DNA of 64,000 bases from Olsenella profusa F0195 (GTDB lineage: Bacteria; Actinomycetota; Coriobacteriia; Coriobacteriales; Atopobiaceae): contig NZ_AWEZ01000045.1 in NCBI RefSeq assembly GCF_000468755.1, positions 1 to 64,000 on the forward strand, written 5' to 3'. Each line of letters opens with the position of its first letter. Within the stretch, counting starts at the first letter, position 1. The notes beneath the pieces are model-generated. The model was not told where the DNA came from and made no database searches. It saw only the letters and a program-made list of their open reading frames with translations. This document shows, piece after piece, positions 1-64,000 of this stretch. The position numbers and the translations under genes were made by a program.

Positions 1-170
1 AGGCCGGCGGGTTGGACAAAGACGATCAGCGTGAAGGCCTGCAGGAAGGCGGAGACGGTCACGGCGCAACCCGTGACGATGCGGCGCGCCCAGGCATAGC
101 GACCAAGCCCCAGCGCCTTATCGATGAGCTCGCCTTCCATGCGGAACTGCGCCTCCCTGCCCGTGCCCAT
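1..170 (-). CDS. YitT-like membrane protein, N-terminal part only
   Basis: The reading frame begins at the ATG at 170 on the minus strand and is still open at the window edge, so only about 56 residues are visible. After a short charged segment (MGTGREAQFRMEGELIDKAL) there is a basic turn and one hydrophobic helix ending in FVQPAGL. This resembles the first membrane span of YitT/DUF161 proteins, where a proline-glycine step follows the first helix. Those proteins are multi-span membrane proteins of uncertain function. The gene is divergent from the thiamine uptake operon. The family call rests on one helix and is tentative. A second ATG lies ten codons downstream. Confidence 0.45.
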   Translation of the reverse strand, partial: MGTGREAQFRMEGELIDKALGLGRYAWARRIVTGCAVTVSAFLQAFTLIVFVQPAG

Positions 171-241
171 ATACTTCCATGATACCATGCGCCCGAGGCG
201 CCGCCGTAGGGGAGACATAAGACCGTGCCCTGCACCTCACA

Positions 242-250
242 TGGTATACT
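242..250 (+). promoter_or_regulatory. Extended -10 promoter of the thiamine operon
   Basis: TGGTATACT at 242-250 fits an extended -10 (TGn plus TATAAT-like). It lies about 10 nt before the first riboswitch helix. No convincing -35 is visible at normal spacing, which is usual for extended -10 promoters. Confidence 0.5.
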
Positions 251-260
251 GCTGCCTGCA

Positions 261-366
261 AACGGGGGGCTGGCGCACGCCGGCTGAGATATGGCCCAGC
301 GCGGCCATGACCCGTGGGTGGCGTGGCCACCCACAACCTGATCTGGGTAATGCCAGCGTAGGGACC
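261..366 (+). promoter_or_regulatory. TPP riboswitch (THI element)
   Basis: The aptamer hallmarks are present in order. CTGAGA is at 284-289, with the GACCC segment just after 308. Near the 3' side comes the nearly invariant CTGATCTGGGTAATGCCAGC (339-358) followed by GTAGGGA. The 3' stretch closes back on the GGGGGGCTGGC at 264-274. Downstream, a GC-rich helix (CGGGGC..GCCCCG, about 395-411) lies next to the ribosome site GAGAGGGGAG of the first gene. Ligand control of translation initiation is therefore likely, rather than U-tract termination. This fixes the substrate of the following transporter as thiamine or a precursor. Confidence 0.93.
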
Positions 367-427
367 TTGGCACGCGCGCCGCGCTGGTCCCGCTTACGGG
401 GCCGGCCGCCCCGAGAGGGGAGCGCCC

Positions 428-757
428 ATGAACTGTTCCGTTGCCATCCAGTACCTGCCCATGAATGCGGGCTCGGACGATGAGCTCTGTCGCATCGTGG
501 ACGAGGTCATCGCCGAGATCGACGCGAGCGGACTCGACCACTACGTCGGCCCCTTCGAGACCACGGTCGAGGGCGACTTCGATGCCTGCATGGCGCTCGT
601 CAAGCGCTGCATCGAGCGCGGTGCCCGGGCGGGGTGCGCCGAGAGCGCCAGCTACATCAAGGTGTCCTACCGTCCCGAGGGCGACGTCATGACCACCGAG
701 CACAAGATCGGCAAGTACCACCGGACCGACAGCGAGTTTGCCGGCCATGAGGCGTAG
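428..757 (+). CDS. YkoF/MTH1187-like thiamine-binding protein
   Basis: This 109-residue soluble protein resembles the small ferredoxin-fold (DUF77/YkoF, MTH1187) family, whose members bind thiamine or hydroxymethylpyrimidine. N-terminal VAIQYLPMN forms the first strand. The GPFETTVEGDFDACMALVKRC segment gives the glycine turn and second helix typical of the fold. It has no signal peptide, so it acts in the cytoplasm. The start ATG follows a strong GAGAGGGGAG and is the first codon after the TPP riboswitch. Its 3' end overlaps the permease gene by 11 bases, showing translational coupling. In related operons such proteins are thought to hand over or sense the imported vitamin, but the exact role is not settled. 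Confidence 0.82.
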   Translation: MNCSVAIQYLPMNAGSDDELCRIVDEVIAEIDASGLDHYVGPFETTVEGDFDACMALVKRCIERGARAGCAESASYIKVSYRPEGDVMTTEHKIGKYHRTDSEFAGHEA

Positions 758-1562
758 CTTGCCTAGGACACGCACAGGGGTCGGCCGCACGGGCGTCAGC
801 CGCGCGCGGCGTGTGGGCATACCGCTGGCCACGCTCGTGGCGCTTCTGGCGGTGTGGGAGGCCGTCGTGGACACGGGGCTGGTGCCCAACTTCATGCTGC
901 CGAGTCCCGTGCAGGTGGTGCTGGCGCTCGTGGGTGACGTGTCGCTGCTGGCCAGCCATGTGGCGACCACGCTCGTCGAGGCGGCACTCGGCCTTGCCAT
1001 CGGGGTCGGCCTGGGGTTTGCCATCGCGGTGCTCATGGATCGCTTCGAGGGGTTCTACCTGGCCTTCGAGCCGCTCATGACCATCTCGCAGACCATTCCC
1101 ACCGTGGCCGTCGCCCCGCTTCTGGTGCTGTGGTTCGGCTACGGGCTGGCACCCAAGGTGGTGCTCGTCGTCATCTCCACGTTCTTTCCCATCGCCGTGT
1201 CGCTCGTGGCGGGGTTCCGGTCGGTGGATCCTGACATGGTGGACCTCATGCGCACCATGAACGCCTCTCCCGCGCAGATCTTCTGGCAGGTCAAGATACC
1301 CTGTGCGGCCGAGCAGTTCTTCAGCGGCCTGCGCATCAGCGCCACCTACGCCATCGTGGGTGCCGTCATCGCCGAGTGGCTGGGAGGCTTCTCGGGTCTG
1401 GGCGTCTACATGACGCGCGTGCGCAAGTCGTTCTCGTACGACCGGATGTTTGCCGTCATCATCATCATCTCCGCGCTGTCGCTGGCCCTCATGGGCCTCG
1501 TGAATGCGCTCCAGCGCCTGTGCATGCCCTGGAAGAGGGCAGAGAGGAACGATCAACCATGA
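747..1562 (+). CDS. thiX: Thiamine-precursor ABC transporter permease (ThiX-like)
   Basis: This 271-residue membrane protein has about six hydrophobic helices. It carries the cytoplasmic coupling loop of binding-protein-dependent permeases (MRTMNASPAQIFWQVKIP; the EAA-loop region), like the SsuC/TauC/ThiX branch. It forms the channel through which a thiamine precursor, probably hydroxymethylpyrimidine or its formylamino form, enters the cell. I place the start at ATG 747 rather than an upstream in-frame TTG at 738; both overlap the preceding gene. The 3' end overlaps the next gene in an ATGA junction. The TPP riboswitch upstream supports the substrate; sequence alone would not separate it from sulfonate-type permeases. 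Confidence 0.85.
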   Translation: MRRSLPRTRTGVGRTGVSRARRVGIPLATLVALLAVWEAVVDTGLVPNFMLPSPVQVVLALVGDVSLLASHVATTLVEAALGLAIGVGLGFAIAVLMDRFEGFYLAFEPLMTISQTIPTVAVAPLLVLWFGYGLAPKVVLVVISTFFPIAVSLVAGFRSVDPDMVDLMRTMNASPAQIFWQVKIPCAAEQFFSGLRISATYAIVGAVIAEWLGGFSGLGVYMTRVRKSFSYDRMFAVIIIISALSLALMGLVNALQRLCMPWKRAERNDQP

Positions 1563-2584
1563 CCTCACGTGCCATGTCCCGCCGCACCTTTGTGGGTGCG
1601 GGCATATCGGCCGCGGCCGCCGCCCTCGCGGGCTGCGCCGCACAGGGTCCCGCGCAGCCGGCCACCTCGCCTGGCGGCACCACCAAGCTCACGTTCTGCC
1701 TGGACTGGACGCCCAACACCAATCATACGGGCATCTACGTGGCGCAGCACGAGGGCTACTACGCCAGCGAGGGCATCGAGCTCGAGATCGTCCAGCCCTC
1801 CGAGGACACCGCCGAGACGGTCGTGGGTTCCGGCCAGGCGCAGCTGGGCGTGAGCTTCCAGGACTACATCGCCAACGTGCTCTCCAGCTCGCCCGACACG
1901 CCGCTTCTGGCCGTTGCGGCCATCCTGCAGCACGACACGGCGGGCATCATGAGCCCCAAGGAGCTGGGCATCACGAGCCCCAAGGGCATGGAGCACCACA
2001 GCTTCGGCACGTCACAGATGCCCGTCGAGCAGGCGACCATCAGGACCCTCGTGGAGGACGATGGCGGCGACTACTCGCTCGTGCAGATGGTGCCCGTCTC
2101 CGACGAGGACCCCACGAGCGCACTCAAGGCGGGCATGTACGACAGCGTCTCGGTCTATGAGGGCTGGGAGCTGCAGCAGGCGCAGATGCAGGGGTATGAC
2201 GTCAACTACTTCTCGTACATCTCCGTGGATGACATCTTCGACTTCTACACGCCCGTCATCGTGGTCAACCCCGACTTTGCGCGCGGCAACGCCGACGTGG
2301 TGAGGGCCTTCATGCGCGCCACCACGAGGGGCTACCAGATGGCCGTCGATGATCCGAGCGGCGCGGCGGACATCCTGTGTGCCGAGGTGCCCGAGCTGGA
2401 CAGCGACCTGACGCATGCGAGCGCCACGTACCTGGCGGGCAGATACGTTGACGATGCGCCCAGCTGGGGCGTCTTCGACAGGGATCGCTGGGCCCGCTAC
2501 TTCCAGTGGCTCAATGACAACGACCTGGTCGAGAACCAACTGGACGTGAATGCCGGCTGGACCAACGACTACCTGGACGACTAG
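1559..2584 (+). CDS. thiY: Thiamine-precursor substrate-binding lipoprotein (ThiY-like)
   Basis: This 341-residue NMT1/THI5-type periplasmic-fold binding protein captures the pyrimidine precursor outside the membrane and passes it to the permease. The N-terminus is a twin-arginine lipoprotein signal: SRRTFVGAG, a hydrophobic Ala-rich run, then the lipobox ALAGC with Cys at about residue 26. Mature sequence starts the family pattern LDWTPNTNHTGIYVAQHEGYY closely. The start ATG at 1559 overlaps the permease stop. It is translated with its neighbours under the TPP riboswitch. Tat export of a lipidated binding protein is common in actinobacteria and implies folding before export. Confidence 0.9.
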   Translation: MTSRAMSRRTFVGAGISAAAAALAGCAAQGPAQPATSPGGTTKLTFCLDWTPNTNHTGIYVAQHEGYYASEGIELEIVQPSEDTAETVVGSGQAQLGVSFQDYIANVLSSSPDTPLLAVAAILQHDTAGIMSPKELGITSPKGMEHHSFGTSQMPVEQATIRTLVEDDGGDYSLVQMVPVSDEDPTSALKAGMYDSVSVYEGWELQQAQMQGYDVNYFSYISVDDIFDFYTPVIVVNPDFARGNADVVRAFMRATTRGYQMAVDDPSGAADILCAEVPELDSDLTHASATYLAGRYVDDAPSWGVFDRDRWARYFQWLNDNDLVENQLDVNAGWTNDYLDD

Positions 2585-2585
2585 G

Positions 2586-3389
2586 GTGGACGGAGCCCAC
2601 GATACGGCTGCGTCACAGGTGGTCGCCCCCGCCCTTGCGGCCGAGCGTCTCACGCTCTCGTGGGACGGGGGCGCCCATGTGGTGGTGCGGGACATCTCGT
2701 TGCGTGTGGGAGCTGGCGAGGTCGTGTGCCTCGTGGGGCGCTCCGGCTGTGGGAAGACCACCATCATGCATGCGCTCTCGGGACTCTCGCGGCCGATGGA
2801 GGGACGCGTGCTGCTCGCGGGCGAGGATGTCACGGGCATGCCCGGCCGTGTGAGCTACATGCTGCAGAAGGACCTGCTGCTGCCCAGCAAGCGCATCATC
2901 GACAACGTGTGCCTGCCGCTCGTGCTGGCAGGCATGCCGCGCGACGAGGCCCACGGGAGGGCCAAGCCGCTCTTCGCGCGCTTCGGCCTTGCGGGGGCGG
3001 AGCGCTGCTGGCCAAGCGAGCTTTCGGGCGGCATGCGCCAGCGCGCGGCCTTCCTGCGCACGTACCTCATGGGCAACTCCGTCCTGCTGCTGGACGAGCC
3101 GTTCTCGGCGCTGGATGCCCTCACGCGTGCGGACATGCGGAGCTGGTACGGTGACATGGCCCATGAGCTGGGCCTTGCCACACTGGCGATCACGCACGAC
3201 GTGGATGAGGCCGTCACGATGGCGAGCAGGGTCTACGTGCTGGCGGGCTCTCCCACGGAGGGCATCCCCTCGCAGATGGCTGGCGAGGTCGTGGTGCCGC
3301 GGCCGGCCGCGGGCATGAGCGCGGCGGAGTTTGCCCTCACGGGGGACTTCCTCGCCGCCAAGCGGGCGGTGCTGGAGTTGCTCGGGTGA
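2586..3389 (+). CDS. thiZ: Thiamine-precursor ABC transporter ATPase (ThiZ-like)
   Basis: This 267-residue cytoplasmic ATPase powers the importer. Walker A GRSGCGKTT, Q-loop region MLQKDLLLP, signature LSGGMRQRA, Walker B VLLLDEPF and the switch histidine in ITHDVDEA are all present and spaced normally. The GTG at 2586 is chosen because it sits one base after the stop of the binding-protein gene. An in-frame ATG at 2550 would lie inside that gene and add an unrelated leader. The first 20 residues before the strand AERLTLSW are not conserved ABC sequence, so a later start remains possible. It is the last gene of the riboswitch operon. Confidence 0.9.
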   Translation: MDGAHDTAASQVVAPALAAERLTLSWDGGAHVVVRDISLRVGAGEVVCLVGRSGCGKTTIMHALSGLSRPMEGRVLLAGEDVTGMPGRVSYMLQKDLLLPSKRIIDNVCLPLVLAGMPRDEAHGRAKPLFARFGLAGAERCWPSELSGGMRQRAAFLRTYLMGNSVLLLDEPFSALDALTRADMRSWYGDMAHELGLATLAITHDVDEAVTMASRVYVLAGSPTEGIPSQMAGEVVVPRPAAGMSAAEFALTGDFLAAKRAVLELLG

Positions 3390-3420
3390 GCATTTGCCAG
3401 GCCCCTACATGGGGATGTCG

Positions 3421-3503
3421 CTTAAAGTATACGTTTTCGTTGATGTTCTTTGGAAAAGCCCAGTTGGCACATGAGTACCATGACGGAAACGTACAGTTTA
3501 AAG
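3421..3503 (+). repeat. Imperfect inverted repeat upstream of the aminotransferase
   Basis: TAAAGTATACGTTTTCGT at about 3423-3440 reappears in reverse orientation at about 3484-3501 as ACGGAAACGTACAGTTTA. Fifteen of 18 positions match, with some 43 bases between the arms. Each arm holds a TACGTTT core. The stretch is much richer in A and T than its surroundings and lies just upstream of the aminotransferase, so a paired regulator site or promoter region is the simplest reading. No regulator is identified. Confidence 0.5.
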
Positions 3504-3551
3504 ATGTCGTCAACGTATCCTCGGTTCCCACCTGCCCGTCTTGGAGGCACC

Positions 3552-4691
3552 ATGTCCCTCACGCTCAACACCGCCGCCCTCGCGCTCCAGCCCTCGGGCA
3601 TCCGCCGCTTCTCGTCGCTTGCCGCCGCCACGCCGGGGTGCATCTCCCTCACGCTGGGCGAGCCGGGGGAGGACACGCCCGCCCCCATCCGTGCGCGGGT
3701 GGGCGAGAGCCTCGCGGCGGGCAAGACCCACTACCCACCCAACAACGGCTACCCCGAGCTGCGCGAGGCCATCGCGCATGCCATGGGGGAGCGGGGGCTC
3801 GTGTATGCCCCCGACCAGGTCGTCGTCACGAGCGGCGCCACCGAGGCCCTCTTCGCCACGCTGGTGACGATGCTCAACCCCGGCGACGAGGTCGTCATCC
3901 CCACGCCGGCCTTCGTGCTGTACGAGTCCATCGTGGCGCTGTGCCGCGCTACGCCGCGCCCGCTGGACACCACGGCATGCGGGTACCAGATCGATGGCGG
4001 GGCCCTGGCCGCCTGCGTGTGCGAGCGCACGAAGGCCATCGTGCTCACCTCGCCCAACAACCCCACCGGCTGCGTGCTCTCGGCCGAGAGCCTCGATGCG
4101 GTGGCTGCCGTCGCGGCGCGGCGGGGCGTCTACGTGATCTGCGATGACGTGTACGACCGGCTGGTCTATACCGATGCCTACCAGGGCTTTGCCCAACGCC
4201 ATCCCGAGCTGGCCGACCGCACCGTGGTGGTCAACAGCTTCTCGAAGCCCTACGCCATGACGGGCTGGCGCCTGGGGTGGCTGTGTGCGTCGAAGGAGCT
4301 GGTACGGCATATCGCCACGGTGCATCAGTACGCCGTCTCGAGTGTGGTGGCGTTCACGCAGGACGCGGCCGTGCGCGCGCTCGCGACGGACGTGACGGCA
4401 CTGCGCGAGAGCTACGAGCGTCGGCGCGAGCTGACGCTGGGTCACCTTGGGCGGATGGGCCTTCCCGTCGTGCGGCCGGAGGGGGCGTTCTACGCCTTTC
4501 CGGACGTGAGCGGGTCGGGCCTCTCGAGCGAGGAGTTCTGCGAGCGCGCCATCCGCGAGGCGGGCGTGGCGCTCGTGCCGGGTGCCTTCTTTGGTGGCGA
4601 GGGCCGTGTGCGCATCAGCTATGCCTGTGACGAGCAGACCCTGGTGGAGGGGCTGGGGCGGCTGGGCAGGTTTGTGGCAGAACTGCCGTAG
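3552..4691 (+). CDS. Class I/II PLP aminotransferase, possibly N-acetyl-LL-DAP aminotransferase
   Basis: A 379-residue fold-type I aminotransferase. TSGATEAL near residue 94 binds the PLP phosphate. SPNNPTG carries the substrate-region Asn. CDDVYDRL gives the Asp that pairs with the pyridine nitrogen, and NSFSKPYAMTGWRLG contains the Schiff-base lysine. The ATG at 3552 follows TTGGAGG. The window also encodes an N-acetyltransferase (dapH-like) and an M20 deacetylase for the acetylase lysine pathway. The missing middle step needs an aminotransferase such as PatA, so I infer this role from context. Sequence alone allows aspartate or another amino acid as substrate. Confidence 0.8.
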   Translation: MSLTLNTAALALQPSGIRRFSSLAAATPGCISLTLGEPGEDTPAPIRARVGESLAAGKTHYPPNNGYPELREAIAHAMGERGLVYAPDQVVVTSGATEALFATLVTMLNPGDEVVIPTPAFVLYESIVALCRATPRPLDTTACGYQIDGGALAACVCERTKAIVLTSPNNPTGCVLSAESLDAVAAVAARRGVYVICDDVYDRLVYTDAYQGFAQRHPELADRTVVVNSFSKPYAMTGWRLGWLCASKELVRHIATVHQYAVSSVVAFTQDAAVRALATDVTALRESYERRRELTLGHLGRMGLPVVRPEGAFYAFPDVSGSGLSSEEFCERAIREAGVALVPGAFFGGEGRVRISYACDEQTLVEGLGRLGRFVAELP

Positions 4692-4749
4692 GACTTTCCG
4701 AGACGGCACCCTTCGGGAGAGCCCTGCCTGCACTGCACCGATTTTGACG

Positions 4750-4780
4750 TTGACAGGGTATCGCACGCATAGGGTATGAT
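4750..4780 (+). promoter_or_regulatory. Sigma-70-type promoter before the type VII-like locus
   Basis: A perfect TTGACA at 4750-4755 and TATGAT at 4775-4780 are separated by 19 bases, slightly wider than ideal. Transcription would start about 4787, some 60 bases before the first small gene. Confidence 0.5.
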
Positions 4781-4845
4781 CAACTCAGCAGAAGTTGGCA
4801 TATGCCTTTACGTCATGCAGACTATCCATGTGATGTGTAGGGTGG

Positions 4846-5193
4846 ATGGTGGATATGGCGGAAGAGATCTCATCGAGCCCCACGGTGAGCGAGTCCGCAC
4901 GGAACGCGCTTTCGCAGGGCGAGTCCGAGTATTCCAGTATGACCCTGCAAGCCATCACCGAGGATGCTCCTGGCTCGGGCGCCGCCCACGATGGGGTGGC
5001 AGACGGCATCACCTCTGCCCTGGGAGCCTGGGATGACGTCCTCTCGAGGGACGCACAGGCATTGCTGCAGATTGGCAGCACCTTGGGTGATGTGGACAGG
5101 GCGCTTGCGGACTCGATCCTGGGAGGCAGCCTTTCGGCTGCGTTGGGAGAGCGACATGATCGTGGCGTGCCTGGCAAGCCCCAGGTGATGTGA
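4846..5193 (+). CDS. Small helical protein resembling type VII secretion helper (DUF3130/TIGR04197-like)
   Basis: A 115-residue acidic protein without signal peptide. It is predicted to be two long helices separated near residue 45 by a Gly/Ala turn (DAPGSGAAHDG). The second helix, GAWDDVLSRDAQALLQIG followed by TLGDVDRALADSI, has the heptad-like hydrophobic pattern and late acidic residues seen in the SACOL2603/DUF3130 type of small type VII secretion proteins. Those pair with a second helical protein and guide an LXG toxin to the secretion channel. The next gene, overlapping by one base, looks like such a partner. No toxin or EssC is in the window. ATG 4855 is an alternative start. The family call is tentative because these helices are poorly conserved. 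Confidence 0.5.
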   Translation: MVDMAEEISSSPTVSESARNALSQGESEYSSMTLQAITEDAPGSGAAHDGVADGITSALGAWDDVLSRDAQALLQIGSTLGDVDRALADSILGGSLSAALGERHDRGVPGKPQVM

Positions 5194-5682
5194 TGGCGAT
5201 GGCAGTGGACGGGGCCTTCGAGCGCTCGCACGCCATGAGGCGCAGGCGCCTTGATGCGCGCCATGACGCCGAGATCGACGAGCTGGCGGCACGGGAGCGC
5301 GCGCTGGAAGGTGCGCTCGAGGAAGAGCGATGGGGCTTCGGCCGCATGCAGGACGTCGCCCTGCAGGCCGGCGCGCGGGAGGGCGCCAGCTTCCAGCGCA
5401 TCTCGGAGGCGCTGTACGACCAACGAGGACATAACCCCCAAGCCGCCAACGAAGGACTATCCCACCGATGCCACCGAGGAGGAGCTGGATACCTATTCCC
5501 AGTTCTTTAAGTGGACCAATAAGCCCACTGATCCCGATGATGAGGCCAACAACGGCTTCGGCCTGGTGGACCGGGAGACGGGGGAGGGCTGGGACACCAA
5601 CATCACCTGGTTCCAGTACTTCAGCAAGCCCGACGCATTCCCGGACCATGTCCCCAGCTCGTCCCTGGCGGCGGGGCGCTGA
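5193..5682 (+). pseudogene. Frameshifted helical partner gene joined to an orphan C-terminus
   Basis: The first part, from ATG 5193 to about 5425, encodes about 77 residues of charged coiled helix. It contains DAEIDELAARERALEGALEE and ends ISEALYDQ, like the DUF3958-type partners of small type VII proteins. That frame then meets unrelated sequence and stops at 5510. In the next frame, from about 5425 (NEDITPKPPTKDYPTDATEE), an acidic Trp/Phe-rich stretch of about 85 residues continues to a stop at 5682. That second stretch has no start codon of its own. A one-base frameshift or a deletion that fused two genes explains this best. The C-terminal piece (FFKWTNKPTDPDD..) is not recognised. Confidence 0.5.
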
Positions 5683-5727
5683 TGGTCGCTCCTCTCACCC
5701 GCAGGCGCGCTGCGAGGCCATCCACGG

Positions 5728-6876
5728 CTACGCCAGCATGACGAGCCGCTCGTATGCCTCTACGCCACGCATGAGGACGGCCTCGTCAAAGGCGAAGGTG
5801 TCGGAGTGCAGCGGTATGCCCGTTCCCGTGCCAAGCAGCAGGAACACACCGGGCAAGCACCGCTGGTACCAGGCGAAGTCCTCGGCGATGAGCAACGGCT
5901 TGGGGACGTCCCCGAGGTCGGGGAGCACGACGGCAGCCTTCCCGAACAGTCCCTCGTCGTTCACGACGGGTGGGTAGCCCTCGGAGAAGCCGACCTCAGC
6001 CGTGCAGCCCAGGAGCTCCGCCGCGCGCTCGGCGCACTCGGGCAGCTCGCGGCGGCAGCGTTCGCCCATGGCAATCGAGAATGTGCGCAGGCTCCCCTCG
6101 ATGCGGCTTGCGTCACTGATCTGGTTGCGTACGGATCCCGACGTCATGTGCCCGAATCTGAGGAGGCAGGGCTCTTCGGCCTGGCGTTCGTCCATGTAGC
6201 CGTAGCAGGCATCCACGACATGGCAGGCGGCGAGCAGGGCGTCTGCTCCCTGCTCGGCCCTGGCGATGTGGGAGGCGCGGCCCCTCACGGTGACGGTGGT
6301 CTCGTTGGCGGCGGCAAGCAGTGGCCCGGGGCGGCTGGCCACCTGGCCGTGGGGCAGGTCAGGCCACAGGTGGAAGCCAAAGATGCGATCGGCGCACAGC
6401 TCGTCGAGGATGCCGGACTCGCAGACCACCTTGGCCCCGCCGGTGGTCTCCTCGGCAGGCTGGAACACGAGCACCACGGTGTGCGGCAGCTCCCCAAGGT
6501 GAAGGGCCAGCCATCCCGCCAGGCCTAGCACCATGGACATGTGGCCATCGTGGCCGCAGGCGTGCATCCTGCCCGCATGGCGCGAGGCGAAGGGGCTGTC
6601 CGTGCGCTCCGTCACGGGCAGGGCATCCATGTCGGAGCGGATGGCCGTCGCATGCTCGCTTTCGCGGTCGAAGATGCAGCAGATGGTCGAGCGGCATGGC
6701 TCGACGAGGCGCACGACCTCGCGTTCCAGGTGTCCGTTCGTCTCGCGTGCGATGCCTTCGAGCACGTCACGCACGTAGGTGAGGGTCTCGGGTAGGTCGA
6801 AGTCGACCTCGGGAATCTGATGCAGGTCACGCCGGTAGCGAGTGAGCAGCTCGATCGTGGGCTCGTGGATGGTCAT
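5728..6876 (-). CDS. M20-family amidohydrolase, probable N-acetyl-LL-diaminopimelate deacetylase
   Basis: A 382-residue cytoplasmic zinc amidohydrolase of peptidase family M20D. RSDMDALPV holds the conserved Asp pair, HACGHDGH the Cys/His metal site, and PAEETTGGAK the catalytic Glu-Glu. HLWPDLPHG and the late LLIAEDFAWY with LHSDTF complete the metal ligands. The start ATG 6876 has GGAGG seven bases upstream. Such enzymes cleave N-acetyl amino acids. Sitting divergently next to lysA-dapA-dapB-dapH in a genome that uses the acetylated DAP route, it is most likely the deacetylase giving LL-DAP. A general aminoacylase or auxin-conjugate hydrolase role cannot be excluded. Confidence 0.85.
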   Translation of the reverse strand: MTIHEPTIELLTRYRRDLHQIPEVDFDLPETLTYVRDVLEGIARETNGHLEREVVRLVEPCRSTICCIFDRESEHATAIRSDMDALPVTERTDSPFASRHAGRMHACGHDGHMSMVLGLAGWLALHLGELPHTVVLVFQPAEETTGGAKVVCESGILDELCADRIFGFHLWPDLPHGQVASRPGPLLAAANETTVTVRGRASHIARAEQGADALLAACHVVDACYGYMDERQAEEPCLLRFGHMTSGSVRNQISDASRIEGSLRTFSIAMGERCRRELPECAERAAELLGCTAEVGFSEGYPPVVNDEGLFGKAAVVLPDLGDVPKPLLIAEDFAWYQRCLPGVFLLLGTGTGIPLHSDTFAFDEAVLMRGVEAYERLVMLA

Positions 6877-6981
6877 GGGGCGCCTCCGTCTCTTGTGCCA
6901 TTCTAGCGAGAACGGGTGCGCGCTTGGCATGCGCCCACAATTCCATCTGGTTACGGGGTGGCGGCGCGCGGCCGTGCGCCG

Positions 6982-7152
6982 TACAATCAGCTCAAGCGAT
7001 AGAGGTGCGGAACGGATGACGCATGGGCGAGCCGGCGGGCAGGGACCCCACGCAAAGGCCAAGCCGCCGAATCGCCCTGCCGGGTACGGTGGGGCGGTGG
7101 GTCCGCGGGGAACACCCACGGGACTGTCTGCAGGGAACTCTGCGGTTGAGCT
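6982..7152 (+). promoter_or_regulatory. Lysine riboswitch with upstream -10
   Basis: The L-box pattern is clear: AGAGGTGCG at 7001-7009, AGCCGCCGAA near 7069, TGGGT near 7099, and CGGGACTGT near 7127 before the closing strand. The outer helix is perfect, AGCTCAA (6989-6995) pairing with TTGAGCT (7146-7152). A -10-like TACAAT lies at 6982-6987, just ahead. After the aptamer the sequence CGCGTCCGGCGGGTGC leads to the GGGGAG ribosome site of lysA. No U-tract terminator is evident, so control is probably translational. It would lower lysA-dapA-dapB-dapH expression when lysine is plentiful. Confidence 0.88.
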
Positions 7153-7204
7153 ATCCCCGCGTCCGGCGGGTGCTTGAGCGCAGCGAGGACGATGGGGAGC
7201 AAGC

Positions 7205-8509
7205 GTGTCACACAAGGTCCCATTCGCATCGGTCGGGCAGCTCGAGGCCATCGCTGCGCGCTATCCCACGCCGTTCTACCTGTACGACGAGGCGGGCATA
7301 CGCGCCAACGCAGCGCGCGTGCGGGAGGCCTTCTCCTGGAGTCCCGGCTTTTGCGAGTACTTTGCCGTCAAGGCCACCCCCAATCCCGCCATCATCGACC
7401 TCGTCACCGCGGATGGCTGGGGTGTGGACGTCTCCAGCGAGACGGAGCTGCTGCTGGTGGAGGCCATGGGCATCACCGGCGGTCACATCATGTTCTCGTC
7501 GAATGACACACCGACCGGCGAGTTCGAGCATGCCCTGCGCCTGGGGGCCACCATCAACCTCGATGACATCACGCATGTCGAGGCCCTCGACGCCGCCGTG
7601 GAGGCGGTGGGCTGCGCGTACCCCGCCACGGTGAGCCTGCGGGTGAACCCGGGTGGCAGCTTCGCCTTCGCCAACGGCATCTTCGGCGCGCCCGAGGACG
7701 CCAAGTTTGGCCTCACCGAGGTGCAGCTGCTCGCCGCGGCCCGCATGCTCGCCGAGCGCGGCGTCACGGAGCTGGGCATCCATGCGCTGCTCGCGTCCAA
7801 CACCCTGGGGATGGGCTACTATCCGGCGCTTGCGCGCACCCTCTTTGGGTTGGCCGTGCGCGTGCGGCGTGAGTGCGGCATCACGGTGGGGTTCGTCAAC
7901 CTCTCGGGCGGTGTGGGCATCTCCTACAGGCCACAGGACGAGGACAACGACATCCTGGCCATCGGCGCGGCCGTGCACCAGGCATTCGATGAGCTGCTTG
8001 TGCCGGCGGGCATGGGCGATGTGCGCCTGGCCTGCGAGCTTGGGCGCTTCATGACCGGCCCCTATGGTGCCCTCGTCACACGGGTGATTCACACGAAGGA
8101 CACCTACCACCACTACCTGGGCGTCGATGCCTGTGCGGCCAACCTCATGCGTCCCATGCTCTACGATGCCTACCACCACATCACCGTGATGGGCAAGGAG
8201 GACGAGCCCGCGTGCCGCCGCTACGACGTGGTGGGCATGCTGTGCGAGAACGCGGACCGCCTCGCCAACGACCGGCCGCTTCCCGAGGTCGAGGTGGGCG
8301 ACCTCCTCTACATCCACGACGTGGGCGCCCATGGCCACTCCATGGGCTACAACTACAATGGCCGCCTGCGCTCGGCGGAGCTCCTGCTCAAGGAGGATGA
8401 CAGGGTGGAGCTCATCCGCCGTGCCGAGACGCCTGCGGACTATTTCTCCACGCTTGACGTGCTGCCCGTATACGAGCGTCTGCCCACGCGAACACCCATG
8501 CGCCCCTAG
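7205..8509 (+). CDS. lysA: Diaminopimelate decarboxylase
   Basis: A 434-residue PLP enzyme of fold type III (alanine racemase-like barrel) that decarboxylates meso-DAP to lysine. The PLP lysine is Lys56 in YFAVKATPNP. The phosphate-binding glycine loop NLSGGVGISY, ELGRFMTGPYG and the C-terminal MLCENADRL (Cys of the active site from the partner subunit) are present. GTG at 7205 is the start, with GGGGAG seven bases upstream. Length matches the family. It is the first gene after the lysine riboswitch, which is unusual because lysA is the last pathway step and often sits alone or last. Sixty bases separate it from dapA. Confidence 0.93.
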   Translation: MSHKVPFASVGQLEAIAARYPTPFYLYDEAGIRANAARVREAFSWSPGFCEYFAVKATPNPAIIDLVTADGWGVDVSSETELLLVEAMGITGGHIMFSSNDTPTGEFEHALRLGATINLDDITHVEALDAAVEAVGCAYPATVSLRVNPGGSFAFANGIFGAPEDAKFGLTEVQLLAAARMLAERGVTELGIHALLASNTLGMGYYPALARTLFGLAVRVRRECGITVGFVNLSGGVGISYRPQDEDNDILAIGAAVHQAFDELLVPAGMGDVRLACELGRFMTGPYGALVTRVIHTKDTYHHYLGVDACAANLMRPMLYDAYHHITVMGKEDEPACRRYDVVGMLCENADRLANDRPLPEVEVGDLLYIHDVGAHGHSMGYNYNGRLRSAELLLKEDDRVELIRRAETPADYFSTLDVLPVYERLPTRTPMRP

Positions 8510-8569
8510 GGGCGCCTTCCCGTGCGGTACGCACGCGCATTCGCAGGAACCCTCTCGAAGGAGGCTCAC

Positions 8570-9466
8570 ATGGAAATGACCAAGCTCACGGGATCGATCG
8601 TGGCCCTCGTCACGCCCTTCAAGGAGGATCGCTCCGTCGACTTCGATGCCCTGGGGCGTCTGGTGGACTTCCACCTGGAGAACGGCACGGATGGCATCCT
8701 CGTGCTGGGCACCACGGGCGAGTCCAGCACCATGACCGACAGGGAGGACCTCGACGTCGCTCGCCTCGTGGTCGAGCGCGTGGCGGGACGCATCCCCGTG
8801 ATCGGTGGCTCGGGCTCCAATTCCACCGACGAGTCGCTGCGCAAGAGCCTGGGCCTGCAGAAGCTGGGTGTGGACGGCCTGCTGCTCATCACGCCGTACT
8901 ACAACAAGAGCAACGAGGACGGCATCTATCACCACTTCAAGACCGTGCTCGATGCCGTCAACGTGCCTTGCATCCTGTACAACATCCCTGGGCGCACGGG
9001 CTGCTCCATCAGCGAGCGCAACTTGGCGCGCCTGTCCGCGCACCCCAACGCCTGGGGTCTCAAGGAGGCGTCGGGCAGCATCGCCTATGCCACGATGGCG
9101 GCGCGGTACGTGAGCGACGACTTCCGCATGTTCAGCGGCAACGATGACATGGTCGTGCCCATCCTGTCCCTGGGCGGCTCGGGCGTCATCTCCGTGTGGG
9201 CCGACGTTGCCCCTGCCACGGTGCATGAGCTGGTCGCACGGTGGCAGGCGGGCGATGCCGCAGGTGCGCTCAGGATCCAGCTGGACAACTTGGAGCTCAT
9301 CCATGCGCTCTTCTGCGAGGTCAACCCCATCCCCGCGAAGGCCGCACTGGCCAGGATGGGCCTCATCACGGAAAGCTATCGACAGCCGCTGTGGCCCCTG
9401 GCCGACGCGAGCCGCGAGCGTCTCTACGCTGCGCTCGCCGACCGTGGCCTCATTGCGGCGGAATAG
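8570..9466 (+). CDS. dapA: 4-hydroxy-tetrahydrodipicolinate synthase
   Basis: A 298-residue TIM-barrel aldolase that condenses pyruvate with aspartate-semialdehyde, the first committed step to DAP and lysine. GTTGES (47-52) binds the pyruvate carboxylate, Tyr137 lies in YNIPGRTG, and Lys165 in GLKEASG forms the Schiff base. AAGGAGG precedes the ATG by six bases. Its semialdehyde substrate is made by lysC and asd at 48-50 kb in the same window. Only 12 bases separate it from dapB, consistent with one transcript. Confidence 0.95.
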   Translation: MEMTKLTGSIVALVTPFKEDRSVDFDALGRLVDFHLENGTDGILVLGTTGESSTMTDREDLDVARLVVERVAGRIPVIGGSGSNSTDESLRKSLGLQKLGVDGLLLITPYYNKSNEDGIYHHFKTVLDAVNVPCILYNIPGRTGCSISERNLARLSAHPNAWGLKEASGSIAYATMAARYVSDDFRMFSGNDDMVVPILSLGGSGVISVWADVAPATVHELVARWQAGDAAGALRIQLDNLELIHALFCEVNPIPAKAALARMGLITESYRQPLWPLADASRERLYAALADRGLIAAE

Positions 9467-9478
9467 GGAGGGCATCTC

Positions 9479-10210
9479 ATGGCAGACGACACGAGGACGG
9501 CGGTGCTCATCGGCGGTGGTCGCATGGGTCGGCTGATGGCGGACGCGCTGGCGGCTGACGGCACGTTCGAGCTGCTGGGCACCTACGACGTGGACAACTG
9601 TGCCGAGCTGGACGAGGCCGCACCCGCCGCGGACGTGGCCATCGACTTCTCCAACAGGGCATCGCTGTCCCACACGCTGGCCTACGTGAGGCGCACGCAT
9701 GCCGCCCTCGTAAGCGGCACCACGGGCTTTGACGAGGGCGAGCTTGCCTCCATCCGCAGCCTGGGCGAGGTGGCTCCCGTCATCTGGTCGGCCAACTACT
9801 CGCTTGGCGTCGCCGTCGTGCGGCGCCTCGCCGCGGAGGCGGCCCGTGCGCTCGGGGACTTTGACATCGAGATAGTGGAGACCCACCACAACCAGAAGGT
9901 GGATGCCCCCTCAGGCACCGCCAATCTGCTGCTTGCGGCCGTCGATCCCGAGGGTGCCTGCACGGTGACGCACGGCCGGGAGGGCCTCGTGGGCGCTCGT
10001 CCCCCGCGTGAGATCGGCGTGCACAGCCTGCGCGGCGGTACGGTTGCTGGGACCCATGAGGTCCACTTCTTTGGCCCGGACGAGGAGGTCGTGCTCACGC
10101 ATCGTGCCACGAGCCGCCAGATCTTCGTCATGGGTGCCCTCGCGGCGGCCAAGCGCCTGGTGAGCCGCCCCGCGGGCTCCTACACCTTCGATGACCTCAT
10201 GTTTGGCTGA
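9479..10210 (+). CDS. dapB: 4-hydroxy-tetrahydrodipicolinate reductase
   Basis: A 243-residue NAD(P)H-dependent reductase. IGGGRMGRLMA near the N-terminus is the dinucleotide-binding loop. SGTTGF follows strand 4. ETHHNQKVDAPSGTA contains the catalytic His-His and the Lys used as proton donor and substrate clamp. The C-terminal TFDDLMFG is typical. It makes tetrahydrodipicolinate, the substrate of the acetyltransferase encoded next. GGGAGGG lies seven bases before the ATG. Confidence 0.94.
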   Translation: MADDTRTAVLIGGGRMGRLMADALAADGTFELLGTYDVDNCAELDEAAPAADVAIDFSNRASLSHTLAYVRRTHAALVSGTTGFDEGELASIRSLGEVAPVIWSANYSLGVAVVRRLAAEAARALGDFDIEIVETHHNQKVDAPSGTANLLLAAVDPEGACTVTHGREGLVGARPPREIGVHSLRGGTVAGTHEVHFFGPDEEVVLTHRATSRQIFVMGALAAAKRLVSRPAGSYTFDDLMFG

Positions 10211-10228
10211 CGGAAAGGACATGTGCCC

Positions 10229-10939
10229 ATGGACGCACGGGAGATTATCGCCTACATTGCCACAGCACCCAAGAAGACGCCGGTCAAGGCCTATGTGAGG
10301 GAGACGCCCGGCGCGCTGGTCAACTACCCGCAGGGCTCGCACGTCTTTGGTGACAATACGAGCAAGGTCGTCTTTGGCGACTGGGGGGAGCTTGGCCCGG
10401 TGCTCGAGGAGGCCCGGGCGGACGGTCGCATCGTGGACGTGATGCTCGAGAACGACCGGCGCAACTCCGGCGTGCCCCTGCTCGATCTCAAGGGCATCAA
10501 CGCCCGCATCGAGCCGGGCGCGCTCATTCGCGAGAAGGTGGAGATCGGCGATGGCGCGGTCATCATGATGGGGGCCGTCATCAACATCGGTGCGCACATC
10601 GGTGCCGGCACCATGATCGACATGGGTGCCGTCCTGGGCGGCCGCGCCATAGTGGGGGACCACTGTCACATCGGCGCGGGTACCGTGCTCGCCGGCGTCG
10701 TGGAGCCGGCGAGCGCCACGCCCGTCATCGTGGAGGACAACGTCATGATGGGGGCCAACGCCGTTGTCATCGAAGGCGTCCATGTGGGCGAGGGCGCCGT
10801 CGTGGCGGCTGGTGCCGTCGTCGTGGAGAACGTCCCCGCAGCTGCCGTGGTTGCTGGCTGTCCGGCTCGCGTCATCAAGATGAAGGACGAGAGGACCGAG
10901 GGCAAGGTCGCCCTCGTGGACGCCCTGCGTCAGCTGTAG
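10229..10939 (+). CDS. dapH: Tetrahydrodipicolinate N-acetyltransferase
   Basis: A 236-residue trimeric left-handed beta-helix acyltransferase. The N-terminal alpha domain ([20 protein letters not shown]) is that of DapH, not of the succinyl-specific DapD. It is followed by hexapeptide repeats from about residue 90 ([16 protein letters not shown] onward) and a final [12 protein letters not shown]. This indicates the acetylase branch, which needs an N-acetyl-DAP aminotransferase and deacetylase; candidates for both lie in the same region. I use ATG 10229 with AAAGGA nine bases upstream; an in-frame GTG two codons earlier is less well placed. It ends the lysine-riboswitch operon before a strong hairpin. 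Confidence 0.92.
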
Positions 10940-10993
10940 GGCGTCCGGCGCTCCCATGCCATCCTCCCTCCTTGTGAGCGCTGGTGGCGGATC

Positions 10994-11035
10994 ATGTCCC
11001 GTGGGTGCGGCGACTGTGCGGCACCCACGGGACAT
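10994..11035. terminator. Perfect 15-bp hairpin between convergent genes
   Basis: ATGTCCCGTGGGTGC (10994-11008) and its exact reverse complement (11021-11035) flank a 12-base loop. It lies between dapH and the convergent gene at 11,064, so it could stop both transcripts. There is no clear U-tract on either side, so release may need Rho. Confidence 0.6.
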
Positions 11036-11063
11036 GCGTTATGGACGCGTCCTGGGACGAAGG

Positions 11064-12137
11064 CTAGTGCGAGCTGTTCGCACTGCTGCTGAAGGAGCTC
11101 GGGGAACCGCTGCTGGTGCCGCCTTGGCCGTTCGTGCTCGTCTGTTGGCCACTGGTGGTTCCCGTGGATCCCCCGCTACCCGAGCCACCCGTATTGGAGC
11201 CGCCGTCCTGCTTCTTCGTAGTATCGCCGCTCGAGCCACCAGATCCGTTGGAGCTGCCACTCCCTCCCTTGTCGCCCGTCGTAGTGCCGGATCCGCCAGA
11301 ACCACCGGTGGAGTCGCCAGAACCGGTGGAGTTGCCATTGGAGCCGTTCGCGTCCGTAGAGGAGCCGCCGGTCGTGCCACCCGTCGAGGAGGAGTCGCCC
11401 TCGGTGGAGGAACCAGTGCCCTCCGTGGTCGAGCCGTCTCCCGTGGGGGCCTCCTGCCTGTTGGGAGCCATCTTCTCCTCCGTCTGGGAGGAAGTGGATG
11501 GCGTGCTCTTCTGCTGCTCCTCCACGGTGGTGCGACCGGGGGTGGTGCCGATGCCCCTGCCGGCCGTCGCCGCGTTGACGAGGATGGCGTAGATCGCCAC
11601 GGCCACGACCGCCACGATGGCCGTGGCGATGGCTATGCGACGGCGCAGCAGCAGCTGCCGGCGCTTCTCGGAGGCGACACGCAGGCGCTGGGGCGCAACG
11701 GGGGTCGTGCCCATCCCTGCCTTCTGTGCCTGCGGGGCATTGGCCGAGGCGCCCTGCGTGGATGTGCCCGCGAGGGGGGCGGTGCGTACGGTGGTGACGT
11801 CCGCCGCCGCGTCGGTGTGTCGGGTGCGGCCGCCGGGAGATGAGGAGTCCCCATTGCCTGCTGGGCCACCGTCGCTGGCGAGGTTACCACGTATCCTCTC
11901 TGCCGACTTGGAAAAGACCGACTTGAACACCTGGGATGCGAGGGCGGATGCCGCAGCGGCAACGCCCACGCCAATGAGCGATCCCGTGAGACCTATCTGG
12001 GACGAGAGGAGAAACGATACGATGGCTGCGAGTCCACTTGCCGCAATCGCGGAGAAGGAGACCTCGCTGAGAACCGTCTGCTTCTCCTCCTCCCGTCCAT
12101 CATCCTGCGTATCACTGTCTGACCTGAGGCTTGTCAA
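11064..12137 (-). CDS. Membrane protein with long Ser/Gly/Thr-rich outer tail
   Basis: This 357-residue protein is not assigned to a named family. Residues about 28-65 form a hydrophobic hairpin (SGLAAIVSFLLSSQIGLTG..VAAAASALA). A basic cytoplasmic stretch with SEKRRQLLLRRR follows, then one strong span (IAIATAIVAVVAVAIYAILV) near residue 175. The last 160 residues are almost only Ser, Gly, Thr, Asn and Asp, probably an unfolded extracellular or wall-threading tail. It lacks an LPXTG signal. The start is TTG at 12137, with GAAAGGG nine bases upstream; no ATG or GTG is in frame nearby. It converges on dapH and diverges from fba. Confidence 0.7.
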   Translation of the reverse strand: MTSLRSDSDTQDDGREEEKQTVLSEVSFSAIAASGLAAIVSFLLSSQIGLTGSLIGVGVAAAASALASQVFKSVFSKSAERIRGNLASDGGPAGNGDSSSPGGRTRHTDAAADVTTVRTAPLAGTSTQGASANAPQAQKAGMGTTPVAPQRLRVASEKRRQLLLRRRIAIATAIVAVVAVAIYAILVNAATAGRGIGTTPGRTTVEEQQKSTPSTSSQTEEKMAPNRQEAPTGDGSTTEGTGSSTEGDSSSTGGTTGGSSTDANGSNGNSTGSGDSTGGSGGSGTTTGDKGGSGSSNGSGGSSGDTTKKQDGGSNTGGSGSGGSTGTTSGQQTSTNGQGGTSSGSPSSFSSSANSSH

Positions 12138-12254
12138 GACGTGTCACCCTTTCCAATCACCGCTCTGGCTGATATCTTTACCCCTCGCATGCGGTTCGGG
12201 GCCAGACGCCCCATAATTTCACGATATCAGCGACTCGGCCCAAATGAGCTGAGG

Positions 12255-12260
12255 TATGAT
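12255..12260 (+). promoter_or_regulatory. Candidate -10 of fba
   Basis: TATGAT in the context GAGGTATGAT lies 38 bases before the fba start codon. The -35 region is weak. GGTATGAT-like boxes recur in front of other genes in this window (4775, 37982, 54031). Confidence 0.35.
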
Positions 12261-12297
12261 GTGGCTGGCCGTATCATCCCAATAGATGGAGGTACAT

Positions 12298-13170
12298 ATG
12301 CTTGTCAACGCTACCGCTATGCTCCAGAGCGCGGAGAGGGGCCACTATGGCCTGGGCGCGTTCAACACCAACAACCTCGAGTGGGCGACGTCGATCCTCG
12401 ATGCTGCCGAGGAGCTCCAGTCTCCCGTCATCATCCAGTGCACGAGCGGCGCCGCCAAGTGGCAGACCAGCTTCAAGATCGTCGCCGATATCGTGAGGGA
12501 CCTCGTCGAGGCCAAGGACATCACGGTGCCTGTGGCGTTGCACCTCGACCACGGTACCTACGAGGATGTCTTCAAGTGCATCGACGCGGGCTTCACCTCC
12601 GTCATGTACGATGGCTCGCACGAGCCCGACTTCCAGACCAACCTCCAGCGCACCACTGAGGTCGTCAAGGCGGCCCACAACAAGGGCCTCTCCGTCGAGG
12701 CCGAGGTCGGCGGCATCGGTGGCACCGAGGATGGCGTGACCTCGCAGGGCGAGCTCGCCGACCCCGAGCAGTGCAGGCAGATCGCGGATGTGGGCGTCGA
12801 CTTCCTTGCCTGCGGCATCGGCAACATCCATGGCATCTATCCCGCCAACTGGGCCGGCCTCTCCTTCGAGCGCCTCGCCGAGATCAAGGCCCTCACGGGC
12901 GACCTGCCGCTCGTCCTTCATGGGGGAAGCGGAATCCCCGTGGACCAGGTCCAGAGGGCCATCTCCGAGGGCGTCTCCAAGGTCAATGTCAACACCGACC
13001 TCCAGCTGGTCTTCGCCGCGGCCACCCGCACGTACATCGAGAGTGGCGCGGACAAGGAGGGCAAGGGCTACGATCCCCGCAAGCTCCTCAAGCCTGGCCG
13101 CACTGCCATCGTCGAGCGCACCAAGGAACTCATCCGTGAGTTTGGCTCCGAGGGCAAGGGTTGGAGCTAG
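12298..13170 (+). CDS. fba: Class II fructose-bisphosphate aldolase
   Basis: A 290-residue zinc aldolase interconverting fructose-1,6-bisphosphate with DHAP and glyceraldehyde-3-phosphate in glycolysis. LGAFNTNNLEW is the N-terminal signature. LHLDHG contains catalytic Asp84 and zinc ligand His85. EAEVGGIGG gives the acidic loop, and VLHGGSGIP and KVNVNTD are the later metal and phosphate sites. ATG 12298 has GGAGG six bases upstream; the ATG four codons earlier overlaps that ribosome site. It is a single-gene transcript ended by a good terminator. A tagatose-bisphosphate aldolase of the same superfamily is the main alternative, but the gene has no sugar-specific neighbours. Confidence 0.92.
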   Translation: MLVNATAMLQSAERGHYGLGAFNTNNLEWATSILDAAEELQSPVIIQCTSGAAKWQTSFKIVADIVRDLVEAKDITVPVALHLDHGTYEDVFKCIDAGFTSVMYDGSHEPDFQTNLQRTTEVVKAAHNKGLSVEAEVGGIGGTEDGVTSQGELADPEQCRQIADVGVDFLACGIGNIHGIYPANWAGLSFERLAEIKALTGDLPLVLHGGSGIPVDQVQRAISEGVSKVNVNTDLQLVFAAATRTYIESGADKEGKGYDPRKLLKPGRTAIVERTKELIREFGSEGKGWS

Positions 13171-13199
13171 CCTCGTTCGCCCTTGTCAGGGTCATGGGT

Positions 13200-13232
13200 G
13201 GGGAGCGGCCCTCGGGCTGCTCCCCGCTTTTG
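13200..13232 (+). terminator. Intrinsic terminator of fba
   Basis: GGGGAGCGGCCC pairs with GGGCTGCTCCCC around a three-base loop (one G/U wobble), then GCTTTTGTT. It lies 30 bases after the fba stop and before the convergent Crp-like gene. Confidence 0.85.
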
Positions 13233-13244
13233 TTGGCACTCCTG

Positions 13245-14066
13245 CTAGTGCGCGCCCGATGTGGGGAGATGCAACGTGAACGTGTTGCGCCTGAACTCCA
13301 GGAGGCCCTCGTCGCGCATCTTTCCCAGCTCGGTGGAGAGGGCGCTGCGGTTGACGGAGAGGAAGTCCGCAAGCTGCTGGCGGTCGAAGGGAATGCTGAA
13401 GCTCGTGCTGCCGGCACGACGTGACTGGGCGACCAGGTAGGTGAGGAGCTTCTCGCGCGTCGTGCGCTGGGAGAGATATGAGAGCTTGTCATTGAGGCGA
13501 AGGTTGCGCTCGCACAGGGCTCGCACGAGGTTCTCCATAAGGTGCGCATGGAAGGGGCAGGTGGCCCTGCAGGTCGAGATGACGGCGTTGGCCTCAAGCG
13601 AGACGATGAGCGTGGGCTGCGTGGCGATGACCGAAATGCCCACTTGCTGGGGCGTGAAGGCATAGGCCTCGGCAAACGAATCGCCCGGGCCCTCGTCGGC
13701 GATGATGTTGCGATTGCCCCACCAATCCTCCTGCACGATGTTGACGCCACCCTCCAGGATCACATAGATGCGGGTGACGACGTCTCCGGCAATCAGCAGG
13801 TATTCGCCCTGCGTCACGTGACGTGGCTGTGCGCCCAGGCAGGGGAGGGCGGTGGCGATCTGGGCATCGGTGAGACCGGAGAGAAGCCTTGAGGTGCGCA
13901 GTGCCGGGAGGTGCTCGCGTGCCCAGGCGGGCATGTGGGCAACGGCATGCTCGGCGGCCTCTTCGTAGCCGGATGTACGTGCGAGCAGCTGGCGACGCCT
14001 GTGGCGTGCCGCTGCCGTCTGGGGGGAGAGTCCCCTGTCGCTGGGAGGGGTGCTCTGTGGTGCCAT
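13245..14066 (-). CDS. Crp/Fnr-family transcriptional regulator
   Basis: A 273-residue regulator. An N-terminal extension of about 45 basic residues precedes the cyclic-nucleotide-binding-like beta roll (TQGEYLLIAGDVVTRIYVILEG and later PGDSFAEAYAF). A dimer helix follows, with the C-terminal winged helix containing FDRQQLADFLSVNRSALSTELGKM. Two Cys in STCRATCPFHAH lie after the beta roll, not in the classical Fnr four-Cys cluster, so redox sensing is only a possibility. The cAMP-binding Arg/Ser pocket is not evident. ATG 14066 follows GGAGT by five bases. It converges on fba; its targets cannot be read from the sequence. Confidence 0.88.
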   Translation of the reverse strand: MAPQSTPPSDRGLSPQTAAARHRRRQLLARTSGYEEAAEHAVAHMPAWAREHLPALRTSRLLSGLTDAQIATALPCLGAQPRHVTQGEYLLIAGDVVTRIYVILEGGVNIVQEDWWGNRNIIADEGPGDSFAEAYAFTPQQVGISVIATQPTLIVSLEANAVISTCRATCPFHAHLMENLVRALCERNLRLNDKLSYLSQRTTREKLLTYLVAQSRRAGSTSFSIPFDRQQLADFLSVNRSALSTELGKMRDEGLLEFRRNTFTLHLPTSGAH

Positions 14067-14169
14067 ATCCACTCCTTAGTGGTGCGGGGGGGGGTGCGCA
14101 TGTGAGCCGTGTGCGTCGCTTTTCCAACGACATCGTAGCACGGTGTGCGGCGGCCGGTCGCATGTGCCT

Positions 14170-14269
14170 CGTGTGGGTGCCCTTCTCCCAAGGCAGGTTT
14201 TGCGACCTGCGGATGCGTCGGCTCCCCTCGGGAGAAAGGCACCCACACGAATCGATCGGCACCCACACG
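14170..14269. repeat. Nested palindrome in the gap between two minus-strand genes
   Basis: The 20 bases at 14170-14189 (CGTGTGGGTGCCC..) are the reverse complement of 14230-14249 with one mismatch. Inside lies a second hairpin, GCAGGT-tttgcg-ACCTGC. The outer arm sequence GGCACCCACACG occurs again at 14258-14269, just outside. The 300-base gap upstream of the Crp-like gene holds nothing else I can name. It could be a structured leader, a small RNA or a palindromic repeat element. Confidence 0.6.
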
Positions 14270-14364
14270 GATGGAGAAGGGTGCCTCCAGGGAGACACGC
14301 GCGGAGCGATGCGCACAGGACGCACGGGCTAGGTCCGGTGGCGGGGATGTTGCCCCCTGTGTCC

Positions 14365-14889
14365 CTATGCGCGTGCCGGCAGGTCTGCCCGCGCCGTGGC
14401 GAGCACATGTCCCTTGATGGCCCAGACCAGCTTGTTTGCCCAGAATCCCTCCCTAAGGGTGGGCATGTCGTCCAGGGCGTGGACATAGAGCGTGTAGACA
14501 TGTGCCCCGTCCGGAGGTTGGGGACCGTTGTAGCGATGGGCCACCTGTGGGTTGCCCGCCTCGCCCCGCGCCGCGGCAGACGAGTTGCGCCCCTGCACCA
14601 TACCAAAGGCCTGGAGGTTGGAGGCGTTCTCGGGCACGAGAAGTCGCCCGCCCCCCTCCGGGGGCAGCCTAAGCGCGGCGGTCCAGTGAATCCAGGCAAA
14701 GCCGCAGACCGGGATGGAATCGTAGTCGATGAACGCGATCGCCAGAGCCCTCGCAGCCGTAGGGATGTCGGTTACGTCAAAGGGAAACGAACGCGTGGGC
14801 GTACCATCCACCCTGTTGGAAGAGGGAGCGTGCTTCGCAAAGGCATCCGGCAGAAAGCCTTGCTCGTCCAACCTGACCTCAAGTTGCAT
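14365..14889 (-). CDS. PEBP/YbhB-like (Raf kinase inhibitor-like) protein
   Basis: A 174-residue soluble protein of the phosphatidylethanolamine-binding YbhB/YbcL family. Conserved parts include residues of DYDSIPVCGFAWIHWTAAL (family D-D..P....HW pattern), NPQVAHRYNGPQPPDGAHVY (family Y-G-P-PP-G-H-Y), and a C-terminal helix KGHVLATARA. Bacterial members have no settled role; ligand binding and effects on kinases or secretion have been suggested. ATG 14889 has AAAGGGG five bases upstream. It is transcribed away from queH and toward the Crp-like gene. Confidence 0.82.
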   Translation of the reverse strand: MQLEVRLDEQGFLPDAFAKHAPSSNRVDGTPTRSFPFDVTDIPTAARALAIAFIDYDSIPVCGFAWIHWTAALRLPPEGGGRLLVPENASNLQAFGMVQGRNSSAAARGEAGNPQVAHRYNGPQPPDGAHVYTLYVHALDDMPTLREGFWANKLVWAIKGHVLATARADLPARA

Positions 14890-14993
14890 GATGACCCCTT
14901 TCCACGATGACCCCATGGTAGCGCGACACGGCGGACGCGTATGGCCTACAATCCGTTGAACGGACGGATGACACGGGGGGGGGGTGAGGTACC

Positions 14994-15620
14994 ATGACAC
15001 AGAGCGAACGCATCCCACTGTTGCTGCACGCCTGCTGCGGCCCGTGCTCCCTGGAGCCCATACGGCTCCTGCGGGCGGAGGGGTTCGAGCCTACCATCTG
15101 TTGGACGAACCCCAACATTCAGCCCCTGGCCGAGCACGACCGCCGCCTGAAGACGCTCAGGAGCTGGGCGCACGATGTGGCGCGGGTGGAGGTGATCGTG
15201 GCGGGGGATGACCGCGGTGCCTGGGAGCGTGTCGTGGCACCCGCCGGCTTCGACCGCGCCCGTCGCTGTCGGACGTGCTATGCGCTGCGCCTGGCCGAGA
15301 GCTGTCGCGTGGCCCAGAACCGGGGGCTCACACACATCTCCACGACGCTGGCCGTCTCGCCCTATCAGCTCTTCGACGTCTGTGGGGACGTGCTGCGGTC
15401 GCTGGCTTCCGCATATGGCCTCACGGCCGTGTGGCGCGACTTCCGTCCGTACTACTCCGAGGCGACGCGCGAGTCCCGGGCGCTGGGGATGTATCGCCAG
15501 AGCTATTGCGGCTGTCGCTTCTCGGCTGCCGAGGCGGCCCTCGAGCGGCACGTGGCGCGCGACGCGCGCAAGGCCCAGAAGGCTACGCGCCGCTCTGTCG
15601 GCCCGGCCTTCGCCTCGTGA
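14994..15620 (+). CDS. queH: Epoxyqueuosine reductase QueH
   Basis: A 208-residue QueH (DUF208) enzyme that reduces epoxyqueuosine to queuosine in tRNA, replacing the cobalamin-dependent QueG. HACCGPCS near residue 13 and the downstream RRCRTCYALRL and SYCGCRFS supply the Cys residues for the 4Fe-4S and adjacent metal sites. The ATG at 14994 follows GGGGTGAGGT. It is followed after 57 bases by queA, the preceding pathway step, while tgt lies 3 kb downstream. A TACAAT-like box at about 14947 may be its promoter. Confidence 0.93.
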   Translation: MTQSERIPLLLHACCGPCSLEPIRLLRAEGFEPTICWTNPNIQPLAEHDRRLKTLRSWAHDVARVEVIVAGDDRGAWERVVAPAGFDRARRCRTCYALRLAESCRVAQNRGLTHISTTLAVSPYQLFDVCGDVLRSLASAYGLTAVWRDFRPYYSEATRESRALGMYRQSYCGCRFSAAEAALERHVARDARKAQKATRRSVGPAFAS

Positions 15621-15677
15621 GGCTCATGCCGACGCACGTCCCTGGTGCGCCAACGATCGACAACCATGGAGGAACCC

Positions 15678-16841
15678 GTGCGTACCGACGACTTTGACTA
15701 TCCACTGCCCGATGAGCTCATTGCCCAGGAGCCGGTGGAGCCGCGTGACTCCTGCCGCCTGCTCGTGCTCGATCGAAAGGACGGTTCCATCAAGCATGGG
15801 CGCTTCAGGGACGTCATCGACTATCTTGACCCCGGCGACCTACTGGTGGCCAACAGGACCCGCGTGCTGCCGGCCCGTCTCATGGGCCACAAGCAGGGTA
15901 CGGGCGGCGTCGCCGAGACGCTCCTGCTCAAGCGGCGCGAGGACCTGGATGCCCTCGGCCATGTGTGGGAGTGTCTCGTGAAGCCGGGCAAGCGCCTCAA
16001 GCGGAACGCGCGCATCGAGTACCACGAGGGGGGCGTTCACGCTCCGCTGAGCCGGCCCGTTGTGCTCATCGGCGAGGTCATCGACTATCTGGACGACAAC
16101 CGGGGTGGGCGCCTCGTGCGCTTCGAGCCAGCGGGTGGCCTCACGCTCGATGCGGCCATCCACAAGGCCGGGCATGTGCCTCTGCCGCCCTACATCACCG
16201 AGTACGAGGGGGACCCCGAGAGGTATCAGACCGTCTACGCCATGCACGAGGAGCATTCCGCGGCGGCACCGACGGCGGGGCTGCACTTCACGCCCGAGCT
16301 CATCGAGCGCATCGGGGACAGGGGTGTCGACTGGACGACCGTCGAGCTGGAGGTGGGCATCGACACCTTCCGTCTCGTCGATGAGGACGACCCCACCCAG
16401 CACGTGATGCACACCGAGCGCTATCACGTCTCACAGGAGGTCGTGGATGCCGCGCATGCCACCAAGGCGGCGGGCCATCGCGTGATTGCCGTGGGAACCA
16501 CCTCGGTGCGCTCGTTGGAAAGCGCCTTCGCCGCAGACGTCACCACCTCTGAGCCCGCCTGCGTCGCGCAGCGCTTTGAGGATGCGGCGGACTCCGCGCG
16601 CATGCGGGGGCGGGGCGACATCGTGGAGCGCAGGGACGCCACCACCAACCTCTATCTCATGCCGGGCTCCACGTTCCACGTGGTGGATGCCATGATCACC
16701 AACTTCCACGCCCCACGCTCCACGCTCATGATGCTGGTCTCGGCCTTTGCCACGCGCGAGCAGATCATGGGTGCCTATCAGGCGGCCATGGACGAGCGCT
16801 ATAGGTTCCTGAGCTTTGGCGATGCCATGCTCATCCTCTAG
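15678..16841 (+). CDS. queA: S-adenosylmethionine:tRNA ribosyltransferase-isomerase
   Basis: A 387-residue enzyme that moves the ribosyl part of S-adenosylmethionine onto preQ1 in tRNA, forming epoxyqueuosine. The family start RTDDFDYPLPDELIAQEP is complete from GTG 15678, with GGAGGA five bases upstream. An in-frame ATG at 15666 would put that ribosome site inside the gene, so I prefer GTG. Further hallmarks are VANRTRVLPARL, HEEHSAAAPTAGLHFT and NFHAPRSTLMMLVSAF. Its last codons form half of a palindrome shared with the convergent gene. Confidence 0.94.
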   Translation: MRTDDFDYPLPDELIAQEPVEPRDSCRLLVLDRKDGSIKHGRFRDVIDYLDPGDLLVANRTRVLPARLMGHKQGTGGVAETLLLKRREDLDALGHVWECLVKPGKRLKRNARIEYHEGGVHAPLSRPVVLIGEVIDYLDDNRGGRLVRFEPAGGLTLDAAIHKAGHVPLPPYITEYEGDPERYQTVYAMHEEHSAAAPTAGLHFTPELIERIGDRGVDWTTVELEVGIDTFRLVDEDDPTQHVMHTERYHVSQEVVDAAHATKAAGHRVIAVGTTSVRSLESAFAADVTTSEPACVAQRFEDAADSARMRGRGDIVERRDATTNLYLMPGSTFHVVDAMITNFHAPRSTLMMLVSAFATREQIMGAYQAAMDERYRFLSFGDAMLIL

Positions 16842-16862
16842 CGTGCGGCGCTAGAGGATGAG
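16830..16862. terminator. Palindrome containing both stop codons of convergent genes
   Basis: CTCATCCTCTAGCG (16830-16843) is exactly mirrored at 16849-16862 around a five-base loop. Each arm carries a TAG, the stop codon of queA on one strand and of the coiled-coil gene on the other, and both proteins end Leu-Ile-Leu. It probably works as a two-way termination or 3'-end protection hairpin, although U-tracts are missing. Confidence 0.65.
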
Positions 16863-18047
16863 GGTGAGGAGCCAGACCACCAGCAGGATGAGGATGATGG
16901 CGGCAGCGGCGATGCCAAACACCACGTAGCGCTGGCGGCGCGTCTGGTCCCGCAGCGCCTGCTCCCTCCCGGCCAACCGATCGATCTCGGCTGCAAGCAC
17001 GTCAAGCTGTCGCCTGTTGGCCGCGATGGCGTCGCGGAGCGCCGCCGTCACCTGGGGCGTGGTGTGAATCTCGCGTGCCTCGGAGAGCCGTTCGTCTGCG
17101 GCATCGACACGCCGCTGGGCATCGTCGGCATCACGCTGGGCACCCGCCTGATTGGCGCGCTCCTGCGCAATGCGGTCGGAGAGGGCCTTCTCCTCGTCCA
17201 TGGCGGCGTTGTAGAGTCGCTCGTATTCCTCCCGATGCGTCGTCGCCTCCTCCTTGGCCTGGTTGGCCTTGTTCTCGATGGTCTCGAGAGACTGGCGCTG
17301 CGTCCACAGGTGCGTCTGGGCGTTATCCACGAGGCGCCGGCACTCCTCGGTCACGCGGGCGACCTCGTCACGCGCGGAACCAAGGTGCGCCTGCTCGCTT
17401 ACCAGCTCGCTCTGCATCTTGGAGACGGCGGACGGGGAGGAGGAGGGATCGCGTTGCAGGCTGGTGAGTTCCGCCTCGACGCGGCGTAGGCGATCCTGGG
17501 CGTTGTCCGCCGCGCGGTTGGCCGTGGCGATGCGCTGCTCCCGATGCTTGGCGCTGTCGGCCACCTGGGACTCGGCGGCCTTGACCGCACGGCGTGCCTC
17601 GGAGAGGGAGCGCGCGGCGTCATCGGAGCGCCCCTTCGCGGACTCCATGAGCTCGCGGTAGGGGCGCAGCGACTCCTCATGGTCCTGCTTCATCCTCGCG
17701 AGCTGGTCGTTGAGGGAGGCGATGGTCTCCTCGAGCTGCTGTGCGGTGCTCCGGGCGCCTGCCAGTGCGGCAGATGCCTTGGCGCGCTCTGCCTCCTGCT
17801 CGCTCACGATGGATGCAAAGTCGCGATCGATCTGCTCACGATGCTCGAGCGTCTTGGTGTCGGCGGCGATCTGGTCGCTCAGCTGCTTGGAGGCATTGCG
17901 GGCATCCGCGTGCTGACGAGTGGCCTCGTGCACGCTCTGGATGGCCGAGATGCCCCTTCGGAGCGACTCGAGTGCGCCACCCTGGGGGTCTGCGCCCCCA
18001 CCGGGCTCGTCGGTGATGCCATCCATGCGATTGGGCTCCTCAGCCAT
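16851..18047 (-). CDS. Coiled-coil protein with C-terminal membrane anchor
   Basis: A 398-residue protein of no named family. From about residue 25 to 370 it is almost uninterrupted charged heptad sequence (for example DRDFASIVSEQEAERAKASA and ADDAQRRVDAADERLSEARE), predicting a very long alpha-helical coiled coil. The C-terminus is a single hydrophobic span (YVVFGIAAAAIILILLVVWLL) that would tail-anchor it with the coil in the cytoplasm. GAGGGGAACGC precedes ATG 18047. Such architecture suits a membrane-linked scaffold or cell-shape factor, but function is unknown. It lies on the opposite strand between queA and ptsH. Confidence 0.75.
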   Translation of the reverse strand: MAEEPNRMDGITDEPGGGADPQGGALESLRRGISAIQSVHEATRQHADARNASKQLSDQIAADTKTLEHREQIDRDFASIVSEQEAERAKASAALAGARSTAQQLEETIASLNDQLARMKQDHEESLRPYRELMESAKGRSDDAARSLSEARRAVKAAESQVADSAKHREQRIATANRAADNAQDRLRRVEAELTSLQRDPSSSPSAVSKMQSELVSEQAHLGSARDEVARVTEECRRLVDNAQTHLWTQRQSLETIENKANQAKEEATTHREEYERLYNAAMDEEKALSDRIAQERANQAGAQRDADDAQRRVDAADERLSEAREIHTTPQVTAALRDAIAANRRQLDVLAAEIDRLAGREQALRDQTRRQRYVVFGIAAAAIILILLVVWLLTLIL

Positions 18048-18327
18048 GCGTTCCCCTCGTACCCAGTGCTCCCTGTGTCGTCATACCAAAGGCATCGTAC
18101 GCCCGCACGCAAGAGTCTACCGCACGTGCCACCTGACGGGGCGTGCGCCCCCGGATAATCCAGGCATGGCACCTTCTCACCATCCAAAAAACGTTGCTTG
18201 TGCAATCATTGTTCGATTGTCTGTCTCTTATGCATGAATTCGATTGGCATTTGGTGTACCCTTTATCCAACGGCAAACGGCACGGGCCCACATTCGGTGG
18301 CGTCCCCCCAACAAGAAGGAGATTCCT

Positions 18328-18609
18328 ATGGTTTCCAAGCAGGTCACTATCGTGAGCGCCACTGGTCTTCACGCTCGTCCCGCATCCCAGTTCGTGCAGG
18401 TTGCCAAGGAGCACAAGAGCGCCATCACCATCAAGGATCTCAACAAGGGCACCGCTCCCGTCAATGCCAAGTCCATCATGATGATTCTGGCTGCCGGTCT
18501 GGGCACGGGCTCCAAGGTCGAGATTGCGTGCGACGGCCCCGACGAGCAGGATGCCCTCAACGCGATCCTTGCCCTCAAGGACAATGACGAGGCGCTGTTC
18601 TCCGAGTAG
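18328..18609 (+). CDS. ptsH: Phosphocarrier protein HPr
   Basis: A 93-residue HPr that carries phosphate from enzyme I to PTS sugar permeases. The phosphorylated His15 is in TGLHARPAS. A serine equivalent to regulatory Ser46 lies in VNAKSIMMI (Ser49 here), so HPr kinase control is possible. The fold continues with GSKVEIACDGPDEQDALNAI. GAAGGAG precedes the ATG. No ptsI adjoins it; the gene stands alone between a 280-base upstream gap and a strong terminator. That gap includes an A/T-rich patch around 18,185-18,260 that probably holds the promoter. Confidence 0.95.
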   Translation: MVSKQVTIVSATGLHARPASQFVQVAKEHKSAITIKDLNKGTAPVNAKSIMMILAAGLGTGSKVEIACDGPDEQDALNAILALKDNDEALFSE

Positions 18610-18633
18610 CTCTCGCGTGGTAGTACCATCTGA

Positions 18634-18665
18634 GCCCGGCACCCTCGTGGTGCCGGGCTTCTCTT
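18634..18665 (+). terminator. Intrinsic terminator of ptsH
   Basis: GCCCGGCACC and GGTGCCGGGC form a ten-base-pair perfect stem around CTCGT, followed by TTCTCTT. An ATG lies within the tail, which argues against its use as the tgt start. Confidence 0.85.
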
Positions 18666-18686
18666 ATGTGGCTGAGGGGGCGCGCC

Positions 18687-19829
18687 GTGGGCGAGCATAG
18701 ATGGTTTACCTTCGACGTGGTGGCAACGGATTCCGCCACCCATGCGCGTGCAGGGGTGCTGCACACTCCGCACGGTGACATTCCCACGCCCATCTTCATG
18801 CCTGTGGGCACGAAGGCGACGGTCAAGGGCATCCTGCCCGGCCAGCTCGGCGAGCTTGGTGCCAAGATCATCCTGGCCAACGCCTATCACCTCTCGCAGC
18901 GTCCCGGCGCGGACCTCGTGGCCGAGATGGGCGGCCTGCACGACTTCATGCGGTGGCATGGACCCATCCTCACGGACTCCGGGGGCTTCCAGGTGTTCAG
19001 CCACGGCGACTTCACCAAGCTCACCGATGACGGCGTCACGTTTCGCACCGTGGACTACGATGGCTCCTACGTGCACTGGACTCCCGAGGACAACATGGAG
19101 ATCGCCCAGAGGCTTGGTGCGGACATCGTGATGCAGCTTGACCAGTGCCCTGGCTATCCTGCGCCGCGTCCCCTCGTGGAGCGTGCCGTGGAGCTCTCCG
19201 GCATGTGGGCCGAGCGCTGCTTTAGATCGCACGACCGCACCGACCAGGCACTCTTTGGCATCGTGCAGGGCGGCATGCATCTGGACCTGCGCCTGCGCTC
19301 GCTCAGGCACCTCGAGGAGTGCGGGAACTTTCCGGGCTATGGCATCGGTGGCTACTCGGTGGGGGAGGACCACCAGACCATGTTCGAGACGCTCGCCCCG
19401 CTCGTCAGCGAGCATATGCCCCAAGGCAAGCCACGCTATCTCATGGGTGTGGGCAACCCCACGACGCTCGTCCATGGCGTGGCGTGTGGCGTCGACATGT
19501 TCGACTGCGTGCTGCCCACGCGCACGGCACGCATGGGCACGGCGTTCTCGAGCGAGGGAAGGCTCAACCTCAAGAACGCGCGCTTCGCGCACGACCGTGG
19601 CCCGCTTGACGACGCCTGCACCTGCCCGGTGTGCATGGGCGGCTACACAAGGGCCTACCTGCACCACCTCGTGAGGCAGAGGGAGATGCTCGGCCCCATC
19701 CTGCTCTCGCTGCACAACCTGTACTACCTGCTCGACCTCATGCGCCGCGCCCGCGAGGCCATCATCTCGGGCCGCTACGGTGCATTCGTGAGCACATGGG
19801 AGGGCCTTCCTGCGGCGCAGGACTGGTAG
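18687..19829 (+). CDS. tgt: tRNA-guanine transglycosylase
   Basis: A 380-residue TIM-barrel enzyme that exchanges guanine-34 of Asp, Asn, His and Tyr tRNAs for preQ1. LTDSGGFQVFS holds the catalytic Asp97, GVDMFDCVLPTRTARMG the nucleophile region, and CTCPVCMGGYTRAYLHHL the zinc Cys3-His site. I place the start at GTG 18687, with AGGGGG six bases upstream. The in-frame ATG at 18666 sits in the U-tract of the ptsH terminator and lacks a ribosome site. Together with queA and queH this completes the tRNA-level part of queuosine synthesis; preQ1 synthesis genes are not in the window. Confidence 0.93.
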   Translation: MGEHRWFTFDVVATDSATHARAGVLHTPHGDIPTPIFMPVGTKATVKGILPGQLGELGAKIILANAYHLSQRPGADLVAEMGGLHDFMRWHGPILTDSGGFQVFSHGDFTKLTDDGVTFRTVDYDGSYVHWTPEDNMEIAQRLGADIVMQLDQCPGYPAPRPLVERAVELSGMWAERCFRSHDRTDQALFGIVQGGMHLDLRLRSLRHLEECGNFPGYGIGGYSVGEDHQTMFETLAPLVSEHMPQGKPRYLMGVGNPTTLVHGVACGVDMFDCVLPTRTARMGTAFSSEGRLNLKNARFAHDRGPLDDACTCPVCMGGYTRAYLHHLVRQREMLGPILLSLHNLYYLLDLMRRAREAIISGRYGAFVSTWEGLPAAQDW

Positions 19830-19955
19830 GGGCCGCGTGGCCCTTGGTGCACGCAGCGTGGTGACCCGTTGTCTGATGGCCTCCTGAAGTTCCACTGAGG
19901 TATCATAGCGAGGTTCATATGACGTGGGGCGCAAGCCCCCTACGGGGAGAGTCCA

Positions 19956-21458
19956 ATGGCAGGGGAATCGGGTCGCAGGAAGGCCAAGAGCGGTGTCGAC
20001 CGCTGGAAGGAGATGGGGGACGACGGCGCCAAGGCCGCAGGCGGAGGTGCCCATCATGGCTCGGGTCCAAGGCGCATGAGCCCACAGGTCCGCAGGTACG
20101 TCTCCACGCTCGTCGTGCTCGTCGTGGTGCTGGGCGTATGCGTCCTTGGCTTCACGCCCCTGGGCGAGCGCATCACCATGGGCCTCGACATCCAGGGCGG
20201 CGTGTCCGTCATCATGCGCGCGCAGAACGCGGATGGCAGCACGCCCTCGTCGGGCGACATGGTCACCGCCACCTCCATCGTCCAGAACCGCGTGAACGCG
20301 CTGGGCGCGGCGGAGACCTCGGTGCAGCAGCAGGGCTCGAGTTCCATCCTCATCCAGATTCCCGGTGCGACCAATGCCGACGAGGTCATCGACACCCTTG
20401 GCCAGACCGGTCACCTCGAGTTCGTACGCGTGGATCAGATCGGCGATGCCGACGCCCTTGCGCGCCTCGACAGCCCCAACTCGAAGGACATCGAGCTCAA
20501 GGAGGGGACCTACACCCCCTTCATGGACGGGTCATGCATATCGCACGTCACCATCTCACAGGACAACACCAAGGCTGGCGGCGGCTACTCCGTCAACCTC
20601 ACGCTGAATGACGAGGGCACCAAGAGGTTCTCCGACGTCACGAGTGAGCTTGCGGCGACAAGGGGTCGCATCGCCATCGTGCTCGATGGCGTGATCGACT
20701 CTGCGCCGGTGGTGCAGTCGGCCATCACCAATGGACAAGTGTCCATTACGGGCCACTTCTCGCTCGATGACGCCCAGCAGCTCAAGACGGTGCTTGACTC
20801 GGGGTCGCTGCCCGTCACGCTCACCTACTCCGAGAGTCGTGTCGTGGGGCCCACGCTCGGCCAGGACTCCCTGCACCAGGGCATCTTTGCCATCGCCGTC
20901 GGCGTGGCGATCGTCATCGTGTACCTGTTCCTCTTCTATCATGGCCTGGGCCTGCTCACCATGGGCTCACTTGGCGTGTTCGCCGTGCTCTATCTGGGTC
21001 TGCTGGCCCTGCTCTCGCACTTTGGGGCCTTTGCGCTCACCCTGCCGGGCTTGGCTGGCGTCGTGCTCACCACAGGCTCCGCGGCAGACTCCTCGATCCT
21101 GGTGCTCGAGCGCTTCCGCGAGGAGATCCGCATGGGCCGCTCGGTGCGGCAGGCGTCCGTCTCGGGTGCCAGGCATGGCATCCAGACCTCGCTTGATGCC
21201 GATGCCGTCACCATGGTCACTGCCCTGGCCCTCTTCTTCGTGGCCGTTGGCTCCGTCAAGGGCTTTGGCCTCACGCTCGCCCTGGGCATCGTGTGCGACG
21301 TCATCACCATGTTCTGCTTCAAGGCGCCGGTGCTGCGCCTGCTCGCCCGTCGCCAGATCGAGCACCACCCTCGCTTCTGGGGCGTCGCACAGGATCTGCA
21401 GGAGGCTGAGCGCACCCGCATGGGCGCGGCTCGGAAGGGGGGCGTGGCCCATGCGTAG
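19956..21458 (+). CDS. secD: Protein translocase subunit SecD
   Basis: A 500-residue membrane component that uses the proton gradient to help pull secreted proteins across after SecYEG. An unusual 45-residue basic/Gly-rich cytoplasmic leader precedes the first span (VSTLVVLVVVLGVCVLGF). GLDIQGGVSVIM is the D1 motif. The large external P1 domain extends to about residue 290, then GIFAIAVGVAIVIVYLFLFY and further spans form the C-terminal bundle with TTGSAADSSILVLERFREE. YajC, often upstream, is not seen here. It overlaps secF by eight bases. A TATCAT box near 19,901 may be its -10. Confidence 0.94.
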   Translation: MAGESGRRKAKSGVDRWKEMGDDGAKAAGGGAHHGSGPRRMSPQVRRYVSTLVVLVVVLGVCVLGFTPLGERITMGLDIQGGVSVIMRAQNADGSTPSSGDMVTATSIVQNRVNALGAAETSVQQQGSSSILIQIPGATNADEVIDTLGQTGHLEFVRVDQIGDADALARLDSPNSKDIELKEGTYTPFMDGSCISHVTISQDNTKAGGGYSVNLTLNDEGTKRFSDVTSELAATRGRIAIVLDGVIDSAPVVQSAITNGQVSITGHFSLDDAQQLKTVLDSGSLPVTLTYSESRVVGPTLGQDSLHQGIFAIAVGVAIVIVYLFLFYHGLGLLTMGSLGVFAVLYLGLLALLSHFGAFALTLPGLAGVVLTTGSAADSSILVLERFREEIRMGRSVRQASVSGARHGIQTSLDADAVTMVTALALFFVAVGSVKGFGLTLALGIVCDVITMFCFKAPVLRLLARRQIEHHPRFWGVAQDLQEAERTRMGAARKGGVAHA

Positions 21459-22413
21459 CCACTTTTCCAAGGAGCTTGGCTTCATGCCCCATCGCAGGAC
21501 CTTCCTGTGCCTCTCCGCCGTGCTCGTCGTTCTCGCCATCGTCGGCCTTGCGTTTCGGGGTCTCGTGTTTGGCATCGAGTTCAAGGGCGGCTCCGAGATA
21601 GACTTCCATGACACTGGCGACGTCACCATCTCCCAGATGAGGGATGCGCTCCTCGCCGCCGGTGAGGTCGACCCCTCCGTGCAGACGACCGTCACGGATG
21701 CTGCCGCCGGCTTCCTGGTCCGTTCCGACGTGACGGATCCCGCCACGGCCAACGCCCATGCCTCCGCCGCCGCGTCCGCCCTTGGTCTTGCCAACGAGAG
21801 CTACACCGTGACCACCATCGGCCCCGACTGGGGCAGCGATGTCACACGCTCCTCGGCCATGGCGTTTGGTGTGGCCATCGTGCTCATCATCGCGTACGTC
21901 TCGCTGCGCTACGAGTGGAAGATGTCGCTGACGGCCATCGTCGCCCTCCTGCACGACCTGCTGATCACCCTCGGGGTGTACGCATGGACGCAGACTGCCA
22001 TCACGCCCAACGTGGTGGCGGCGCTGCTCACGATCATGGGCTACTCGCTCTATGACACGGTCGTGGAGTTCAATCGCATGAACGAGAACGCCAAGCAGCT
22101 GCATGACGGCGCGCACCGCACGTACTACCAGATCGCCAACTACTCCATCAACGAGGTGTTCATCCGTACCATCAACACCACGCTCACCTCCATCGTGCCG
22201 GTCGTTGCCATGCTGGCCCTGGGCGGGGCCACGCTCAAGGACTTCGCCTTCGCCATGCTCGTGGGCGAGCTTCTGGGCACGTACTCCAGCTTTGCCGTCG
22301 CAAGTCCCCTGCTTGCCATCTGGAAGACGCATGAGCCCAAGTGGGCCAAGCGCGAGGCCAAGTACGGTCGGGCGGCGGTCGCCCCCGCCGCCGGCGACGA
22401 GGGGCGCGTCTAG
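21451..22413 (+). CDS. secF: Protein translocase subunit SecF
   Basis: A 320-residue partner of SecD. It has the first span FLCLSAVLVVLAIVGLAF, the D1-like FGIEFKGGSEIDF, a short external domain, and a five-span bundle with ALLTIMGYSLYDTVVEFNRMNEN (family motif). The ATG at 21451 lies inside the end of secD, with GAAGGGGGGC about ten bases upstream. The next gene (recJ fusion) begins two bases after its stop, so the transcript likely continues into DNA repair genes. The C-terminal tail is short and basic-acidic. Confidence 0.94.
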   Translation: MRSHFSKELGFMPHRRTFLCLSAVLVVLAIVGLAFRGLVFGIEFKGGSEIDFHDTGDVTISQMRDALLAAGEVDPSVQTTVTDAAAGFLVRSDVTDPATANAHASAAASALGLANESYTVTTIGPDWGSDVTRSSAMAFGVAIVLIIAYVSLRYEWKMSLTAIVALLHDLLITLGVYAWTQTAITPNVVAALLTIMGYSLYDTVVEFNRMNENAKQLHDGAHRTYYQIANYSINEVFIRTINTTLTSIVPVVAMLALGGATLKDFAFAMLVGELLGTYSSFAVASPLLAIWKTHEPKWAKREAKYGRAAVAPAAGDEGRV

Positions 22414-22414
22414 C

Positions 22415-25400
22415 GTGCCTGGCATCAGGGACAGCGTGCGTTGGGAGATCCTCTCCGCAGACGCCGAGGCGGAGCGCCGCATCGTGTCCGCGTGCGGCGT
22501 TTCGCCCATCGTGGCGCGCACCCTCGTCGCGCGTGGCATGGGCGATCCGGCCGAGGTGACGGCGTTCCTCTCCGCCTCCCTCGAGCGCGATTGGCTCGAC
22601 CCGCTCGTCATCCCGGGGATGTCCGCCGCGGCCGATCGCGTGGACGCGGCCGTGGACGCGGGTGAGACCATCGCGGTCTTTGGCGACTTCGACGTGGATG
22701 GCATGAGCGCCACGAGCCTGCTCACGCTGGGACTCACCGAGCTTGGGGCCGACGTGCATCCCTACATTCCCGATCGCTTCACCGAGGGCTACGGGCTCTC
22801 GCGCCCTGCCCTCGCGCGCATGGTGGGTGACTGCTCCCCCCAGCTCATCATCACGGTGGACAATGGCATCGCCGCCAAGGTGGAGGTTGCCTGGCTGCGC
22901 GACCAGGGCATCGATGTCGTCATCACCGACCACCATGAGCCGGCGGACCTCGTGCCCGAGGGCGTGCCCGTGGCCGATCCCAAGATCGAGCGGGACTGTC
23001 CCTCGCGAGAGCTGGCCGGCGCCGGCGTTGCGCTCAAGCTGCTCCAGGAGCTGGGGCGCAGGAGGGGACGGCCCGCCGTGTGGCGCCCCTATACCGAGCT
23101 CGCCTGCCTGGGGACCATATCCGACATGATGTCGCTCACGGGCGAGAATCGCGCCCTCGTCATGGATGGCGTCGAACGTCTCCGCAACACGGGCAGGCCG
23201 GGCATCATGGCGCTCTGTGCCACGGCGCGTGTTGACCTCTCGCAGGTCACGGCTGACAGCCTGCCCTTCTCGCTCATCCCGCGCCTCAATGCCGCGGGGC
23301 GCATGGGCGAGACCAACGTGGCCTTCGAGCTGCTCTACACCAACGATCCCGCCGAGGCCACCACGCTCGCGGGTCGGCTCGAGGCCATCAACACCGAGCG
23401 CCGCGCCATCGAGGCGTCCCTCGCAGAGGAGGCCTTCAGGAAGGTTGACACCTCCTACCAGGGAGAACGCGCCATCGTCGTCGCCGGCGAGGGGTGGCAC
23501 GAGGGTGTCAAGGGCATCGTGGCCAGCAGGCTCGCCAGTCGCTACCACGTGCCGTCGCTGGTCTTCTCCGTCACGGGTGGCGTGGCGCGCGGATCGGGGC
23601 GCTCGGTGGGCTCCGTCGACCTCTTCAAGGCCGTTGACCTGTGCTCGGACGTGCTCGTGCGCTTTGGCGGCCACGCCGGTGCCGTGGGCGTCACCTGTGA
23701 GGTGACCCGGCTCGATGCGTTTCGCGAGCGTCTTCGGCAAGTGCTTGCCCAGGTTCCCGCAGAGGACTTCGAGGATCGGGGAGAGGTGTGCGGCCTCGTC
23801 TCGCTGGACGAGATGACGGTGGAGGGAATCGACTCCCTAGAGGTCCTGCAGCCCTTTGGCCAGGGCAACAAGAAGCCGCTCTTCTGTGCTCCCAGCGTGT
23901 TCATGCGCAACCGCTCCAAGGTGGGTGCCAATGGCAATCACCTGCGCTTTTTGGCCTCGGATGGCATGTCGAGCGTACCGGGCATCATGTTCCGCACGCC
24001 CGACATCAACCGTGCGGTCGCATGCGACGAGGTGGTCGACCTCGTGTTCGAGCCGGTCAGCGAGACCTGGCAGGGCCACACCAAGCCCAAGCTCATGGTG
24101 CACGACATCCTCTATCGTGACGGTGCGGTGCCGCAGGGCGTCTCGACGGTTGATGCGTCGTCGGCCGAGCCCGCCGCGCCCGAGCCGTCACGCCTCGCCG
24201 TTCCCGAGGGCCTTTCCTCCATGGGCACAGGCGAGCTCACGGATTGCCTGCGCCATGCCCTCATCGGCGGGCATCCGCTCCTGCCCGCGCAGCGCGCCGC
24301 CCTCGATCGTCTCGAGCGGGGAGGGAACACCCTATGCGTCATGGCGACCGGGCGCGGCAAGTCGCTCATCTTCCAGCTGCATGCCGCGCGCGAGGCGCTT
24401 GCCCATGGCCGCGCGAGCATCTTCGTCTATCCCCTGCGCGCCCTCGTGGCCGATCAGATCTTCCACCTCGCGGGTCGCCTCGCGCCGTTTGGCGTGGGCG
24501 TGCGGGTGCTCACGGGCGAGACGCCCGGCGGCGAGCGCTCCCGGGCCTTTGCCGAACTGTCCTGTGGCACCTGCTCCATCGTGCTCACGACGCCCGAGTT
24601 CCTGGCCATCCATGCCGGGCGCTTTGCCCGTACGGGCCGCGTTGGCTTTGTGGTGGTGGACGAGGCGCACCACGGGGGCACGGCACAGCGGCACGGTCGC
24701 GATGCCTACGCCCAGCTCTCACCCGTGCTTGCGCAGCTGGGTGACCCCACCGTGCTCGCCGTCAGCGCCACGGCGGATGACGAGGCAGCCCGTGAGCTCA
24801 TGGGCCTCCTCTCCATTCCCGAGGATGGCGTCATCGTGGATGCCACGAGTCGCGAGAACCTGCACGTGCGGGACATGCGTCACGTGCGCGACCGCGACCT
24901 CGCCGTTGCCAGCGTCGTTGCCGCGGGGGACAAGACCATCGTCTACGTCAACAGTCGCTCTGGTGCCTCGACGCTCGCCCGTACGCTCAGGAAGAGCGTG
25001 CCCGACCTTGCCCCCCACATCGCCTTCTACCATGCGGGCATGCAACGGGCTCAGCGTGGGCGCATCGAGCGCGCCTTCCGCTCGGGCGAGATCTCCTGCA
25101 TCGTCTCCACAAGCGCGTTTGGCGAAGGCGTCAACCTTCCCGACGTGCGCGACGTGGTCCTCTATCACCTGCCCTTTGGGGCGGTCGAGTTCAACCAGAT
25201 GAGTGGCCGCGCCGGCAGGGATGGCGAGGATGCCCTCGTCCACCTGTGCTTCTGCCAGCGTGACGTGACCCTCAATGAGTCCATCCTCATGGCCGCGGCA
25301 CCCCAGCGTGACCTGCTGCGCGACATCTTCGTGGCGCTGCGTGGGCTGTGCGCGGGAGATGGCGCCGTGCTGACGCCCGAGCAGGTGGGAGAGGCCGCGG

Positions 25401-25690
25401 CGCGGGTGCGTCCCGGCCTACGGGTGCAGGCTGACGAGGCCGCATCTGCGCTTGCCATCTTCGAGGAGCTGGGCTTTGTGAGGATGCGGCCCGAGGGTGA
25501 CGGTCGCCTGGTGACGCTCGAGCCCCATCCCAGGCGCTCCTGCCTGGAGCATTCGAGTCGCTATCTCTCGGGGCTTGCCGCCTATGACGAGTTCGAGTCA
25601 TTCAAAAATTGGGTACTCTCCTGTAATCAGGAGGAACTTGAGCGCCGCATCACACGCCCGATCATGCCGAGCTTTGGGCAGCGGCTCTAG
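22415..25690 (+). CDS. recJ: RecJ exonuclease fused to a RecQ-like DEAD/DEAH helicase
   Basis: At 1,091 residues this is about twice a normal RecJ. The N-terminal half is a complete single-strand 5'-3' exonuclease: GDFDVDGMSAT (motif I, Asp91-Asp95), ITVDNG, TDHHE (DHH 172-174), TISDMM, then the DHHA1 and OB parts with RFGGHAGAVGV. After a Pro/Ala linker near residue 600 comes a superfamily 2 helicase: ATGRGKS Walker A (about 645-650), DEAHH (749-753), SATAD, and QMSGRAGRDG (about 928-937). All catalytic motifs look intact in both halves. GTG 22415 follows secF directly. Joining unwinding and degradation in one chain suggests a self-contained resection machine; this is inference. Confidence 0.9.
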   Translation: MPGIRDSVRWEILSADAEAERRIVSACGVSPIVARTLVARGMGDPAEVTAFLSASLERDWLDPLVIPGMSAAADRVDAAVDAGETIAVFGDFDVDGMSATSLLTLGLTELGADVHPYIPDRFTEGYGLSRPALARMVGDCSPQLIITVDNGIAAKVEVAWLRDQGIDVVITDHHEPADLVPEGVPVADPKIERDCPSRELAGAGVALKLLQELGRRRGRPAVWRPYTELACLGTISDMMSLTGENRALVMDGVERLRNTGRPGIMALCATARVDLSQVTADSLPFSLIPRLNAAGRMGETNVAFELLYTNDPAEATTLAGRLEAINTERRAIEASLAEEAFRKVDTSYQGERAIVVAGEGWHEGVKGIVASRLASRYHVPSLVFSVTGGVARGSGRSVGSVDLFKAVDLCSDVLVRFGGHAGAVGVTCEVTRLDAFRERLRQVLAQVPAEDFEDRGEVCGLVSLDEMTVEGIDSLEVLQPFGQGNKKPLFCAPSVFMRNRSKVGANGNHLRFLASDGMSSVPGIMFRTPDINRAVACDEVVDLVFEPVSETWQGHTKPKLMVHDILYRDGAVPQGVSTVDASSAEPAAPEPSRLAVPEGLSSMGTGELTDCLRHALIGGHPLLPAQRAALDRLERGGNTLCVMATGRGKSLIFQLHAAREALAHGRASIFVYPLRALVADQIFHLAGRLAPFGVGVRVLTGETPGGERSRAFAELSCGTCSIVLTTPEFLAIHAGRFARTGRVGFVVVDEAHHGGTAQRHGRDAYAQLSPVLAQLGDPTVLAVSATADDEAARELMGLLSIPEDGVIVDATSRENLHVRDMRHVRDRDLAVASVVAAGDKTIVYVNSRSGASTLARTLRKSVPDLAPHIAFYHAGMQRAQRGRIERAFRSGEISCIVSTSAFGEGVNLPDVRDVVLYHLPFGAVEFNQMSGRAGRDGEDALVHLCFCQRDVTLNESILMAAAPQRDLLRDIFVALRGLCAGDGAVLTPEQVGEAAARVRPGLRVQADEAASALAIFEELGFVRMRPEGDGRLVTLEPHPRRSCLEHSSRYLSGLAAYDEFESFKNWVLSCNQEELERRITRPIMPSFGQRL

Positions 25691-25745
25691 CCCGCGGGCC
25701 ACGGTGGGCCCCGGGCGCAGTGAAATGTGCGAGGTAGATGACACG

Positions 25746-28097
25746 ATGGGCACTACGATGACAGGGGGGACGGACAGCGCCCGCCTTGCGCCACCCCAGG
25801 CGGACAACTGGCGCGTCCTCAAGGAGACGTGTCGCTCCTACCTTGATGACGATGCCCTGAGGCAGGTGTGCCTTGCCTATGACTTCGCCGTGCGCTTTCA
25901 TGCCACCCAACGCAGGCGTTCGGGTGAGCCCTACATAAACCATCCCGTCGAGGTGGCGCTCATTCTCGCACAGGATCTGCACATGGATGAGGAGCCCATC
26001 TGTGCGGCGCTGCTTCACGATACCGTCGAGGACACCCCGGCCACCTTGGGAGACCTCGAGGGACTCTTTGGTCCCACCGTCATGGAGCTTGTGGACGGCG
26101 TGACAAAGCTCACGTCCATCCAGGTCTCCTCCATGGACGAGAAGCAGGCCCTCAACCTGCGCAAGATGTTTCTGGCCATGTCCAAGGACATCCGTGTGGT
26201 CATCATCAAGCTGGCCGACCGCCTGCACAACATGCGCACGCTCGCGGCGCTTCCCGCCGACCGGCGCACGTTCAAGGCACGCGAGACCATGGACGTCTAT
26301 GCCCCGCTCGCTGACCGTCTGGGCATCAGCTCCATCAAGTGGGAGCTCGAGGACCTGGCCTTCTTCTACCTCGAGCCGGACGAGTACGAGCGCGTCGCCC
26401 GCATGGTACAGGACTCTCGCGCCCAGCGCGAGGAGGCCACCGCGCTCGCCATCAAGACGCTCGATGGCGAGCTGCGCTCCGTGGGGCTTTCGAGCTATCA
26501 GATCACGGGCCGCCCCAAGCACCTGTGGTCCATCCATCAGAAGATGCACCGCAAGGGCAAGGAGTTCTCGGACATCCACGACCTCATCGCCCTGCGCGTG
26601 ATCACCCGTACCGTGGGTGACTGCTACTCCGCCCTTGGGGCCGTCCACACGCTCTGGCACCCCTTGCCCGGGCGCTTCAAGGACTACATCGCCATGCCCA
26701 AGCCCAATGGCTACCAGTCGTTGCACACCACGGTCATTGGGCTCGACACACGTCCCATCGAGATACAGATTCGCACCTATGAGATGCACGGCCAGGCGGA
26801 GTACGGCATTGCCGCCCACTGGCTCTACAAGCGCTCGGGCAACTCCGAGGGCCGCATGAGCGCGGACGACAGGAGCGTGGACTCCCAGATCAACTGGATT
26901 CGTCGCAGCCTCGACTGGACCGTGGACGACGACAGCATGGAGGACGCCCATGAGTTCCTCCACAACCTGCGCGTGGACCTCTTCGAGGGCGAGATCTTCG
27001 TGTTCACCCCCAAGGGCGAGGTCATGAGCCTGCGTCGCGACTCCACGCCGCTCGACTTTGCCTATGCCGTGCACACCGAGGTGGGCAACCACTGTGTGGG
27101 CGCCAAGGTCAACGGGTCGGTGGTGCCGCTCTCGTATCATCTCGAGAGTGGCGATCGCGTGGAGATCCTCACCAACAAGAACTCCAAGCCCAGCCATGAC
27201 TGGCTCAGCCTGGTGGCAACCCCCTCGGCCAAGGCCAAGATACGCAAGTACTTCGCCATGCTCTCCAAGACCGACGACGCCGAGCAGGGCCGCAGCGACC
27301 TGGCGCACGAGCTGCGCAAGCATGGCTATGGCATCTCCACCGTGCGCACGACCAAGGCGCTCGCGCGCGTGGCGGGCGAGATGGACTTCCATCAAGTGGA
27401 TGATCTGCTTGCCAGCATCGGCTCGGGCAAGACGTCCGTCAGGTCAGCCTGCAACAAGGTGGTCGCCGTGCTCGAGGAGGGCTCTCCCGAGCAACAGGCA
27501 CAGCGCGAGCGCCAGGTGGCCGAGGCACAGGCCAAGGAGCGTGCCATCAGCGAGGACATGCCGCTCGCGCACGTCCAGGCGCGCCGTGCGTCCGACCGAC
27601 GCCGTCGCAGCAGCTGTGGCGTCGTCGCCATGGGCGATCCCGATGTGTTGGTGCATCTGGCTCACTGCTGCAATCCCGTCGCAGGTGATGATATCGTTGG
27701 GTTCATCACGCGCGGCCGCGGCGTCTCGGTGCATCGTGCGAGCTGTCCCAATGCCATCGGGCTCAGGCGGACGCATCCCGAGCGCATGGTGGACGTGGAG
27801 TGGGACGCGTCGGGTGCCACGGAGTTCCAGGTGGAGATCGTCGTCGAGGCCACGGACAGGATGGGGCTGCTCAAGGATGTCATCATCGCCGTGGGCGATG
27901 CGGGCGGCAACATCCTCTCCGCGGCGACCCAGACCACCTCGCAGGGGGTCGCACGCCTGCGCTTTCTCGTGGCCATCTCGGACGCGTCGCTGCTCAATGG
28001 CCTGCTTACGGTCGTGAGCCGCGTGCCCTCCGTATTCGATGCCCGCCGCATCATGCCAGGGGAGGGTGCCAACCAGATGAAGAGAAGGAGGGACTAA
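25746..28097 (+). CDS. rel: Bifunctional (p)ppGpp synthetase/hydrolase (Rel)
   Basis: A 783-residue RelA/SpoT homologue controlling the stringent response. The HD hydrolase domain is intact (HPVEVALILAQ, LHDTVEDT, LADRLHNMRTL). It is followed by the synthetase with FSDIHDLIALRVI and MPKPNGYQSLHTTV, the TGS domain (EIFVFTPKGEVMSL), a Cys-containing zinc-finger-like part with AHCCNPVAGDDIVGF, and a C-terminal ACT domain. Retention of both HD and synthetase motifs supports bifunctionality. I use ATG 25746, with GAGGT 11 bases upstream. ATG 25725 and 25758 are in frame and cannot be excluded. It follows recJ by 55 bases. Confidence 0.93.
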   Translation: MGTTMTGGTDSARLAPPQADNWRVLKETCRSYLDDDALRQVCLAYDFAVRFHATQRRRSGEPYINHPVEVALILAQDLHMDEEPICAALLHDTVEDTPATLGDLEGLFGPTVMELVDGVTKLTSIQVSSMDEKQALNLRKMFLAMSKDIRVVIIKLADRLHNMRTLAALPADRRTFKARETMDVYAPLADRLGISSIKWELEDLAFFYLEPDEYERVARMVQDSRAQREEATALAIKTLDGELRSVGLSSYQITGRPKHLWSIHQKMHRKGKEFSDIHDLIALRVITRTVGDCYSALGAVHTLWHPLPGRFKDYIAMPKPNGYQSLHTTVIGLDTRPIEIQIRTYEMHGQAEYGIAAHWLYKRSGNSEGRMSADDRSVDSQINWIRRSLDWTVDDDSMEDAHEFLHNLRVDLFEGEIFVFTPKGEVMSLRRDSTPLDFAYAVHTEVGNHCVGAKVNGSVVPLSYHLESGDRVEILTNKNSKPSHDWLSLVATPSAKAKIRKYFAMLSKTDDAEQGRSDLAHELRKHGYGISTVRTTKALARVAGEMDFHQVDDLLASIGSGKTSVRSACNKVVAVLEEGSPEQQAQRERQVAEAQAKERAISEDMPLAHVQARRASDRRRRSSCGVVAMGDPDVLVHLAHCCNPVAGDDIVGFITRGRGVSVHRASCPNAIGLRRTHPERMVDVEWDASGATEFQVEIVVEATDRMGLLKDVIIAVGDAGGNILSAATQTTSQGVARLRFLVAISDASLLNGLLTVVSRVPSVFDARRIMPGEGANQMKRRRD

Positions 28098-28098
28098 C

Positions 28099-28827
28099 AT
28101 GGCCGACGATACGACCAAACGCCAAACCACCACCTCAAGGGGCATGACCCCTGCGGACTCCCACGACGGGGGGCGCCGCGACCACGACACGGATGACGAC
28201 CGGGACCAGATCGCGCTGTACGTCGTGGGGCCGCTCGAGACCAACTGCTACGCCTACACCTCCCAGGGCGAGTGCCTGGTGGTGGACCCCGGCAACTCAG
28301 GCGCCTCCATCGCGGAGCACCTGCCTGAGGGCGTGAGGGTCAGGTACATCGCGGCCACCCATGGTCATGGCGACCATGTGGGTGGGGTCAGGAAGCTCAG
28401 GGAGGCGGTCGGCGGCACCTACGTGATCCATCCTGCCGATGCCGAACGCGCCCGCCATGCGGGCGAGCCGGGTGAGACGGGTCGCGCCTACGACGACAAC
28501 GCACCCAGTCCCGACCAGACCTATGCCGAGGGTGACGTCATCACGGTGGGGACGGCGTCCTTTCGCGTGATGGAGACGCCGGGCCACACGCCGGGCTGCG
28601 TGTGCCTGATCGGTCAGGGCACGGCCGCGGGCATCGCCTTTATGGGCGACACGGTCTTCCGTGGTTCCTGTGGGCGCACGGACCTGACCGGGGGAGACCC
28701 AGCGGCCCTGCGCGCGTCGCTTGCGCGCATCAAGCGTGAGATCGACCCGCGCACCAGCCTCTTCTGTGGTCATGGTGAGATGACGACCATGGGGGACGAG
28801 CTGGAACATAACCCCTACTTCCAGTAG
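28099..28827 (+). CDS. Metallo-beta-lactamase-fold hydrolase (glyoxalase II-like)
   Basis: A 242-residue cytoplasmic hydrolase. After a disordered acidic leader of about 35 residues, the fold starts at LYVVGPLETNCYAY. The metal motif is ATHGHGDHVGG, where Gly replaces the usual serine or aspartate between His residues. TPGHTPGCVC, FMGDTVFRGSCGRTDL and FCGHGEMT complete the metal site. This is the YcbL/glyoxalase II-like branch that hydrolyses thioesters. Next to rel it is a common arrangement in Gram-positives, but the substrate is unknown. AAGGAGGG precedes the ATG, one base after the rel stop. Confidence 0.88.
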   Translation: MADDTTKRQTTTSRGMTPADSHDGGRRDHDTDDDRDQIALYVVGPLETNCYAYTSQGECLVVDPGNSGASIAEHLPEGVRVRYIAATHGHGDHVGGVRKLREAVGGTYVIHPADAERARHAGEPGETGRAYDDNAPSPDQTYAEGDVITVGTASFRVMETPGHTPGCVCLIGQGTAAGIAFMGDTVFRGSCGRTDLTGGDPAALRASLARIKREIDPRTSLFCGHGEMTTMGDELEHNPYFQ

Positions 28828-28835
28828 GTGACTTT

Positions 28836-28844
28836 TGCTATAGT
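28836..28844 (+). promoter_or_regulatory. Extended -10 promoter of tRNA-Leu
   Basis: TGCTATAGT ends 13 bases before the mature 5' end of the tRNA. It matches the rho promoter box at 32,345-32,353 (TGCTATACT) except for one base. Confidence 0.55.
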
Positions 28845-28857
28845 GCATACGTTCCGC

Positions 28858-28946
28858 GCCCGGATGGCGGAATTGGCAGACGCGGCGGACTCAAAATCCG
28901 CAGTTGGAAAACCAGCGTGTGGGTTCGACCCCCACTCCGGGCACCA
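28858..28946 (+). tRNA. tRNA-Leu (anticodon CAA)
   Basis: An 89-base class II tRNA. The acceptor stem GCCCGGA pairs with TCCGGGC, followed by discriminator A and an encoded CCA. The anticodon stem GCGGA/TCCGC encloses the loop CTCAAAA, giving anticodon CAA for UUG. The long variable arm (GTTGGAAAACCAGC) and T-arm GTGGGTTCGACCCCCAC are well formed. A terminator follows 14 bases later, so it is a single-gene transcript. Confidence 0.97.
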
Positions 28947-28960
28947 GGGAAGGCGATGGC

Positions 28961-28986
28961 GGCCGGGCATCCCCCGGCCGTCTTTC
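28961..28986 (+). terminator. Intrinsic terminator of tRNA-Leu
   Basis: GGCCGGG (28961-28967) pairs with CCCGGCC (28973-28979), followed by GTCTTTCT. Confidence 0.75.
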
Positions 28987-29051
28987 TCGCTCGTGAGTTG
29001 TGGGGCTTTTGCCGACATGGCAACGGCGCCGTGAGGTATGTCCGACTCCGG

Positions 29052-29080
29052 TTGCACCCCCGAGCGCAAAAGCGTACCAT
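29052..29080 (+). promoter_or_regulatory. Promoter of infC-rpmI-rplT
   Basis: TTGCAC (29052-29057) and TACCAT (29075-29080) are separated by exactly 17 bases. Transcription would begin near 29087, giving a leader of about 185 nt before infC. Confidence 0.5.
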
Positions 29081-29186
29081 ACGCCCTGTTCCACAAAGCG
29101 GGGCAGAGCGTATGTCCCCACCTATACGGCGCCTCGGCAGCTGTCTGGTCAGACAACGTGTGCTCTCCGCTCCATGCGGATGCCGT

Positions 29187-29220
29187 CTCCTGGATGCCTG
29201 CTGGTGCACCAGGAGTTTTC
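29187..29220 (+). terminator. Attenuator-like hairpin in the infC leader
   Basis: CTCCTGG (29187-29193) pairs with CCAGGAG (29209-29215), followed by TTTTC. An internal CTGGTGCACCAG offers an alternative fold. A terminator here, inside the leader and 51 bases before infC, suggests conditional readthrough, as in other infC operons where L20 or an antiterminator structure controls expression. Confidence 0.6.
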
Positions 29221-29270
29221 TATGGCCAAGGGCAGTCGTCTGCGGCCACATGGAAGGGAAGGTGTAGACG

Positions 29271-29840
29271 ATAGCCAAGAACGATGGACCTCGCATCAAT
29301 GGCGAGATCACCGCCAGGACCTGCCGTCTCATCGGTGTCGATGGCTCCCAGCTGGGGCTCTTTGGCATCAATGACGCCCAGCGCGTGGCGGACGACCAGA
29401 ACCTCGACCTCGTCGAGATTGCCCCTAACGCAGATCCACCCGTGTGCAAGGTCATGGACTACCGCAAGTACAAGTACGAGCAGGATCGCAAGGCCAAGGC
29501 CGCGCGCAAGAGGCAGGTGCGCGTCGAGGTCAAGGAGATGAAGTTTCGTCCCAAGATCGATGTGGGCGACTACACCACCAAGAGGAACCATGTCATGCGC
29601 TTCCTCAAAAGGGGTGCACGTGTCAAGATCACCATCATGTTCCGTGGCCGCGAGATGGTCCATCCCGAGCAGGGCAGGATGGTGCTCGACAGGCTGGCGG
29701 ACGACCTGGCACCCTATGCCACCGTCGAGTCGCAGCCCAAGATGGAAGGCCGCAACATGCACATGCTCGTCGCCCCCATCAAGGGTGCCTTCGACCAGAA
29801 GGCCACCGAGGACGACGCAGAGAACGAGAAGGAGAACTAG
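29271..29840 (+). CDS. infC: Translation initiation factor IF-3 (AUA start)
   Basis: A 189-residue IF-3, which keeps ribosomal subunits apart and checks start codons. The N-domain [21 protein letters not shown] begins only if translation starts at ATA 29271. Two codons upstream is an in-frame TAG, so no ATG, GTG or TTG can include this domain. GGAAGG lies eight bases before ATA. The next in-frame ATG (29385) would delete about 38 conserved residues. Rare starts in infC (AUU, AUA) allow IF-3 to repress its own synthesis. The C-domain contains [18 protein letters not shown]. rpmI follows one base after the stop. Confidence 0.93.
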
Positions 29841-29841
29841 C

Positions 29842-30042
29842 ATGCCCAAGATGAAGACGCACAAGGGTTCGGCAAAGCGCTTCCGCCGTACCGGCACTGG
29901 CAAGATCTTGCGTGCCAAGGCGTTCAAGAGCCACATCCTCACCAAGAAGTCCCAGAAGCGCATCCGCGGCTTCCGCAAGGAGACCGAGCTCACCCCTGGT
30001 GACGCCGCCGTGGTCTCCCAGCGCATGGGCAGCAAGAACTAG
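29842..30042 (+). CDS. rpmI: Ribosomal protein bL35
   Basis: A 66-residue basic protein of the large ribosomal subunit. [20 protein letters not shown] and later [12 protein letters not shown] are the family signature. GAAGGAG lies eight bases before the ATG. It sits between infC and rplT in the classical order. Confidence 0.97.
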
Positions 30043-30087
30043 ACGCTCACGCGTCATTCCACCTGAGTATCAAGGAGTTGATTAGCT

Positions 30088-30450
30088 ATGGCACGTGTCA
30101 AGCGCGCAGTTGCCGGTCGTAAGAAGCGTCAGACCCTGGTCCAGCGCACCAAGGGATACTACGGCACCTCCTCCCGCACCTTCCGGGGCATGAAGGAGCA
30201 GTCCCAGCACTCCGGTCAGTATGCCTACCGCGACCGTCGCAACAAGAAGCGCGACATCCGCGGCCTGTGGATTCAGCGCATCAACGCCGCCGCCCGCATC
30301 AACGGCCTGTCCTATAGCACGTTCATGCACGGTCTGAGGCTTGCCGGCGTCGAGCTCGATCGCAAGGTGCTTGCCCAGCTCGCCTTCGAGGGCGACCCCG
30401 CGTTTGCCGATCTCGCCGAGATTGCCAGGAAGGCCCTCGACGCCGAGTAG
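30088..30450 (+). CDS. rplT: Ribosomal protein bL20
   Basis: A 120-residue basic protein needed for early assembly of the large subunit and, in other bacteria, a repressor of this operon. The start ARVKRAVAGRKKRQTLVQRT and YRDRRNKKRDIRGLWIQRIN are typical. AAGGAG lies before the ATG. The operon ends at a strong terminator 24 bases after the stop. Confidence 0.97.
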   Translation: MARVKRAVAGRKKRQTLVQRTKGYYGTSSRTFRGMKEQSQHSGQYAYRDRRNKKRDIRGLWIQRINAAARINGLSYSTFMHGLRLAGVELDRKVLAQLAFEGDPAFADLAEIARKALDAE

Positions 30451-30474
30451 GCTCACGCACAGCGTGCCCCGTCT

Positions 30475-30501
30475 GCACCGCCCCGTGGGGCGGTGCTTTT
30501 T
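30475..30501 (+). terminator. Intrinsic terminator of the infC operon
   Basis: GCACCGCCCC and GGGGCGGTGC form a ten-base arm pair with a tight GT turn, followed directly by TTTTT. Confidence 0.92.
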
Positions 30502-30565
30502 CGGGGTCCTCAGCCCTGTGTCGCGCTCCTGCACGGCGGGGCTGATGCACCCATTCCGCGGTCAC

Positions 30566-30751
30566 GGGAGCGATTCGGCCCCAAGTGCGCGCTGCCCCTC
30601 TCGTCTCCGTGGCCGCGGGGGGCCTATTCGCCGCCGGCTTCCTCACTCGACGTGCTCAAGGACGGGCGCACGGCGCGTGGCGGGCCGATTGCGCCCCCAA
30701 TTCCCCGCGGATTGGCAGGGACCAGCACGCACTTGGGGCCGAATCGCTCCC
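30566..30751. repeat. Dispersed repeat element, copy A, with perfect 24-bp terminal inverted repeats
   Basis: The 24 bases at 30566-30589 are the exact reverse complement of 30728-30751. The element is 186 bp and lies in the gap between rplT and the convergent phosphotransferase gene. A second element at 55,020-55,187 has closely similar ends (shared GGCCC..AAGTGCG core and CCAGCACGCACTTGGG inside the right end) but a diverged middle. Neither copy has a convincing open frame. It looks like a MITE-like or REP-like mobile palindrome. Confidence 0.75.
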
Positions 30752-30819
30752 AAGGGGTCGTGAGACGCCTCTGTCGAGGCTGCGGACGAGGGGGATGGGT
30801 GCGCGGCACGCCGCCTGCG

Positions 30820-32007
30820 TCACTCCCCAAGGTGATGCCCCTCGTCAAACCTCTCCTTCTGCTCCCTGAACGCGGGATCTCCGGGGCCTATGAGCTCGTC
30901 GTCCCCGGTCTTGGGGTCGCGATGGTGCAGCAGCACGGGGCTGAAGAGGTGGAGCTTCATGGCGACGATGGCGGAGATGACGAACAGGGCGACGAAGATG
31001 GCGATGCGGGGCTTGACTGTCACCTGGGTCATCACAAAGGTGCCCAGGCAGAGCAGGCCCGTCCAGGCATAGACCATGAGCACGGCCTCCCGCTGGTTGA
31101 AGCCCTCGTCTATGAGGCGGTGATGGATGTGGCCGCGATCCGCCTGGCCGATGCTCACATGGGCACGGCTGCGGCGCACGATGGCGGAGAACGTGTCGAG
31201 GATGGGGACGGCGGCTATCACGAGCGGCACGATGATGGTGGTGAGGCCTGCCACGCGCGTCACGGAGAGCAGGGAGACCGTGGCCAAGGCAAAGCCCAGG
31301 AGCAGCGACCCCGAATCCCCCAGGAAGATGGACGCCGGGTTGAAGTTGTAGAAGAGGAAGCCCAACGTGGCACCAGCGAGGGCGATGGAGAGCGCGGCGG
31401 CGTCCAGGTGCCCCCCCATCACGGACAGCAGGAACATCGTGAGGGCGGCGATGGCGGATATGCCTGAGGCCAGGCCGTCCAGACCGTCGATGAGGTTGAT
31501 GATGTTGGTGTAGGCAACCAGGTAGACGATGGTGATGGGGTAGGCGAGCCACCCGAGTACGATATCCCCTCCGGTGAGCGGGTTGATGACCACGCCGATG
31601 ACGAGTCCCCCAGCCACGGCCACGGCCGCCGCCGCCACCTGCCCCAGGAGCTTCTGCCAGGGTCTGAGGGTCAGCACGTCATCGATGGCACCGGTGAGGA
31701 AGATCACGAGGAAGCTCAGCGCGATGGCCATGTAGTTCATGCCGTTGAAGTGGGGTGCCGGCGTGAACACCGTGGGCCACTCCAGGTAGACCGTCCCTAG
31801 GTACTGGACGATGAGTGCGACGAGCAGCCCCAGGAAGACCGCGATGCCGCCCATGCGCGGGACGGTCGTCTTGTTGATGCGTCGGGCGCTGGGTCGATCG
31901 ACGGCCCCCATATGCCAGGCGATGCGCCGTGCGAGGGGCGTGGTGGCAACGGCGGTGAGAAGTGCGGCGAGGAACAGGTAGAGATGAATGGCCCATGCGC
32001 TGCTCAT
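30820..32007 (-). CDS. Undecaprenyl-phosphate GlcNAc-1-phosphate transferase (WecA/TagO/MraY family)
   Basis: A 395-residue membrane enzyme with about eleven spans that links a sugar-1-phosphate to undecaprenyl phosphate. This is the first step of wall teichoic acid-like, arabinogalactan-like or capsular polymers. Motifs: RRINKTTVPRMGG, TGAIDDVLTLRPWQKLLGQ (Asp-Asp), NIINLIDGLDGLASG (Asp), FLGDSGSLLLGF and the C-terminal His-rich DRGHIHHRLID of the WecA type, which differs from MraY. ATG 32007 begins the first span. It is divergent from rho. Polymer type cannot be told because no other polymer genes are nearby. Confidence 0.9.
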   Translation of the reverse strand: MSSAWAIHLYLFLAALLTAVATTPLARRIAWHMGAVDRPSARRINKTTVPRMGGIAVFLGLLVALIVQYLGTVYLEWPTVFTPAPHFNGMNYMAIALSFLVIFLTGAIDDVLTLRPWQKLLGQVAAAAVAVAGGLVIGVVINPLTGGDIVLGWLAYPITIVYLVAYTNIINLIDGLDGLASGISAIAALTMFLLSVMGGHLDAAALSIALAGATLGFLFYNFNPASIFLGDSGSLLLGFALATVSLLSVTRVAGLTTIIVPLVIAAVPILDTFSAIVRRSRAHVSIGQADRGHIHHRLIDEGFNQREAVLMVYAWTGLLCLGTFVMTQVTVKPRIAIFVALFVISAIVAMKLHLFSPVLLHHRDPKTGDDELIGPGDPAFREQKERFDEGHHLGE

Positions 32008-32265
32008 TCGATGAATTACACCCTGCCTTCGCGTTATTGTCGCCCAGCGCGGAAAACCATGCGCATGCAGCTATCCCTTCAATTCTTTTCCAAATCTCTT
32101 TCGAGGTCAAGACTGGTATAGCCAACGGTAAGCTCATATAGTGAAGGTGTCGTCCCCCTGCGGCTACAACTGGGTGAACCGACAAGCGTTTTGAGGGAGC
32201 CCGCATGTCGTTCTCTAGTACAGGCATCCTCCGATGTTGAGGAAGCTGGAACCGGCGACAAGGGC

Positions 32266-32293
32266 ACCCACCTGTGGAAGGTGGGTTCATTTC
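32266..32293 (+). terminator. Hairpin upstream of the rho promoter
   Basis: ACCCACCT and AGGTGGGT pair perfectly over eight bases around GTGGA. The tail TCATTTCG is a poor U-tract, so termination is possible but not certain. Confidence 0.45.
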
Positions 32294-32325
32294 GCGGCTT
32301 GCAGGGGGCGACTTCTCAACGATGC

Positions 32326-32353
32326 TTGCGCTTGCGGCAAGGCTTGCTATACT
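32326..32353 (+). promoter_or_regulatory. Promoter of rho
   Basis: TTGCGC (32326-32331), 16-base spacer and extended -10 TGCTATACT (32345-32353). The leader to the rho start would be about 175 nt, long enough for the autoregulation known for rho genes. Confidence 0.6.
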
Positions 32354-32537
32354 GCATATGAACGTATGAACGGCGATTCGTCCGTTGCAGCTTCACTTCC
32401 AAACTCAGGTCTAAGCAGATAGGCGGGCTTGGCGTCATACTGCCGCACAAGGGCCCCGTGCGCGCAGACGGTGCAGGCAGGCATGCATGTCCCCTTGAGC
32501 GCATGCCCACGTCCAACACAACGTAGGGAAGAAGTAC

Positions 32538-34424
32538 ATGGCAGAAGAGACAGAGACCCAACCGCAGGAAGCAGTCGCCACAGAGGAGGCGCCCGTCAAG
32601 CGTCGGCGCGGCCGCCCGCGCAAGAAGCCGGTGGAGGAGACCCCCACACCCGAGGTGACGGAGGGCGATCAGGCGCCTGCGGCAGGCGAGGAGGCGCCCG
32701 TCAAGCGGCGTCGGGGCAGGCCCCGCAAGAAGCGGCCTGGCGAGGAGCAATCGCAGCAGGCAACGCCTGACATCGAGGCCATGACCAAGACGACACAGGA
32801 GTCCACTCAGGCCTCCTCGGTTCCCGGCGAGCCCCCGACGATGACCTTGGATGGTTCCGACGCCACAGCGGCACCCGTTCCCAGGCGGCGGGGTCGCCCA
32901 CGCAAACACCCCCTCCCCGAGCTCGTGGCTGCCCCCGAGGACACGGAGGGCTCGCAGGATGTCGCAGCGGACGCGTCCTCCCAACAGGAGGGGGAGGGGA
33001 ACGCCCCCGTCCAGGAGCAGCACGCCGAGCCGCAGCCGCGTGGTCGGCGCAGCCGGCGCGATCATGAGGGCTTCCGCCGGGATGACCGCCCCGGCCAGCG
33101 TGGCCGCAACCGGCGAAACCGTCGAGGTGGCCCGGCGCAGAATGTGGAGCCCAGCCTCTCGCGCGAGGAGCTGCAGGCCATGAGGGTGGCCGAGCTGCGC
33201 TCCAAGGCGGCGGAGCTTGAGGTCGAGTACCTCGGCCTCAAGAAGGCCGCCCTCGTGGAGGCCATCTATGTGGCCGCCGCGCGTGCGGAGGGCTTCCGCC
33301 GGGTGGAGGGCGTCCTGGAGCTCCAGAGCGAGGGGTACGGCTTCCTCCGCACGGGCAACTACATGAAGGGCGAGAGCGACGCCTTCGTGCACCAGCAGCT
33401 CATCCGCCAGTATGGGCTGCGTGCGGGGGACTGCGTCTCGGGCAGCATCGCGCCCGCGCGCAACAACAGCAAGTACCCTCCTCTGCACAAGGTGGGGGCC
33501 GTCAACGGCCGTGATCCCGAGGAGGGCAAGGGCCGTCCCCGCTTCCGCGACCTCACGCCGATCTTCCCCAACGAGCGTCTCGTCATGGAGCATGGCAGGG
33601 ACTCCATCACCGGTCGTGCCATCGACCTGGTGGCCCCCATCGGCAAGGGCCAGCGCGGCCTCATCGTCTCGCCGCCCAAGGCGGGCAAGACCACGGTGCT
33701 CAAGCACATCTGCCAGTCCATTGCCGTGAACAACCCCGAGGTGCACCTCTTCTGCCTGCTCGTGGACGAGCGCCCCGAGGAGGTCACCGACATGGAGCGC
33801 TCCATCAAGGGCGAGGTCGTCGCATCCACGTTCGACATGCCGGCGTCCAACCACACGGCCGTCTCGGAGCTCGTCATCGAGCACGCCAAGCGCCTGGTGG
33901 AGATGGGGGAGGACGTCGTGGTGGTGCTGGACTCCATCACGCGGCTCGCTCGTGCCTACAACCTGGCCCAGCCTCCCTCGGGCCGCATCCTGTCGGGTGG
34001 CGTTGACTCCGCGGCACTCTACCCGCCCAAGAAGTTCCTGGGTGCCGCACGCAACATCGAGGGCGGCGGCTCGCTCACCATCCTTGCCTCCGCCCTCGTG
34101 GACACGGGCTCCAAGATGGACGAGGTCATCTTCGAGGAGTTCAAGGGCACCGGCAACATGGAGCTCAAGCTTGACCGCGACCTCGCCGACCGTCGCATCT
34201 TCCCGGCCATAGACCCGGTCGCCTCGGGCACGCGCAACGAGGAGCTGCTCATCGATCCCGAGCTGCAGCCGTTCGTCTGGGGCATCCGCCGCATCCTGGC
34301 CAACATGAGCAACACCGAGCGTGCGGCGACGGCCCTGATCAGCGGCCTCAAGAAGACCAACGACAACCAGGAGTTCCTCATCCGTTCGGCCAAGAAGGCC
34401 CAGCAGTCGGAGTATTTGGCCTAG
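32538..34424 (+). CDS. rho: Transcription termination factor Rho with AT-hook-rich N-terminus
   Basis: A 628-residue hexameric RNA helicase that ends transcripts. The conserved body starts near residue 215 with a Rho_N/SAP-like helix domain (REELQAMRVAELRSKAAELE). The RNA-binding fold (GVLELQSEGYGFLRTGNY), Walker A SPPKAGKTT (about 378-386), VLLVDERPEEV-like FCLLVDERPEEVTDM, and the Q/R-loop regions GGGSLTILASALVDTGSKMD follow. The first 200 residues are unlike E. coli Rho: acidic and basic low-complexity sequence with three AT-hook-like GRPRK cores at 25-29, 60-64 and 119-123. Such insertions occur in actinobacterial Rho and broaden RNA binding. ATG 32538 follows GGGAAGAAG. Confidence 0.95.
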   Translation: MAEETETQPQEAVATEEAPVKRRRGRPRKKPVEETPTPEVTEGDQAPAAGEEAPVKRRRGRPRKKRPGEEQSQQATPDIEAMTKTTQESTQASSVPGEPPTMTLDGSDATAAPVPRRRGRPRKHPLPELVAAPEDTEGSQDVAADASSQQEGEGNAPVQEQHAEPQPRGRRSRRDHEGFRRDDRPGQRGRNRRNRRGGPAQNVEPSLSREELQAMRVAELRSKAAELEVEYLGLKKAALVEAIYVAAARAEGFRRVEGVLELQSEGYGFLRTGNYMKGESDAFVHQQLIRQYGLRAGDCVSGSIAPARNNSKYPPLHKVGAVNGRDPEEGKGRPRFRDLTPIFPNERLVMEHGRDSITGRAIDLVAPIGKGQRGLIVSPPKAGKTTVLKHICQSIAVNNPEVHLFCLLVDERPEEVTDMERSIKGEVVASTFDMPASNHTAVSELVIEHAKRLVEMGEDVVVVLDSITRLARAYNLAQPPSGRILSGGVDSAALYPPKKFLGAARNIEGGGSLTILASALVDTGSKMDEVIFEEFKGTGNMELKLDRDLADRRIFPAIDPVASGTRNEELLIDPELQPFVWGIRRILANMSNTERAATALISGLKKTNDNQEFLIRSAKKAQQSEYLA

Positions 34425-34451
34425 GGGCATCCCGGCAGACGTGCACCTCTC

Positions 34452-34479
34452 GTGGCCTCCGCCCTTGGGCGGGGGCCAC
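34452..34479 (+). terminator. Hairpin downstream of rho
   Basis: GTGGCCTCCGCCC pairs with GGGCGGGGGCCAC (one U-G wobble) around TT, 28 bases after the rho stop. No U-tract follows, so it may only protect the 3' end. Confidence 0.5.
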
Positions 34480-34499
34480 CTGTGATGCTGTGGGTGCTA

Positions 34500-34680
34500 C
34501 CTGGCAACTGACTGGGGGATGTTCAGTTATTACTTTTCATTATGGTTATTTATATGTTCTATCGCTTACAGATAAGGTACCGCTTACGGATAATTAAGTT
34601 CCATTTATCTACTATCCTCTGATAAGGTCTCTGCTGGCCTTCTCAAATGCATACCTTTTTCCCAGGCACCGCCATTGCTC
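34500..34680 (+). promoter_or_regulatory. AT-rich control region of the bacteriocin locus with direct repeats
   Basis: This stretch is strikingly A/T-rich for the window. CGCTTACAGATAAGG (34563-34577) is repeated as CGCTTACGGATAATT (34581-34595) with a period of 18 bases. A third GATAAGG occurs at 34621-34627. Possible promoter elements overlap (TTACGG 34584-34589, TATCTA 34606-34611). Tandem direct repeats in front of bacteriocin genes are often sites for a response regulator, but no regulator gene is adjacent. Confidence 0.5.
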
Positions 34681-34696
34681 GAGAACGGAGACAGCC

Positions 34697-34987
34697 ATGA
34701 AAGGCAAGAAGTCTGTCATATGAGCTCTGCTCTGCTGCGCCCTGTGTTTCGGCGGACCGACCGCTGCCCTAGCGAGGACCGTGTACTACAAGGGTCGTGC
34801 AGTGTTTTGGAACTATAGGCGTAACGCGGGAGTGTATGGATTCTCTGATTGCAACTCCCAGACCTACGAGCACTGCTCCTCCTGCAACGGGTATGTGTCC
34901 GGTTGGAAGAAACCGGGAGTCCTGTCGCAGGCGTGGGGCTTTATAGGTGCGAGTACCCTCCAACCATACTGGAACTGCAGGGGATAG
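34697..34987 (+). pseudogene. Lactococcin-972-like bacteriocin precursor, interrupted by TGA at codon 9
   Basis: The frame from ATG 34697 (GGAG six bases upstream) reads MKGKKSVI, then TGA at 34721-34723. It continues as a perfect signal-peptide core (ALLCCALCFGGPTAALA) and a 70-residue mature peptide to TAG at 34985. Without the TGA this is a normal 96-residue precursor with cleavage after Ala-Leu-Ala. The mature part has AGVYGFSDCNS, a central CSSCNG, KKPGVLSQAWG and a C-terminal PYWNCRG. This follows the layout of lactococcin 972 (GVxSxY, middle His/Ser-Val, Trp, aromatic end) but adds four Cys. The two downstream genes are the usual lactococcin-972 partners, which strongly supports identity. 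As read, no secreted product would be made. Confidence 0.72.
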
Positions 34988-35055
34988 GAGCCTCGCGAAG
35001 TACCAGGCAACACTCCCTCATGTCACGTAAGGCAACTCCTCAATGGCGGTGCCCC

Positions 35056-37227
35056 ATGAAGAAGATCCGTTCTGCGATCAGCCTCGTCGTCATAGCCTTC
35101 CTTGGCATCACATCCCTCATCTGCGCAAAGGGCATCCTGGAGGGTTTGGCCGCACGATCGGCCGAGTCGTGGCTGTCAGACCAACCAAGCATATACACTA
35201 CACAGCTGACCGACGACCAGAAGGATGCGCTCGTCTCAACGCTCCAAGAGCTCTCCGGCGAGAGGGGCTTCATCGCAGTGAGCCGGGACAAGGAGTCCCT
35301 GCAATCGGGTGCCACCCTCTACACCTTCAGCGTGCTGGCCACGCCGGGCACAGGCAACGCCTCCCTCGACCCCCTGACCCTCCTCGACACCACGGTGATA
35401 GACGATTCCCTGTTGAGAGCCGTGATCGACGCAGGGCCTGATGGCTATGCGGGCTATGGGAACGATGCCCTCTCGCGGGTGGCGAGCCTTCCCAGCATCA
35501 GATCCGGGCTGTACTTTCGCATAGACAGGCTGGACTCGGGGGCAAACCTCGGGAGCACCTGCACGTTTGTCGGCCTGAGCGACAGCGAGTCCCAGGCGTT
35601 GGTTGACGACCTGTCGTCGACCATAGGGGTGAGTGCGGAGACCCTCACCACGAGGATGTCGGGTTCGACCACGGAGCTAGGACTCCTCTACTGGTTCTGC
35701 GCTGGGGCCTTCATCCTGCTTGCCATCGTGCTCTGCCTGCTCATGGTGACCCACTCGCTGCTGGAGCTCAAGACGCTGGGGGTACACCTCATGCTGGGCT
35801 GGAGCAGGGGGGACTTCGCCTGTGAGCTGCTCGGTGCCCAGGCACGGCAGCTCCCCGTCGTCTTACCCATAGGGGCGCTGGGGACGCTCGCCATCCTCGA
35901 GGGCTTTGCCCTGCGCCCCGCCGTTGTGGGGTTTGCCCTCGCATCCGTGCTGCCGGCGGTGGTCGCGGTGCTTGTCACCGCCGTCATCTCCATCGTCCCC
36001 CTCTTTACCGCACGTCCGGTCGAGGCCATCTGCGGTCGCTACTCGCGCCGTGGGTTCTACGCGCTGGCCATGGCGGTCTACCTTCTGTGCATGGTCGCGA
36101 TCTTTGGGGGTTGCCTGTACATCGACCAGCCCCTCGCCATGTACGCCAACCTGGCGCGCACGCGCACCACATGGAGCGAATACGAGGACTGGTACGTGGT
36201 GAGGGACTTCGAGCTGAACGGGTCTCCCTTAACGGGCAACCCGATGGACTACTCCGAGGACCTGTATGCATGGTACGCCAAGCACGAGCATGACGAGGGC
36301 GTCTATCTGGCGAACGTCAGCCGCTATGAGGAGGCGACCATCGACGCATACACGGGGGGGAGCTCCGACTCCAAGCCAGAGCCGTTCTGGTACCTTGCGG
36401 CATCCCCCTCCTACCTGAGGAAGGTCGGCATAGGCCTCCCGGGCGACGTCATCGAGAGGGCCGAGCAGGGCGTGCGCGTCTACCTTCTGCCAGAGTCCCT
36501 GGACGCCTCCGAGGCCGAGGCAATGCAGAGGCTCCTCGTTGCCTCCAGTGAGCCGGTCGACTCCAACATCGTCACGACCTTCATGAAGAGCCCCACGTAC
36601 GAGTTTGTCCCCTATGACGGAAGCAAGGAGCTCTTCACGTGGAGCACGGACTCGGGACGGCCGGTCACGGCAGGAAACTTTGTCATAGCGGTCGTGACGG
36701 CGGAGAACATGGTGCCCTTCGAGTCGGAGAGCCTCGTCGCCTCGGGCCTGGAGAACGGGTACGTGAAGCTGGACGAGCAGGCTGCATCCATGCTGCTTGG
36801 CGATGACGGCGAGGCGTCCCTCGAAGGGTCCCTCAACGCCCGCTTTGTCACCGTGGAGAACTACATCGACGGCATACAGAAGAGCCTCAGGGACCTCTTC
36901 GCCCTCTTCTCCATCGTCCTTGTCCTTCTGGTTGCCACCGTCGCCGTCATGGTCGCGTGCATCATCGACGTCGTCAACCGGGTGAGCGCCCGGGAGATCT
37001 CCGTGAAGTACGTCCTGGGGTTTGGCACCTGGGAGCTGTACCGCCGGGAGATCCTGTTCGTGACCATATCGACTATGGTGGGTGTTACCATCTGCGCACT
37101 ACTCCGGTGCAAGGCAGGCCTGCTCGTGGGTGGCGCCCTGCTGCTCGTCTCGAACCTCGTCATCGTCCTCACGTCACGCCAGAGGACCACGGCCGTCGTG
37201 CTGGAAACCGTCTCAAAGGAGCAGTGA
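35056..37227 (+). CDS. Bacteriocin-associated integral membrane protein (DUF1430/TIGR01654-like)
   Basis: A 723-residue membrane protein of the lactococcin-972 immunity/export type. One N-terminal span (AISLVVIAFLGITSLICA) is followed by an external domain, about four spans around residues 205-340, a second large external domain, and three C-terminal spans ending near VLETVSKEQ. The layout is FtsX/MacB-like. The stretch EISVKYVLGFGTWELYRREI resembles the coupling region of such permeases. The start ATG 35056 begins a clear signal anchor. It uses about ten AUA isoleucine codons, more than its neighbours, hinting at foreign origin. It overlaps the ATPase gene in TGATG. Together they probably give self-immunity or export. 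Confidence 0.85.
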   Translation: MKKIRSAISLVVIAFLGITSLICAKGILEGLAARSAESWLSDQPSIYTTQLTDDQKDALVSTLQELSGERGFIAVSRDKESLQSGATLYTFSVLATPGTGNASLDPLTLLDTTVIDDSLLRAVIDAGPDGYAGYGNDALSRVASLPSIRSGLYFRIDRLDSGANLGSTCTFVGLSDSESQALVDDLSSTIGVSAETLTTRMSGSTTELGLLYWFCAGAFILLAIVLCLLMVTHSLLELKTLGVHLMLGWSRGDFACELLGAQARQLPVVLPIGALGTLAILEGFALRPAVVGFALASVLPAVVAVLVTAVISIVPLFTARPVEAICGRYSRRGFYALAMAVYLLCMVAIFGGCLYIDQPLAMYANLARTRTTWSEYEDWYVVRDFELNGSPLTGNPMDYSEDLYAWYAKHEHDEGVYLANVSRYEEATIDAYTGGSSDSKPEPFWYLAASPSYLRKVGIGLPGDVIERAEQGVRVYLLPESLDASEAEAMQRLLVASSEPVDSNIVTTFMKSPTYEFVPYDGSKELFTWSTDSGRPVTAGNFVIAVVTAENMVPFESESLVASGLENGYVKLDEQAASMLLGDDGEASLEGSLNARFVTVENYIDGIQKSLRDLFALFSIVLVLLVATVAVMVACIIDVVNRVSAREISVKYVLGFGTWELYRREILFVTISTMVGVTICALLRCKAGLLVGGALLLVSNLVIVLTSRQRTTAVVLETVSKEQ

Positions 37228-37886
37228 TGCATCCGTACATCCAGGTAGAGTCCCTCTCCAAGTCCTTCGGACAGCACAGGATCCTCTCGGGCCTCGACCT
37301 GGCCGTACAAAAGGGGGACACGGTCGCCATCACCGGGCCCTCGGGCTGCGGCAAGACCACCCTGCTCAACATGCTGGGGCTGCTCGACACCCCCGACTCG
37401 GGCGAGATCCGCCTCGCGGGCACGAGGTATCCTGGAATCAACACCAGGCAGGCGATGCTCCTGCGTCGCAACGAGATCAACTACCTCTTTCAGTCCTTCG
37501 CGCTCATCGACTCGAGGGCGGTGCGCGACAACCTCATGCTCTCCCTGTACTACACCAAGCTGGACAAGGGCAGGAAGCTGTCCCTCATCCAGAAGATGTT
37601 GGAGAGGTTCTCCGTCGGCGACAAGCTGGACTCCATGGTGAGCGAGCTCTCTGGCGGGGAGAAGCAGCGTGTGGCGATCGCCCGGGCCATGCTGAAGCCG
37701 GGAGGCCTCATCCTGGCCGACGAGCCGACGGGCTCCCTGGACGCGCGGATGGCAACCACCGTCATGGAGGCGCTCGTCTCGGCCACCCGCGACACGGGCA
37801 AGACGCTCGTGGTGGTGACCCATGACATGGGCATGGCGGCGAAGTGCGCCCGCATCCTGCGCATGTCGGGAGGGACGCTCGCATAG
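37227..37886 (+). CDS. Bacteriocin-locus ABC transporter ATPase (lactococcin-972 type)
   Basis: A 219-residue ATPase of the LolD/MacB-like branch. GPSGCGKTT Walker A, QSFALID Q-loop, LSGGEKQRVAIARAM signature, GLILADEPTGSLD Walker B and VVTHDMGMAAKCA H-loop are intact. AAAGGAG precedes the ATG, which overlaps the upstream stop, so the membrane protein and ATPase are made together as one transporter. This three-gene order (precursor, DUF1430 protein, ATPase) defines lactococcin-972 loci. Intact partner genes next to a broken precursor could maintain immunity. Confidence 0.9.
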   Translation: MHPYIQVESLSKSFGQHRILSGLDLAVQKGDTVAITGPSGCGKTTLLNMLGLLDTPDSGEIRLAGTRYPGINTRQAMLLRRNEINYLFQSFALIDSRAVRDNLMLSLYYTKLDKGRKLSLIQKMLERFSVGDKLDSMVSELSGGEKQRVAIARAMLKPGGLILADEPTGSLDARMATTVMEALVSATRDTGKTLVVVTHDMGMAAKCARILRMSGGTLA

Positions 37887-37937
37887 GCGGTCGTGGGCCT
37901 GGCGGCCGGTGCCTGCGCCAAGAAACTGCCACTGGTT

Positions 37938-37957
37938 CGGAAAATCCCCGTTTTCCG
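37938..37957 (+). terminator. Small A/T-stem hairpin after the bacteriocin locus
   Basis: CGGAAAA and TTTTCCG pair around TCCCCG, about 50 bases after the ATPase stop. It may end the bacteriocin transcript. A TATGAT box at 37,982-37,987 follows and could start the next gene. Confidence 0.45.
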
Positions 37958-38121
37958 CTTCGCTTCAGGCGTGACATGCCGTATGATGCAGCAAGGAAGG
38001 CAAACGGCACACGCAGCTACATCGAACCCAGCCGTGCTTCATGCTGCGAGGACCCAAGGGTCCTTGCCATCTGCGGCACATCGATTCCCTGCATGGGCCA
38101 AGGCGAGCGGGGAGTGTGGTC

Positions 38122-39309
38122 ATGATTGGGGCAAACGGCACAGCTGCAATACGAGCGGGTCTCGTGGTGACTCCATGTGCGTTCTCAATAACCGGTGCCT
38201 CTGGTGCCACGGACGTCATCGCAGGCCCGCCCTCGCCCAATCTTGCCGAGACCTTTGCCCTCGGTGTCCTCATTGGGGCGACGGCATCCCTCATCGTGGC
38301 GCTCATGATGCGCCATGCGCGGGCGCGCAGGGAGCGTGAGCTTGGCAGCACCTCGACGCTGAGCGCCTCTGCCCGCCGGTCCCTGCACATCCGCCATCGC
38401 GTGGGGGGGCTGGCGAAGGAGGGCGACGAGGAGCCAACGGGGCTTGAGACCTATGTGCCACGGCACATGGCCACCCAGCTCGAGGACGTCGCCGCGAGCT
38501 ACGTGCGCGGCCAGTCCATCTCCGAGCGCATGAGGTCACGTGCGCGCGGCGTGCGCGACGTGCTCACAGAGCGCCTAGGCACGGACGAGTTCGAGGGGCT
38601 GCCGATCATCGAGCGCGCGGATGGCACGGTGGGCGACGTGGGCACCGCCTGGTGGAACGCAAGGCTGGGCGACTCCGTCGTGTCCGTGGGCCCCACGTCG
38701 AGCGCGAGCGTCCCGTCCGTGGACGCCGAGGCCGTCCCGCCGAGCGACGAGCTCTCCGTTCCCTCGTGGGTGAATGGCGCCGGCAGTGGCGCACGGGATG
38801 TGCGGGGTACGTCGGCATCCGGTGCCACCGGTCGCGCCCGCGCCCGTGCGGCGCTCGTCGCCCGCCGCATCGCCGAGGTGGACGAGGGGGTGTTCCCCGT
38901 CAAGCGCAACGTCGCCGAGCTTGACCACGATGACGTCTGGGACATGGCGCTTGCCGGCATGGACGAGAGCATCGGCAGCTACGTCGTGCCCGTCGCACCC
39001 CCGAGATCCACGTCCGCCGCCATCGACGAGTTCGAGGAGGAGGCCACCGAGCCGCTGCCCTTCAAGGCGCCGGCGGGGCATCCTGAGGTCGTGGACACCG
39101 AGACGTATATCGACTACCTCATCAGTGACGAGTTCTCGCGCAACCAGTCGGATGCCGCGCGCGCGAGCTCGCGCAACTACCTCCGCCTGATCGAGGGTGG
39201 CTCACAGGCGCTCAGGTCCACGGACGCGCTCCCCCGTCGTCAACGTATGCGCAGGGTGGAGTATCGTCCCAGGCACCTCGCCCCGCTGAATGATGCGCGC
39301 ATGGCGTAG
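38122..39309 (+). CDS. Unknown protein with one N-terminal membrane span
   Basis: A 395-residue protein that I do not recognise. A hydrophobic segment ETFALGVLIGATASLIVALMM lies near residues 41-61, followed by basic RHARARRERE, giving a single anchor with a long cytoplasmic part. The rest alternates Ser/Pro-rich low-complexity stretches with short charged motifs such as PVKRNVAELDHDDVWDMALA and TETYIDYLISDEF, which may be protein-binding segments. GGGGAG lies before ATG 38122, and GTG codons just upstream are alternatives. It stands alone between the bacteriocin locus and the amino acid importer. Composition matches host genes, so it is probably lineage-specific rather than imported. Confidence 0.7.
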   Translation: MIGANGTAAIRAGLVVTPCAFSITGASGATDVIAGPPSPNLAETFALGVLIGATASLIVALMMRHARARRERELGSTSTLSASARRSLHIRHRVGGLAKEGDEEPTGLETYVPRHMATQLEDVAASYVRGQSISERMRSRARGVRDVLTERLGTDEFEGLPIIERADGTVGDVGTAWWNARLGDSVVSVGPTSSASVPSVDAEAVPPSDELSVPSWVNGAGSGARDVRGTSASGATGRARARAALVARRIAEVDEGVFPVKRNVAELDHDDVWDMALAGMDESIGSYVVPVAPPRSTSAAIDEFEEEATEPLPFKAPAGHPEVVDTETYIDYLISDEFSRNQSDAARASSRNYLRLIEGGSQALRSTDALPRRQRMRRVEYRPRHLAPLNDARMA

Positions 39310-39476
39310 CGTCCTCCCCTGACATGTTGTCGGTGGCATCTTCAGTGTTACGAAAGGAATAAGTATCATCGCCGTCGATGCGATGGGGGCCACCCATGCA
39401 TAAGGTAGCGAGGTATCCGCTGGTCCTCTGGATGGGCTGGCACCATGTACCCACGCGCGTACCCAGGGAGGGTGAA

Positions 39477-40661
39477 ATGGCTGACGCAATGAGCAGACGC
39501 AACTTCGTGAGGCTCGGTGGTGTGGCTGCGGCTGGCATGGGCGCGGTGTCGCTCCTCGCTGGATGCGGCAACTCCCCTAACGCAGGGTCCACCACCATCA
39601 AGCTGGGTATGCTCGGTCCGTTCACGGGCGATGTCGCCCAGTATGGCACGGCGTGCCGCAACGGCGTCGAGCTCTACTTCGAGCAGAACCCCAAGATTGG
39701 TGACTACACCGTCGACCTCGACGAGCAGGACGAGAAGGGCGACGCCACCGAGGCGGTCAACGTCTACAACAAGATGGCCGAGGACGGCGTTGCGGGCATC
39801 ATCGGCGACGTTACGTCCACGCCCACCATCGCCGTCGCCCAGGCCTCCGCGAATGACAACCTGCCCTGCGTAACGCCCTCCGCGACCGCGGCGGACGTCA
39901 TCGCGTACGGCAGCAACACGTTCCGCGCCTGCGTCACCGATCCGTTCCAGGGCAAGGTCATGGCGGACTTCGCCTCCCAGCAGGGATGGGGGACGGTGGG
40001 CACCATCTTCAATTCGGGTGACGATTACTCCACGGGTGTCAACCAGGCGTTCTGTGACGAGGCCTCCGCCCGGGGCATCACCGTCGCCACCCAGCAGGGC
40101 TATTCTGCGGGTGACGTCGACTTCAACGGCCAGCTCACGACCATCATCTCGGCCAAGGTGGATGCCATCTTCTGCCCTAACTACTACAGTGACGATGGCA
40201 AGATCATCACCCAGGCCCGTCAGCAGGGCTACGCCGGCCCCATCTTTGGCGTGGACGGCTGGGACGGCATCGCGTCCGGTAACTACGCCTCCGCAGATGA
40301 CCTGCAGGGCTGCTACTACTGCTGCTCCTTCGTCGCCACCAACAGCGATGCCAAGGTCCAGCAGTTCGTCTCGGACTACAAGGCAAAGTTCGGCGACGGG
40401 CCCACCAACTTCTGTGCCTTGGGGTACGACGCCGCCATGGTGCTCGCCTGTGGCATCGCGTCCGCGCTCGATGCGGGGGCCAAGCCCTCTGACAAGGACT
40501 TCCCCGACAAGGTCGTGAGCACCATCGCCTCGAACGAGGTCGAGGGTGTGACGGGCACGATCTCCTACAAGGGCACGGGCGATCCAGACAAGTCCACGCT
40601 GATCGTCTCGTTCGCCACCGACGGCTCCACGAACGTGTACTCCACGATTTCGGCCGACTAG
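39477..40661 (+). CDS. livJ: Branched-chain amino acid ABC transporter, substrate-binding lipoprotein
   Basis: A 394-residue type I periplasmic binding protein. The signal SRRNFVRLGGVAAAG is twin-arginine, and LLAGC is the lipobox with Cys near residue 30. The mature start TIKLGMLGPFTGDVAQYG and YNKMAEDGVAGIIGDVTSTPT match the LivJ/LivK family, where the latter loop binds the amino acid carboxylate. GGGAGGG precedes ATG 39477. It is separated from livH by a terminator, which would let binding protein be made in excess over the membrane parts. The ligand is most likely Leu/Ile/Val, though other amino acids are possible in the family. Confidence 0.92.
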   Translation: MADAMSRRNFVRLGGVAAAGMGAVSLLAGCGNSPNAGSTTIKLGMLGPFTGDVAQYGTACRNGVELYFEQNPKIGDYTVDLDEQDEKGDATEAVNVYNKMAEDGVAGIIGDVTSTPTIAVAQASANDNLPCVTPSATAADVIAYGSNTFRACVTDPFQGKVMADFASQQGWGTVGTIFNSGDDYSTGVNQAFCDEASARGITVATQQGYSAGDVDFNGQLTTIISAKVDAIFCPNYYSDDGKIITQARQQGYAGPIFGVDGWDGIASGNYASADDLQGCYYCCSFVATNSDAKVQQFVSDYKAKFGDGPTNFCALGYDAAMVLACGIASALDAGAKPSDKDFPDKVVSTIASNEVEGVTGTISYKGTGDPDKSTLIVSFATDGSTNVYSTISAD

Positions 40662-40712
40662 CCAACGCATCCCGAGGCCGGTGGGCCCGCATCGCGGTAA
40701 CTGGCCGTCGCG

Positions 40713-40741
40713 AGGTGCCCGGGTACGTCCGGGCACCTTTT
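40713..40741 (+). terminator. Terminator between livJ and livH
   Basis: AGGTGCCCGG and CCGGGCACCT form a ten-base-pair stem around GTACGT, followed by TTTTGGG. Partial readthrough would set the ratio of binding protein to permease. Confidence 0.85.
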
Positions 40742-40836
40742 GGGTGCGTCATGCCGGCAGGCGCGCGCAGGCCGACGCATGCGACCCCTGGTGCCGCCGC
40801 CTTGTTCGATTGGCTCTCTAGAGAGGAGCGTTTGCC

Positions 40837-41712
40837 ATGACGGTTCTGACGCAGCTGCTCAATGGGCTGCAGCTGGGTAGCGTCTATGCTCTCGTCGCCT
40901 TGGGCTACACGATGGTGTATGGCATCATCCTGCTGCTCAACTTCGCCCATGGCGACATCATCATGGTTGGTGCGTACATCTCGTGGATCGCGCTCGCGCA
41001 GCTGGGTCTTCACCCCGTCCTCGCCGCGGTGCTCGCGGTCGCGGGCTGCACCCTGCTCGGCGTGCTCATCGACAAGGTGGCCTATGCGCCCCTGCGCAAC
41101 GCGCCGCGCCTGTCCATCCTCATCACCGCCATCGGCGTGTCGTACTTCCTCGAGAATGGCTCCCAGCTCATCTTCGGCGCCGACGCCAAGGTCGTGCCGG
41201 CCTTCATCGATGCGTCCACCATCACCCTCGGTGGCATGTCGCTCTCGTTCACCGCCATCCTCACCATCGTCGTGACGGCCCTCTCGACCATCGCGGTCAC
41301 GCTGCTGGTGCAGAAGACCAAGCTCGGCAAGGCCATGCGTGCCGTCTCCGAGGACATGGGCGCCGCGCGTCTCATGGGCATCAATGTCAACAACACCATC
41401 TCCTTCACCTTTGCCATGGGCTCGGCGCTCGCAGGCATCGGCTCGGTGCTGTACTCCATGGCCTACACGCAGGCAACGCCCACCATGGGCATCATGCTGG
41501 GCACCAAGGCCTTCGTGGCCGCCGTGCTCGGAGGCATCGGCTCGCTTCCCGGCGCCGTCATCGGCGGCCTGCTCGTGGGCATGGCCGAGGTGTTCGTCTC
41601 CGCCATCGGCCTGTCCGTGTGGAAGGACGCCGTCGTGTTCCTGCTCCTCATCGTCGTGCTGATCTTCCGGCCCACGGGCATCCTCGGCCGCACGATGAAC
41701 GAGAAGGTGTAG
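40837..41712 (+). CDS. livH: Branched-chain amino acid ABC transporter permease LivH
   Basis: A 291-residue permease with about eight spans. LNGLQLGSVYALVALGYTMVYG, LLNFAHGDIIMVGAY and, late, AVLGGIGSLPGAVIGGLLVG are LivH signatures. The GLAMRAVSEDMGAARLMGINV-like loop (KAMRAVSEDMGAARLMGIN) contacts the ATPases. GAGAGGAG lies eight bases before the ATG. It starts the four-gene membrane and ATPase block, with nine bases to livM. Confidence 0.94.
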   Translation: MTVLTQLLNGLQLGSVYALVALGYTMVYGIILLLNFAHGDIIMVGAYISWIALAQLGLHPVLAAVLAVAGCTLLGVLIDKVAYAPLRNAPRLSILITAIGVSYFLENGSQLIFGADAKVVPAFIDASTITLGGMSLSFTAILTIVVTALSTIAVTLLVQKTKLGKAMRAVSEDMGAARLMGINVNNTISFTFAMGSALAGIGSVLYSMAYTQATPTMGIMLGTKAFVAAVLGGIGSLPGAVIGGLLVGMAEVFVSAIGLSVWKDAVVFLLLIVVLIFRPTGILGRTMNEKV

Positions 41713-41721
41713 GGGGTCAGC

Positions 41722-42858
41722 ATGGCAGACACGCGAAACGCAACGGCTCCCGCTGCGGGTGGGACGGCCTCGCCCGCGGGTGTGCGCAGGCTCTCCATGC
41801 CCGTGCGCTATGCGATCAACACCGCCCTTGTGGTGGCCCTGCTCGCCATCGGCCAAGCCCTCGTCACGGGTGGCGTCTTCTCGCGCTATCAGACGGGCGT
41901 GGTCGAGCAGGTGGGCGTCTACATCATCATGGCGGTCTCGCTCAACATCGCCACGGGCTATCTGGGGCAGCTTCCCCTGGGCCATGCGGGCTTCATGTCC
42001 ATCGGCGGCTACGCCTGCGCCATCTTCATCATGCGCATGGCTCCCGTCCTTGGCCTCGCGGCGCGCGACTTCACCCTGGGAGGTCCTGCGCCAACGCTCC
42101 TCTTTGTGCTGGGGATCCTGTTCGGGGGGCTCATGGCCGCGCTCGCGGGTCTCGTCATCGGTGTGCCGGCGCTGCGCCTCAAGGGCGACTACCTGGCCAT
42201 CATCACGCTGGGCTTCGCGGAGATCATCCGAGTGGTCATACTCAACATCGATGGCGCCCTGGGGTTCGACCTCACGGGAGGAGCCAAGGGCCTCACGGGC
42301 ATACCGGCCTACACCACCTTCCTCAACACCTTCGTGGTGGTGGCCATCTCGCTCTTCCTCATCCACACCATGATGAAGTCGCGCCATGGGCGCGCCATCC
42401 TTGCGGTGCGCGACAACGAGATCGCCGCCGAGGCCTCGGGCGTCAACATCACCTACTACAAGACGCTGGCCTTCGTCGTCTCCGCGTTCTTCGCGGGTGT
42501 GGGCGGGGGCCTCTACGCGGGCGTCGTGGGCGTCATGGCACCGGCGAAGTTCGGCTTCATGAAGTCAATCGAGATCCTGGTCATGGTCGTGCTCGGTGGC
42601 ATGGGCTCCATGTTGGGCTCCGTCATCTCCGCGACGGTGCTCACCATCCTGCCCGAGGTGCTGCGCGCCTTCGCCGACTACCGCATGATCACCTACGCCG
42701 TCGTGCTCGTCGTGGTCATGATCTTCCGTCCGCAGGGCTTGCTGGGTTCGTATGACTTCTCGCTCTCGCGCATCATCGAGAGGGCCATGAACGGTCGGCT
42801 TCCCTGGAGGCGTGCGAATGGCGCGACAGGGGATCAGGAGATGAGCGAGCATGCCTAG
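41722..42858 (+). CDS. livM: Branched-chain amino acid ABC transporter permease LivM
   Basis: A 378-residue permease, the partner of LivH. The first 25 residues are Ala/Gly-rich and cytoplasmic. YIIMAVSLNIATGYLGQLPL, GHAGFMSIGGYA, LKGDYLAIITLGFAEIIRV and VLGGMGSMLGSVISA are family motifs. The coupling loop GRAILAVRDNEIAAEASGVN faces the ATPases. It overlaps livG by eight bases, so translation is coupled. Confidence 0.94.
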   Translation: MADTRNATAPAAGGTASPAGVRRLSMPVRYAINTALVVALLAIGQALVTGGVFSRYQTGVVEQVGVYIIMAVSLNIATGYLGQLPLGHAGFMSIGGYACAIFIMRMAPVLGLAARDFTLGGPAPTLLFVLGILFGGLMAALAGLVIGVPALRLKGDYLAIITLGFAEIIRVVILNIDGALGFDLTGGAKGLTGIPAYTTFLNTFVVVAISLFLIHTMMKSRHGRAILAVRDNEIAAEASGVNITYYKTLAFVVSAFFAGVGGGLYAGVVGVMAPAKFGFMKSIEILVMVVLGGMGSMLGSVISATVLTILPEVLRAFADYRMITYAVVLVVVMIFRPQGLLGSYDFSLSRIIERAMNGRLPWRRANGATGDQEMSEHA

Positions 42859-43714
42859 CGAGAAGGTGGCAGCCAAGAGGAACCGCTCCGTCCTCGTGCA
42901 GGTGGAGACGCCCAACCTCATTCCCGAGAGGGATCTGGGCGAGATTCCCGTGCTGCAGGCGGAGCACCTGGGCATCGACTTCGGGGGCCTCACGGCCGTA
43001 GACGACTTCAACATCGCCATGGGCCGCACGGAGATCTCGGGCATCATCGGGCCAAACGGTGCCGGCAAGACCACGATCTTCAACCTGCTCACCAACGTGT
43101 ACAGGCCCACGCGTGGCACCATCCTGCTTGATGGCTACGACACGGCCGGGAAGTCCATAGTGCAGGTCAACAAGATGGGCATCGCCCGCACCTTCCAGAA
43201 CATCCGTCTCTTCACCCAGATGACGGTGGCCGAGAACGTGCTGGTGGGCCTCACCAACTCCATGTCCACGCACCTGGTGGGCGACGTCCTCAGGCTTCCG
43301 AGCCACTGGCGGCAGGAGGCTGAGTTCCGCGCGCAGGCGCTGGGTCTCCTGGACATCTTCGACATGCGCGCACTCGCCGACGAGCGGGCGGGCAACCTTC
43401 CGTATGGCGCCCAGCGAAGGCTGGAGATTCTCCGTGCGCTGGCGACCCATCCCAAGGTGCTGCTGCTGGACGAGCCCGCCGCTGGCATGAACCCCAACGA
43501 GACCGCGGAGCTCATGGAGAACATCCTCAAGATCCGCGACGAGTTCCAGATCGCCATCCTGCTCATCGAGCACGACATGAGCCTGGTCATGGGCGTCTGC
43601 GAGGGGGTGGGCGTGCTGGACTACGGCAGGGTCATCGCCAAGGGCACGCCGGAGGAGATCCAGAACGACCCCAGGGTCATCGAGGCCTATCTGGGCAAGC
43701 AGGGGGCGAAGTAG
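42851..43714 (+). CDS. livG: Branched-chain amino acid ABC transporter ATPase LivG
   Basis: A 287-residue ATPase. GPNGAGKTTIFNLLT Walker A, FQNIRLF Q-loop, LPYGAQRRLEILRAL signature (family form, with YG in place of SGG), LLLDEPAAGMNPNET Walker B and LIEHDMSLVMGV H-loop are intact. A 35-residue N-terminal extension precedes VLQAEHLGIDFGG. Its stop is followed immediately by the livF ATG. Confidence 0.94.
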   Translation: MPSEKVAAKRNRSVLVQVETPNLIPERDLGEIPVLQAEHLGIDFGGLTAVDDFNIAMGRTEISGIIGPNGAGKTTIFNLLTNVYRPTRGTILLDGYDTAGKSIVQVNKMGIARTFQNIRLFTQMTVAENVLVGLTNSMSTHLVGDVLRLPSHWRQEAEFRAQALGLLDIFDMRALADERAGNLPYGAQRRLEILRALATHPKVLLLDEPAAGMNPNETAELMENILKIRDEFQIAILLIEHDMSLVMGVCEGVGVLDYGRVIAKGTPEEIQNDPRVIEAYLGKQGAK

Positions 43715-44422
43715 ATGGCCATCCTCTCGATCGACAACCTTCACGTGTCATACGGTGCCATCAAGGCCGTCCGTGGCATCTCGTTTGCCATCGACGAGGG
43801 CGAGATCGTCACCCTCATCGGCGCCAACGGCGCCGGCAAGTCCACCACGCTGAACACGATCGCGGGACTTCTCAGGCCAACGGAGGGTGGCATCGAGTTC
43901 GATGGCCAGAGCCTCGTGGGCATGAGGCCCCACAGGATAGTGCAGAGCGGCCTGGCGCTGTGTCCCGAGGGCAGGCGCGTGTTCACGCAGCTGACCGTTG
44001 CCGAGAACCTCGACATGGGCGGATATGTGCGCTCCGATGCGGAGAACGCGGAGACGATCCAGAAGGTCTTCAGGCACTTCCCACGTCTCAGGGAGCGGCA
44101 GGGGCAGTCGGCGGGCACCATGTCCGGTGGCGAGCAGCAGATGCTGGCCATGGGACGCGCGCTCATGAGCAAGCCCAAGCTGCTCATGCTCGACGAGCCC
44201 TCCATGGGCCTCGCGCCCATCCTTGTGGAGGAGATCTTCAGCATCATCCAGGAGCTCAACCAGCAGGGAACCACGATCCTGCTCGTGGAGCAGAACGCCT
44301 CCATGGCGCTCTCCATCGCCAACCGTGGCTACGTGCTGGAGACGGGCACCATCACCAAGACCGGTACGGGCGACGAGCTGTTGCACGATGACGACGTGCG
44401 CAAGGCCTACCTCGGCGGCTGA
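43715..44422 (+). CDS. livF: Branched-chain amino acid ABC transporter ATPase LivF
   Basis: A 235-residue ATPase completing the importer. GANGAGKSTTLNTIAG Walker A, LCPEGRRVFTQLTV Q-loop region, MSGGEQQMLAMGRAL signature, LMLDEPSMGLAP Walker B and LVEQNASMALSI H-loop are present. It ends with the family phrase RKAYLGG. The 199-base gap to the convergent thrB gene shows no clear terminator and no gene. Confidence 0.94.
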   Translation: MAILSIDNLHVSYGAIKAVRGISFAIDEGEIVTLIGANGAGKSTTLNTIAGLLRPTEGGIEFDGQSLVGMRPHRIVQSGLALCPEGRRVFTQLTVAENLDMGGYVRSDAENAETIQKVFRHFPRLRERQGQSAGTMSGGEQQMLAMGRALMSKPKLLMLDEPSMGLAPILVEEIFSIIQELNQQGTTILLVEQNASMALSIANRGYVLETGTITKTGTGDELLHDDDVRKAYLGG

Positions 44423-44621
44423 TCTCCCAACGGGTGAGTCGTTCGCACCTCTCTGCGTGGGCACAGGGAGTCATGCGCAATTGAGGGTGTCTTCCCAGTT
44501 GTGTCGATGCAGGCAAACAACTTGTTACTGTGTCACTTAGGAGAAATCAAGCCTGATAATTCGCGGACGACTCGGGCCGGAAGTGCGAACGACTCGAAGA
44601 GGGGAACGCGATGTCCGGTCC

Positions 44622-45527
44622 CTACGCCTCGCCGACCAAGGCCCCTGTGGGACTCACGGGGAGCACGCGCGTCCAGAGGCCATCGAGGTGCCCCTCCGCC
44701 ATGCACCGCACGGTGCGCTCGACGCGCGCCGCCACCTCCTCGCCGGCGCAGACGGCGAGCATGGTGGAGCCAGACCCACTGATGAGATAGGCCGCCGCCC
44801 CTGCCGCCAGCGCGCAGCGGCGCAGCGGCGCATAGTCCTCGATGAGCGGAGCACGGTACGGCTCGTGCAGCCTGTCCCGAGCGGCACGCGAGAAGAGGTC
44901 CAGGTTTCCCACCTCGAGGGCGTGGACGGCTGCGATGGCGCGTCCCGTCTGCCATACGACGGTCTCAAGCGGCACCTCGTGCGGCATCACCTTGCGCGCG
45001 TCCGCCGTGCGCACCTCGTAGGGGGGTGCGATGGCGACCATGCGTACGCCGTCCGCGACGTCCAGGCGCAGCGTCTGGGTGCGCTTGCCATCGACGAACG
45101 AGCTCACGAGGCCGCCCAGCAGGGCCGGGGCGACGTTGTCGGGATGTCCCTCCAGCTCGCAGGCGATGTCGAGCGCGCGCGCGGCGTCCATCGCACCGCT
45201 GTGGAGCACCTGTGCCGCGATGATGCCCGCGACCACGCAGGCGGAGCTCGATCCCAGGCCTCCCGAGAGGGGGATGGGCGACTCGATGGTGACGTGCAGC
45301 GCGAGGGGCTCCTCATGGAGGCGGTGGCAGGTGTCCACGTAGCTCGTCCACACGAGGTTGTCCCGCCCCCGGAATCGCTCGGGGCACCCATCGATCGCAG
45401 TCTCGCTCGCCGTCTCGAACGTGAAGCGGGCCCACAGATCGAGCGCCAGGCCCAGACAGTCAAAGCCCACGCCCACGTTCGCCGTGGTGGCAGGCACCTC
45501 TACCGCAAAGGGGGCCTGCTGCGTCAT
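44622..45527 (-). CDS. thrB: Homoserine kinase
   Basis: A 301-residue GHMP kinase phosphorylating homoserine for threonine synthesis. VPATTANVGVGFDCLGLAL at the N-terminus, the ATP loop PLSGGLGSSSACVVAG (around residues 85-100), GHPDNVAPALLGG and the late ISGSGSTMLAV are the three GHMP motifs. ATG 45527 overlaps the stop of thrC by four bases, so thrC and thrB form one minus-strand operon. Its substrate comes from hom on the opposite strand. Confidence 0.95.
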   Translation of the reverse strand: MTQQAPFAVEVPATTANVGVGFDCLGLALDLWARFTFETASETAIDGCPERFRGRDNLVWTSYVDTCHRLHEEPLALHVTIESPIPLSGGLGSSSACVVAGIIAAQVLHSGAMDAARALDIACELEGHPDNVAPALLGGLVSSFVDGKRTQTLRLDVADGVRMVAIAPPYEVRTADARKVMPHEVPLETVVWQTGRAIAAVHALEVGNLDLFSRAARDRLHEPYRAPLIEDYAPLRRCALAAGAAAYLISGSGSTMLAVCAGEEVAARVERTVRCMAEGHLDGLWTRVLPVSPTGALVGEA

Positions 45528-47008
45528 GAGAAGACCCTCGCGCAGGCACGCTCCACGAACGACGTCATCTCGTCCCGCTCGCAGAGGGAGTCATGCGTGA
45601 TGGGGGCGTCGCGCAGGCCCGAGAGCTGGGGCGGCGCACAGGTGCCCGTCAGCTCCTGCAGGCGGTCCATGCAGGCGAAGTCGTCCAGGGCGGCGGTGTC
45701 CTCGCCCAGGGCCGCCAGCACGTCCGGGGAGAACTTGTAGGGGTTGGCCGTGGAGAGGCACACCCGCTGGTGCCCCCTGTGGGCCTCTCGTCCCATCACG
45801 CACGTGGCGACGGCGGTATGCGTGTCGACGAGCACATGGTTCCCCTCCCAGGTCGCCCGTATGGTCGCACGCGTCTCGTCATCCGTCGCACAGCCACAGC
45901 GGAACGTCTCCCGCAGCTTGGCGAGCAGGTCGTCGCCGATGCTGTAGGCGCCCGTGTCGGCGAGCTCCCTCATCCATGCGGCCACGCGCTCGCAGTCACC
46001 CTCGGTGAGGTAGTAGAGCATGCGCTCCAGGTTGGAGGAGACCAGGATGTCCATGGAGGGCGAGATGGTCTGGATGAAGTCGCGCCGGCGGTCGTACACG
46101 CCCGTCTCGAAAAAGTCCGTGAGCACCCTGTTGGAGTTCGAGGCCACGGTGAGCGTGCCCACGGGCAGGCCCATGCGCTTGGCATAGTAGCCGGCGAGCA
46201 CGTCGCCAAAGTTGCCGGTGGGGACGCAGAAGTCCACCACGTCTCCCACGGCGATGACGCTACGGCGCGCGAGCTGGGCATAGGCGTCCGCATAGTAGAC
46301 CACCTGGGGCACCAGGCGACCCACGTTGATGGAGTTGGCACTGGAGAGCGTCACGCCGCGCCCTGCCAGGCGCCCGGCGACCTCACGATTGGCAAAGATG
46401 CGCTTGACCTCGGTCTGGCAGTCGTCAAAGGTGCCATTGACGCCGCACACGGCGACGTTGGCGCCGGTCTGCGTGGCCATCTGGAGATGCTGGATCTCGG
46501 ACACCTTGCCCTCGGGATAGAACACCGTGACGCCCGTGCCCTCCACGCCCGCAAAGCCTGCGAGCGCCGCCTTGCCGGTGTCGCCGGAGGTGGCGGTGAC
46601 GATCATGATGTCCCTGCCGCCCTCCGCGCGCGCCACGGACATCAGACGGGGCAGCATCTGGAGTGCCACGTCCTTGAAGGCGCAGGTGGGGCCATGGTAG
46701 AGCTCAAGGAGCCAATCGTCTCCCAGGGGGGAGAGCGGCGTGACGGCAGGCGTGTCGAAGTTGGCGGCGTAGGCGCCCCCCACGCAGGAGGCGAGCTCCT
46801 CATCCGCATAGTCGCCCAGCAGCATCCCAAGGATCTGGCGTGCCGTCTGATGATAGGTCTGGCTGGGGAGCGCGGCCACGTCGAGCTTGGTCTCACCCAC
46901 GGCATCGCTGACGAAGAGGCCCCCATCGGGTGCGATGCCGGTGAGGATAGCTTGCTTGCTTGTTACCAATCGGCTGTTGTCGCGCGTGCTGTGGTAGAAA
47001 GGGTTCAC
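45524..47008 (-). CDS. thrC: Threonine synthase
   Basis: A 494-residue PLP enzyme converting phosphohomoserine to threonine. The N-terminus NPFYHSTRDNSRLVTSKQAI and APDGGLFV are of the longer (yeast/E. coli-like) type. The PLP lysine is in GPTCAFKDVALQMLP. ATSGDTGKAALAGFAG binds the phosphate, and FCVPTGNFGDVLAGYYAKRMG the cofactor. GTG 47008 is chosen with AGGAG seven bases upstream; the frame stays open far upstream, but that part is antisense to hom. It is divergent from hom with about 100 bases between, a likely shared control region. Confidence 0.94.
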   Translation of the reverse strand: MNPFYHSTRDNSRLVTSKQAILTGIAPDGGLFVSDAVGETKLDVAALPSQTYHQTARQILGMLLGDYADEELASCVGGAYAANFDTPAVTPLSPLGDDWLLELYHGPTCAFKDVALQMLPRLMSVARAEGGRDIMIVTATSGDTGKAALAGFAGVEGTGVTVFYPEGKVSEIQHLQMATQTGANVAVCGVNGTFDDCQTEVKRIFANREVAGRLAGRGVTLSSANSINVGRLVPQVVYYADAYAQLARRSVIAVGDVVDFCVPTGNFGDVLAGYYAKRMGLPVGTLTVASNSNRVLTDFFETGVYDRRRDFIQTISPSMDILVSSNLERMLYYLTEGDCERVAAWMRELADTGAYSIGDDLLAKLRETFRCGCATDDETRATIRATWEGNHVLVDTHTAVATCVMGREAHRGHQRVCLSTANPYKFSPDVLAALGEDTAALDDFACMDRLQELTGTCAPPQLSGLRDAPITHDSLCERDEMTSFVERACARVFS

Positions 47009-47110
47009 GTGTGCGCTCCTTGTTGTCTTGAAGGGCGTGCATGCCCATGATAACCTCGCCGCACAGGCGGGTGGACGGTGCGTCACAGAGTGGAAAGATT
47101 GGATCAGCGC

Positions 47111-48250
47111 ATGAAGATTGCCTTGCTCGGCCACGGAACCGTTGGACAGGGCGTGGACCGGATCATCTCGGAGCGGGTCGGTGGCGTTGAGGTGGTCCGC
47201 ATCCTCGAGCTTCCCGACCGCCTGACGGACCCACGCATGACCTCGAGCTTCGAGGACATTGCGAACGACCCCGAGATTGCGCTCGTCGTGGAGTGCATGG
47301 GCGGCCTCGAGCCGGCGCACGGCTTCATCCTGCGTGCCCTTGCGGCAGGCAAGAGCGTGGTGACCTCCAACAAGGCGGTGGTGGCCGCATACTTCCGGGA
47401 GTTCGCCGCTGCGGCCGCTGCCGGTGGCGCCGGCCTCTTCATCGAGGCCACCTGTGGGGGCGGCATCCCCTGGATCGCAAGCATCAGGAAGGTGCGCCGC
47501 ATCGATGACGTGCGCTCGTTCTCGGGCATCATGAACGGCACCACCAACTACATCGTGGATGCCATGTCCAAGAACGGGGCCGACTTCGACGAGACGCTCC
47601 TGCGCGCCCAGGAGCTGGGCTATGCCGAACGCGACCCATCCGCCGACATCGACGGCATCGACGTCAAGAACAAGACCATCATCGCCGTGGGCGTCGCCTT
47701 CGACGCGGCCTGCACCGCGGAGCTGCCCGTCACGGGCATTCGCAACCTCACCCGCGTCGACCTCGAGCGCTTCCGTGCGCATGGCCGCACCGTCAAGCTG
47801 CTGGGCCGCGGCGTGCAGGGGGGTGGCCGCTATGCCGCCGCCGTCGAACCAGTCGCGCTCTCGCGTCATACGCTCGAGGCGAACGTCCCCGCCAACTTCA
47901 ACCTGATGTCGCTCGACGCCACCACGGTGGGCCCGCTCAAGTTCTACGGCCAGGGTGCGGGCATGCTGCCCACGGGCAACGCCATGGTGCAGGACGTGCT
48001 GGACGCCACCGCGGGCGTGCGGCCCACCTATGACCTCAGCCGAGGCCTCGCCTGGGATCCCAGCCTCCTGACGGGGGACTACGTCTTCCGCACCATGGCA
48101 TCCGTGCCCCATGCGGGCGCCTGGGAGGGTGACGAGGGATCCAAGATCGTGCGCGGCGTCACTGCGGTCGAGGCGCGCTCGCTGTTCGAGAGGGCATGCG
48201 AGAGCGACCCCAGCACGTTCATGGCCGCGCTTGCCAAGGAGGGGCTCTAG
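47111..48250 (+). CDS. hom: Homoserine dehydrogenase, short form
   Basis: A 379-residue enzyme reducing aspartate-semialdehyde to homoserine. LGHGTVGQGV binds NAD(P), TSNKAVVA carries the catalytic Lys region, and ATCGGGIPWI, SGIMNGTTNYI and ERDPSADIDGIDVKNK form the substrate site. The protein ends right after the catalytic domain (FMAALAKEGL) and lacks the C-terminal ACT domain of the common 430-residue form, so direct threonine feedback may be missing or reduced. It is followed directly by lysC. The ribosome site before ATG 47111 is weak. Confidence 0.92.
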   Translation: MKIALLGHGTVGQGVDRIISERVGGVEVVRILELPDRLTDPRMTSSFEDIANDPEIALVVECMGGLEPAHGFILRALAAGKSVVTSNKAVVAAYFREFAAAAAAGGAGLFIEATCGGGIPWIASIRKVRRIDDVRSFSGIMNGTTNYIVDAMSKNGADFDETLLRAQELGYAERDPSADIDGIDVKNKTIIAVGVAFDAACTAELPVTGIRNLTRVDLERFRAHGRTVKLLGRGVQGGGRYAAAVEPVALSRHTLEANVPANFNLMSLDATTVGPLKFYGQGAGMLPTGNAMVQDVLDATAGVRPTYDLSRGLAWDPSLLTGDYVFRTMASVPHAGAWEGDEGSKIVRGVTAVEARSLFERACESDPSTFMAALAKEGL

Positions 48251-49597
48251 ATGATCAAGGTAGCCAAGTTTGGTGGGTCAAGCGTTGCCGATGCCGGCCA
48301 GTTCAAGAAGGTGCGCGATGTGGTCCTGTCCGACCCAGACCGCGCGTTCGTGGTCGTGTCTGCGTCGGGCAAGCGGTTCTCAGGCGACAACAAGGTCACG
48401 GACCTGCTGCTGCTTGTGAACGCCCACATCCAGTACCACGTGGATGGCACCGACCTTCTGCGCGACATCGAGCAGCGCTTTGTGGACATCGCCAGCGAGC
48501 TGGGGCTCTCCTATCCCGTGCGCGAGAGGTTCGAGGAGCTCATCGCAGGCATCCACAGGCACTCCGCCGAGTACATCGTGAGCCGTGGGGAGTTCTTCAC
48601 GGCCCAGCTCATGGCCGAGTACCTGGGTCGCCCCTTCGTGGACGCCGCCGACGTCATCGTGTTCCACCACGACGGCAAGGTGGACATGGACCGCACGCAG
48701 GCGCGCCTGCGCGAGGCCGTCCAGCGTCTGGGAAGCTTCGTGCTGCCGGGCTTCTACGGTTCCACGGTGGATGGCACCATCAAGCTCTTCGAGCGCGGCG
48801 GCGGCGACATCACGGGCGCCATCCTCGCCCGCTGCATCGACGCCAACCTCTACGAGAACTGGACGGACGTTTCGGGCTTCTTGTCCGCCGACCCACGCAT
48901 CGTGGAGAACCCGCGCACCATCCACCGCATCACCTTTGACGAGATGCGCGAGCTCTCCTACATGGGCGCCTCGGTCCTGCAGGAGGACTCCATCTTCCCC
49001 GTGCGCGAGGTGGGCATTCCCATCCAGATCAAGAACACCAACCGGCCCGACAAGCGGGGCACCATCATCCGCGAGACCGCCGAGGAGGGGCGAAGCGAGC
49101 ACCTCATCACCGGCATCGCCGGCAAGAGGGACTTCATGGCCGTGCACGTGATGCGTGCCCACATGTCCAACAAGGTGGGCTTCGTGCGTCGCGCGCTCTC
49201 CATCTTCGAGAAGTACGACGTCTCCGTCGAGCACATCCCCACGGGCGTTGACTCCTTCGGCATCGTCATCAACGGCGATGACGTGCAGGACTCCATCTAC
49301 TCCATCGTCAACGACCTGCAGCACGAGCTCAAGCCCGATAGCGTCAACGTCGTCGACCAGCTGGCGCTCATCTCGGTCGTCGGCCGCAACATGAGCCGCC
49401 GTGCCGGCACCTCTGGGCGCATCTTTGGCGCGCTCGGCGAGGCGGGCATCAACATCCGCATGATCACGCAGAGCTCGCAGGAGATCTCCATCATCCTGGG
49501 CGTCAACAACTCGGACTTCGACCGCGCCATCAACGTGATCTATGACCAGTTCGTCAAGAACGAGGTGCTGCTCAAGCCCGAGGAGCTCAACAGGTAG
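48251..49597 (+). CDS. lysC: Aspartate kinase
   Basis: A 448-residue monofunctional aspartokinase beginning one base after hom. VAKFGGSSVAD is the kinase signature, VSASGKRFSGDNKVTDLL follows, and TDVSGFLSADPRIVENPRTI and DEMRELSYMGASVLQED line the active site. Two ACT domains occupy the C-terminus (KVGFVRRALSIFEKYDVSVEH and VGRNMSRRAGTSGRIFGAL), so feedback by lysine and/or threonine is expected. It supplies asd, which follows 36 bases downstream. Confidence 0.95.
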   Translation: MIKVAKFGGSSVADAGQFKKVRDVVLSDPDRAFVVVSASGKRFSGDNKVTDLLLLVNAHIQYHVDGTDLLRDIEQRFVDIASELGLSYPVRERFEELIAGIHRHSAEYIVSRGEFFTAQLMAEYLGRPFVDAADVIVFHHDGKVDMDRTQARLREAVQRLGSFVLPGFYGSTVDGTIKLFERGGGDITGAILARCIDANLYENWTDVSGFLSADPRIVENPRTIHRITFDEMRELSYMGASVLQEDSIFPVREVGIPIQIKNTNRPDKRGTIIRETAEEGRSEHLITGIAGKRDFMAVHVMRAHMSNKVGFVRRALSIFEKYDVSVEHIPTGVDSFGIVINGDDVQDSIYSIVNDLQHELKPDSVNVVDQLALISVVGRNMSRRAGTSGRIFGALGEAGINIRMITQSSQEISIILGVNNSDFDRAINVIYDQFVKNEVLLKPEELNR

Positions 49598-49633
49598 CGA
49601 CGGCGCGCCCGCGCGCCAGGACAAGGAGGCCAC

Positions 49634-50650
49634 ATGTCAGACAGGGTAGTCGCCATACTGGGTGCCACGGGCGTCGTGGGCACCCAGATGCGGGAGTGCC
49701 TCGAGGAGCGTGACTTCCCCGTGGGGGAGCTCGTGCCGCTGGCGAGCGCACGCTCCGCAGGCAGGAGGCTGCCCTTCAGGGGCGGTGAGGTCGAGGTGCG
49801 CGAGGCCACACCCGAGGCGTTCGAGGGCGTTGACATCGTGCTGGGCGCCGTCGGTGACGCCCAGGCCAGGGAGCTGCTCCCCGAGGCCGTCAGGCGTGGG
49901 GCGGTATGCGTGGACAACTCGCATGCCTTCCGCCTGCGCGACGACGTGCCCCTGGTCGTGCCCGAGATCAACGCCGCGGACATTGCCGACCACCCCGCCG
50001 GCATCATTGCCAACCCCAACTGTGCCACCATCATCGGTCTCGTGCCTGTGTGGCCCCTGCACCAGGCGGCGCACGTCACTCGTCTCATCGTGTCCACGTA
50101 TCAGGCGGCGTCGGGCTCCGGCAAGTCGGGCCTCGACGAGCTCGAGCGCGAGACCAGGCTCGTGGCCGCGGGCGAGCCCGTGACCGGTGGCTTTGGTCCC
50201 TTCCCGGCACAGCTCGAGCACAACCTCTTCCCGCAGATCGGCTCCTTCAAGGACGAGGCCTACACCTCCGAGGAGTGGAAGCTGCAGAACGAGGGGCGCA
50301 AGATCATGCACCTGCCCGAGCTGCGCGTCAACTGCACCTGCGTGCGCGTGCCCGTCTCGCGCAGCCACTCGGAGTCCATCACCGTGGAGTTCGAGCGGCC
50401 GCTCTCTCCCGACGAGGCGCGCGAGATCCTCGTCGGGACACCGGGCGTGAAGGTCGTGGATGACCCCGCCAGCCTGAGCTATCCCATGCCAATCGACACG
50501 TCCGACCAGGACCTCGTGTACGTGGGCCGCATCCGTCGCGACCTCTCCGCACCGGACGGGGCGAGCGCGCTCGCGCTCTTCTGTGCGGGTGACCAGATTC
50601 GCAAGGGCGCGGCTACCAATGCCGTGCAGATCGCCGAGTACCTGCTGTAG
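49634..50650 (+). CDS. asd: Aspartate-semialdehyde dehydrogenase
   Basis: A 338-residue NADP enzyme making aspartate-semialdehyde, the branch point feeding hom here and dapA at 8.6 kb. LGATGVVGTQM binds the nucleotide, IANPNCATI contains the catalytic Cys (about residue 128), and RVPVSRSHSESI holds the active-site His and Arg. AAGGAGG precedes the ATG. Length and motifs fit the Gram-positive type. Confidence 0.95.
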   Translation: MSDRVVAILGATGVVGTQMRECLEERDFPVGELVPLASARSAGRRLPFRGGEVEVREATPEAFEGVDIVLGAVGDAQARELLPEAVRRGAVCVDNSHAFRLRDDVPLVVPEINAADIADHPAGIIANPNCATIIGLVPVWPLHQAAHVTRLIVSTYQAASGSGKSGLDELERETRLVAAGEPVTGGFGPFPAQLEHNLFPQIGSFKDEAYTSEEWKLQNEGRKIMHLPELRVNCTCVRVPVSRSHSESITVEFERPLSPDEAREILVGTPGVKVVDDPASLSYPMPIDTSDQDLVYVGRIRRDLSAPDGASALALFCAGDQIRKGAATNAVQIAEYLL

Positions 50651-50684
50651 TGACCCTGTTCCCGTACCCTTGGAGGTAGATGAG

Positions 50685-51578
50685 ATGATCGCCACCATCG
50701 TTCTCGTCATCATCGTCCTGTTCGTGCTCGCCAACGGGCTCTTCGTGGTGCCCCAGCAGCACTGCGCCGCCATCGAGCGCCTGGGCAGGTTCAGCTCCAT
50801 CCGCAGCGCCGGCCTCAACTTCAAGATCCCCTTCGTCGATCATGCGCGCCTCATCAGCATGATGACGCAGGACGAGCGCATGACCTTCGACGCCAAGACC
50901 AAGGACAACGTCACCATCGAGCTGGACGTCTCCATCCAGTTCCGCGTGGATGGCACGCCCGTGCAGGACATCATGCAGTCCGGCGTGTACCGCAGCATCT
51001 ACACCCTCACCGACCCGGTGGGACAGATGAAGGACTACTTCGCCGACGCGCTGCGCTCCGAGATCCCCGCACGCACGCTCGAGGAGGTCTTCATCGAGAA
51101 GGAGGCCATCGCGAGCTCCATCGACCACTCCGTGGCCGACAAGATGCTGGCCTACGGCTACACCGTGGTGGCCACGCTCATCACGGCCATCCGCCTGCCC
51201 CAGGAGGTCCAGGAGTCGATGAATCGCATCGTCGCCTCCAAGAACAACCTCGAGAGCGCCACCAACGACGCCAACGCCGCCCGCCAGAAGACGGTCATCG
51301 CCGCCCAAGCCGAGGCGGAGGCCATGCGCGCCCGTGGCGAGGGCATCGCCAACCAGCGCACGGCCATCGCCGAGGGCATCAAGCAGTCGCTCGACACCAT
51401 CCGCGACAGTGGCGTCTCGAGCCAGGAGGCCAACAGCCTCTTCATGTTCTCGCAGTGGACCGAGATGATGACGGACGTCAGCCACAACGGCGCCTCGACC
51501 ATCGTGCTGCCGTCCGACTTCGACCAGACGACCTTCGCGCAGATGCTCACGGCCGAGCGGGCGAAGGGGCGGGGGTAG
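50685..51578 (+). CDS. SPFH/band-7 (stomatin-like) membrane protein
   Basis: A 297-residue stomatin/QmcA-like protein. The N-terminal anchor IVLVIIVLFVLANGLFVV is followed by the SPFH domain (VPQQHCAAIERLGRF to LITAIRLPQEVQ), then an Ala/Glu-rich coiled coil (QKTVIAAQAEAEAMRARGEG) used for ring formation. It ends in a flexible tail. Such proteins make scaffolds in membrane microdomains and often associate with proteases, but no NfeD-type partner is adjacent. TGGAGG lies eight bases before ATG 50685. It follows asd by 34 bases. Confidence 0.9.
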   Translation: MIATIVLVIIVLFVLANGLFVVPQQHCAAIERLGRFSSIRSAGLNFKIPFVDHARLISMMTQDERMTFDAKTKDNVTIELDVSIQFRVDGTPVQDIMQSGVYRSIYTLTDPVGQMKDYFADALRSEIPARTLEEVFIEKEAIASSIDHSVADKMLAYGYTVVATLITAIRLPQEVQESMNRIVASKNNLESATNDANAARQKTVIAAQAEAEAMRARGEGIANQRTAIAEGIKQSLDTIRDSGVSSQEANSLFMFSQWTEMMTDVSHNGASTIVLPSDFDQTTFAQMLTAERAKGRG

Positions 51579-51604
51579 GACACAGGCTCCATACCGCACT
51601 GTGC

Positions 51605-51649
51605 CAGGAGGGCGAGGTTCGCATGATGATGTGAGCCTCGCCCTTCCTG
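51605..51649. terminator. Hairpin between convergent transcripts
   Basis: CAGGAGGGCGAGG and CCTCGCCCTTCCTG pair with one bulged base around an 18-base loop. It lies between the SPFH gene and the convergent gene ending at 51,675. Confidence 0.6.
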
Positions 51650-51674
51650 CACCATAGCTGCCGTCGTTGGGGCG

Positions 51675-52709
51675 CTATGAGTCCAGCCGTGTGATGGTGT
51701 AGAGGCTGGGGTAGCCACCCGTCTCCTGCTCACGCTTCTCGGAGAGATCGTCACCACTGTCGTCCCAGTGGGCGAGGTCGAACTCGTTGCACGCCTCCAG
51801 GTAGGAGCCAAGGGAGCTCTCGAAGTCCTCTGTCGGGCGCACGGCATAGCGCTGCACCTGAGAGGCGCCATCCGTGAAGGTCGCCTCGACCTCGAGCGTC
51901 TCTTGGCTGAGCAGGTCGGCAAAGGAGCGAGCCAGGAAAAGTTCCACCTGTGCCCACGCCTCAAGCCAGCTACGTCGATGATCCTCTGTGTCCGGGGCCT
52001 CCTGGCTCGCCAGCGCCTGGTCGATCCGTTCGAGCTCCGCGCTTTGTGGGATGCATGCCACGATGGTGCGTGTCAGGTGTACGCCGTCCGCCTCCGAGAG
52101 ACCGGGGCTCGCAGCGGCGTCATTGCCGACGGTAATGGATGTCCCTCTGGTGGAGGAATGCTCCGTCTCACTGCTGGAGAACTCCTCAAAGAAGATGCGA
52201 GGCGTGCAGGCGTCCTCGCTTATGCCAACATGGTCTCCGACGAGCGTGTAGGTGAGCGAGGCGATGCCCTGGGAGGTGCAGCTCAAGTCAAAGGATGCGG
52301 AATAGCTCCAGGAACCGTCGTCGCCCCCGCTCAGGGATCCCCTACGACCAAAGTCCCCAACTGCGAGCACGGTGCCAGGCGCCTCCTCGGTACCTTTGGC
52401 ATAGGCGGTGAGGGTAAAGGGATCATGCGGTGCGGACGCACTACCATCTTCCTGCGTCTCCGTAGGCAAAAGCACTCCTCTGACTTTGGAGGCTCCTAGA
52501 ACGGCGGCCGCTACCCCTGCTGCCACGGCGCCCCAGCGGATGACTCCCCGCCTGGTGACGAGGTGGAACGAGTGCGTCGTCGAAGCACGGTCATGCATCC
52601 CGTCACCAGAGACCTTGCTCATCACGTTTTCATATACCACCTTGGGCAGGTGAACCTCCTGCGCCAGGCTCCGTATGGCCTGCAGATCCTCATGGCTGTC
52701 TCGTGTCAT
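51675..52709 (-). CDS. Membrane protein partner of the ECF sigma factor, putative anti-sigma factor
   Basis: A 344-residue protein. About 60 cytoplasmic residues (AIRSLAQEVHLPKVVYENVM) precede a basic turn and a single span (VIRWGAVAAGVAAAVLGASKV). The external part of about 260 residues is rich in Ser, Glu and Thr and resembles no domain I know. It starts 13 bases after the ECF sigma gene with GGGAGG upstream, an arrangement typical of sigma/anti-sigma pairs. The cytoplasmic part has no zinc HxxxCxxC motif, so if it is an anti-sigma factor it is not of the ZAS type. Role inferred from position and topology only. Confidence 0.6.
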   Translation of the reverse strand: MTRDSHEDLQAIRSLAQEVHLPKVVYENVMSKVSGDGMHDRASTTHSFHLVTRRGVIRWGAVAAGVAAAVLGASKVRGVLLPTETQEDGSASAPHDPFTLTAYAKGTEEAPGTVLAVGDFGRRGSLSGGDDGSWSYSASFDLSCTSQGIASLTYTLVGDHVGISEDACTPRIFFEEFSSSETEHSSTRGTSITVGNDAAASPGLSEADGVHLTRTIVACIPQSAELERIDQALASQEAPDTEDHRRSWLEAWAQVELFLARSFADLLSQETLEVEATFTDGASQVQRYAVRPTEDFESSLGSYLEACNEFDLAHWDDSGDDLSEKREQETGGYPSLYTITRLDS

Positions 52710-52722
52710 GGTTGTCCTCCCT

Positions 52723-53295
52723 CTAGTGTTCGTTCTCGTCGAGCAGCACGCGCAGGCTCTTCCTCGCACGGGCCAGACGTGTGCGTACCGTGACGGGGCT
52801 GCAGCCCAACGCCCGAGCGATCTCCGTCGCGTCGTATCCTTCGATGTAGTACAGGACGGTGGTCATGCGCTGCTCATCGGGGAGCTTCGCAAGCGCCTTC
52901 CAGAGAGGATGGCGTTCCAAGGCCTGAAGGGCCTTGTCCTCGGTGGGGGAGAGGACGGCAGGGCCCTCACCCTTTTGGAGTGCCGTTTCCAAGGTCCCCT
53001 CATCGCTGCAGTAGCTCATGTTCCTGCTGTGCCATGTGCGCTTGAGCTCGTGACATCTGTTCATGGTGACACGCAGAAGCCAAGCCTTCACGTGCTCCGA
53101 GCTCTCAAAGTGCGTTTGACTCGTGAGCAACCGGAGGAACACGTCCTGCGCGATGTCCTGCGCGTCCTGGTGTGACCTCGTCTGGGACAGCGCGACCCGA
53201 TAGATAGTGTCTCCCCAACATTCCATTGCACGTCGCATGAAGGCGGCAGAGTGCTGAGGGGTGCCGTGGGTACGTTCGTCTCTGGCACACGGCAT
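52723..53295 (-). CDS. ECF-type RNA polymerase sigma factor
   Basis: A 190-residue sigma-70 family factor of the extracytoplasmic group. Region 2 runs from about residue 20 to 90 (IYRVALSQTRSHQDAQDIAQ and VKAWLLRVTMNRCHELKR). Region 4 has LPDEQRMTTVLYYIEGYDATEIARAL and CSPVTVRTRLARARKSLR, the helix-turn-helix that reads the -35. ATG 53295 follows GGGAGG by seven bases. The membrane protein gene downstream is its likely regulator. A GGGAAC box upstream resembles an ECF -35, suggesting self-activation. Confidence 0.92.
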   Translation of the reverse strand: MPCARDERTHGTPQHSAAFMRRAMECWGDTIYRVALSQTRSHQDAQDIAQDVFLRLLTSQTHFESSEHVKAWLLRVTMNRCHELKRTWHSRNMSYCSDEGTLETALQKGEGPAVLSPTEDKALQALERHPLWKALAKLPDEQRMTTVLYYIEGYDATEIARALGCSPVTVRTRLARARKSLRVLLDENEH

Positions 53296-53315
53296 CTCAT
53301 CACCTCCCTGCCAAC

Positions 53316-53344
53316 AATATGCAGAAGGGCCCTGTGATGTTCCC
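53316..53344 (-). promoter_or_regulatory. Candidate self-controlled promoter of the ECF sigma gene
   Basis: On the minus strand GGGAAC (53344-53339) resembles the GGAAC -35 of ECF promoters, with CATATT (53321-53316) 17 bases further. TTCCC-GAATGTT-GGGAA at 53340-53356 forms a small palindrome around the -35. Confidence 0.35.
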
Positions 53345-53372
53345 GAATGTTGGGAAAGCGTTGCCGACCGGC

Positions 53373-53966
53373 CTATGCGCCGTAGGCCATCCTTCCCGCG
53401 CGGATCTGATAGAAGCAGTCCGCGCAGACGGAGACGTACCTGATGTCGCTCTGGTCGTCGACCTCCACCTGCCTGTCGTCGAAGGTGGCACGCCCCCTCA
53501 CGAGGCGCAGGTTCATCGTGGCCTTGCGCCCGCAACGGCAGATGGTGCGCATCTCGCGGATCTCGTCGGCAAGCTCCAGCAGGCGCGAGGCGCCCGGGAA
53601 GCCCCGTCCGGCGAAGTCGATCTTGAGGCCGTAGCACATGCAGGGGATGTGCAGCTCGTGGACGGCCTGGTGCAAGCGCTCCGCCTGACGAGGCGACATG
53701 AACTGTGCCTCGTCCATAAGGACGCAGCTCGACTCGGGCAGGGCGCGGCGCATCAGCCCATACGTGTCGCCGTGCGGCCCCATGAGCACGTCCGCCTTGC
53801 GCACGACGCCCAGGCGGCTCACCACGTTGGTGCTGCCCCTGGTGTCCGTGACGAGCTTCATGATGGTCACGTGCATTCCGCGCTCCTCGTAGTTGTGCGC
53901 AACCTGCAGGAGACTCGTGGACTTTCCGCAGTTCATGGCCCTATAGATGAAGTACAGCTTCGCCAC
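53373..53966 (-). CDS. tdk: Thymidine kinase
   Basis: A 197-residue type II thymidine kinase for nucleoside salvage. YRAMNCGKSTSLLQVAHNYEERG contains the P-loop, CVLMDEAQFMSP the Asp/Glu metal site, and CRCGRKATMNLR with CADCFYQI the structural zinc Cys residues. GTG 53966 is the start, with GGAGGG six bases upstream; the open frame further upstream is not conserved and covers the divergent promoter region. It lies 77 bases upstream of the ECF sigma gene on the same strand. Confidence 0.94.
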   Translation of the reverse strand: MAKLYFIYRAMNCGKSTSLLQVAHNYEERGMHVTIMKLVTDTRGSTNVVSRLGVVRKADVLMGPHGDTYGLMRRALPESSCVLMDEAQFMSPRQAERLHQAVHELHIPCMCYGLKIDFAGRGFPGASRLLELADEIREMRTICRCGRKATMNLRLVRGRATFDDRQVEVDDQSDIRYVSVCADCFYQIRAGRMAYGA

Positions 53967-54027
53967 CGTCGCCCTCCTGGCCCTCGTGCCTGAGGCGCAT
54001 CGCACCGTGCCACCTTCGACGTGCGTT

Positions 54028-54036
54028 TGGTATGAT
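54028..54036 (+). promoter_or_regulatory. Extended -10 upstream of the basic membrane protein
   Basis: TGGTATGAT matches an extended -10 and lies about 130 bases before the next plus-strand start codon. Confidence 0.45.
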
Positions 54037-54165
54037 AGCCGCGTTTGGGCGAGGGCGCCCTCGCGTGCGGATGACTGGAGCGAATTCCCATGGCCTCTTC
54101 TCTGTTTGCGGTTCGGATGCATAGCACGTCGCCCCTCACCACCAGCAGGGACGAGCGATAGCGTC

Positions 54166-54951
54166 ATGGCACAGGGAACCCCTCGGAGGCGGAGCACGCA
54201 CCCACGCACCGCATCGCGCAAGCCGGCCCCCCGGCCAACGGCGCGGCGGCCATCTGGCTCTGTACAGGGGACGTCCCGTCAAAAGCCAAGGCCGACGCCA
54301 TCGAAGGCTGGCACCGCCCGCCGGCAGGCTGGCCCGGCCAAGAGGCGCACCATCGCCGCCCGTGCGCGGCGGCCTCGACAGGAGACGGCGCATCCCCGGC
54401 GCTCCGCAGGACACGGGTCGACGGATCGGGAGCGCGACGAGCGCTCCCATGACCACGCCACCCACCAGGGCTACGAAGGCTACGATGCGTATGGCGACGG
54501 TGGCTACGACTCTGATGCGTACGACGCCTATGCGGATCCTCGGGGGCGTGACTCCCTCCGTCTTGGGGAGCATCCCGTGCTCCTGCTGACCATCGTGCTC
54601 TATGCCGTGGTGTGGGTGCTCGCACTCGTACGGTTCTGGCAGCTCACGCCTGCGGGCGGGGTCCTGCGCTGGGCGCTCACGTACCTGTATGGGCTGATGA
54701 CCGTCGCTGGCTTTTCCGCATCGGCCGCCATGGGGTCCCAGCATGTGTGGGGCCCGCGGCGCTGGCTCGTGGTCCCCTTGGCCGGCCTGCTCGAGATGGT
54801 GCTGGTCCTGTTCACGCTGGCGCTCTACCACGGCGTTGACATCGAGGTGGCCACCCTGCCGCTGTACTGGTACCTGCTGCTGGGCATGTTCGTCTCGTTG
54901 CTGGGCATGCTGGGGGGCCTCCTGCTGACGCACACGCGCAGGGAGGGCTAG
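54166..54951 (+). CDS. Membrane protein with Arg/Pro-rich N-terminal domain
   Basis: A 261-residue protein not assigned to a family. The first 95 residues are extremely basic (RRRSTHPRTASRKPAPRP and similar), followed by a Tyr/Asp/Gly-rich stretch (GYEGYDAYGDGGYDSDAYDA, about 98-122). Then come four predicted spans from VLLLTIVLYAVVWVLALV to YWYLLLGMFVSLLGMLGGLLL. The N-terminus is probably cytoplasmic, disordered and able to bind nucleic acid or anionic lipid. The ribosome site before ATG 54166 is weak (GGGACGAG at a long spacing), so the exact start is uncertain. Divergent from tdk. Confidence 0.65.
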   Translation: MAQGTPRRRSTHPRTASRKPAPRPTARRPSGSVQGTSRQKPRPTPSKAGTARRQAGPAKRRTIAARARRPRQETAHPRRSAGHGSTDRERDERSHDHATHQGYEGYDAYGDGGYDSDAYDAYADPRGRDSLRLGEHPVLLLTIVLYAVVWVLALVRFWQLTPAGGVLRWALTYLYGLMTVAGFSASAAMGSQHVWGPRRWLVVPLAGLLEMVLVLFTLALYHGVDIEVATLPLYWYLLLGMFVSLLGMLGGLLLTHTRREG

Positions 54952-55497
54952 GCGCCGTCGCGCGGGGTCGCCTTGCTGCGCGGGGTGGGCCTCCCGATGG
55001 GCGTGGCGCACGGCAGTGCGCGTTTGGGGCCCAAGTGCGTGGCCCTGTGGCCTGCGGGGCGCGAGAACCGTCCGGATTTTGGACGTATGCGGGGCGATTT
55101 CCCTCCATGGAGGCCCGAACCTTGCCGCCATACGTGCTGGAAGGACGCGATGTGGCGCCACCCAGCACGCACTTGGGCCCCAAACGCTCCTGCTCGAAGG
55201 TTTCGGGCGTGGGATGGGGCGTCCCCGTCCCTCATGGGCGACACGTGGTCCGTGCCGAGCGGGTGGTGGGACGGCCGGGAGGCGCGGTCGTGGGACACTA
55301 CTGCCCACGGAACGAGGCGATGCGCTTCGCCTTATGTTGCGGTGCCGTCTCGGCTGGAACGAGACGTCGCGCTTCTGGGCGTCCTTGTCTAGAATGATCA
55401 GGGGCTCCCATTCCCGGGGTCCCGAAAGACGCCTTTCAGGGGAGGGGACGGCGATCGGGCCAGGGGCCTGCGTCGTCCCGCCCGTATCGGAGGAGAC
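54952..55497. other. Gap before gatC holding a repeat and a leader
   Basis: No protein gene is supported in these 546 bases. The first half contains the dispersed repeat copy B. The second half has a small hairpin (CGTCTCG-gctggaa-CGAGACG, 55346-55366) and a TAGAAT box near 55,390 that may be the gatCAB -10, giving a leader of about 95 nt. I looked for a T-box and did not find its conserved core. Confidence 0.5.
55020..55187. repeat. Dispersed repeat element, copy B, with perfect 20-bp terminal inverted repeats
   Basis: GCGTTTGGGGCCCAAGTGCG (55020-55039) is exactly mirrored at 55168-55187. The 168-bp element shares its ends, and the CCAGCACGCACTTGGG just inside the right end, with copy A at 30,566-30,751. 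The middles have diverged, while each copy keeps perfect arms, so the arms look selected or recently made. Confidence 0.75.
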
Positions 55498-55815
55498 ATG
55501 GCACTTTCCAAGGAGACGGTGGCCGGCATCGCCGACTACGCCCGCATTGCCCTCGATGACCAGGAGCTCGAGGAGATGACCGCCTACCTGAACGAGGCGG
55601 TCGGGATGCTCGGGCCCATCCGCACGTACGACCTGGACGGCGTGGAACCCACCTACCATCCCATCGGCGACCTCTCCAACGTGATGGGGGAGGACGTGGT
55701 GGACGATGCCGTTCGCGCGCTGCCGCTCGACGTGGCACTCGACAACGCCGGCTCCACGAGCGGCCGCTACTTCCGCGTGCCCTCCATCCTGGGTGATGGG
55801 GGAGGCGATCGCTGA
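55498..55815 (+). CDS. gatC: Asp/Glu-tRNA amidotransferase subunit C
   Basis: A 105-residue subunit that wraps around GatA and joins it to GatB. MALSKETVAGIADYARIALD and the C-terminal helix DVALDNAGSTSGRYFRVPSIL fit the family. AGGAGACATG places the ribosome site close to the ATG. It overlaps gatA by one base. Confidence 0.92.
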   Translation: MALSKETVAGIADYARIALDDQELEEMTAYLNEAVGMLGPIRTYDLDGVEPTYHPIGDLSNVMGEDVVDDAVRALPLDVALDNAGSTSGRYFRVPSILGDGGGDR

Positions 55816-57329
55816 TGGCCAACCTCGATGCCCTTTCCGCCGCGCAGATCGCGGCCGGCGTCGCAGGGGGCGCCTTCTCGGCGACCGAGGTCGCCCAGGC
55901 CTCCCTCGATGCCATCGAGGCGCGCGATGGGGAGGTGCAGGCATTCCTGCAGGTGTCTGCCGACCTGGCCCTTTCCGTTGCCGCCACGACCGACGCCGCT
56001 CGCGCGGGGGGCAGGCCGCTCGGTCCGCTTGCCGGCGTCCCCGTCGCCTTCAAGGACAACATGCACCTTGTGGGCACGCGCACGACCTGCGCCTCCAGGA
56101 TGCTCGAGCACTACGAGTCCACCTTCACGGCCACCTGCGTCCAGCGCATGCTCGATGCGGGCGCGACGCCCATGGGCAAGGTCAACATGGACGAGTTCGC
56201 CTTTGGCTCCTCCACCGAGTCGAGCGCCTTCCATCCCACGCGCAACCCCTGGGACACCGCGCGCGTCCCTGGTGGTTCCTCGGGTGGCTCCGCCGCTGCC
56301 GTGGCCGCCGGCGAGGTCACGGTCTCCCTCGGCTCCGACACGGGCGGCTCCATCCGCCAGCCGGCGAGCCTGTGCGGCGTGGTGGGCATGAAGCCCACCT
56401 ACGGTGCCGTGAGCCGCTACGGCGTGGTGGCCTTTGGCTCCTCGCTCGACCAGGTGGGACCCCTCGGCCGTCGTGTGGAGGATGTGGCCCTGACCATGAA
56501 TGCGCTCACCGGACCCGGTCGGGATCCGTTCGACTCCACGAGCCAGGACTGCCCCGTGGACTTCCTGGAACACCTCGATGACCCCATCGAGGGCCGTAGG
56601 ATAGGCGTGGTGCCCGAGCTCCTGGATGTTGCCGGCCTCACGGACGAGGCCAGGGAGGCGGTCGTGCGGGCCCGCGCCATCCTGGAGGATCAGGGCGCCC
56701 GCATCGTCGAGGTGGAGCTCCCCAACATCGCCTCCTCCATTGCCGCCTACTACGTGATCGCCCCCTGCGAGGCGTTCAGCAACCTCGCGCGCTTCGATGG
56801 CGTGCGCTATGGCTACCAGGAGCCGGGCTGTCCCACGCTGGCCGAGCAGACGGCGCTCTCGCGCGCCCATGGCTTTGGCGAGGAGGCCAAGCGCCGTCAG
56901 ATGCTGGGCGCCTACCTGCTCTCCAGCGGCGTCTATGACCAGTACTACTACCCGGCCCAGCAGGTGCGCACGCTCATCACGCAGGACTACGTGCGCGCCT
57001 ACGAACAGTGTGACGTCATCCTCATGCCCACGTCCCCGCGAACGGCCTTCCGCTTCGGCGAGATCAGCGACCCCACGCAGATGTACGCGTCGGACATGTT
57101 CACGATCTCCAGCAACATCGCGGGCAACGGCGGCATCTCGGTTCCCCTGGGCCTGGGGTCCGCCTCGGGCCTGCCCGTCTCCGCGCAGCTGCAGGGGCCG
57201 GCCTTCAAGGACCGCTCGCTCCTCACGTTTGCGCGCGCCATCGAGCGGGGCGTGGACGCGGGCCTTGGGCTGGGTCAGGGCGCCCCCGTCGCACCGGGAT
57301 GCGCCGGGAAGGGGGGTGAGCTCCGATGA
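55815..57329 (+). CDS. gatA: Asp/Glu-tRNA amidotransferase subunit A
   Basis: A 504-residue amidase-signature enzyme that releases ammonia from glutamine for Gln-tRNA (or Asn-tRNA) formation. GVPVAFKDNMHL contains the catalytic Lys, and GGSSGGSAAAVAAGEVTVSLGSDTGGSIRQPA the cis-Ser/Ser pair. It indicates that the organism lacks or supplements glutaminyl-tRNA synthetase. Its end overlaps the gatB start by four bases. Confidence 0.95.
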   Translation: MANLDALSAAQIAAGVAGGAFSATEVAQASLDAIEARDGEVQAFLQVSADLALSVAATTDAARAGGRPLGPLAGVPVAFKDNMHLVGTRTTCASRMLEHYESTFTATCVQRMLDAGATPMGKVNMDEFAFGSSTESSAFHPTRNPWDTARVPGGSSGGSAAAVAAGEVTVSLGSDTGGSIRQPASLCGVVGMKPTYGAVSRYGVVAFGSSLDQVGPLGRRVEDVALTMNALTGPGRDPFDSTSQDCPVDFLEHLDDPIEGRRIGVVPELLDVAGLTDEAREAVVRARAILEDQGARIVEVELPNIASSIAAYYVIAPCEAFSNLARFDGVRYGYQEPGCPTLAEQTALSRAHGFGEEAKRRQMLGAYLLSSGVYDQYYYPAQQVRTLITQDYVRAYEQCDVILMPTSPRTAFRFGEISDPTQMYASDMFTISSNIAGNGGISVPLGLGSASGLPVSAQLQGPAFKDRSLLTFARAIERGVDAGLGLGQGAPVAPGCAGKGGELR

Positions 57330-58894
57330 GGAAGCTCCAGGACGTCCTTGAGGACTGGGAGGCCGTCATCGGCCTCGAGGTGCACACCGAACTCACCACG
57401 CTCGACACCAAGATGTTCTGCAACTGCCGCCTCTCCCACGATGACGAGCCCAACACCAACGTGTGCCCCGTCTGCCTGGGCATGCCGGGGGCGCTCCCCG
57501 TGCCCAACCGCAGGGCCGTCCAGGCCATCGTGATGGCGGGGCTGGCCACCAACTGCCAGATCCAGCGCCACTCCCTGTTCTACCGCAAGCACTACTTCTA
57601 CCCCGACATGGCCAAGAACTTCCAGACCACGCAGGGGCCGGTCGCATTCTGCATGTATGGGCACCTGGACCTGGACGTGACGGGCGAGGGCGCCCGGGAG
57701 CGTCCCGACCACGTGATGACGGGCACCGACGTCGTGGCCGCCCACGACGCCGCCGCCCCCCTGACCGTGGACAAGGCGCCGGACGGCTCCTACACCGTGC
57801 CCATCCGCATCCTGCGCATCCACATGGAGGAGGACGCCGCCAAGATGGTCCACTCCGGTGGCGAGGAGGGGCGCATCACCGGCGCCTCCGAGTCGTTCAT
57901 CGACTACAACCGCTGCGGCACGCCCCTCATCGAGCTCGTCACCGAGCCCGACCTGCGCACGCCCGAGGAGGCCCGCCTCTTCATGGAGAGGCTGCAACAG
58001 ACCTTCCGTACGCTGGGCATCTCCGACTGCTCCCTGGAGTCGGGGTCCATGCGCTGCGACGGCAACATCTCCCTGCGTCGCCGGGGCACGAGCGCGTTGG
58101 GCACCAAGACCGAGATGAAGAACATCAACTCCTTCAAGGGCCTGCACGACGCCCTCGCGTACGAGATCTGCCGCCAGGCCGAGGTGCTCGAGGAGGGTGG
58201 CACCATCTATCAGGAGACGCGCCACTGGGAGCCCAGCAACAGGCGCACCGTGGTCATGCGCGTGAAGGAGACGGCGGATGACTACCGGCTGTTCCCCGAC
58301 CCCGACCTGGCACCGTTCAACCTCACGGACGAGTTCATCAATGACGCTGCCGCCCGCATCCCCGAGCTGCCCGACGCCAAGCGCAATCGCTATGTGGCCA
58401 GCTTTGGCCTCAAGCGCGCCGATGCGGCCCAGATTGCGGGCGATCCTGCGGTCGCGACGCTCTTCGAGGAGGCGGCCGAGATGGCCGGCGAAGGGGTGGC
58501 GCCGACGGTGGCCAACGTGGTCGTTAACCTCCTGCCGGCATGTGGTGCCATCACGGCCGCGCAGACGGCAGGCATCGCTCGACTGCTGGCGGCCGATGCC
58601 ATCACCTTTGCCCAGGCGCGCGATGTGCTCGATGCCGTGGACGGCACGGACGAGGATCCCGAGCGGGTCGTGGACGAGCGGGGCCTGCGGCAGTCCACGG
58701 ACACCGGGACGCTCGAGCCCGTGGTGGATGCGGTGCTCGCCCGCTGCACCGAGCAGGTGAGGCAGTATCGCGACGGCAACAGGAAGGTCGTGGGCTACCT
58801 CGTGGGCCAGTGCATGAAGGCCTCCACGGCCGCCGGCGTCAAGGGCAACCCCAAGCTCTTCAACGAGCTGCTGACCGCCAGGCTGGAGGGCTAG
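57326..58894 (+). CDS. gatB: Asp/Glu-tRNA amidotransferase subunit B
   Basis: A 522-residue kinase-like subunit that activates misacylated Glu-tRNA(Gln) or Asp-tRNA(Asn). GLEVHTELTT, CPVCLGMPGALPVPN, FYRKHYFYPDMAKNFQ (family YRK..YY.D..K.YQ) and the C-terminal YqeY-like helical tail ending VKGNPKLFNELLTARL are present. It begins inside the end of gatA, so all three subunits are translationally coupled. Confidence 0.95.
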   Translation: MRKLQDVLEDWEAVIGLEVHTELTTLDTKMFCNCRLSHDDEPNTNVCPVCLGMPGALPVPNRRAVQAIVMAGLATNCQIQRHSLFYRKHYFYPDMAKNFQTTQGPVAFCMYGHLDLDVTGEGARERPDHVMTGTDVVAAHDAAAPLTVDKAPDGSYTVPIRILRIHMEEDAAKMVHSGGEEGRITGASESFIDYNRCGTPLIELVTEPDLRTPEEARLFMERLQQTFRTLGISDCSLESGSMRCDGNISLRRRGTSALGTKTEMKNINSFKGLHDALAYEICRQAEVLEEGGTIYQETRHWEPSNRRTVVMRVKETADDYRLFPDPDLAPFNLTDEFINDAAARIPELPDAKRNRYVASFGLKRADAAQIAGDPAVATLFEEAAEMAGEGVAPTVANVVVNLLPACGAITAAQTAGIARLLAADAITFAQARDVLDAVDGTDEDPERVVDERGLRQSTDTGTLEPVVDAVLARCTEQVRQYRDGNRKVVGYLVGQCMKASTAAGVKGNPKLFNELLTARLEG

Positions 58895-58951
58895 AGGGGC
58901 GCCTCGACCCCCTCGAGTCACGTGCAGGCATCCCCGAAGGAAGGACTCCCC

Positions 58952-59338
58952 ATGCCCCACGACAAGCTCCTCGTGCTGTGCCATCCCCGGTGCTCCACTT
59001 GCAAGAGGGCCCTCGTCTGGCTGGACGCCCACGGCATCGCCTACGCCTGTCGCGACATCTCCCGGGACAACCCCACGGCAGACGAGCTTGCCACCTGGCA
59101 GGCGGCGTCCGGCCTGCCGGTGCGCCGCCTCTTCAACACGAGCGGGAGGCTCTACCGCGAGCAGAACGTAAAGGCCCAGCTGGACGCCGGCATGAGCGAT
59201 GAGGATGCCTTGGCGCTGCTCGCAACGGATGGCATGATGGTCAGGCGCCCGCTGGTGGTGGGCACGAGGGCTGACGGGACCCCGTTCGTGCTCGTGGGTT
59301 TCCGAGAGGCCCCGTGGTCAGAGGCGCTGCTGTCCTAG
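58952..59338 (+). CDS. ArsC/Spx-family thioredoxin-fold protein
   Basis: A 128-residue protein of the ArsC/YffB/Spx group. The N-terminal CHPRCSTCKRALVWLD has a CxxC pair (CSTC) at the redox position, then RDISRDNPT and a late MVRRPLVVGTRADG, where Arg-Arg-Pro is the family cis-Pro loop. It could be a glutaredoxin-linked arsenate reductase or an Spx-like regulator. No ars genes are nearby, so a general thiol role is more likely. GAAGGAAGGA precedes ATG 58952. It overlaps the convergent gene by four bases. Confidence 0.82.
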   Translation: MPHDKLLVLCHPRCSTCKRALVWLDAHGIAYACRDISRDNPTADELATWQAASGLPVRRLFNTSGRLYREQNVKAQLDAGMSDEDALALLATDGMMVRRPLVVGTRADGTPFVLVGFREAPWSEALLS

Positions 59339-59940
59339 GGTCGTGCTCCCAGGGCAACCGTGTGGATGGGCGTGTAGGTAAGCGAGCCGCCTTCGGGATG
59401 GTGGCTCCACATGAGGATCACCTCGTCATGGTGCGTCGTGAAGGTCGCACGTTGGGCCGAGAGCCTCTGCTGGTCTGTGGTGGCACGCGCCCCACGTACG
59501 AGCGTCACGTGGGGCGTGAAGGTCTCGCTGCCAAAAGGCAGCCCGCGTGCGTCGAGTTCGCGAGCGATGTCGGCACGAAGGAGGGCAAGCTCCTGGGGAG
59601 CGTCGCCCACAGGGCCACACCAGACGATGGAGTCGCGGCGCCTCTCGAAGGTGTCGATGCGGCCAAGCGTGAGCTCGATGCCCTGCCGGGCATCCTCCAC
59701 CTGGCGGTTCCAGGTCGCCACGGCCTGGTCGAGGGCCTCGCGCGCCGTCCGCTCCTGGCAGGCGTCGCAGGGACCGATGTAGCAGAGGGTGAGGTGAAGA
59801 TTATCGCGACTGGTGGGCCTGCCCTTGGTCAGCTGTGCGAGGATCCGCTCCTGGCAGGCCATGAGCTCACCGCTCGCCTCGTCCGAGAAGCGCAGGGCCG
59901 CGAAGAGGCGCTTTGTCGATGGGCTTCCATCATCAGTCAT
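59335..59940 (-). CDS. thpR: RNA 2',3'-cyclic phosphodiesterase (ThpR/LigT-like)
   Basis: A 201-residue 2H phosphoesterase. RLFAALRFSDEA starts the fold, and the two catalytic His motifs are HLTLCYIG and HVTLVRG, separated by about 80 residues as in the family. These enzymes open 2',3'-cyclic phosphates and were first seen as 2'-5' RNA ligases. ATG 59940 follows GGGAGC. It is convergent with the ArsC-like gene. Confidence 0.88.
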   Translation of the reverse strand: MTDDGSPSTKRLFAALRFSDEASGELMACQERILAQLTKGRPTSRDNLHLTLCYIGPCDACQERTAREALDQAVATWNRQVEDARQGIELTLGRIDTFERRRDSIVWCGPVGDAPQELALLRADIARELDARGLPFGSETFTPHVTLVRGARATTDQQRLSAQRATFTTHHDEVILMWSHHPEGGSLTYTPIHTVALGARP

Positions 59941-60126
59941 GGGGTGCTCCCAGTGGACGACCATACGGCGAAATGCCGACTGCATGCCAGCCGATCACGT
60001 ACCCTTCAAGGCTACCATACGCAGTACCGGCGCCGCAGGCACCCCCTGTCGCTCCCTCCTCGGACGGACGCGTCCCTTGGAGGTCGGGCGCATGCGGGTC
60101 GGGGTGCGCACGGACGGGAGGTCGGC

Positions 60127-61446
60127 ATGGCAAACATCAATGACTACCTCACATGGCGTGGGGACCTCACCCTCGCGGAGCGTCCCTTCAACGACGTGGA
60201 CAACCTCGTCTGCTCCGTCCTGTCCTATGTTGACTTCATGGGCATCGTTCCTCGGCCTGGCGCGGGCACCATCACGGTGGCCGAGGCATGTCGCATCCTG
60301 CTCGACAGGGCAGGGGATGACCTTGCGCCCTACGTGCACTCGTTTGCCAAGGTGGGCAGCGCCTACCTCAGGGCGCTGGGCTCATCGGCACGCTTTGGTG
60401 GCGCAGGTCTCCACGACTACGTGGACGTCATCGATCCCGACCGTTCGCTCCAGTTTGGTGCGCTCACCATGGACGTGGCGCCAGGGCTGTCGTTCGTCTC
60501 GTTCCGCGGCACCGATGGCACGCTCGTGGGGTGGCGCGAGGACTTCATGCTGTCCTTTCGGGTGACGGAGGCGCAGCGTCAGGCCACCCGCTACCTTGCG
60601 GCTGCCGCGCAGGCCGCCGTGGCACGCGACTCCCACCTGTACGTGGGCGGGCACTCCAAGGGAGGCAACCTCGCCTCGTTCGCGGCGGCATCGGTGCCGC
60701 CTGAGCTCTCCGACCGGCTCCTTGTCGTGTGGAGCAACGATGGCCCGGGCATGGATCCGGCCATCATGCCCCATGGCCCCTTCGCCCTGCTGGGCAACCG
60801 CCTTCGCCGCATACAGCCAGCCTACAGCGTCGTGGGGCAGCTCTTTGACCGGCCGGAGGAGCCCCGGCTCTATGTGCGCAGTGACGCCCGGGGCGCCCTG
60901 CAGCACGATCCCATGAGCTGGCAGGTGACGCCCGATGGGCTGTGCGTCGCCGAGGGATTGCTGCCCGAGTGCGTGCTGGTCGATAGGGTCTTCGCGAACT
61001 GGATTGGCGACATGCCCATGGAGCGGCGCATCGCCCTCACCGACCAGCTCTTCGACGCCCTGGGAGCGGGCGGGGCCACCACCTTCGACGAGATCATGTC
61101 CTCGCCGCGCGGTGCGCAGAAGGTGCTTGCCGCCATGGGGGAGATCGACCCCCTCACCAGGCGCGTCATCAACGACCTTGCGAGACAGGCGCTCTCTGCC
61201 ACGACCGACACCGTCCGCGAGGCCGCGGGCACTGCCGCGTCGATCGCCATGACGGTGGCACACGACATGCCGGCCCGCGTGCTGGGCAAGGCGATGGGCG
61301 CCGTGCGCGAGGTGGCAGGCGAGCGCCTGGCGCGCACGGCCGACGCCACTCCGGAGACGGCTCAGTCCCCCAAGCCGCCAAGCAGGAGGGAGACGAGCGA
61401 AATCACGACGGCCGCCGCGAACGCCGAGCCGAACGATGCGATGTAG
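60127..61446 (+). CDS. DUF2974 (Mbeg1-like) alpha/beta-hydrolase-fold protein
   Basis: A 439-residue cytoplasmic protein. NINDYLTWRGDLTLAERPFN and DVDNLVCSVLSYVDFMGI are the DUF2974 N-terminal signature. FVSFRGTDGTLVGWREDF and the nucleophile elbow YVGGHSKGGNLASFAA (Ser in GHSKG) mark a lipase-like hydrolase, with WSNDGPGMD following. The substrate is unknown, and acyl ester or thioester hydrolysis is likely. The last 100 residues are an Ala-rich helical tail. GGGAGG precedes ATG 60127. Its final 85 bases overlap the convergent membrane protein gene. Confidence 0.85.
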   Translation: MANINDYLTWRGDLTLAERPFNDVDNLVCSVLSYVDFMGIVPRPGAGTITVAEACRILLDRAGDDLAPYVHSFAKVGSAYLRALGSSARFGGAGLHDYVDVIDPDRSLQFGALTMDVAPGLSFVSFRGTDGTLVGWREDFMLSFRVTEAQRQATRYLAAAAQAAVARDSHLYVGGHSKGGNLASFAAASVPPELSDRLLVVWSNDGPGMDPAIMPHGPFALLGNRLRRIQPAYSVVGQLFDRPEEPRLYVRSDARGALQHDPMSWQVTPDGLCVAEGLLPECVLVDRVFANWIGDMPMERRIALTDQLFDALGAGGATTFDEIMSSPRGAQKVLAAMGEIDPLTRRVINDLARQALSATTDTVREAAGTAASIAMTVAHDMPARVLGKAMGAVREVAGERLARTADATPETAQSPKPPSRRETSEITTAAANAEPNDAM

Positions 61447-61727
61447 ATGCCCGCATGGAAGAGGCCGCGCGAGAGGAAGCTCGCCAGCTCGAGCAGGAGG
61501 GCATTGACCACCACATAGAAGATGCCCAGCGTGACGATCGTAAGGGGAATCGAAAGTGCCTGCGCCAGCGGCTTGATCGTCACGTTGACGAGGGCGAGCA
61601 CCAGGGCGAAGGCGAGGGGGCCGATGAAGCCGCCCCCCACGGTCTCAAAGCCAGGGACGAGTACGGCAGCCACGGCGACGGCGATGGTCGTCACGATCCA
61701 GCGGCCAAAAAAGCTCATCGAGGACAT
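61362..61727 (-). CDS. PF04020-type four-span membrane protein (phage-holin-like)
   Basis: A 121-residue integral membrane protein. FFGRWIVTTIAVAVAAVLVPGF and ALVLALVNVTIKPLAQALSIPLTIVTLGIF, with the conserved NxxIKP and LPLTxxTLGxF-like phrases, are the PF04020 (YvlD) signature. There are four spans. Function is unknown; YvlD-like proteins occur in envelope stress operons. AAGGGAGC precedes ATG 61727. It overlaps the DUF2974 gene tail to tail over 85 bases, both frames being coding there. Confidence 0.87.
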   Translation of the reverse strand: MSSMSFFGRWIVTTIAVAVAAVLVPGFETVGGGFIGPLAFALVLALVNVTIKPLAQALSIPLTIVTLGIFYVVVNALLLELASFLSRGLFHAGIYIASFGSAFAAAVVISLVSLLLGGLGD

Positions 61728-61859
61728 GGAAGCTCCCTTCGTGTGTGTTGTCACAACGATATACCTACCGGCTGTCGGATGGTCGCCCGATGCGCCCCAT
61801 CGATCGCGCGCTCCATTACGCTAGAGTGTGGCTGACCATTCCGGGCGCAAGGAGCGGGC

Positions 61860-62177
61860 TTGCCAAAGCATCATCAAAGCAACAGGGAGAGGAACCTCGT
61901 CCGCCTGTGCCGCGCACTGTGCTCGCTGGACAGCGAGGGCGCGGCGCGCAGCCTGCTGAGCGACCTGTGCACCACGCGTGAGGTCGATGACCTCGCGCAG
62001 CGCCTCGAGGTCGCGACGCTGCTGGCGCGGGGCGCCTCCTACGCGAGCGTCTCGGGCGAGACGGGCGCCTCGTCCACGACGGTAAGCCGGGTGAACAAGT
62101 GCCTCCACGGCGGTTCGGGCGGCTATCGCCTGGTGCTGGAACGCCTGGGGGAGCGATCCGGCGAACGCGCCGGCTGA
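61860..62177 (+). CDS. YerC/YecD-type TrpR-like regulator
   Basis: A 105-residue DNA-binding protein of the TrpR superfamily. CTTREVDDLAQRLEVATLLARG and ASYASVSGETGASSTTVSRVNK form the helix-turn-helix. It is the YerC/YecD kind, not the true tryptophan repressor. The TTG start at 61860 has GGAG five bases upstream, and no ATG fits. It is followed after 65 bases by the AddB-like gene. Confidence 0.88.
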   Translation: MPKHHQSNRERNLVRLCRALCSLDSEGAARSLLSDLCTTREVDDLAQRLEVATLLARGASYASVSGETGASSTTVSRVNKCLHGGSGGYRLVLERLGERSGERAG

Positions 62178-62242
62178 TCGGTGTCGCCCGGTCGCGCTAC
62201 CATGCCCATAGGATTCACGAGGGAGGCCGTGGTGGGGGAGTC

Positions 62243-64000
62243 ATGTCGCTGTGCATAGTGAGGACGACCGACGAGCGTCTGGTGAGCGATGCCGTGGTGG
62301 CGACGCTCAAGGAGGCGCTTGCGACACAGGGGCGCGCCACCCTGCTGGTGCCGGACCTCACGACGCAGCTCGTCGCCGCGCGCGAGCTCTCCCGGCATGC
62401 GGGGCTGTCGCTGGGAGTCACCATAGCCACGCCCTCCGCGTGGGCCCGTGAGCGCTGGGAGGTGTGGGGGGACGGTTCCAGGGTCATCGAGGGTACCGCC
62501 CGTGCCATTCTTGTGGGCCAGGTGCTTGCGCAGGCAACCCCTGAGGAGCGGGGTGGCGTGGAGGCAAACCCCGGCACCGGGCATCTGATGCAGGACCTTG
62601 CGCGGCGGGCGCTCCCCTGGCTTCCCATGGGCGCGCGCGCCGCCACCCACACGGACGCCCTCGAGCGCTGCACCGAGGCGGAGCGGAGCGTCATTCGTCT
62701 GGTGGGCACCTATGCCACCCGCGCGCGCGAGCAGGGCCTCGTCGAGGAAGGTGAGGTCATGGCCAGCCTTCCCGACACGCTTGTACGGCAGGGCGTTGCG
62801 GTCCCCCCCATCGTGGCGGTGGGCATGGCCATGCTGCCGCGCGCAGAGCGCGAGCTCTTGGCCGGCCTTGCTCGGCTGACGGCCGTGCACCTGCAGGTGA
62901 GAGCCTACGGTTCCCAGGTGGATGCCGCTGGCGACACGGTCCTGGCCGACCTCGTGGCGTCGGCGCGCTCGCGGGGCGTGGAGGTGTCTGAGCGCAGGTG
63001 TGCCGCCGGGTGGCATCCTCGTCGTGCGGACGAGCTGACAGGCGTGCTGCGGTCGCTGTTCTCTGGCGGGGAGGGCGGTGTGGGGCCCACCGGTGCGGTC
63101 ACGCTGCTCGAGGCGGCGGGCCCAACGGCGGAGGCCGAGCTCGTCGCGCGTCACTGTGCCGCGCTCGCCCGCGCGGGTGCCGCGCGGATCGCCGTGAGCG
63201 CGCCCGACACGGCGCGCGCCTGGCGGGAGCTGGCTCCCAAGCTCCAGGCGCGGGGCATCTCGGCGCGCGCTCGGCTTGTGCGGCCCTGTGGCCAGACGGA
63301 GGCGGGACGCGCGCTGACCGGATTCATGCGAGGCGTCGCCCGTCTCGCCGCGCTTGACGCCACATGGCCGGCGCCCGAGCGCGTGGAGGAGGGCACGCTC
63401 GTCCGCTTGGGCAGCATGGAGTGGTGGCCCCCCTCGAACCTCATCGACTTTCTGCTCTCGGGCGTCTCCCGCGTCCCCGTGGGCAGGGCGTACCGGCTCG
63501 ACGCCTCGTGGCGCAGGGATCGCCTGCTCACGCCCGCCGATGTCCTTGGCCAGCTGCAGAACGGGAAGCTGACCTCCGCCACCGTCGCCCATGCCACACG
63601 CGAGCTGCTACGGGGCCGTGTGGGTTCCATGGCCTCCAAGCTGCTCGCACCCTGTGGCGCTGGCGACAGGGCCACGTCCGATGCGGCGGCGACGGTGCCC
63701 GACGGCCCGGGTGCCCTTGCGGAGGCCGAGGCGACGGGCGTCCTGACGGCCGTGCTGGATGTGGCCGGTACCCTCAGGGAGCTGGGCATCATGGCCGGTC
63801 CGGCGGCCGAGGGGGACGTCGGCCTCGAGACGCTCGTGGACGTCTGCTGCCGTGCGCTCGAGGCCCGGCCCCTTCGGGTCAGGCCGCAGGTCGTCGTGCC
63901 CGGCGCATCGTGCGTCGTGGATGTGATGGATGCCCCCGCGGCGGCGCGCCTTGACCCCGGCTCCGTCGACGCGCTCGTCTGCTGTGGCCAGACATCCGAG
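62243..64000 (+). CDS. AddB/RexB-like nuclease subunit, 5' part only
   Basis: The frame is open from ATG 62243 (GGGGGAG upstream) to the window end, 586 codons. The N-terminal region (LCIVRTTDERLVSDAVVA, later ATLLVPDLTTQLVAAREL and TPSAWARERWEVWG) has the layout of AddB-type helicase-like subunits of recombination nucleases, where an inactivated helicase fold precedes a C-terminal iron-sulphur nuclease. No Walker A motif is seen in the visible part, in keeping with actinobacterial or RexB-like forms. The nuclease end lies beyond the window. Confidence in the family is moderate; a helicase-nuclease partner gene would be expected next. Confidence 0.6.
   Translation, partial: MSLCIVRTTDERLVSDAVVATLKEALATQGRATLLVPDLTTQLVAARELSRHAGLSLGVTIATPSAWARERWEVWGDGSRVIEGTARAILVGQVLAQATPEERGGVEANPGTGHLMQDLARRALPWLPMGARAATHTDALERCTEAERSVIRLVGTYATRAREQGLVEEGEVMASLPDTLVRQGVAVPPIVAVGMAMLPRAERELLAGLARLTAVHLQVRAYGSQVDAAGDTVLADLVASARSRGVEVSERRCAAGWHPRRADELTGVLRSLFSGGEGGVGPTGAVTLLEAAGPTAEAELVARHCAALARAGAARIAVSAPDTARAWRELAPKLQARGISARARLVRPCGQTEAGRALTGFMRGVARLAALDATWPAPERVEEGTLVRLGSMEWWPPSNLIDFLLSGVSRVPVGRAYRLDASWRRDRLLTPADVLGQLQNGKLTSATVAHATRELLRGRVGSMASKLLAPCGAGDRATSDAAATVPDGPGALAEAEATGVLTAVLDVAGTLRELGIMAGPAAEGDVGLETLVDVCCRALEARPLRVRPQVVVPGASCVVDVMDAPAAARLDPGSVDALVCCGQTSE

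Follow-up and report, generated by a model that had tools for sequence, protein, structure and literature searches.

The window, the whole stretch of 64,000 nucleotides analysed here, carries at 30566-30751 a short element with inverted ends (element A), and the question is what kind of element this is. An earlier note, which regarded it as possibly a non-autonomous mobile element or a structured RNA, had its anatomy right. The ends, described as complementary at 24 of 24 bases, are formed by GGGAGCGATTCGGCCCCAAGTGCG, which occupies 30566-30589, and a perfect reverse complement of it whose last base is 30751; in a scan of the window for inverted repeats at most 300 bp apart, the repeat lengthens to 29 nt at 97% complementarity and is the top entry. 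The relative with similar ends announced at 55,020 is present as element B, whose arms (55020-55041 and 55166-55187) are complementary at 22/22 bases, and which is the sole other fully complementary inverted repeat among the 25 pairs listed of the 30 in the window. Element A was also rightly placed in an intergenic gap after a terminator: its two neighbours, rplT (Ribosomal_L20) and a Glycos_transf_4 gene, converge on it, the intrinsic-terminator-like site of rplT (30475-30505, + strand; hairpin at 30475-30496 and T run) comes before it, and no ORF is called within it by crude codon scoring, in line with the claim that it holds no gene.

Arm architecture, copy number and range

Each arm is made up of GG or TG, an octamer of the form NRCGNNNN, the core GGCCCCAAGTGCG, and then YGMTG-like bases. 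In element A (30567-30750, no strand; 154 bp arm to arm, that is from CAAGTGCG to CGCACTTG), the left octamer AGCGATTC (30569-30576) and the left core GGCCCCAAGTGCG (30577-30589) lie on the + strand, and the right core (30728-30740) and right octamer (30741-30748), the reverse complements of GGCCCCAAGTGCG and AGCGATTC, on the - strand. The two octamers, our proposed strand-exchange (overlap) region, match at 8/8 positions; the core, near-invariant across the family, is a proposed protein-binding half-site; and the interior at 30595-30722 (no strand, no gene called) is the invertible segment. Element B (55017-55190, no strand; 144 bp arm to arm) has on one side an ORF whose end is at 54951 and on the other gatC (55498). 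Its left octamer CGCGTTTG (55019-55026, + strand) agrees with AGCGTTTG of the right arm at 7/8 positions, and its left core GGGCCCAAGTGCG (55027-55039, + strand) is one base off the consensus, with the identical change in the right core (55168-55180, - strand). The window also holds a 25-nt inverted repeat outside the A/B family (14169-14250; 92% complementary, 32-nt loop) and a lysine riboswitch (6992-7161; Rfam RF00168, 61.3 bits).

The earlier note's proposal of a dispersed repeat stood and grew: the window's own genome (G000, from a gut-type, Olsenella-related bacterium; 2.72 Mb, 73 contigs) contains 25 loci instead of two, 22 with exact arms and three degraded ones with mismatched arms (C67:34449, C60:52692 and C44:8798). 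The pattern CCAAGTGCG-N110..140-CGCACTTGG occurs at 20 places in this genome and at 0 for a reversed control; this is no chance occurrence. Among all 65 exact CCAAGTGCG sites there are 22 close pairs, every one inward-pointing, which correspond to the 22 exact-arm elements. Ten of the 21 sites outside exact pairs were examined with about 260 bases of context; one belongs to the degraded C44 element, and around the rest nothing resembling an arm is seen. In the complete own-genome list, exact GGCCCCAAGTGCGYG occurs only inside the 25 elements.

For the statistics below we used a 24-element set, comprising the 22 exact-arm elements and two elements, L086 and L087, from a second strain of the same species (G039, one contig), and for the octamers a 25-element set that adds C67:34449 (L248). 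As judged from neighbouring genes, L086 and L087 are G039 alleles of the L048 and C44 loci, respectively, so neither is a new locus. Over both arms the elements measure about 162-196 bp (arm-to-arm length plus 15 per side). By crude codon scoring 23 of the 24 overlap no called ORF, and L060_7340 overlaps the end of one by 78 bp. Translations place elements next to rplT, gatC, secY-adk and hisS-aspS, with rplT and gatC confirmed by Pfam.

Across 140 genomes of the bacterial family, the exact pair pattern was found in five: 20 times in G000, 21 times in G039, and once each in G008, G048 and G066, where we judged it a chance match as the YG after the site is missing on at least one side. With these three set aside, the arm pair is confined to two strains of one species (2/140). 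The stricter pattern with YG had no match in genome_contigs or viral_contigs, and neither did element A in the plasmid collection or one family-1 element in the phage collection, all collections from which the records nearest G000 were possibly left out; the closest gatA-protein relatives in genome_contigs, with the same proviso, are Olsenella and other Atopobiaceae at no more than 85% identity. A one-arm pattern had one exact match in each of five viral stretches. A blast-type family search with one element gave weak, short matches in 13 further genomes, and none of the eight loci read had an arm partner at element spacing.

Arm spacing, matched octamers and interior orientation

The arm-to-arm lengths of the 24 elements are 133, 134, 144 (six elements), 145, 154 (six), 155 (seven), 165 and 166 bp, and three further elements measure 144, 132 and 154 bp, so that lengths cluster only at 132-134, 144-145, 154-155 and 165-166 bp. 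The best period is 10.6 bp (Rayleigh R 0.96 for 24 elements; 0 of 20,000 uniform-length sets reach it), and it holds for all 27 elements (R 0.95) and for 15 lineage-collapsed lengths, hand-picked from interior families (R 0.95), again with 0 of 20,000 random sets in each case. Measured between core centres, the spacing is 124-126, 136-137, 146-147 or 157-158 bp, which corresponds to 11.8-15.05 turns of 10.5 bp, or about 12, 13, 14 and 15 turns. Within family 1, homologous interiors of the 144 and 154-155 classes are set apart chiefly by a single block some ten bases long, a net ten-base indel. A length period of the double helix points to double-stranded DNA.

Comparison of the two strains bears on the same point. 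Flank alignment gave 20 of the 22 exact-arm elements a G039 partner in the same place, with the pairing done by hand, and the orthologue counts leave out L048 and L058, which the alignment did not pair as near-identical loci. Across the 20 pairs we counted 0 indels in 3,586 bp of element versus 33 in 16,000 bp of flank, and the plain reading is that selection acts on arm spacing. The missing indels lose some force, since the elements are also poorer in substitutions than their flanks (32 in the same 3,586 bp, 26 of them in 2,466 bp of interior, versus 252 in 16,000 bp). Stronger purifying selection on the arms is not demonstrable from these two strains, with 6 changes in 1,120 bp of arms versus the 26 in the interior. 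The L048 and L086 alleles share 75% identity, whereas the other 20 loci show 96-100%. In G039, L086 and L087 are 20 kb apart (L244-L245, G039:C1:2550000-2582000); the stretch separating them carries island-like genes, a tRNA-Met lies next to L087, and the corresponding L048 and C44 loci of G000 are on separate contigs.

The core is nearly invariant: across the 24 elements, columns -5 and -2 to +7 are the same in 48/48 arms, column -4 varies in one arm and column -3 in four. The octamer, by comparison, is diverse between elements (for example AGCGATTC, AGCGTTTT, AGCGAAAC, AGCGAAAG and CACGCTTA), and within an element it is matched between the arms, at 188 of 200 positions versus 123.9 expected (25 elements; 0 of 20,000 shuffled pairings reach this). 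Since octamer types are common to a family, family 1 and the remainder were tested apart, and the match persisted both in the 12 elements of family 1 (91/96 versus 79.5 expected; 0 of 20,000) and in the remaining 13 (97/104 versus 77.3; 0 of 20,000). At the five bases directly inside the core, matching between left and right arms was not significant (89/125 versus 84.7 expected, p 0.15). On the inner side, only column +10 showed a weak excess (17/24 versus 12.9, p 0.04 uncorrected), and columns +8, +11 and +12 are conserved in sequence, with no significant matching. With matching concentrated in the octamer, a defined exchange region is a better fit than gene conversion that spreads along a hairpin. 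An overlap sequence shared within a site pair is a feature of site-specific inversion, and the octamer would be that overlap.

Because homology between paralogues outlasts the arms (in most of family 1 by about 9-20 bp, in family 2 by about 20-60 bp, and in one family-1 pair by more), the orientation of an interior can be read against its flanks. Pairs were taken as informative when flank and interior orientation were both above the shuffle threshold. The 19 such pairs, which are not independent of one another, comprise 9 with the same orientation and 10 inverted, and all agree with one two-state assignment per family, with 0 contradictions. In family 1, L047, L049, L060_8928 and L248 stand against L055, L056, L059 and L060_2002; in family 2, element A of the window, L048 and L086 stand against L053 and L087, so that the interior of element A is oriented relative to its flanks as in L048/L086 and opposite to L053. 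The clearest case is L086 versus L087, where the flank gives 90.8 direct versus 22.0 and the interior 81.0 inverted versus 15.4. Blast-type matches agree: at C50:46415, C67:12464, C50:38541 and C64:93037 the left flank and arm match the query one way and the interior the other, the flank share being just about 9-11 bp at C50:38541 and C64:93037, and the two directions are likewise opposed in the family-2 elements L087, C43:179018 and C44. Both orientations between inverted sites, another feature of site-specific inversion, are thus found among paralogues. Between the strains G000 and G039 the interior is inverted in 0/20 orthologue pairs, so inversion is slow or rare.

One pair of loci has also exchanged sequence. 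The interior of L056 in G000 is 98.3% identical to L075 of G039, the orthologue of L049, and 96.2% to its own orthologue L078, a sign of recent exchange between loci. Within G000, the elements at C50:46415 (L056) and C29:32512 (L049) are 97% identical with loosely similar flanks, a likeness of the kind left by recent exchange or gene conversion.

A candidate mechanism and its rivals

The sites are inverted and set on a 10.6-bp lattice, the octamer is element-specific, and the segment occurs in both orientations relative to homologous flanks. The best explanation, in our view quite possible if somewhat short of probable, is that the paired inverted sites are brought into synapsis on one helix face by a tyrosine-type recombinase, which now and then inverts the segment between them. 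The GGCCCCAAGTGCG core of each arm would be the binding site of this enzyme, most likely a tyrosine recombinase; the intervening DNA would loop out, with both arms meeting on the same helix face; and strand exchange inside the octamer would leave the segment inverted at low frequency. Only near-whole-turn spacings would persist because so short a loop closes only with its arms in helical phase, and octamers would stay matched within an element and drift between elements because strand exchange requires homology in the overlap. Synapsis on a short loop with exchange in a homologous overlap thus predicts phase, private octamer and both orientations. The weak points of this reading are the missing enzyme, the outer half-site, which would be expected for a tyrosine recombinase and shows no conservation past the two G, and the absence of any flip when the two strains are compared. 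The recombinase mechanism by itself leaves the dispersal of 25 copies unexplained, and recombination between any perfect inverted repeats could likewise flip the segment.

The serine recombinase family had no match in G000 or G039 (E 0.001). Both strains encode two complete Xer-type tyrosine recombinases without internal stops, which in G000 score above the PRK00283 tyrosine recombinase subfamily cut-off and below the XerC and XerD equivalog cut-offs; no other intact candidate was seen in both strains, and a role for these two proteins at the elements is a guess. The strains have additional integrase genes or fragments. An integrase near L086/L048 was set aside and is not named as the recombinase because it lies in the island-like region with the tRNA-Met beside L087. 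None of the tyrosine recombinases and integrases of the two strains is tied to the arms by position.

Somewhat unlikely, we think, is a protein-bridged DNA loop of an architectural or regulatory, BIME-like kind, in which the bound arms would loop the DNA for some host function at many intergenic sites. The lattice and the zero indels, which suggest selection on arm spacing locus by locus, would suit it, as would near-invariant cores around interiors that cannot be aligned between families, and sites fixed in both strains (20/22) beside rplT, gatC, secY-adk and hisS-aspS. Such a loop predicts helical phase only; matched octamers and inverted interiors would have to be by-products of rare template switching or inverted-arm recombination, of a hairpin type. 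Chloroplasts do show small inversions between inverted repeats of 11-24 bp (PMC12928735), but template switching should also homogenise the bases adjacent to the arms, and the left-right matching inside the core is not significant. An unsystematic look at the neighbouring genes brought up no common function or promoter position.

That the copies multiplied in the past is clear, and to this extent the earlier suggestion of a non-autonomous mobile element holds. A MITE-like origin would have a cut-and-paste transposase assemble a paired-end complex on whole-turn lengths only, as for IS50 and Paramecium IESs, with insertion in two directions mimicking inversion. The elements do have terminal inverted repeats and form dispersed families with interiors 73-97% identical, relatives carry MITE-like families with different arms, and a natural 10-bp length periodicity has been described for Paramecium IESs (PMC3464196). 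Homology between copies, however, runs past the arms, so that homologous flanks travel with the element. At ten boundaries of the 24 elements, target duplications of lengths 2-10 were in no consistent excess over shuffled pairing (top z 2.4 of 90 tests). Among the matches of two flank-spanning searches over the two strains, no flank-only (empty) copy adjoining the arms was seen, and neither was a larger, autonomous element with these arms in G000, where the exact arm occurs in the 25 elements alone. The matching of octamers would also be unexpected for ordinary transposon ends, and we consider this origin unlikely.

The remaining suggestion, a structured RNA family in which a long transcribed hairpin has its stem maintained by compensatory changes, has fared worst and is very improbable. 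The arms could make a stem of 23-25 bp with covarying octamer positions, and folding of each element as RNA shows this stem; no common interior fold is visible, only the arms pair consistently, and the interiors are unrelated between families and present in both orientations. Rfam gave no match to either element of the window at the gathering threshold. The conservation of columns +8, +11 and +12 without significant matching speaks against an RNA, and a 10.6-bp period suits looping of duplex DNA, not an RNA loop.

Known systems, implications and other repeats

Helical quantisation of length is already known naturally from the IESs of Paramecium. According to PMC3464196, IES lengths track the helical repeat with a period of about 10.2 bp, which was read as loop formation between the ends, and the period, there about 10.2 and here 10.6 bp, is the common feature. 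IESs are described there as eukaryotic, 26 bp and longer, and removed by an excision in which a domesticated transposase assists, whereas the elements here are bacterial, about 162-196 bp long, bounded by matched arms of about 23-25 bp, and their DNA is retained and inverted. The same paper invokes helical-twist experiments on transposon ends, repressor sites and site-specific recombination sites, and cites the IS50/Tn5 short-transposon series and the Hin, lac and ara loop series, in which whole-turn site spacing governs activity; the Hin system is also treated in PMC3798978. Those series are laboratory constructs, and the elements here are a natural series kept by evolution. In a cursory search of the literature we found no bacterial counterpart of this length quantisation.

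Among switches, the closest likeness is to fimS of E. coli (FimB/FimE), a short invertible segment whose flanking inverted repeats are substrates of tyrosine recombinases. The fim switch repeat, given as TTGGGGCCA in PMC8777976, has eight bases, TTGGGGCC, in common with our core read inside out, a lead that may be chance. Unlike fimS, which is one 314-bp promoter switch, the elements here are 25 intergenic copies with a different site architecture. They further differ from it in that a scan of 30300-31000, the region covered, found no promoter-like site around element A, and in that no FimB-size recombinase common to both strains was seen.

Dispersed, intergenic, palindromic repeats near core genes are familiar in bacteria as BIME/REP, NEMIS/Correia and ERIC, and the elements here share these properties. 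They differ from REP/BIME in having no Y1 transposase in the genome (PF01797, the RAYT family of REP/BIME; 0 of 2 strains at E 0.001). To our knowledge, the length lattice, the matched octamer and the inverted interiors are not features of any of these repeats. It is conceivable, though we would sooner doubt it, that the elements here make up a new kind of multi-copy bacterial switch of about two dozen dispersed, helically phased pairs of identical sites, flipped by a putative recombinase, with the octamer of each pair as an address confining recombination to its own element.

If the recombinase reading is true, a genome sequence alone would reveal pairs of DNA sites held by protein at many chromosomal places, the arm sequence would be an exact bait for the binding protein, and matched overlaps are suggested to protect the chromosome from being scrambled by the 25 recombining pairs. 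On the rival explanations too, the lattice is an in vivo record of DNA looping that can be searched for in other genomes.

Relatives carry repeats of other kinds. TIR families in other Atopobiaceae have arms unrelated to the GGCCCCAAGTGCG-core elements, and inverted-repeat scans of 400 kb each in the sister species G040 and G038 gave other repeat types only. In G040, of the same genus, these include REP-like clusters in which a 22-bp motif resembling CAGARTGCGCTTTTCCGTGAGG occurs in either orientation (L202, L203, L207, L211 and L214). Downstream of gatA, ten relatives (L115, L116, L118, L120, L121, L136, L141, L143, L144 and L158, at about 9007-9130) have hairpins of 80-104 bp with arms of 23-38 nt, mostly near-perfect, in which the position is conserved and the sequence is not. 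A separate inverted-repeat family with arms near TGCCCAAAATTTGCGGTTG-M-CGG is found in Tractidigestivibacter/Olsenella (L148 and L193-L198, in the genomes of L147, L148 and L151). All of its 16 matches are exactly 134 bp long, although gaps of 98-128 were permitted, and the M base is the same in both arms in 14 of the 16.
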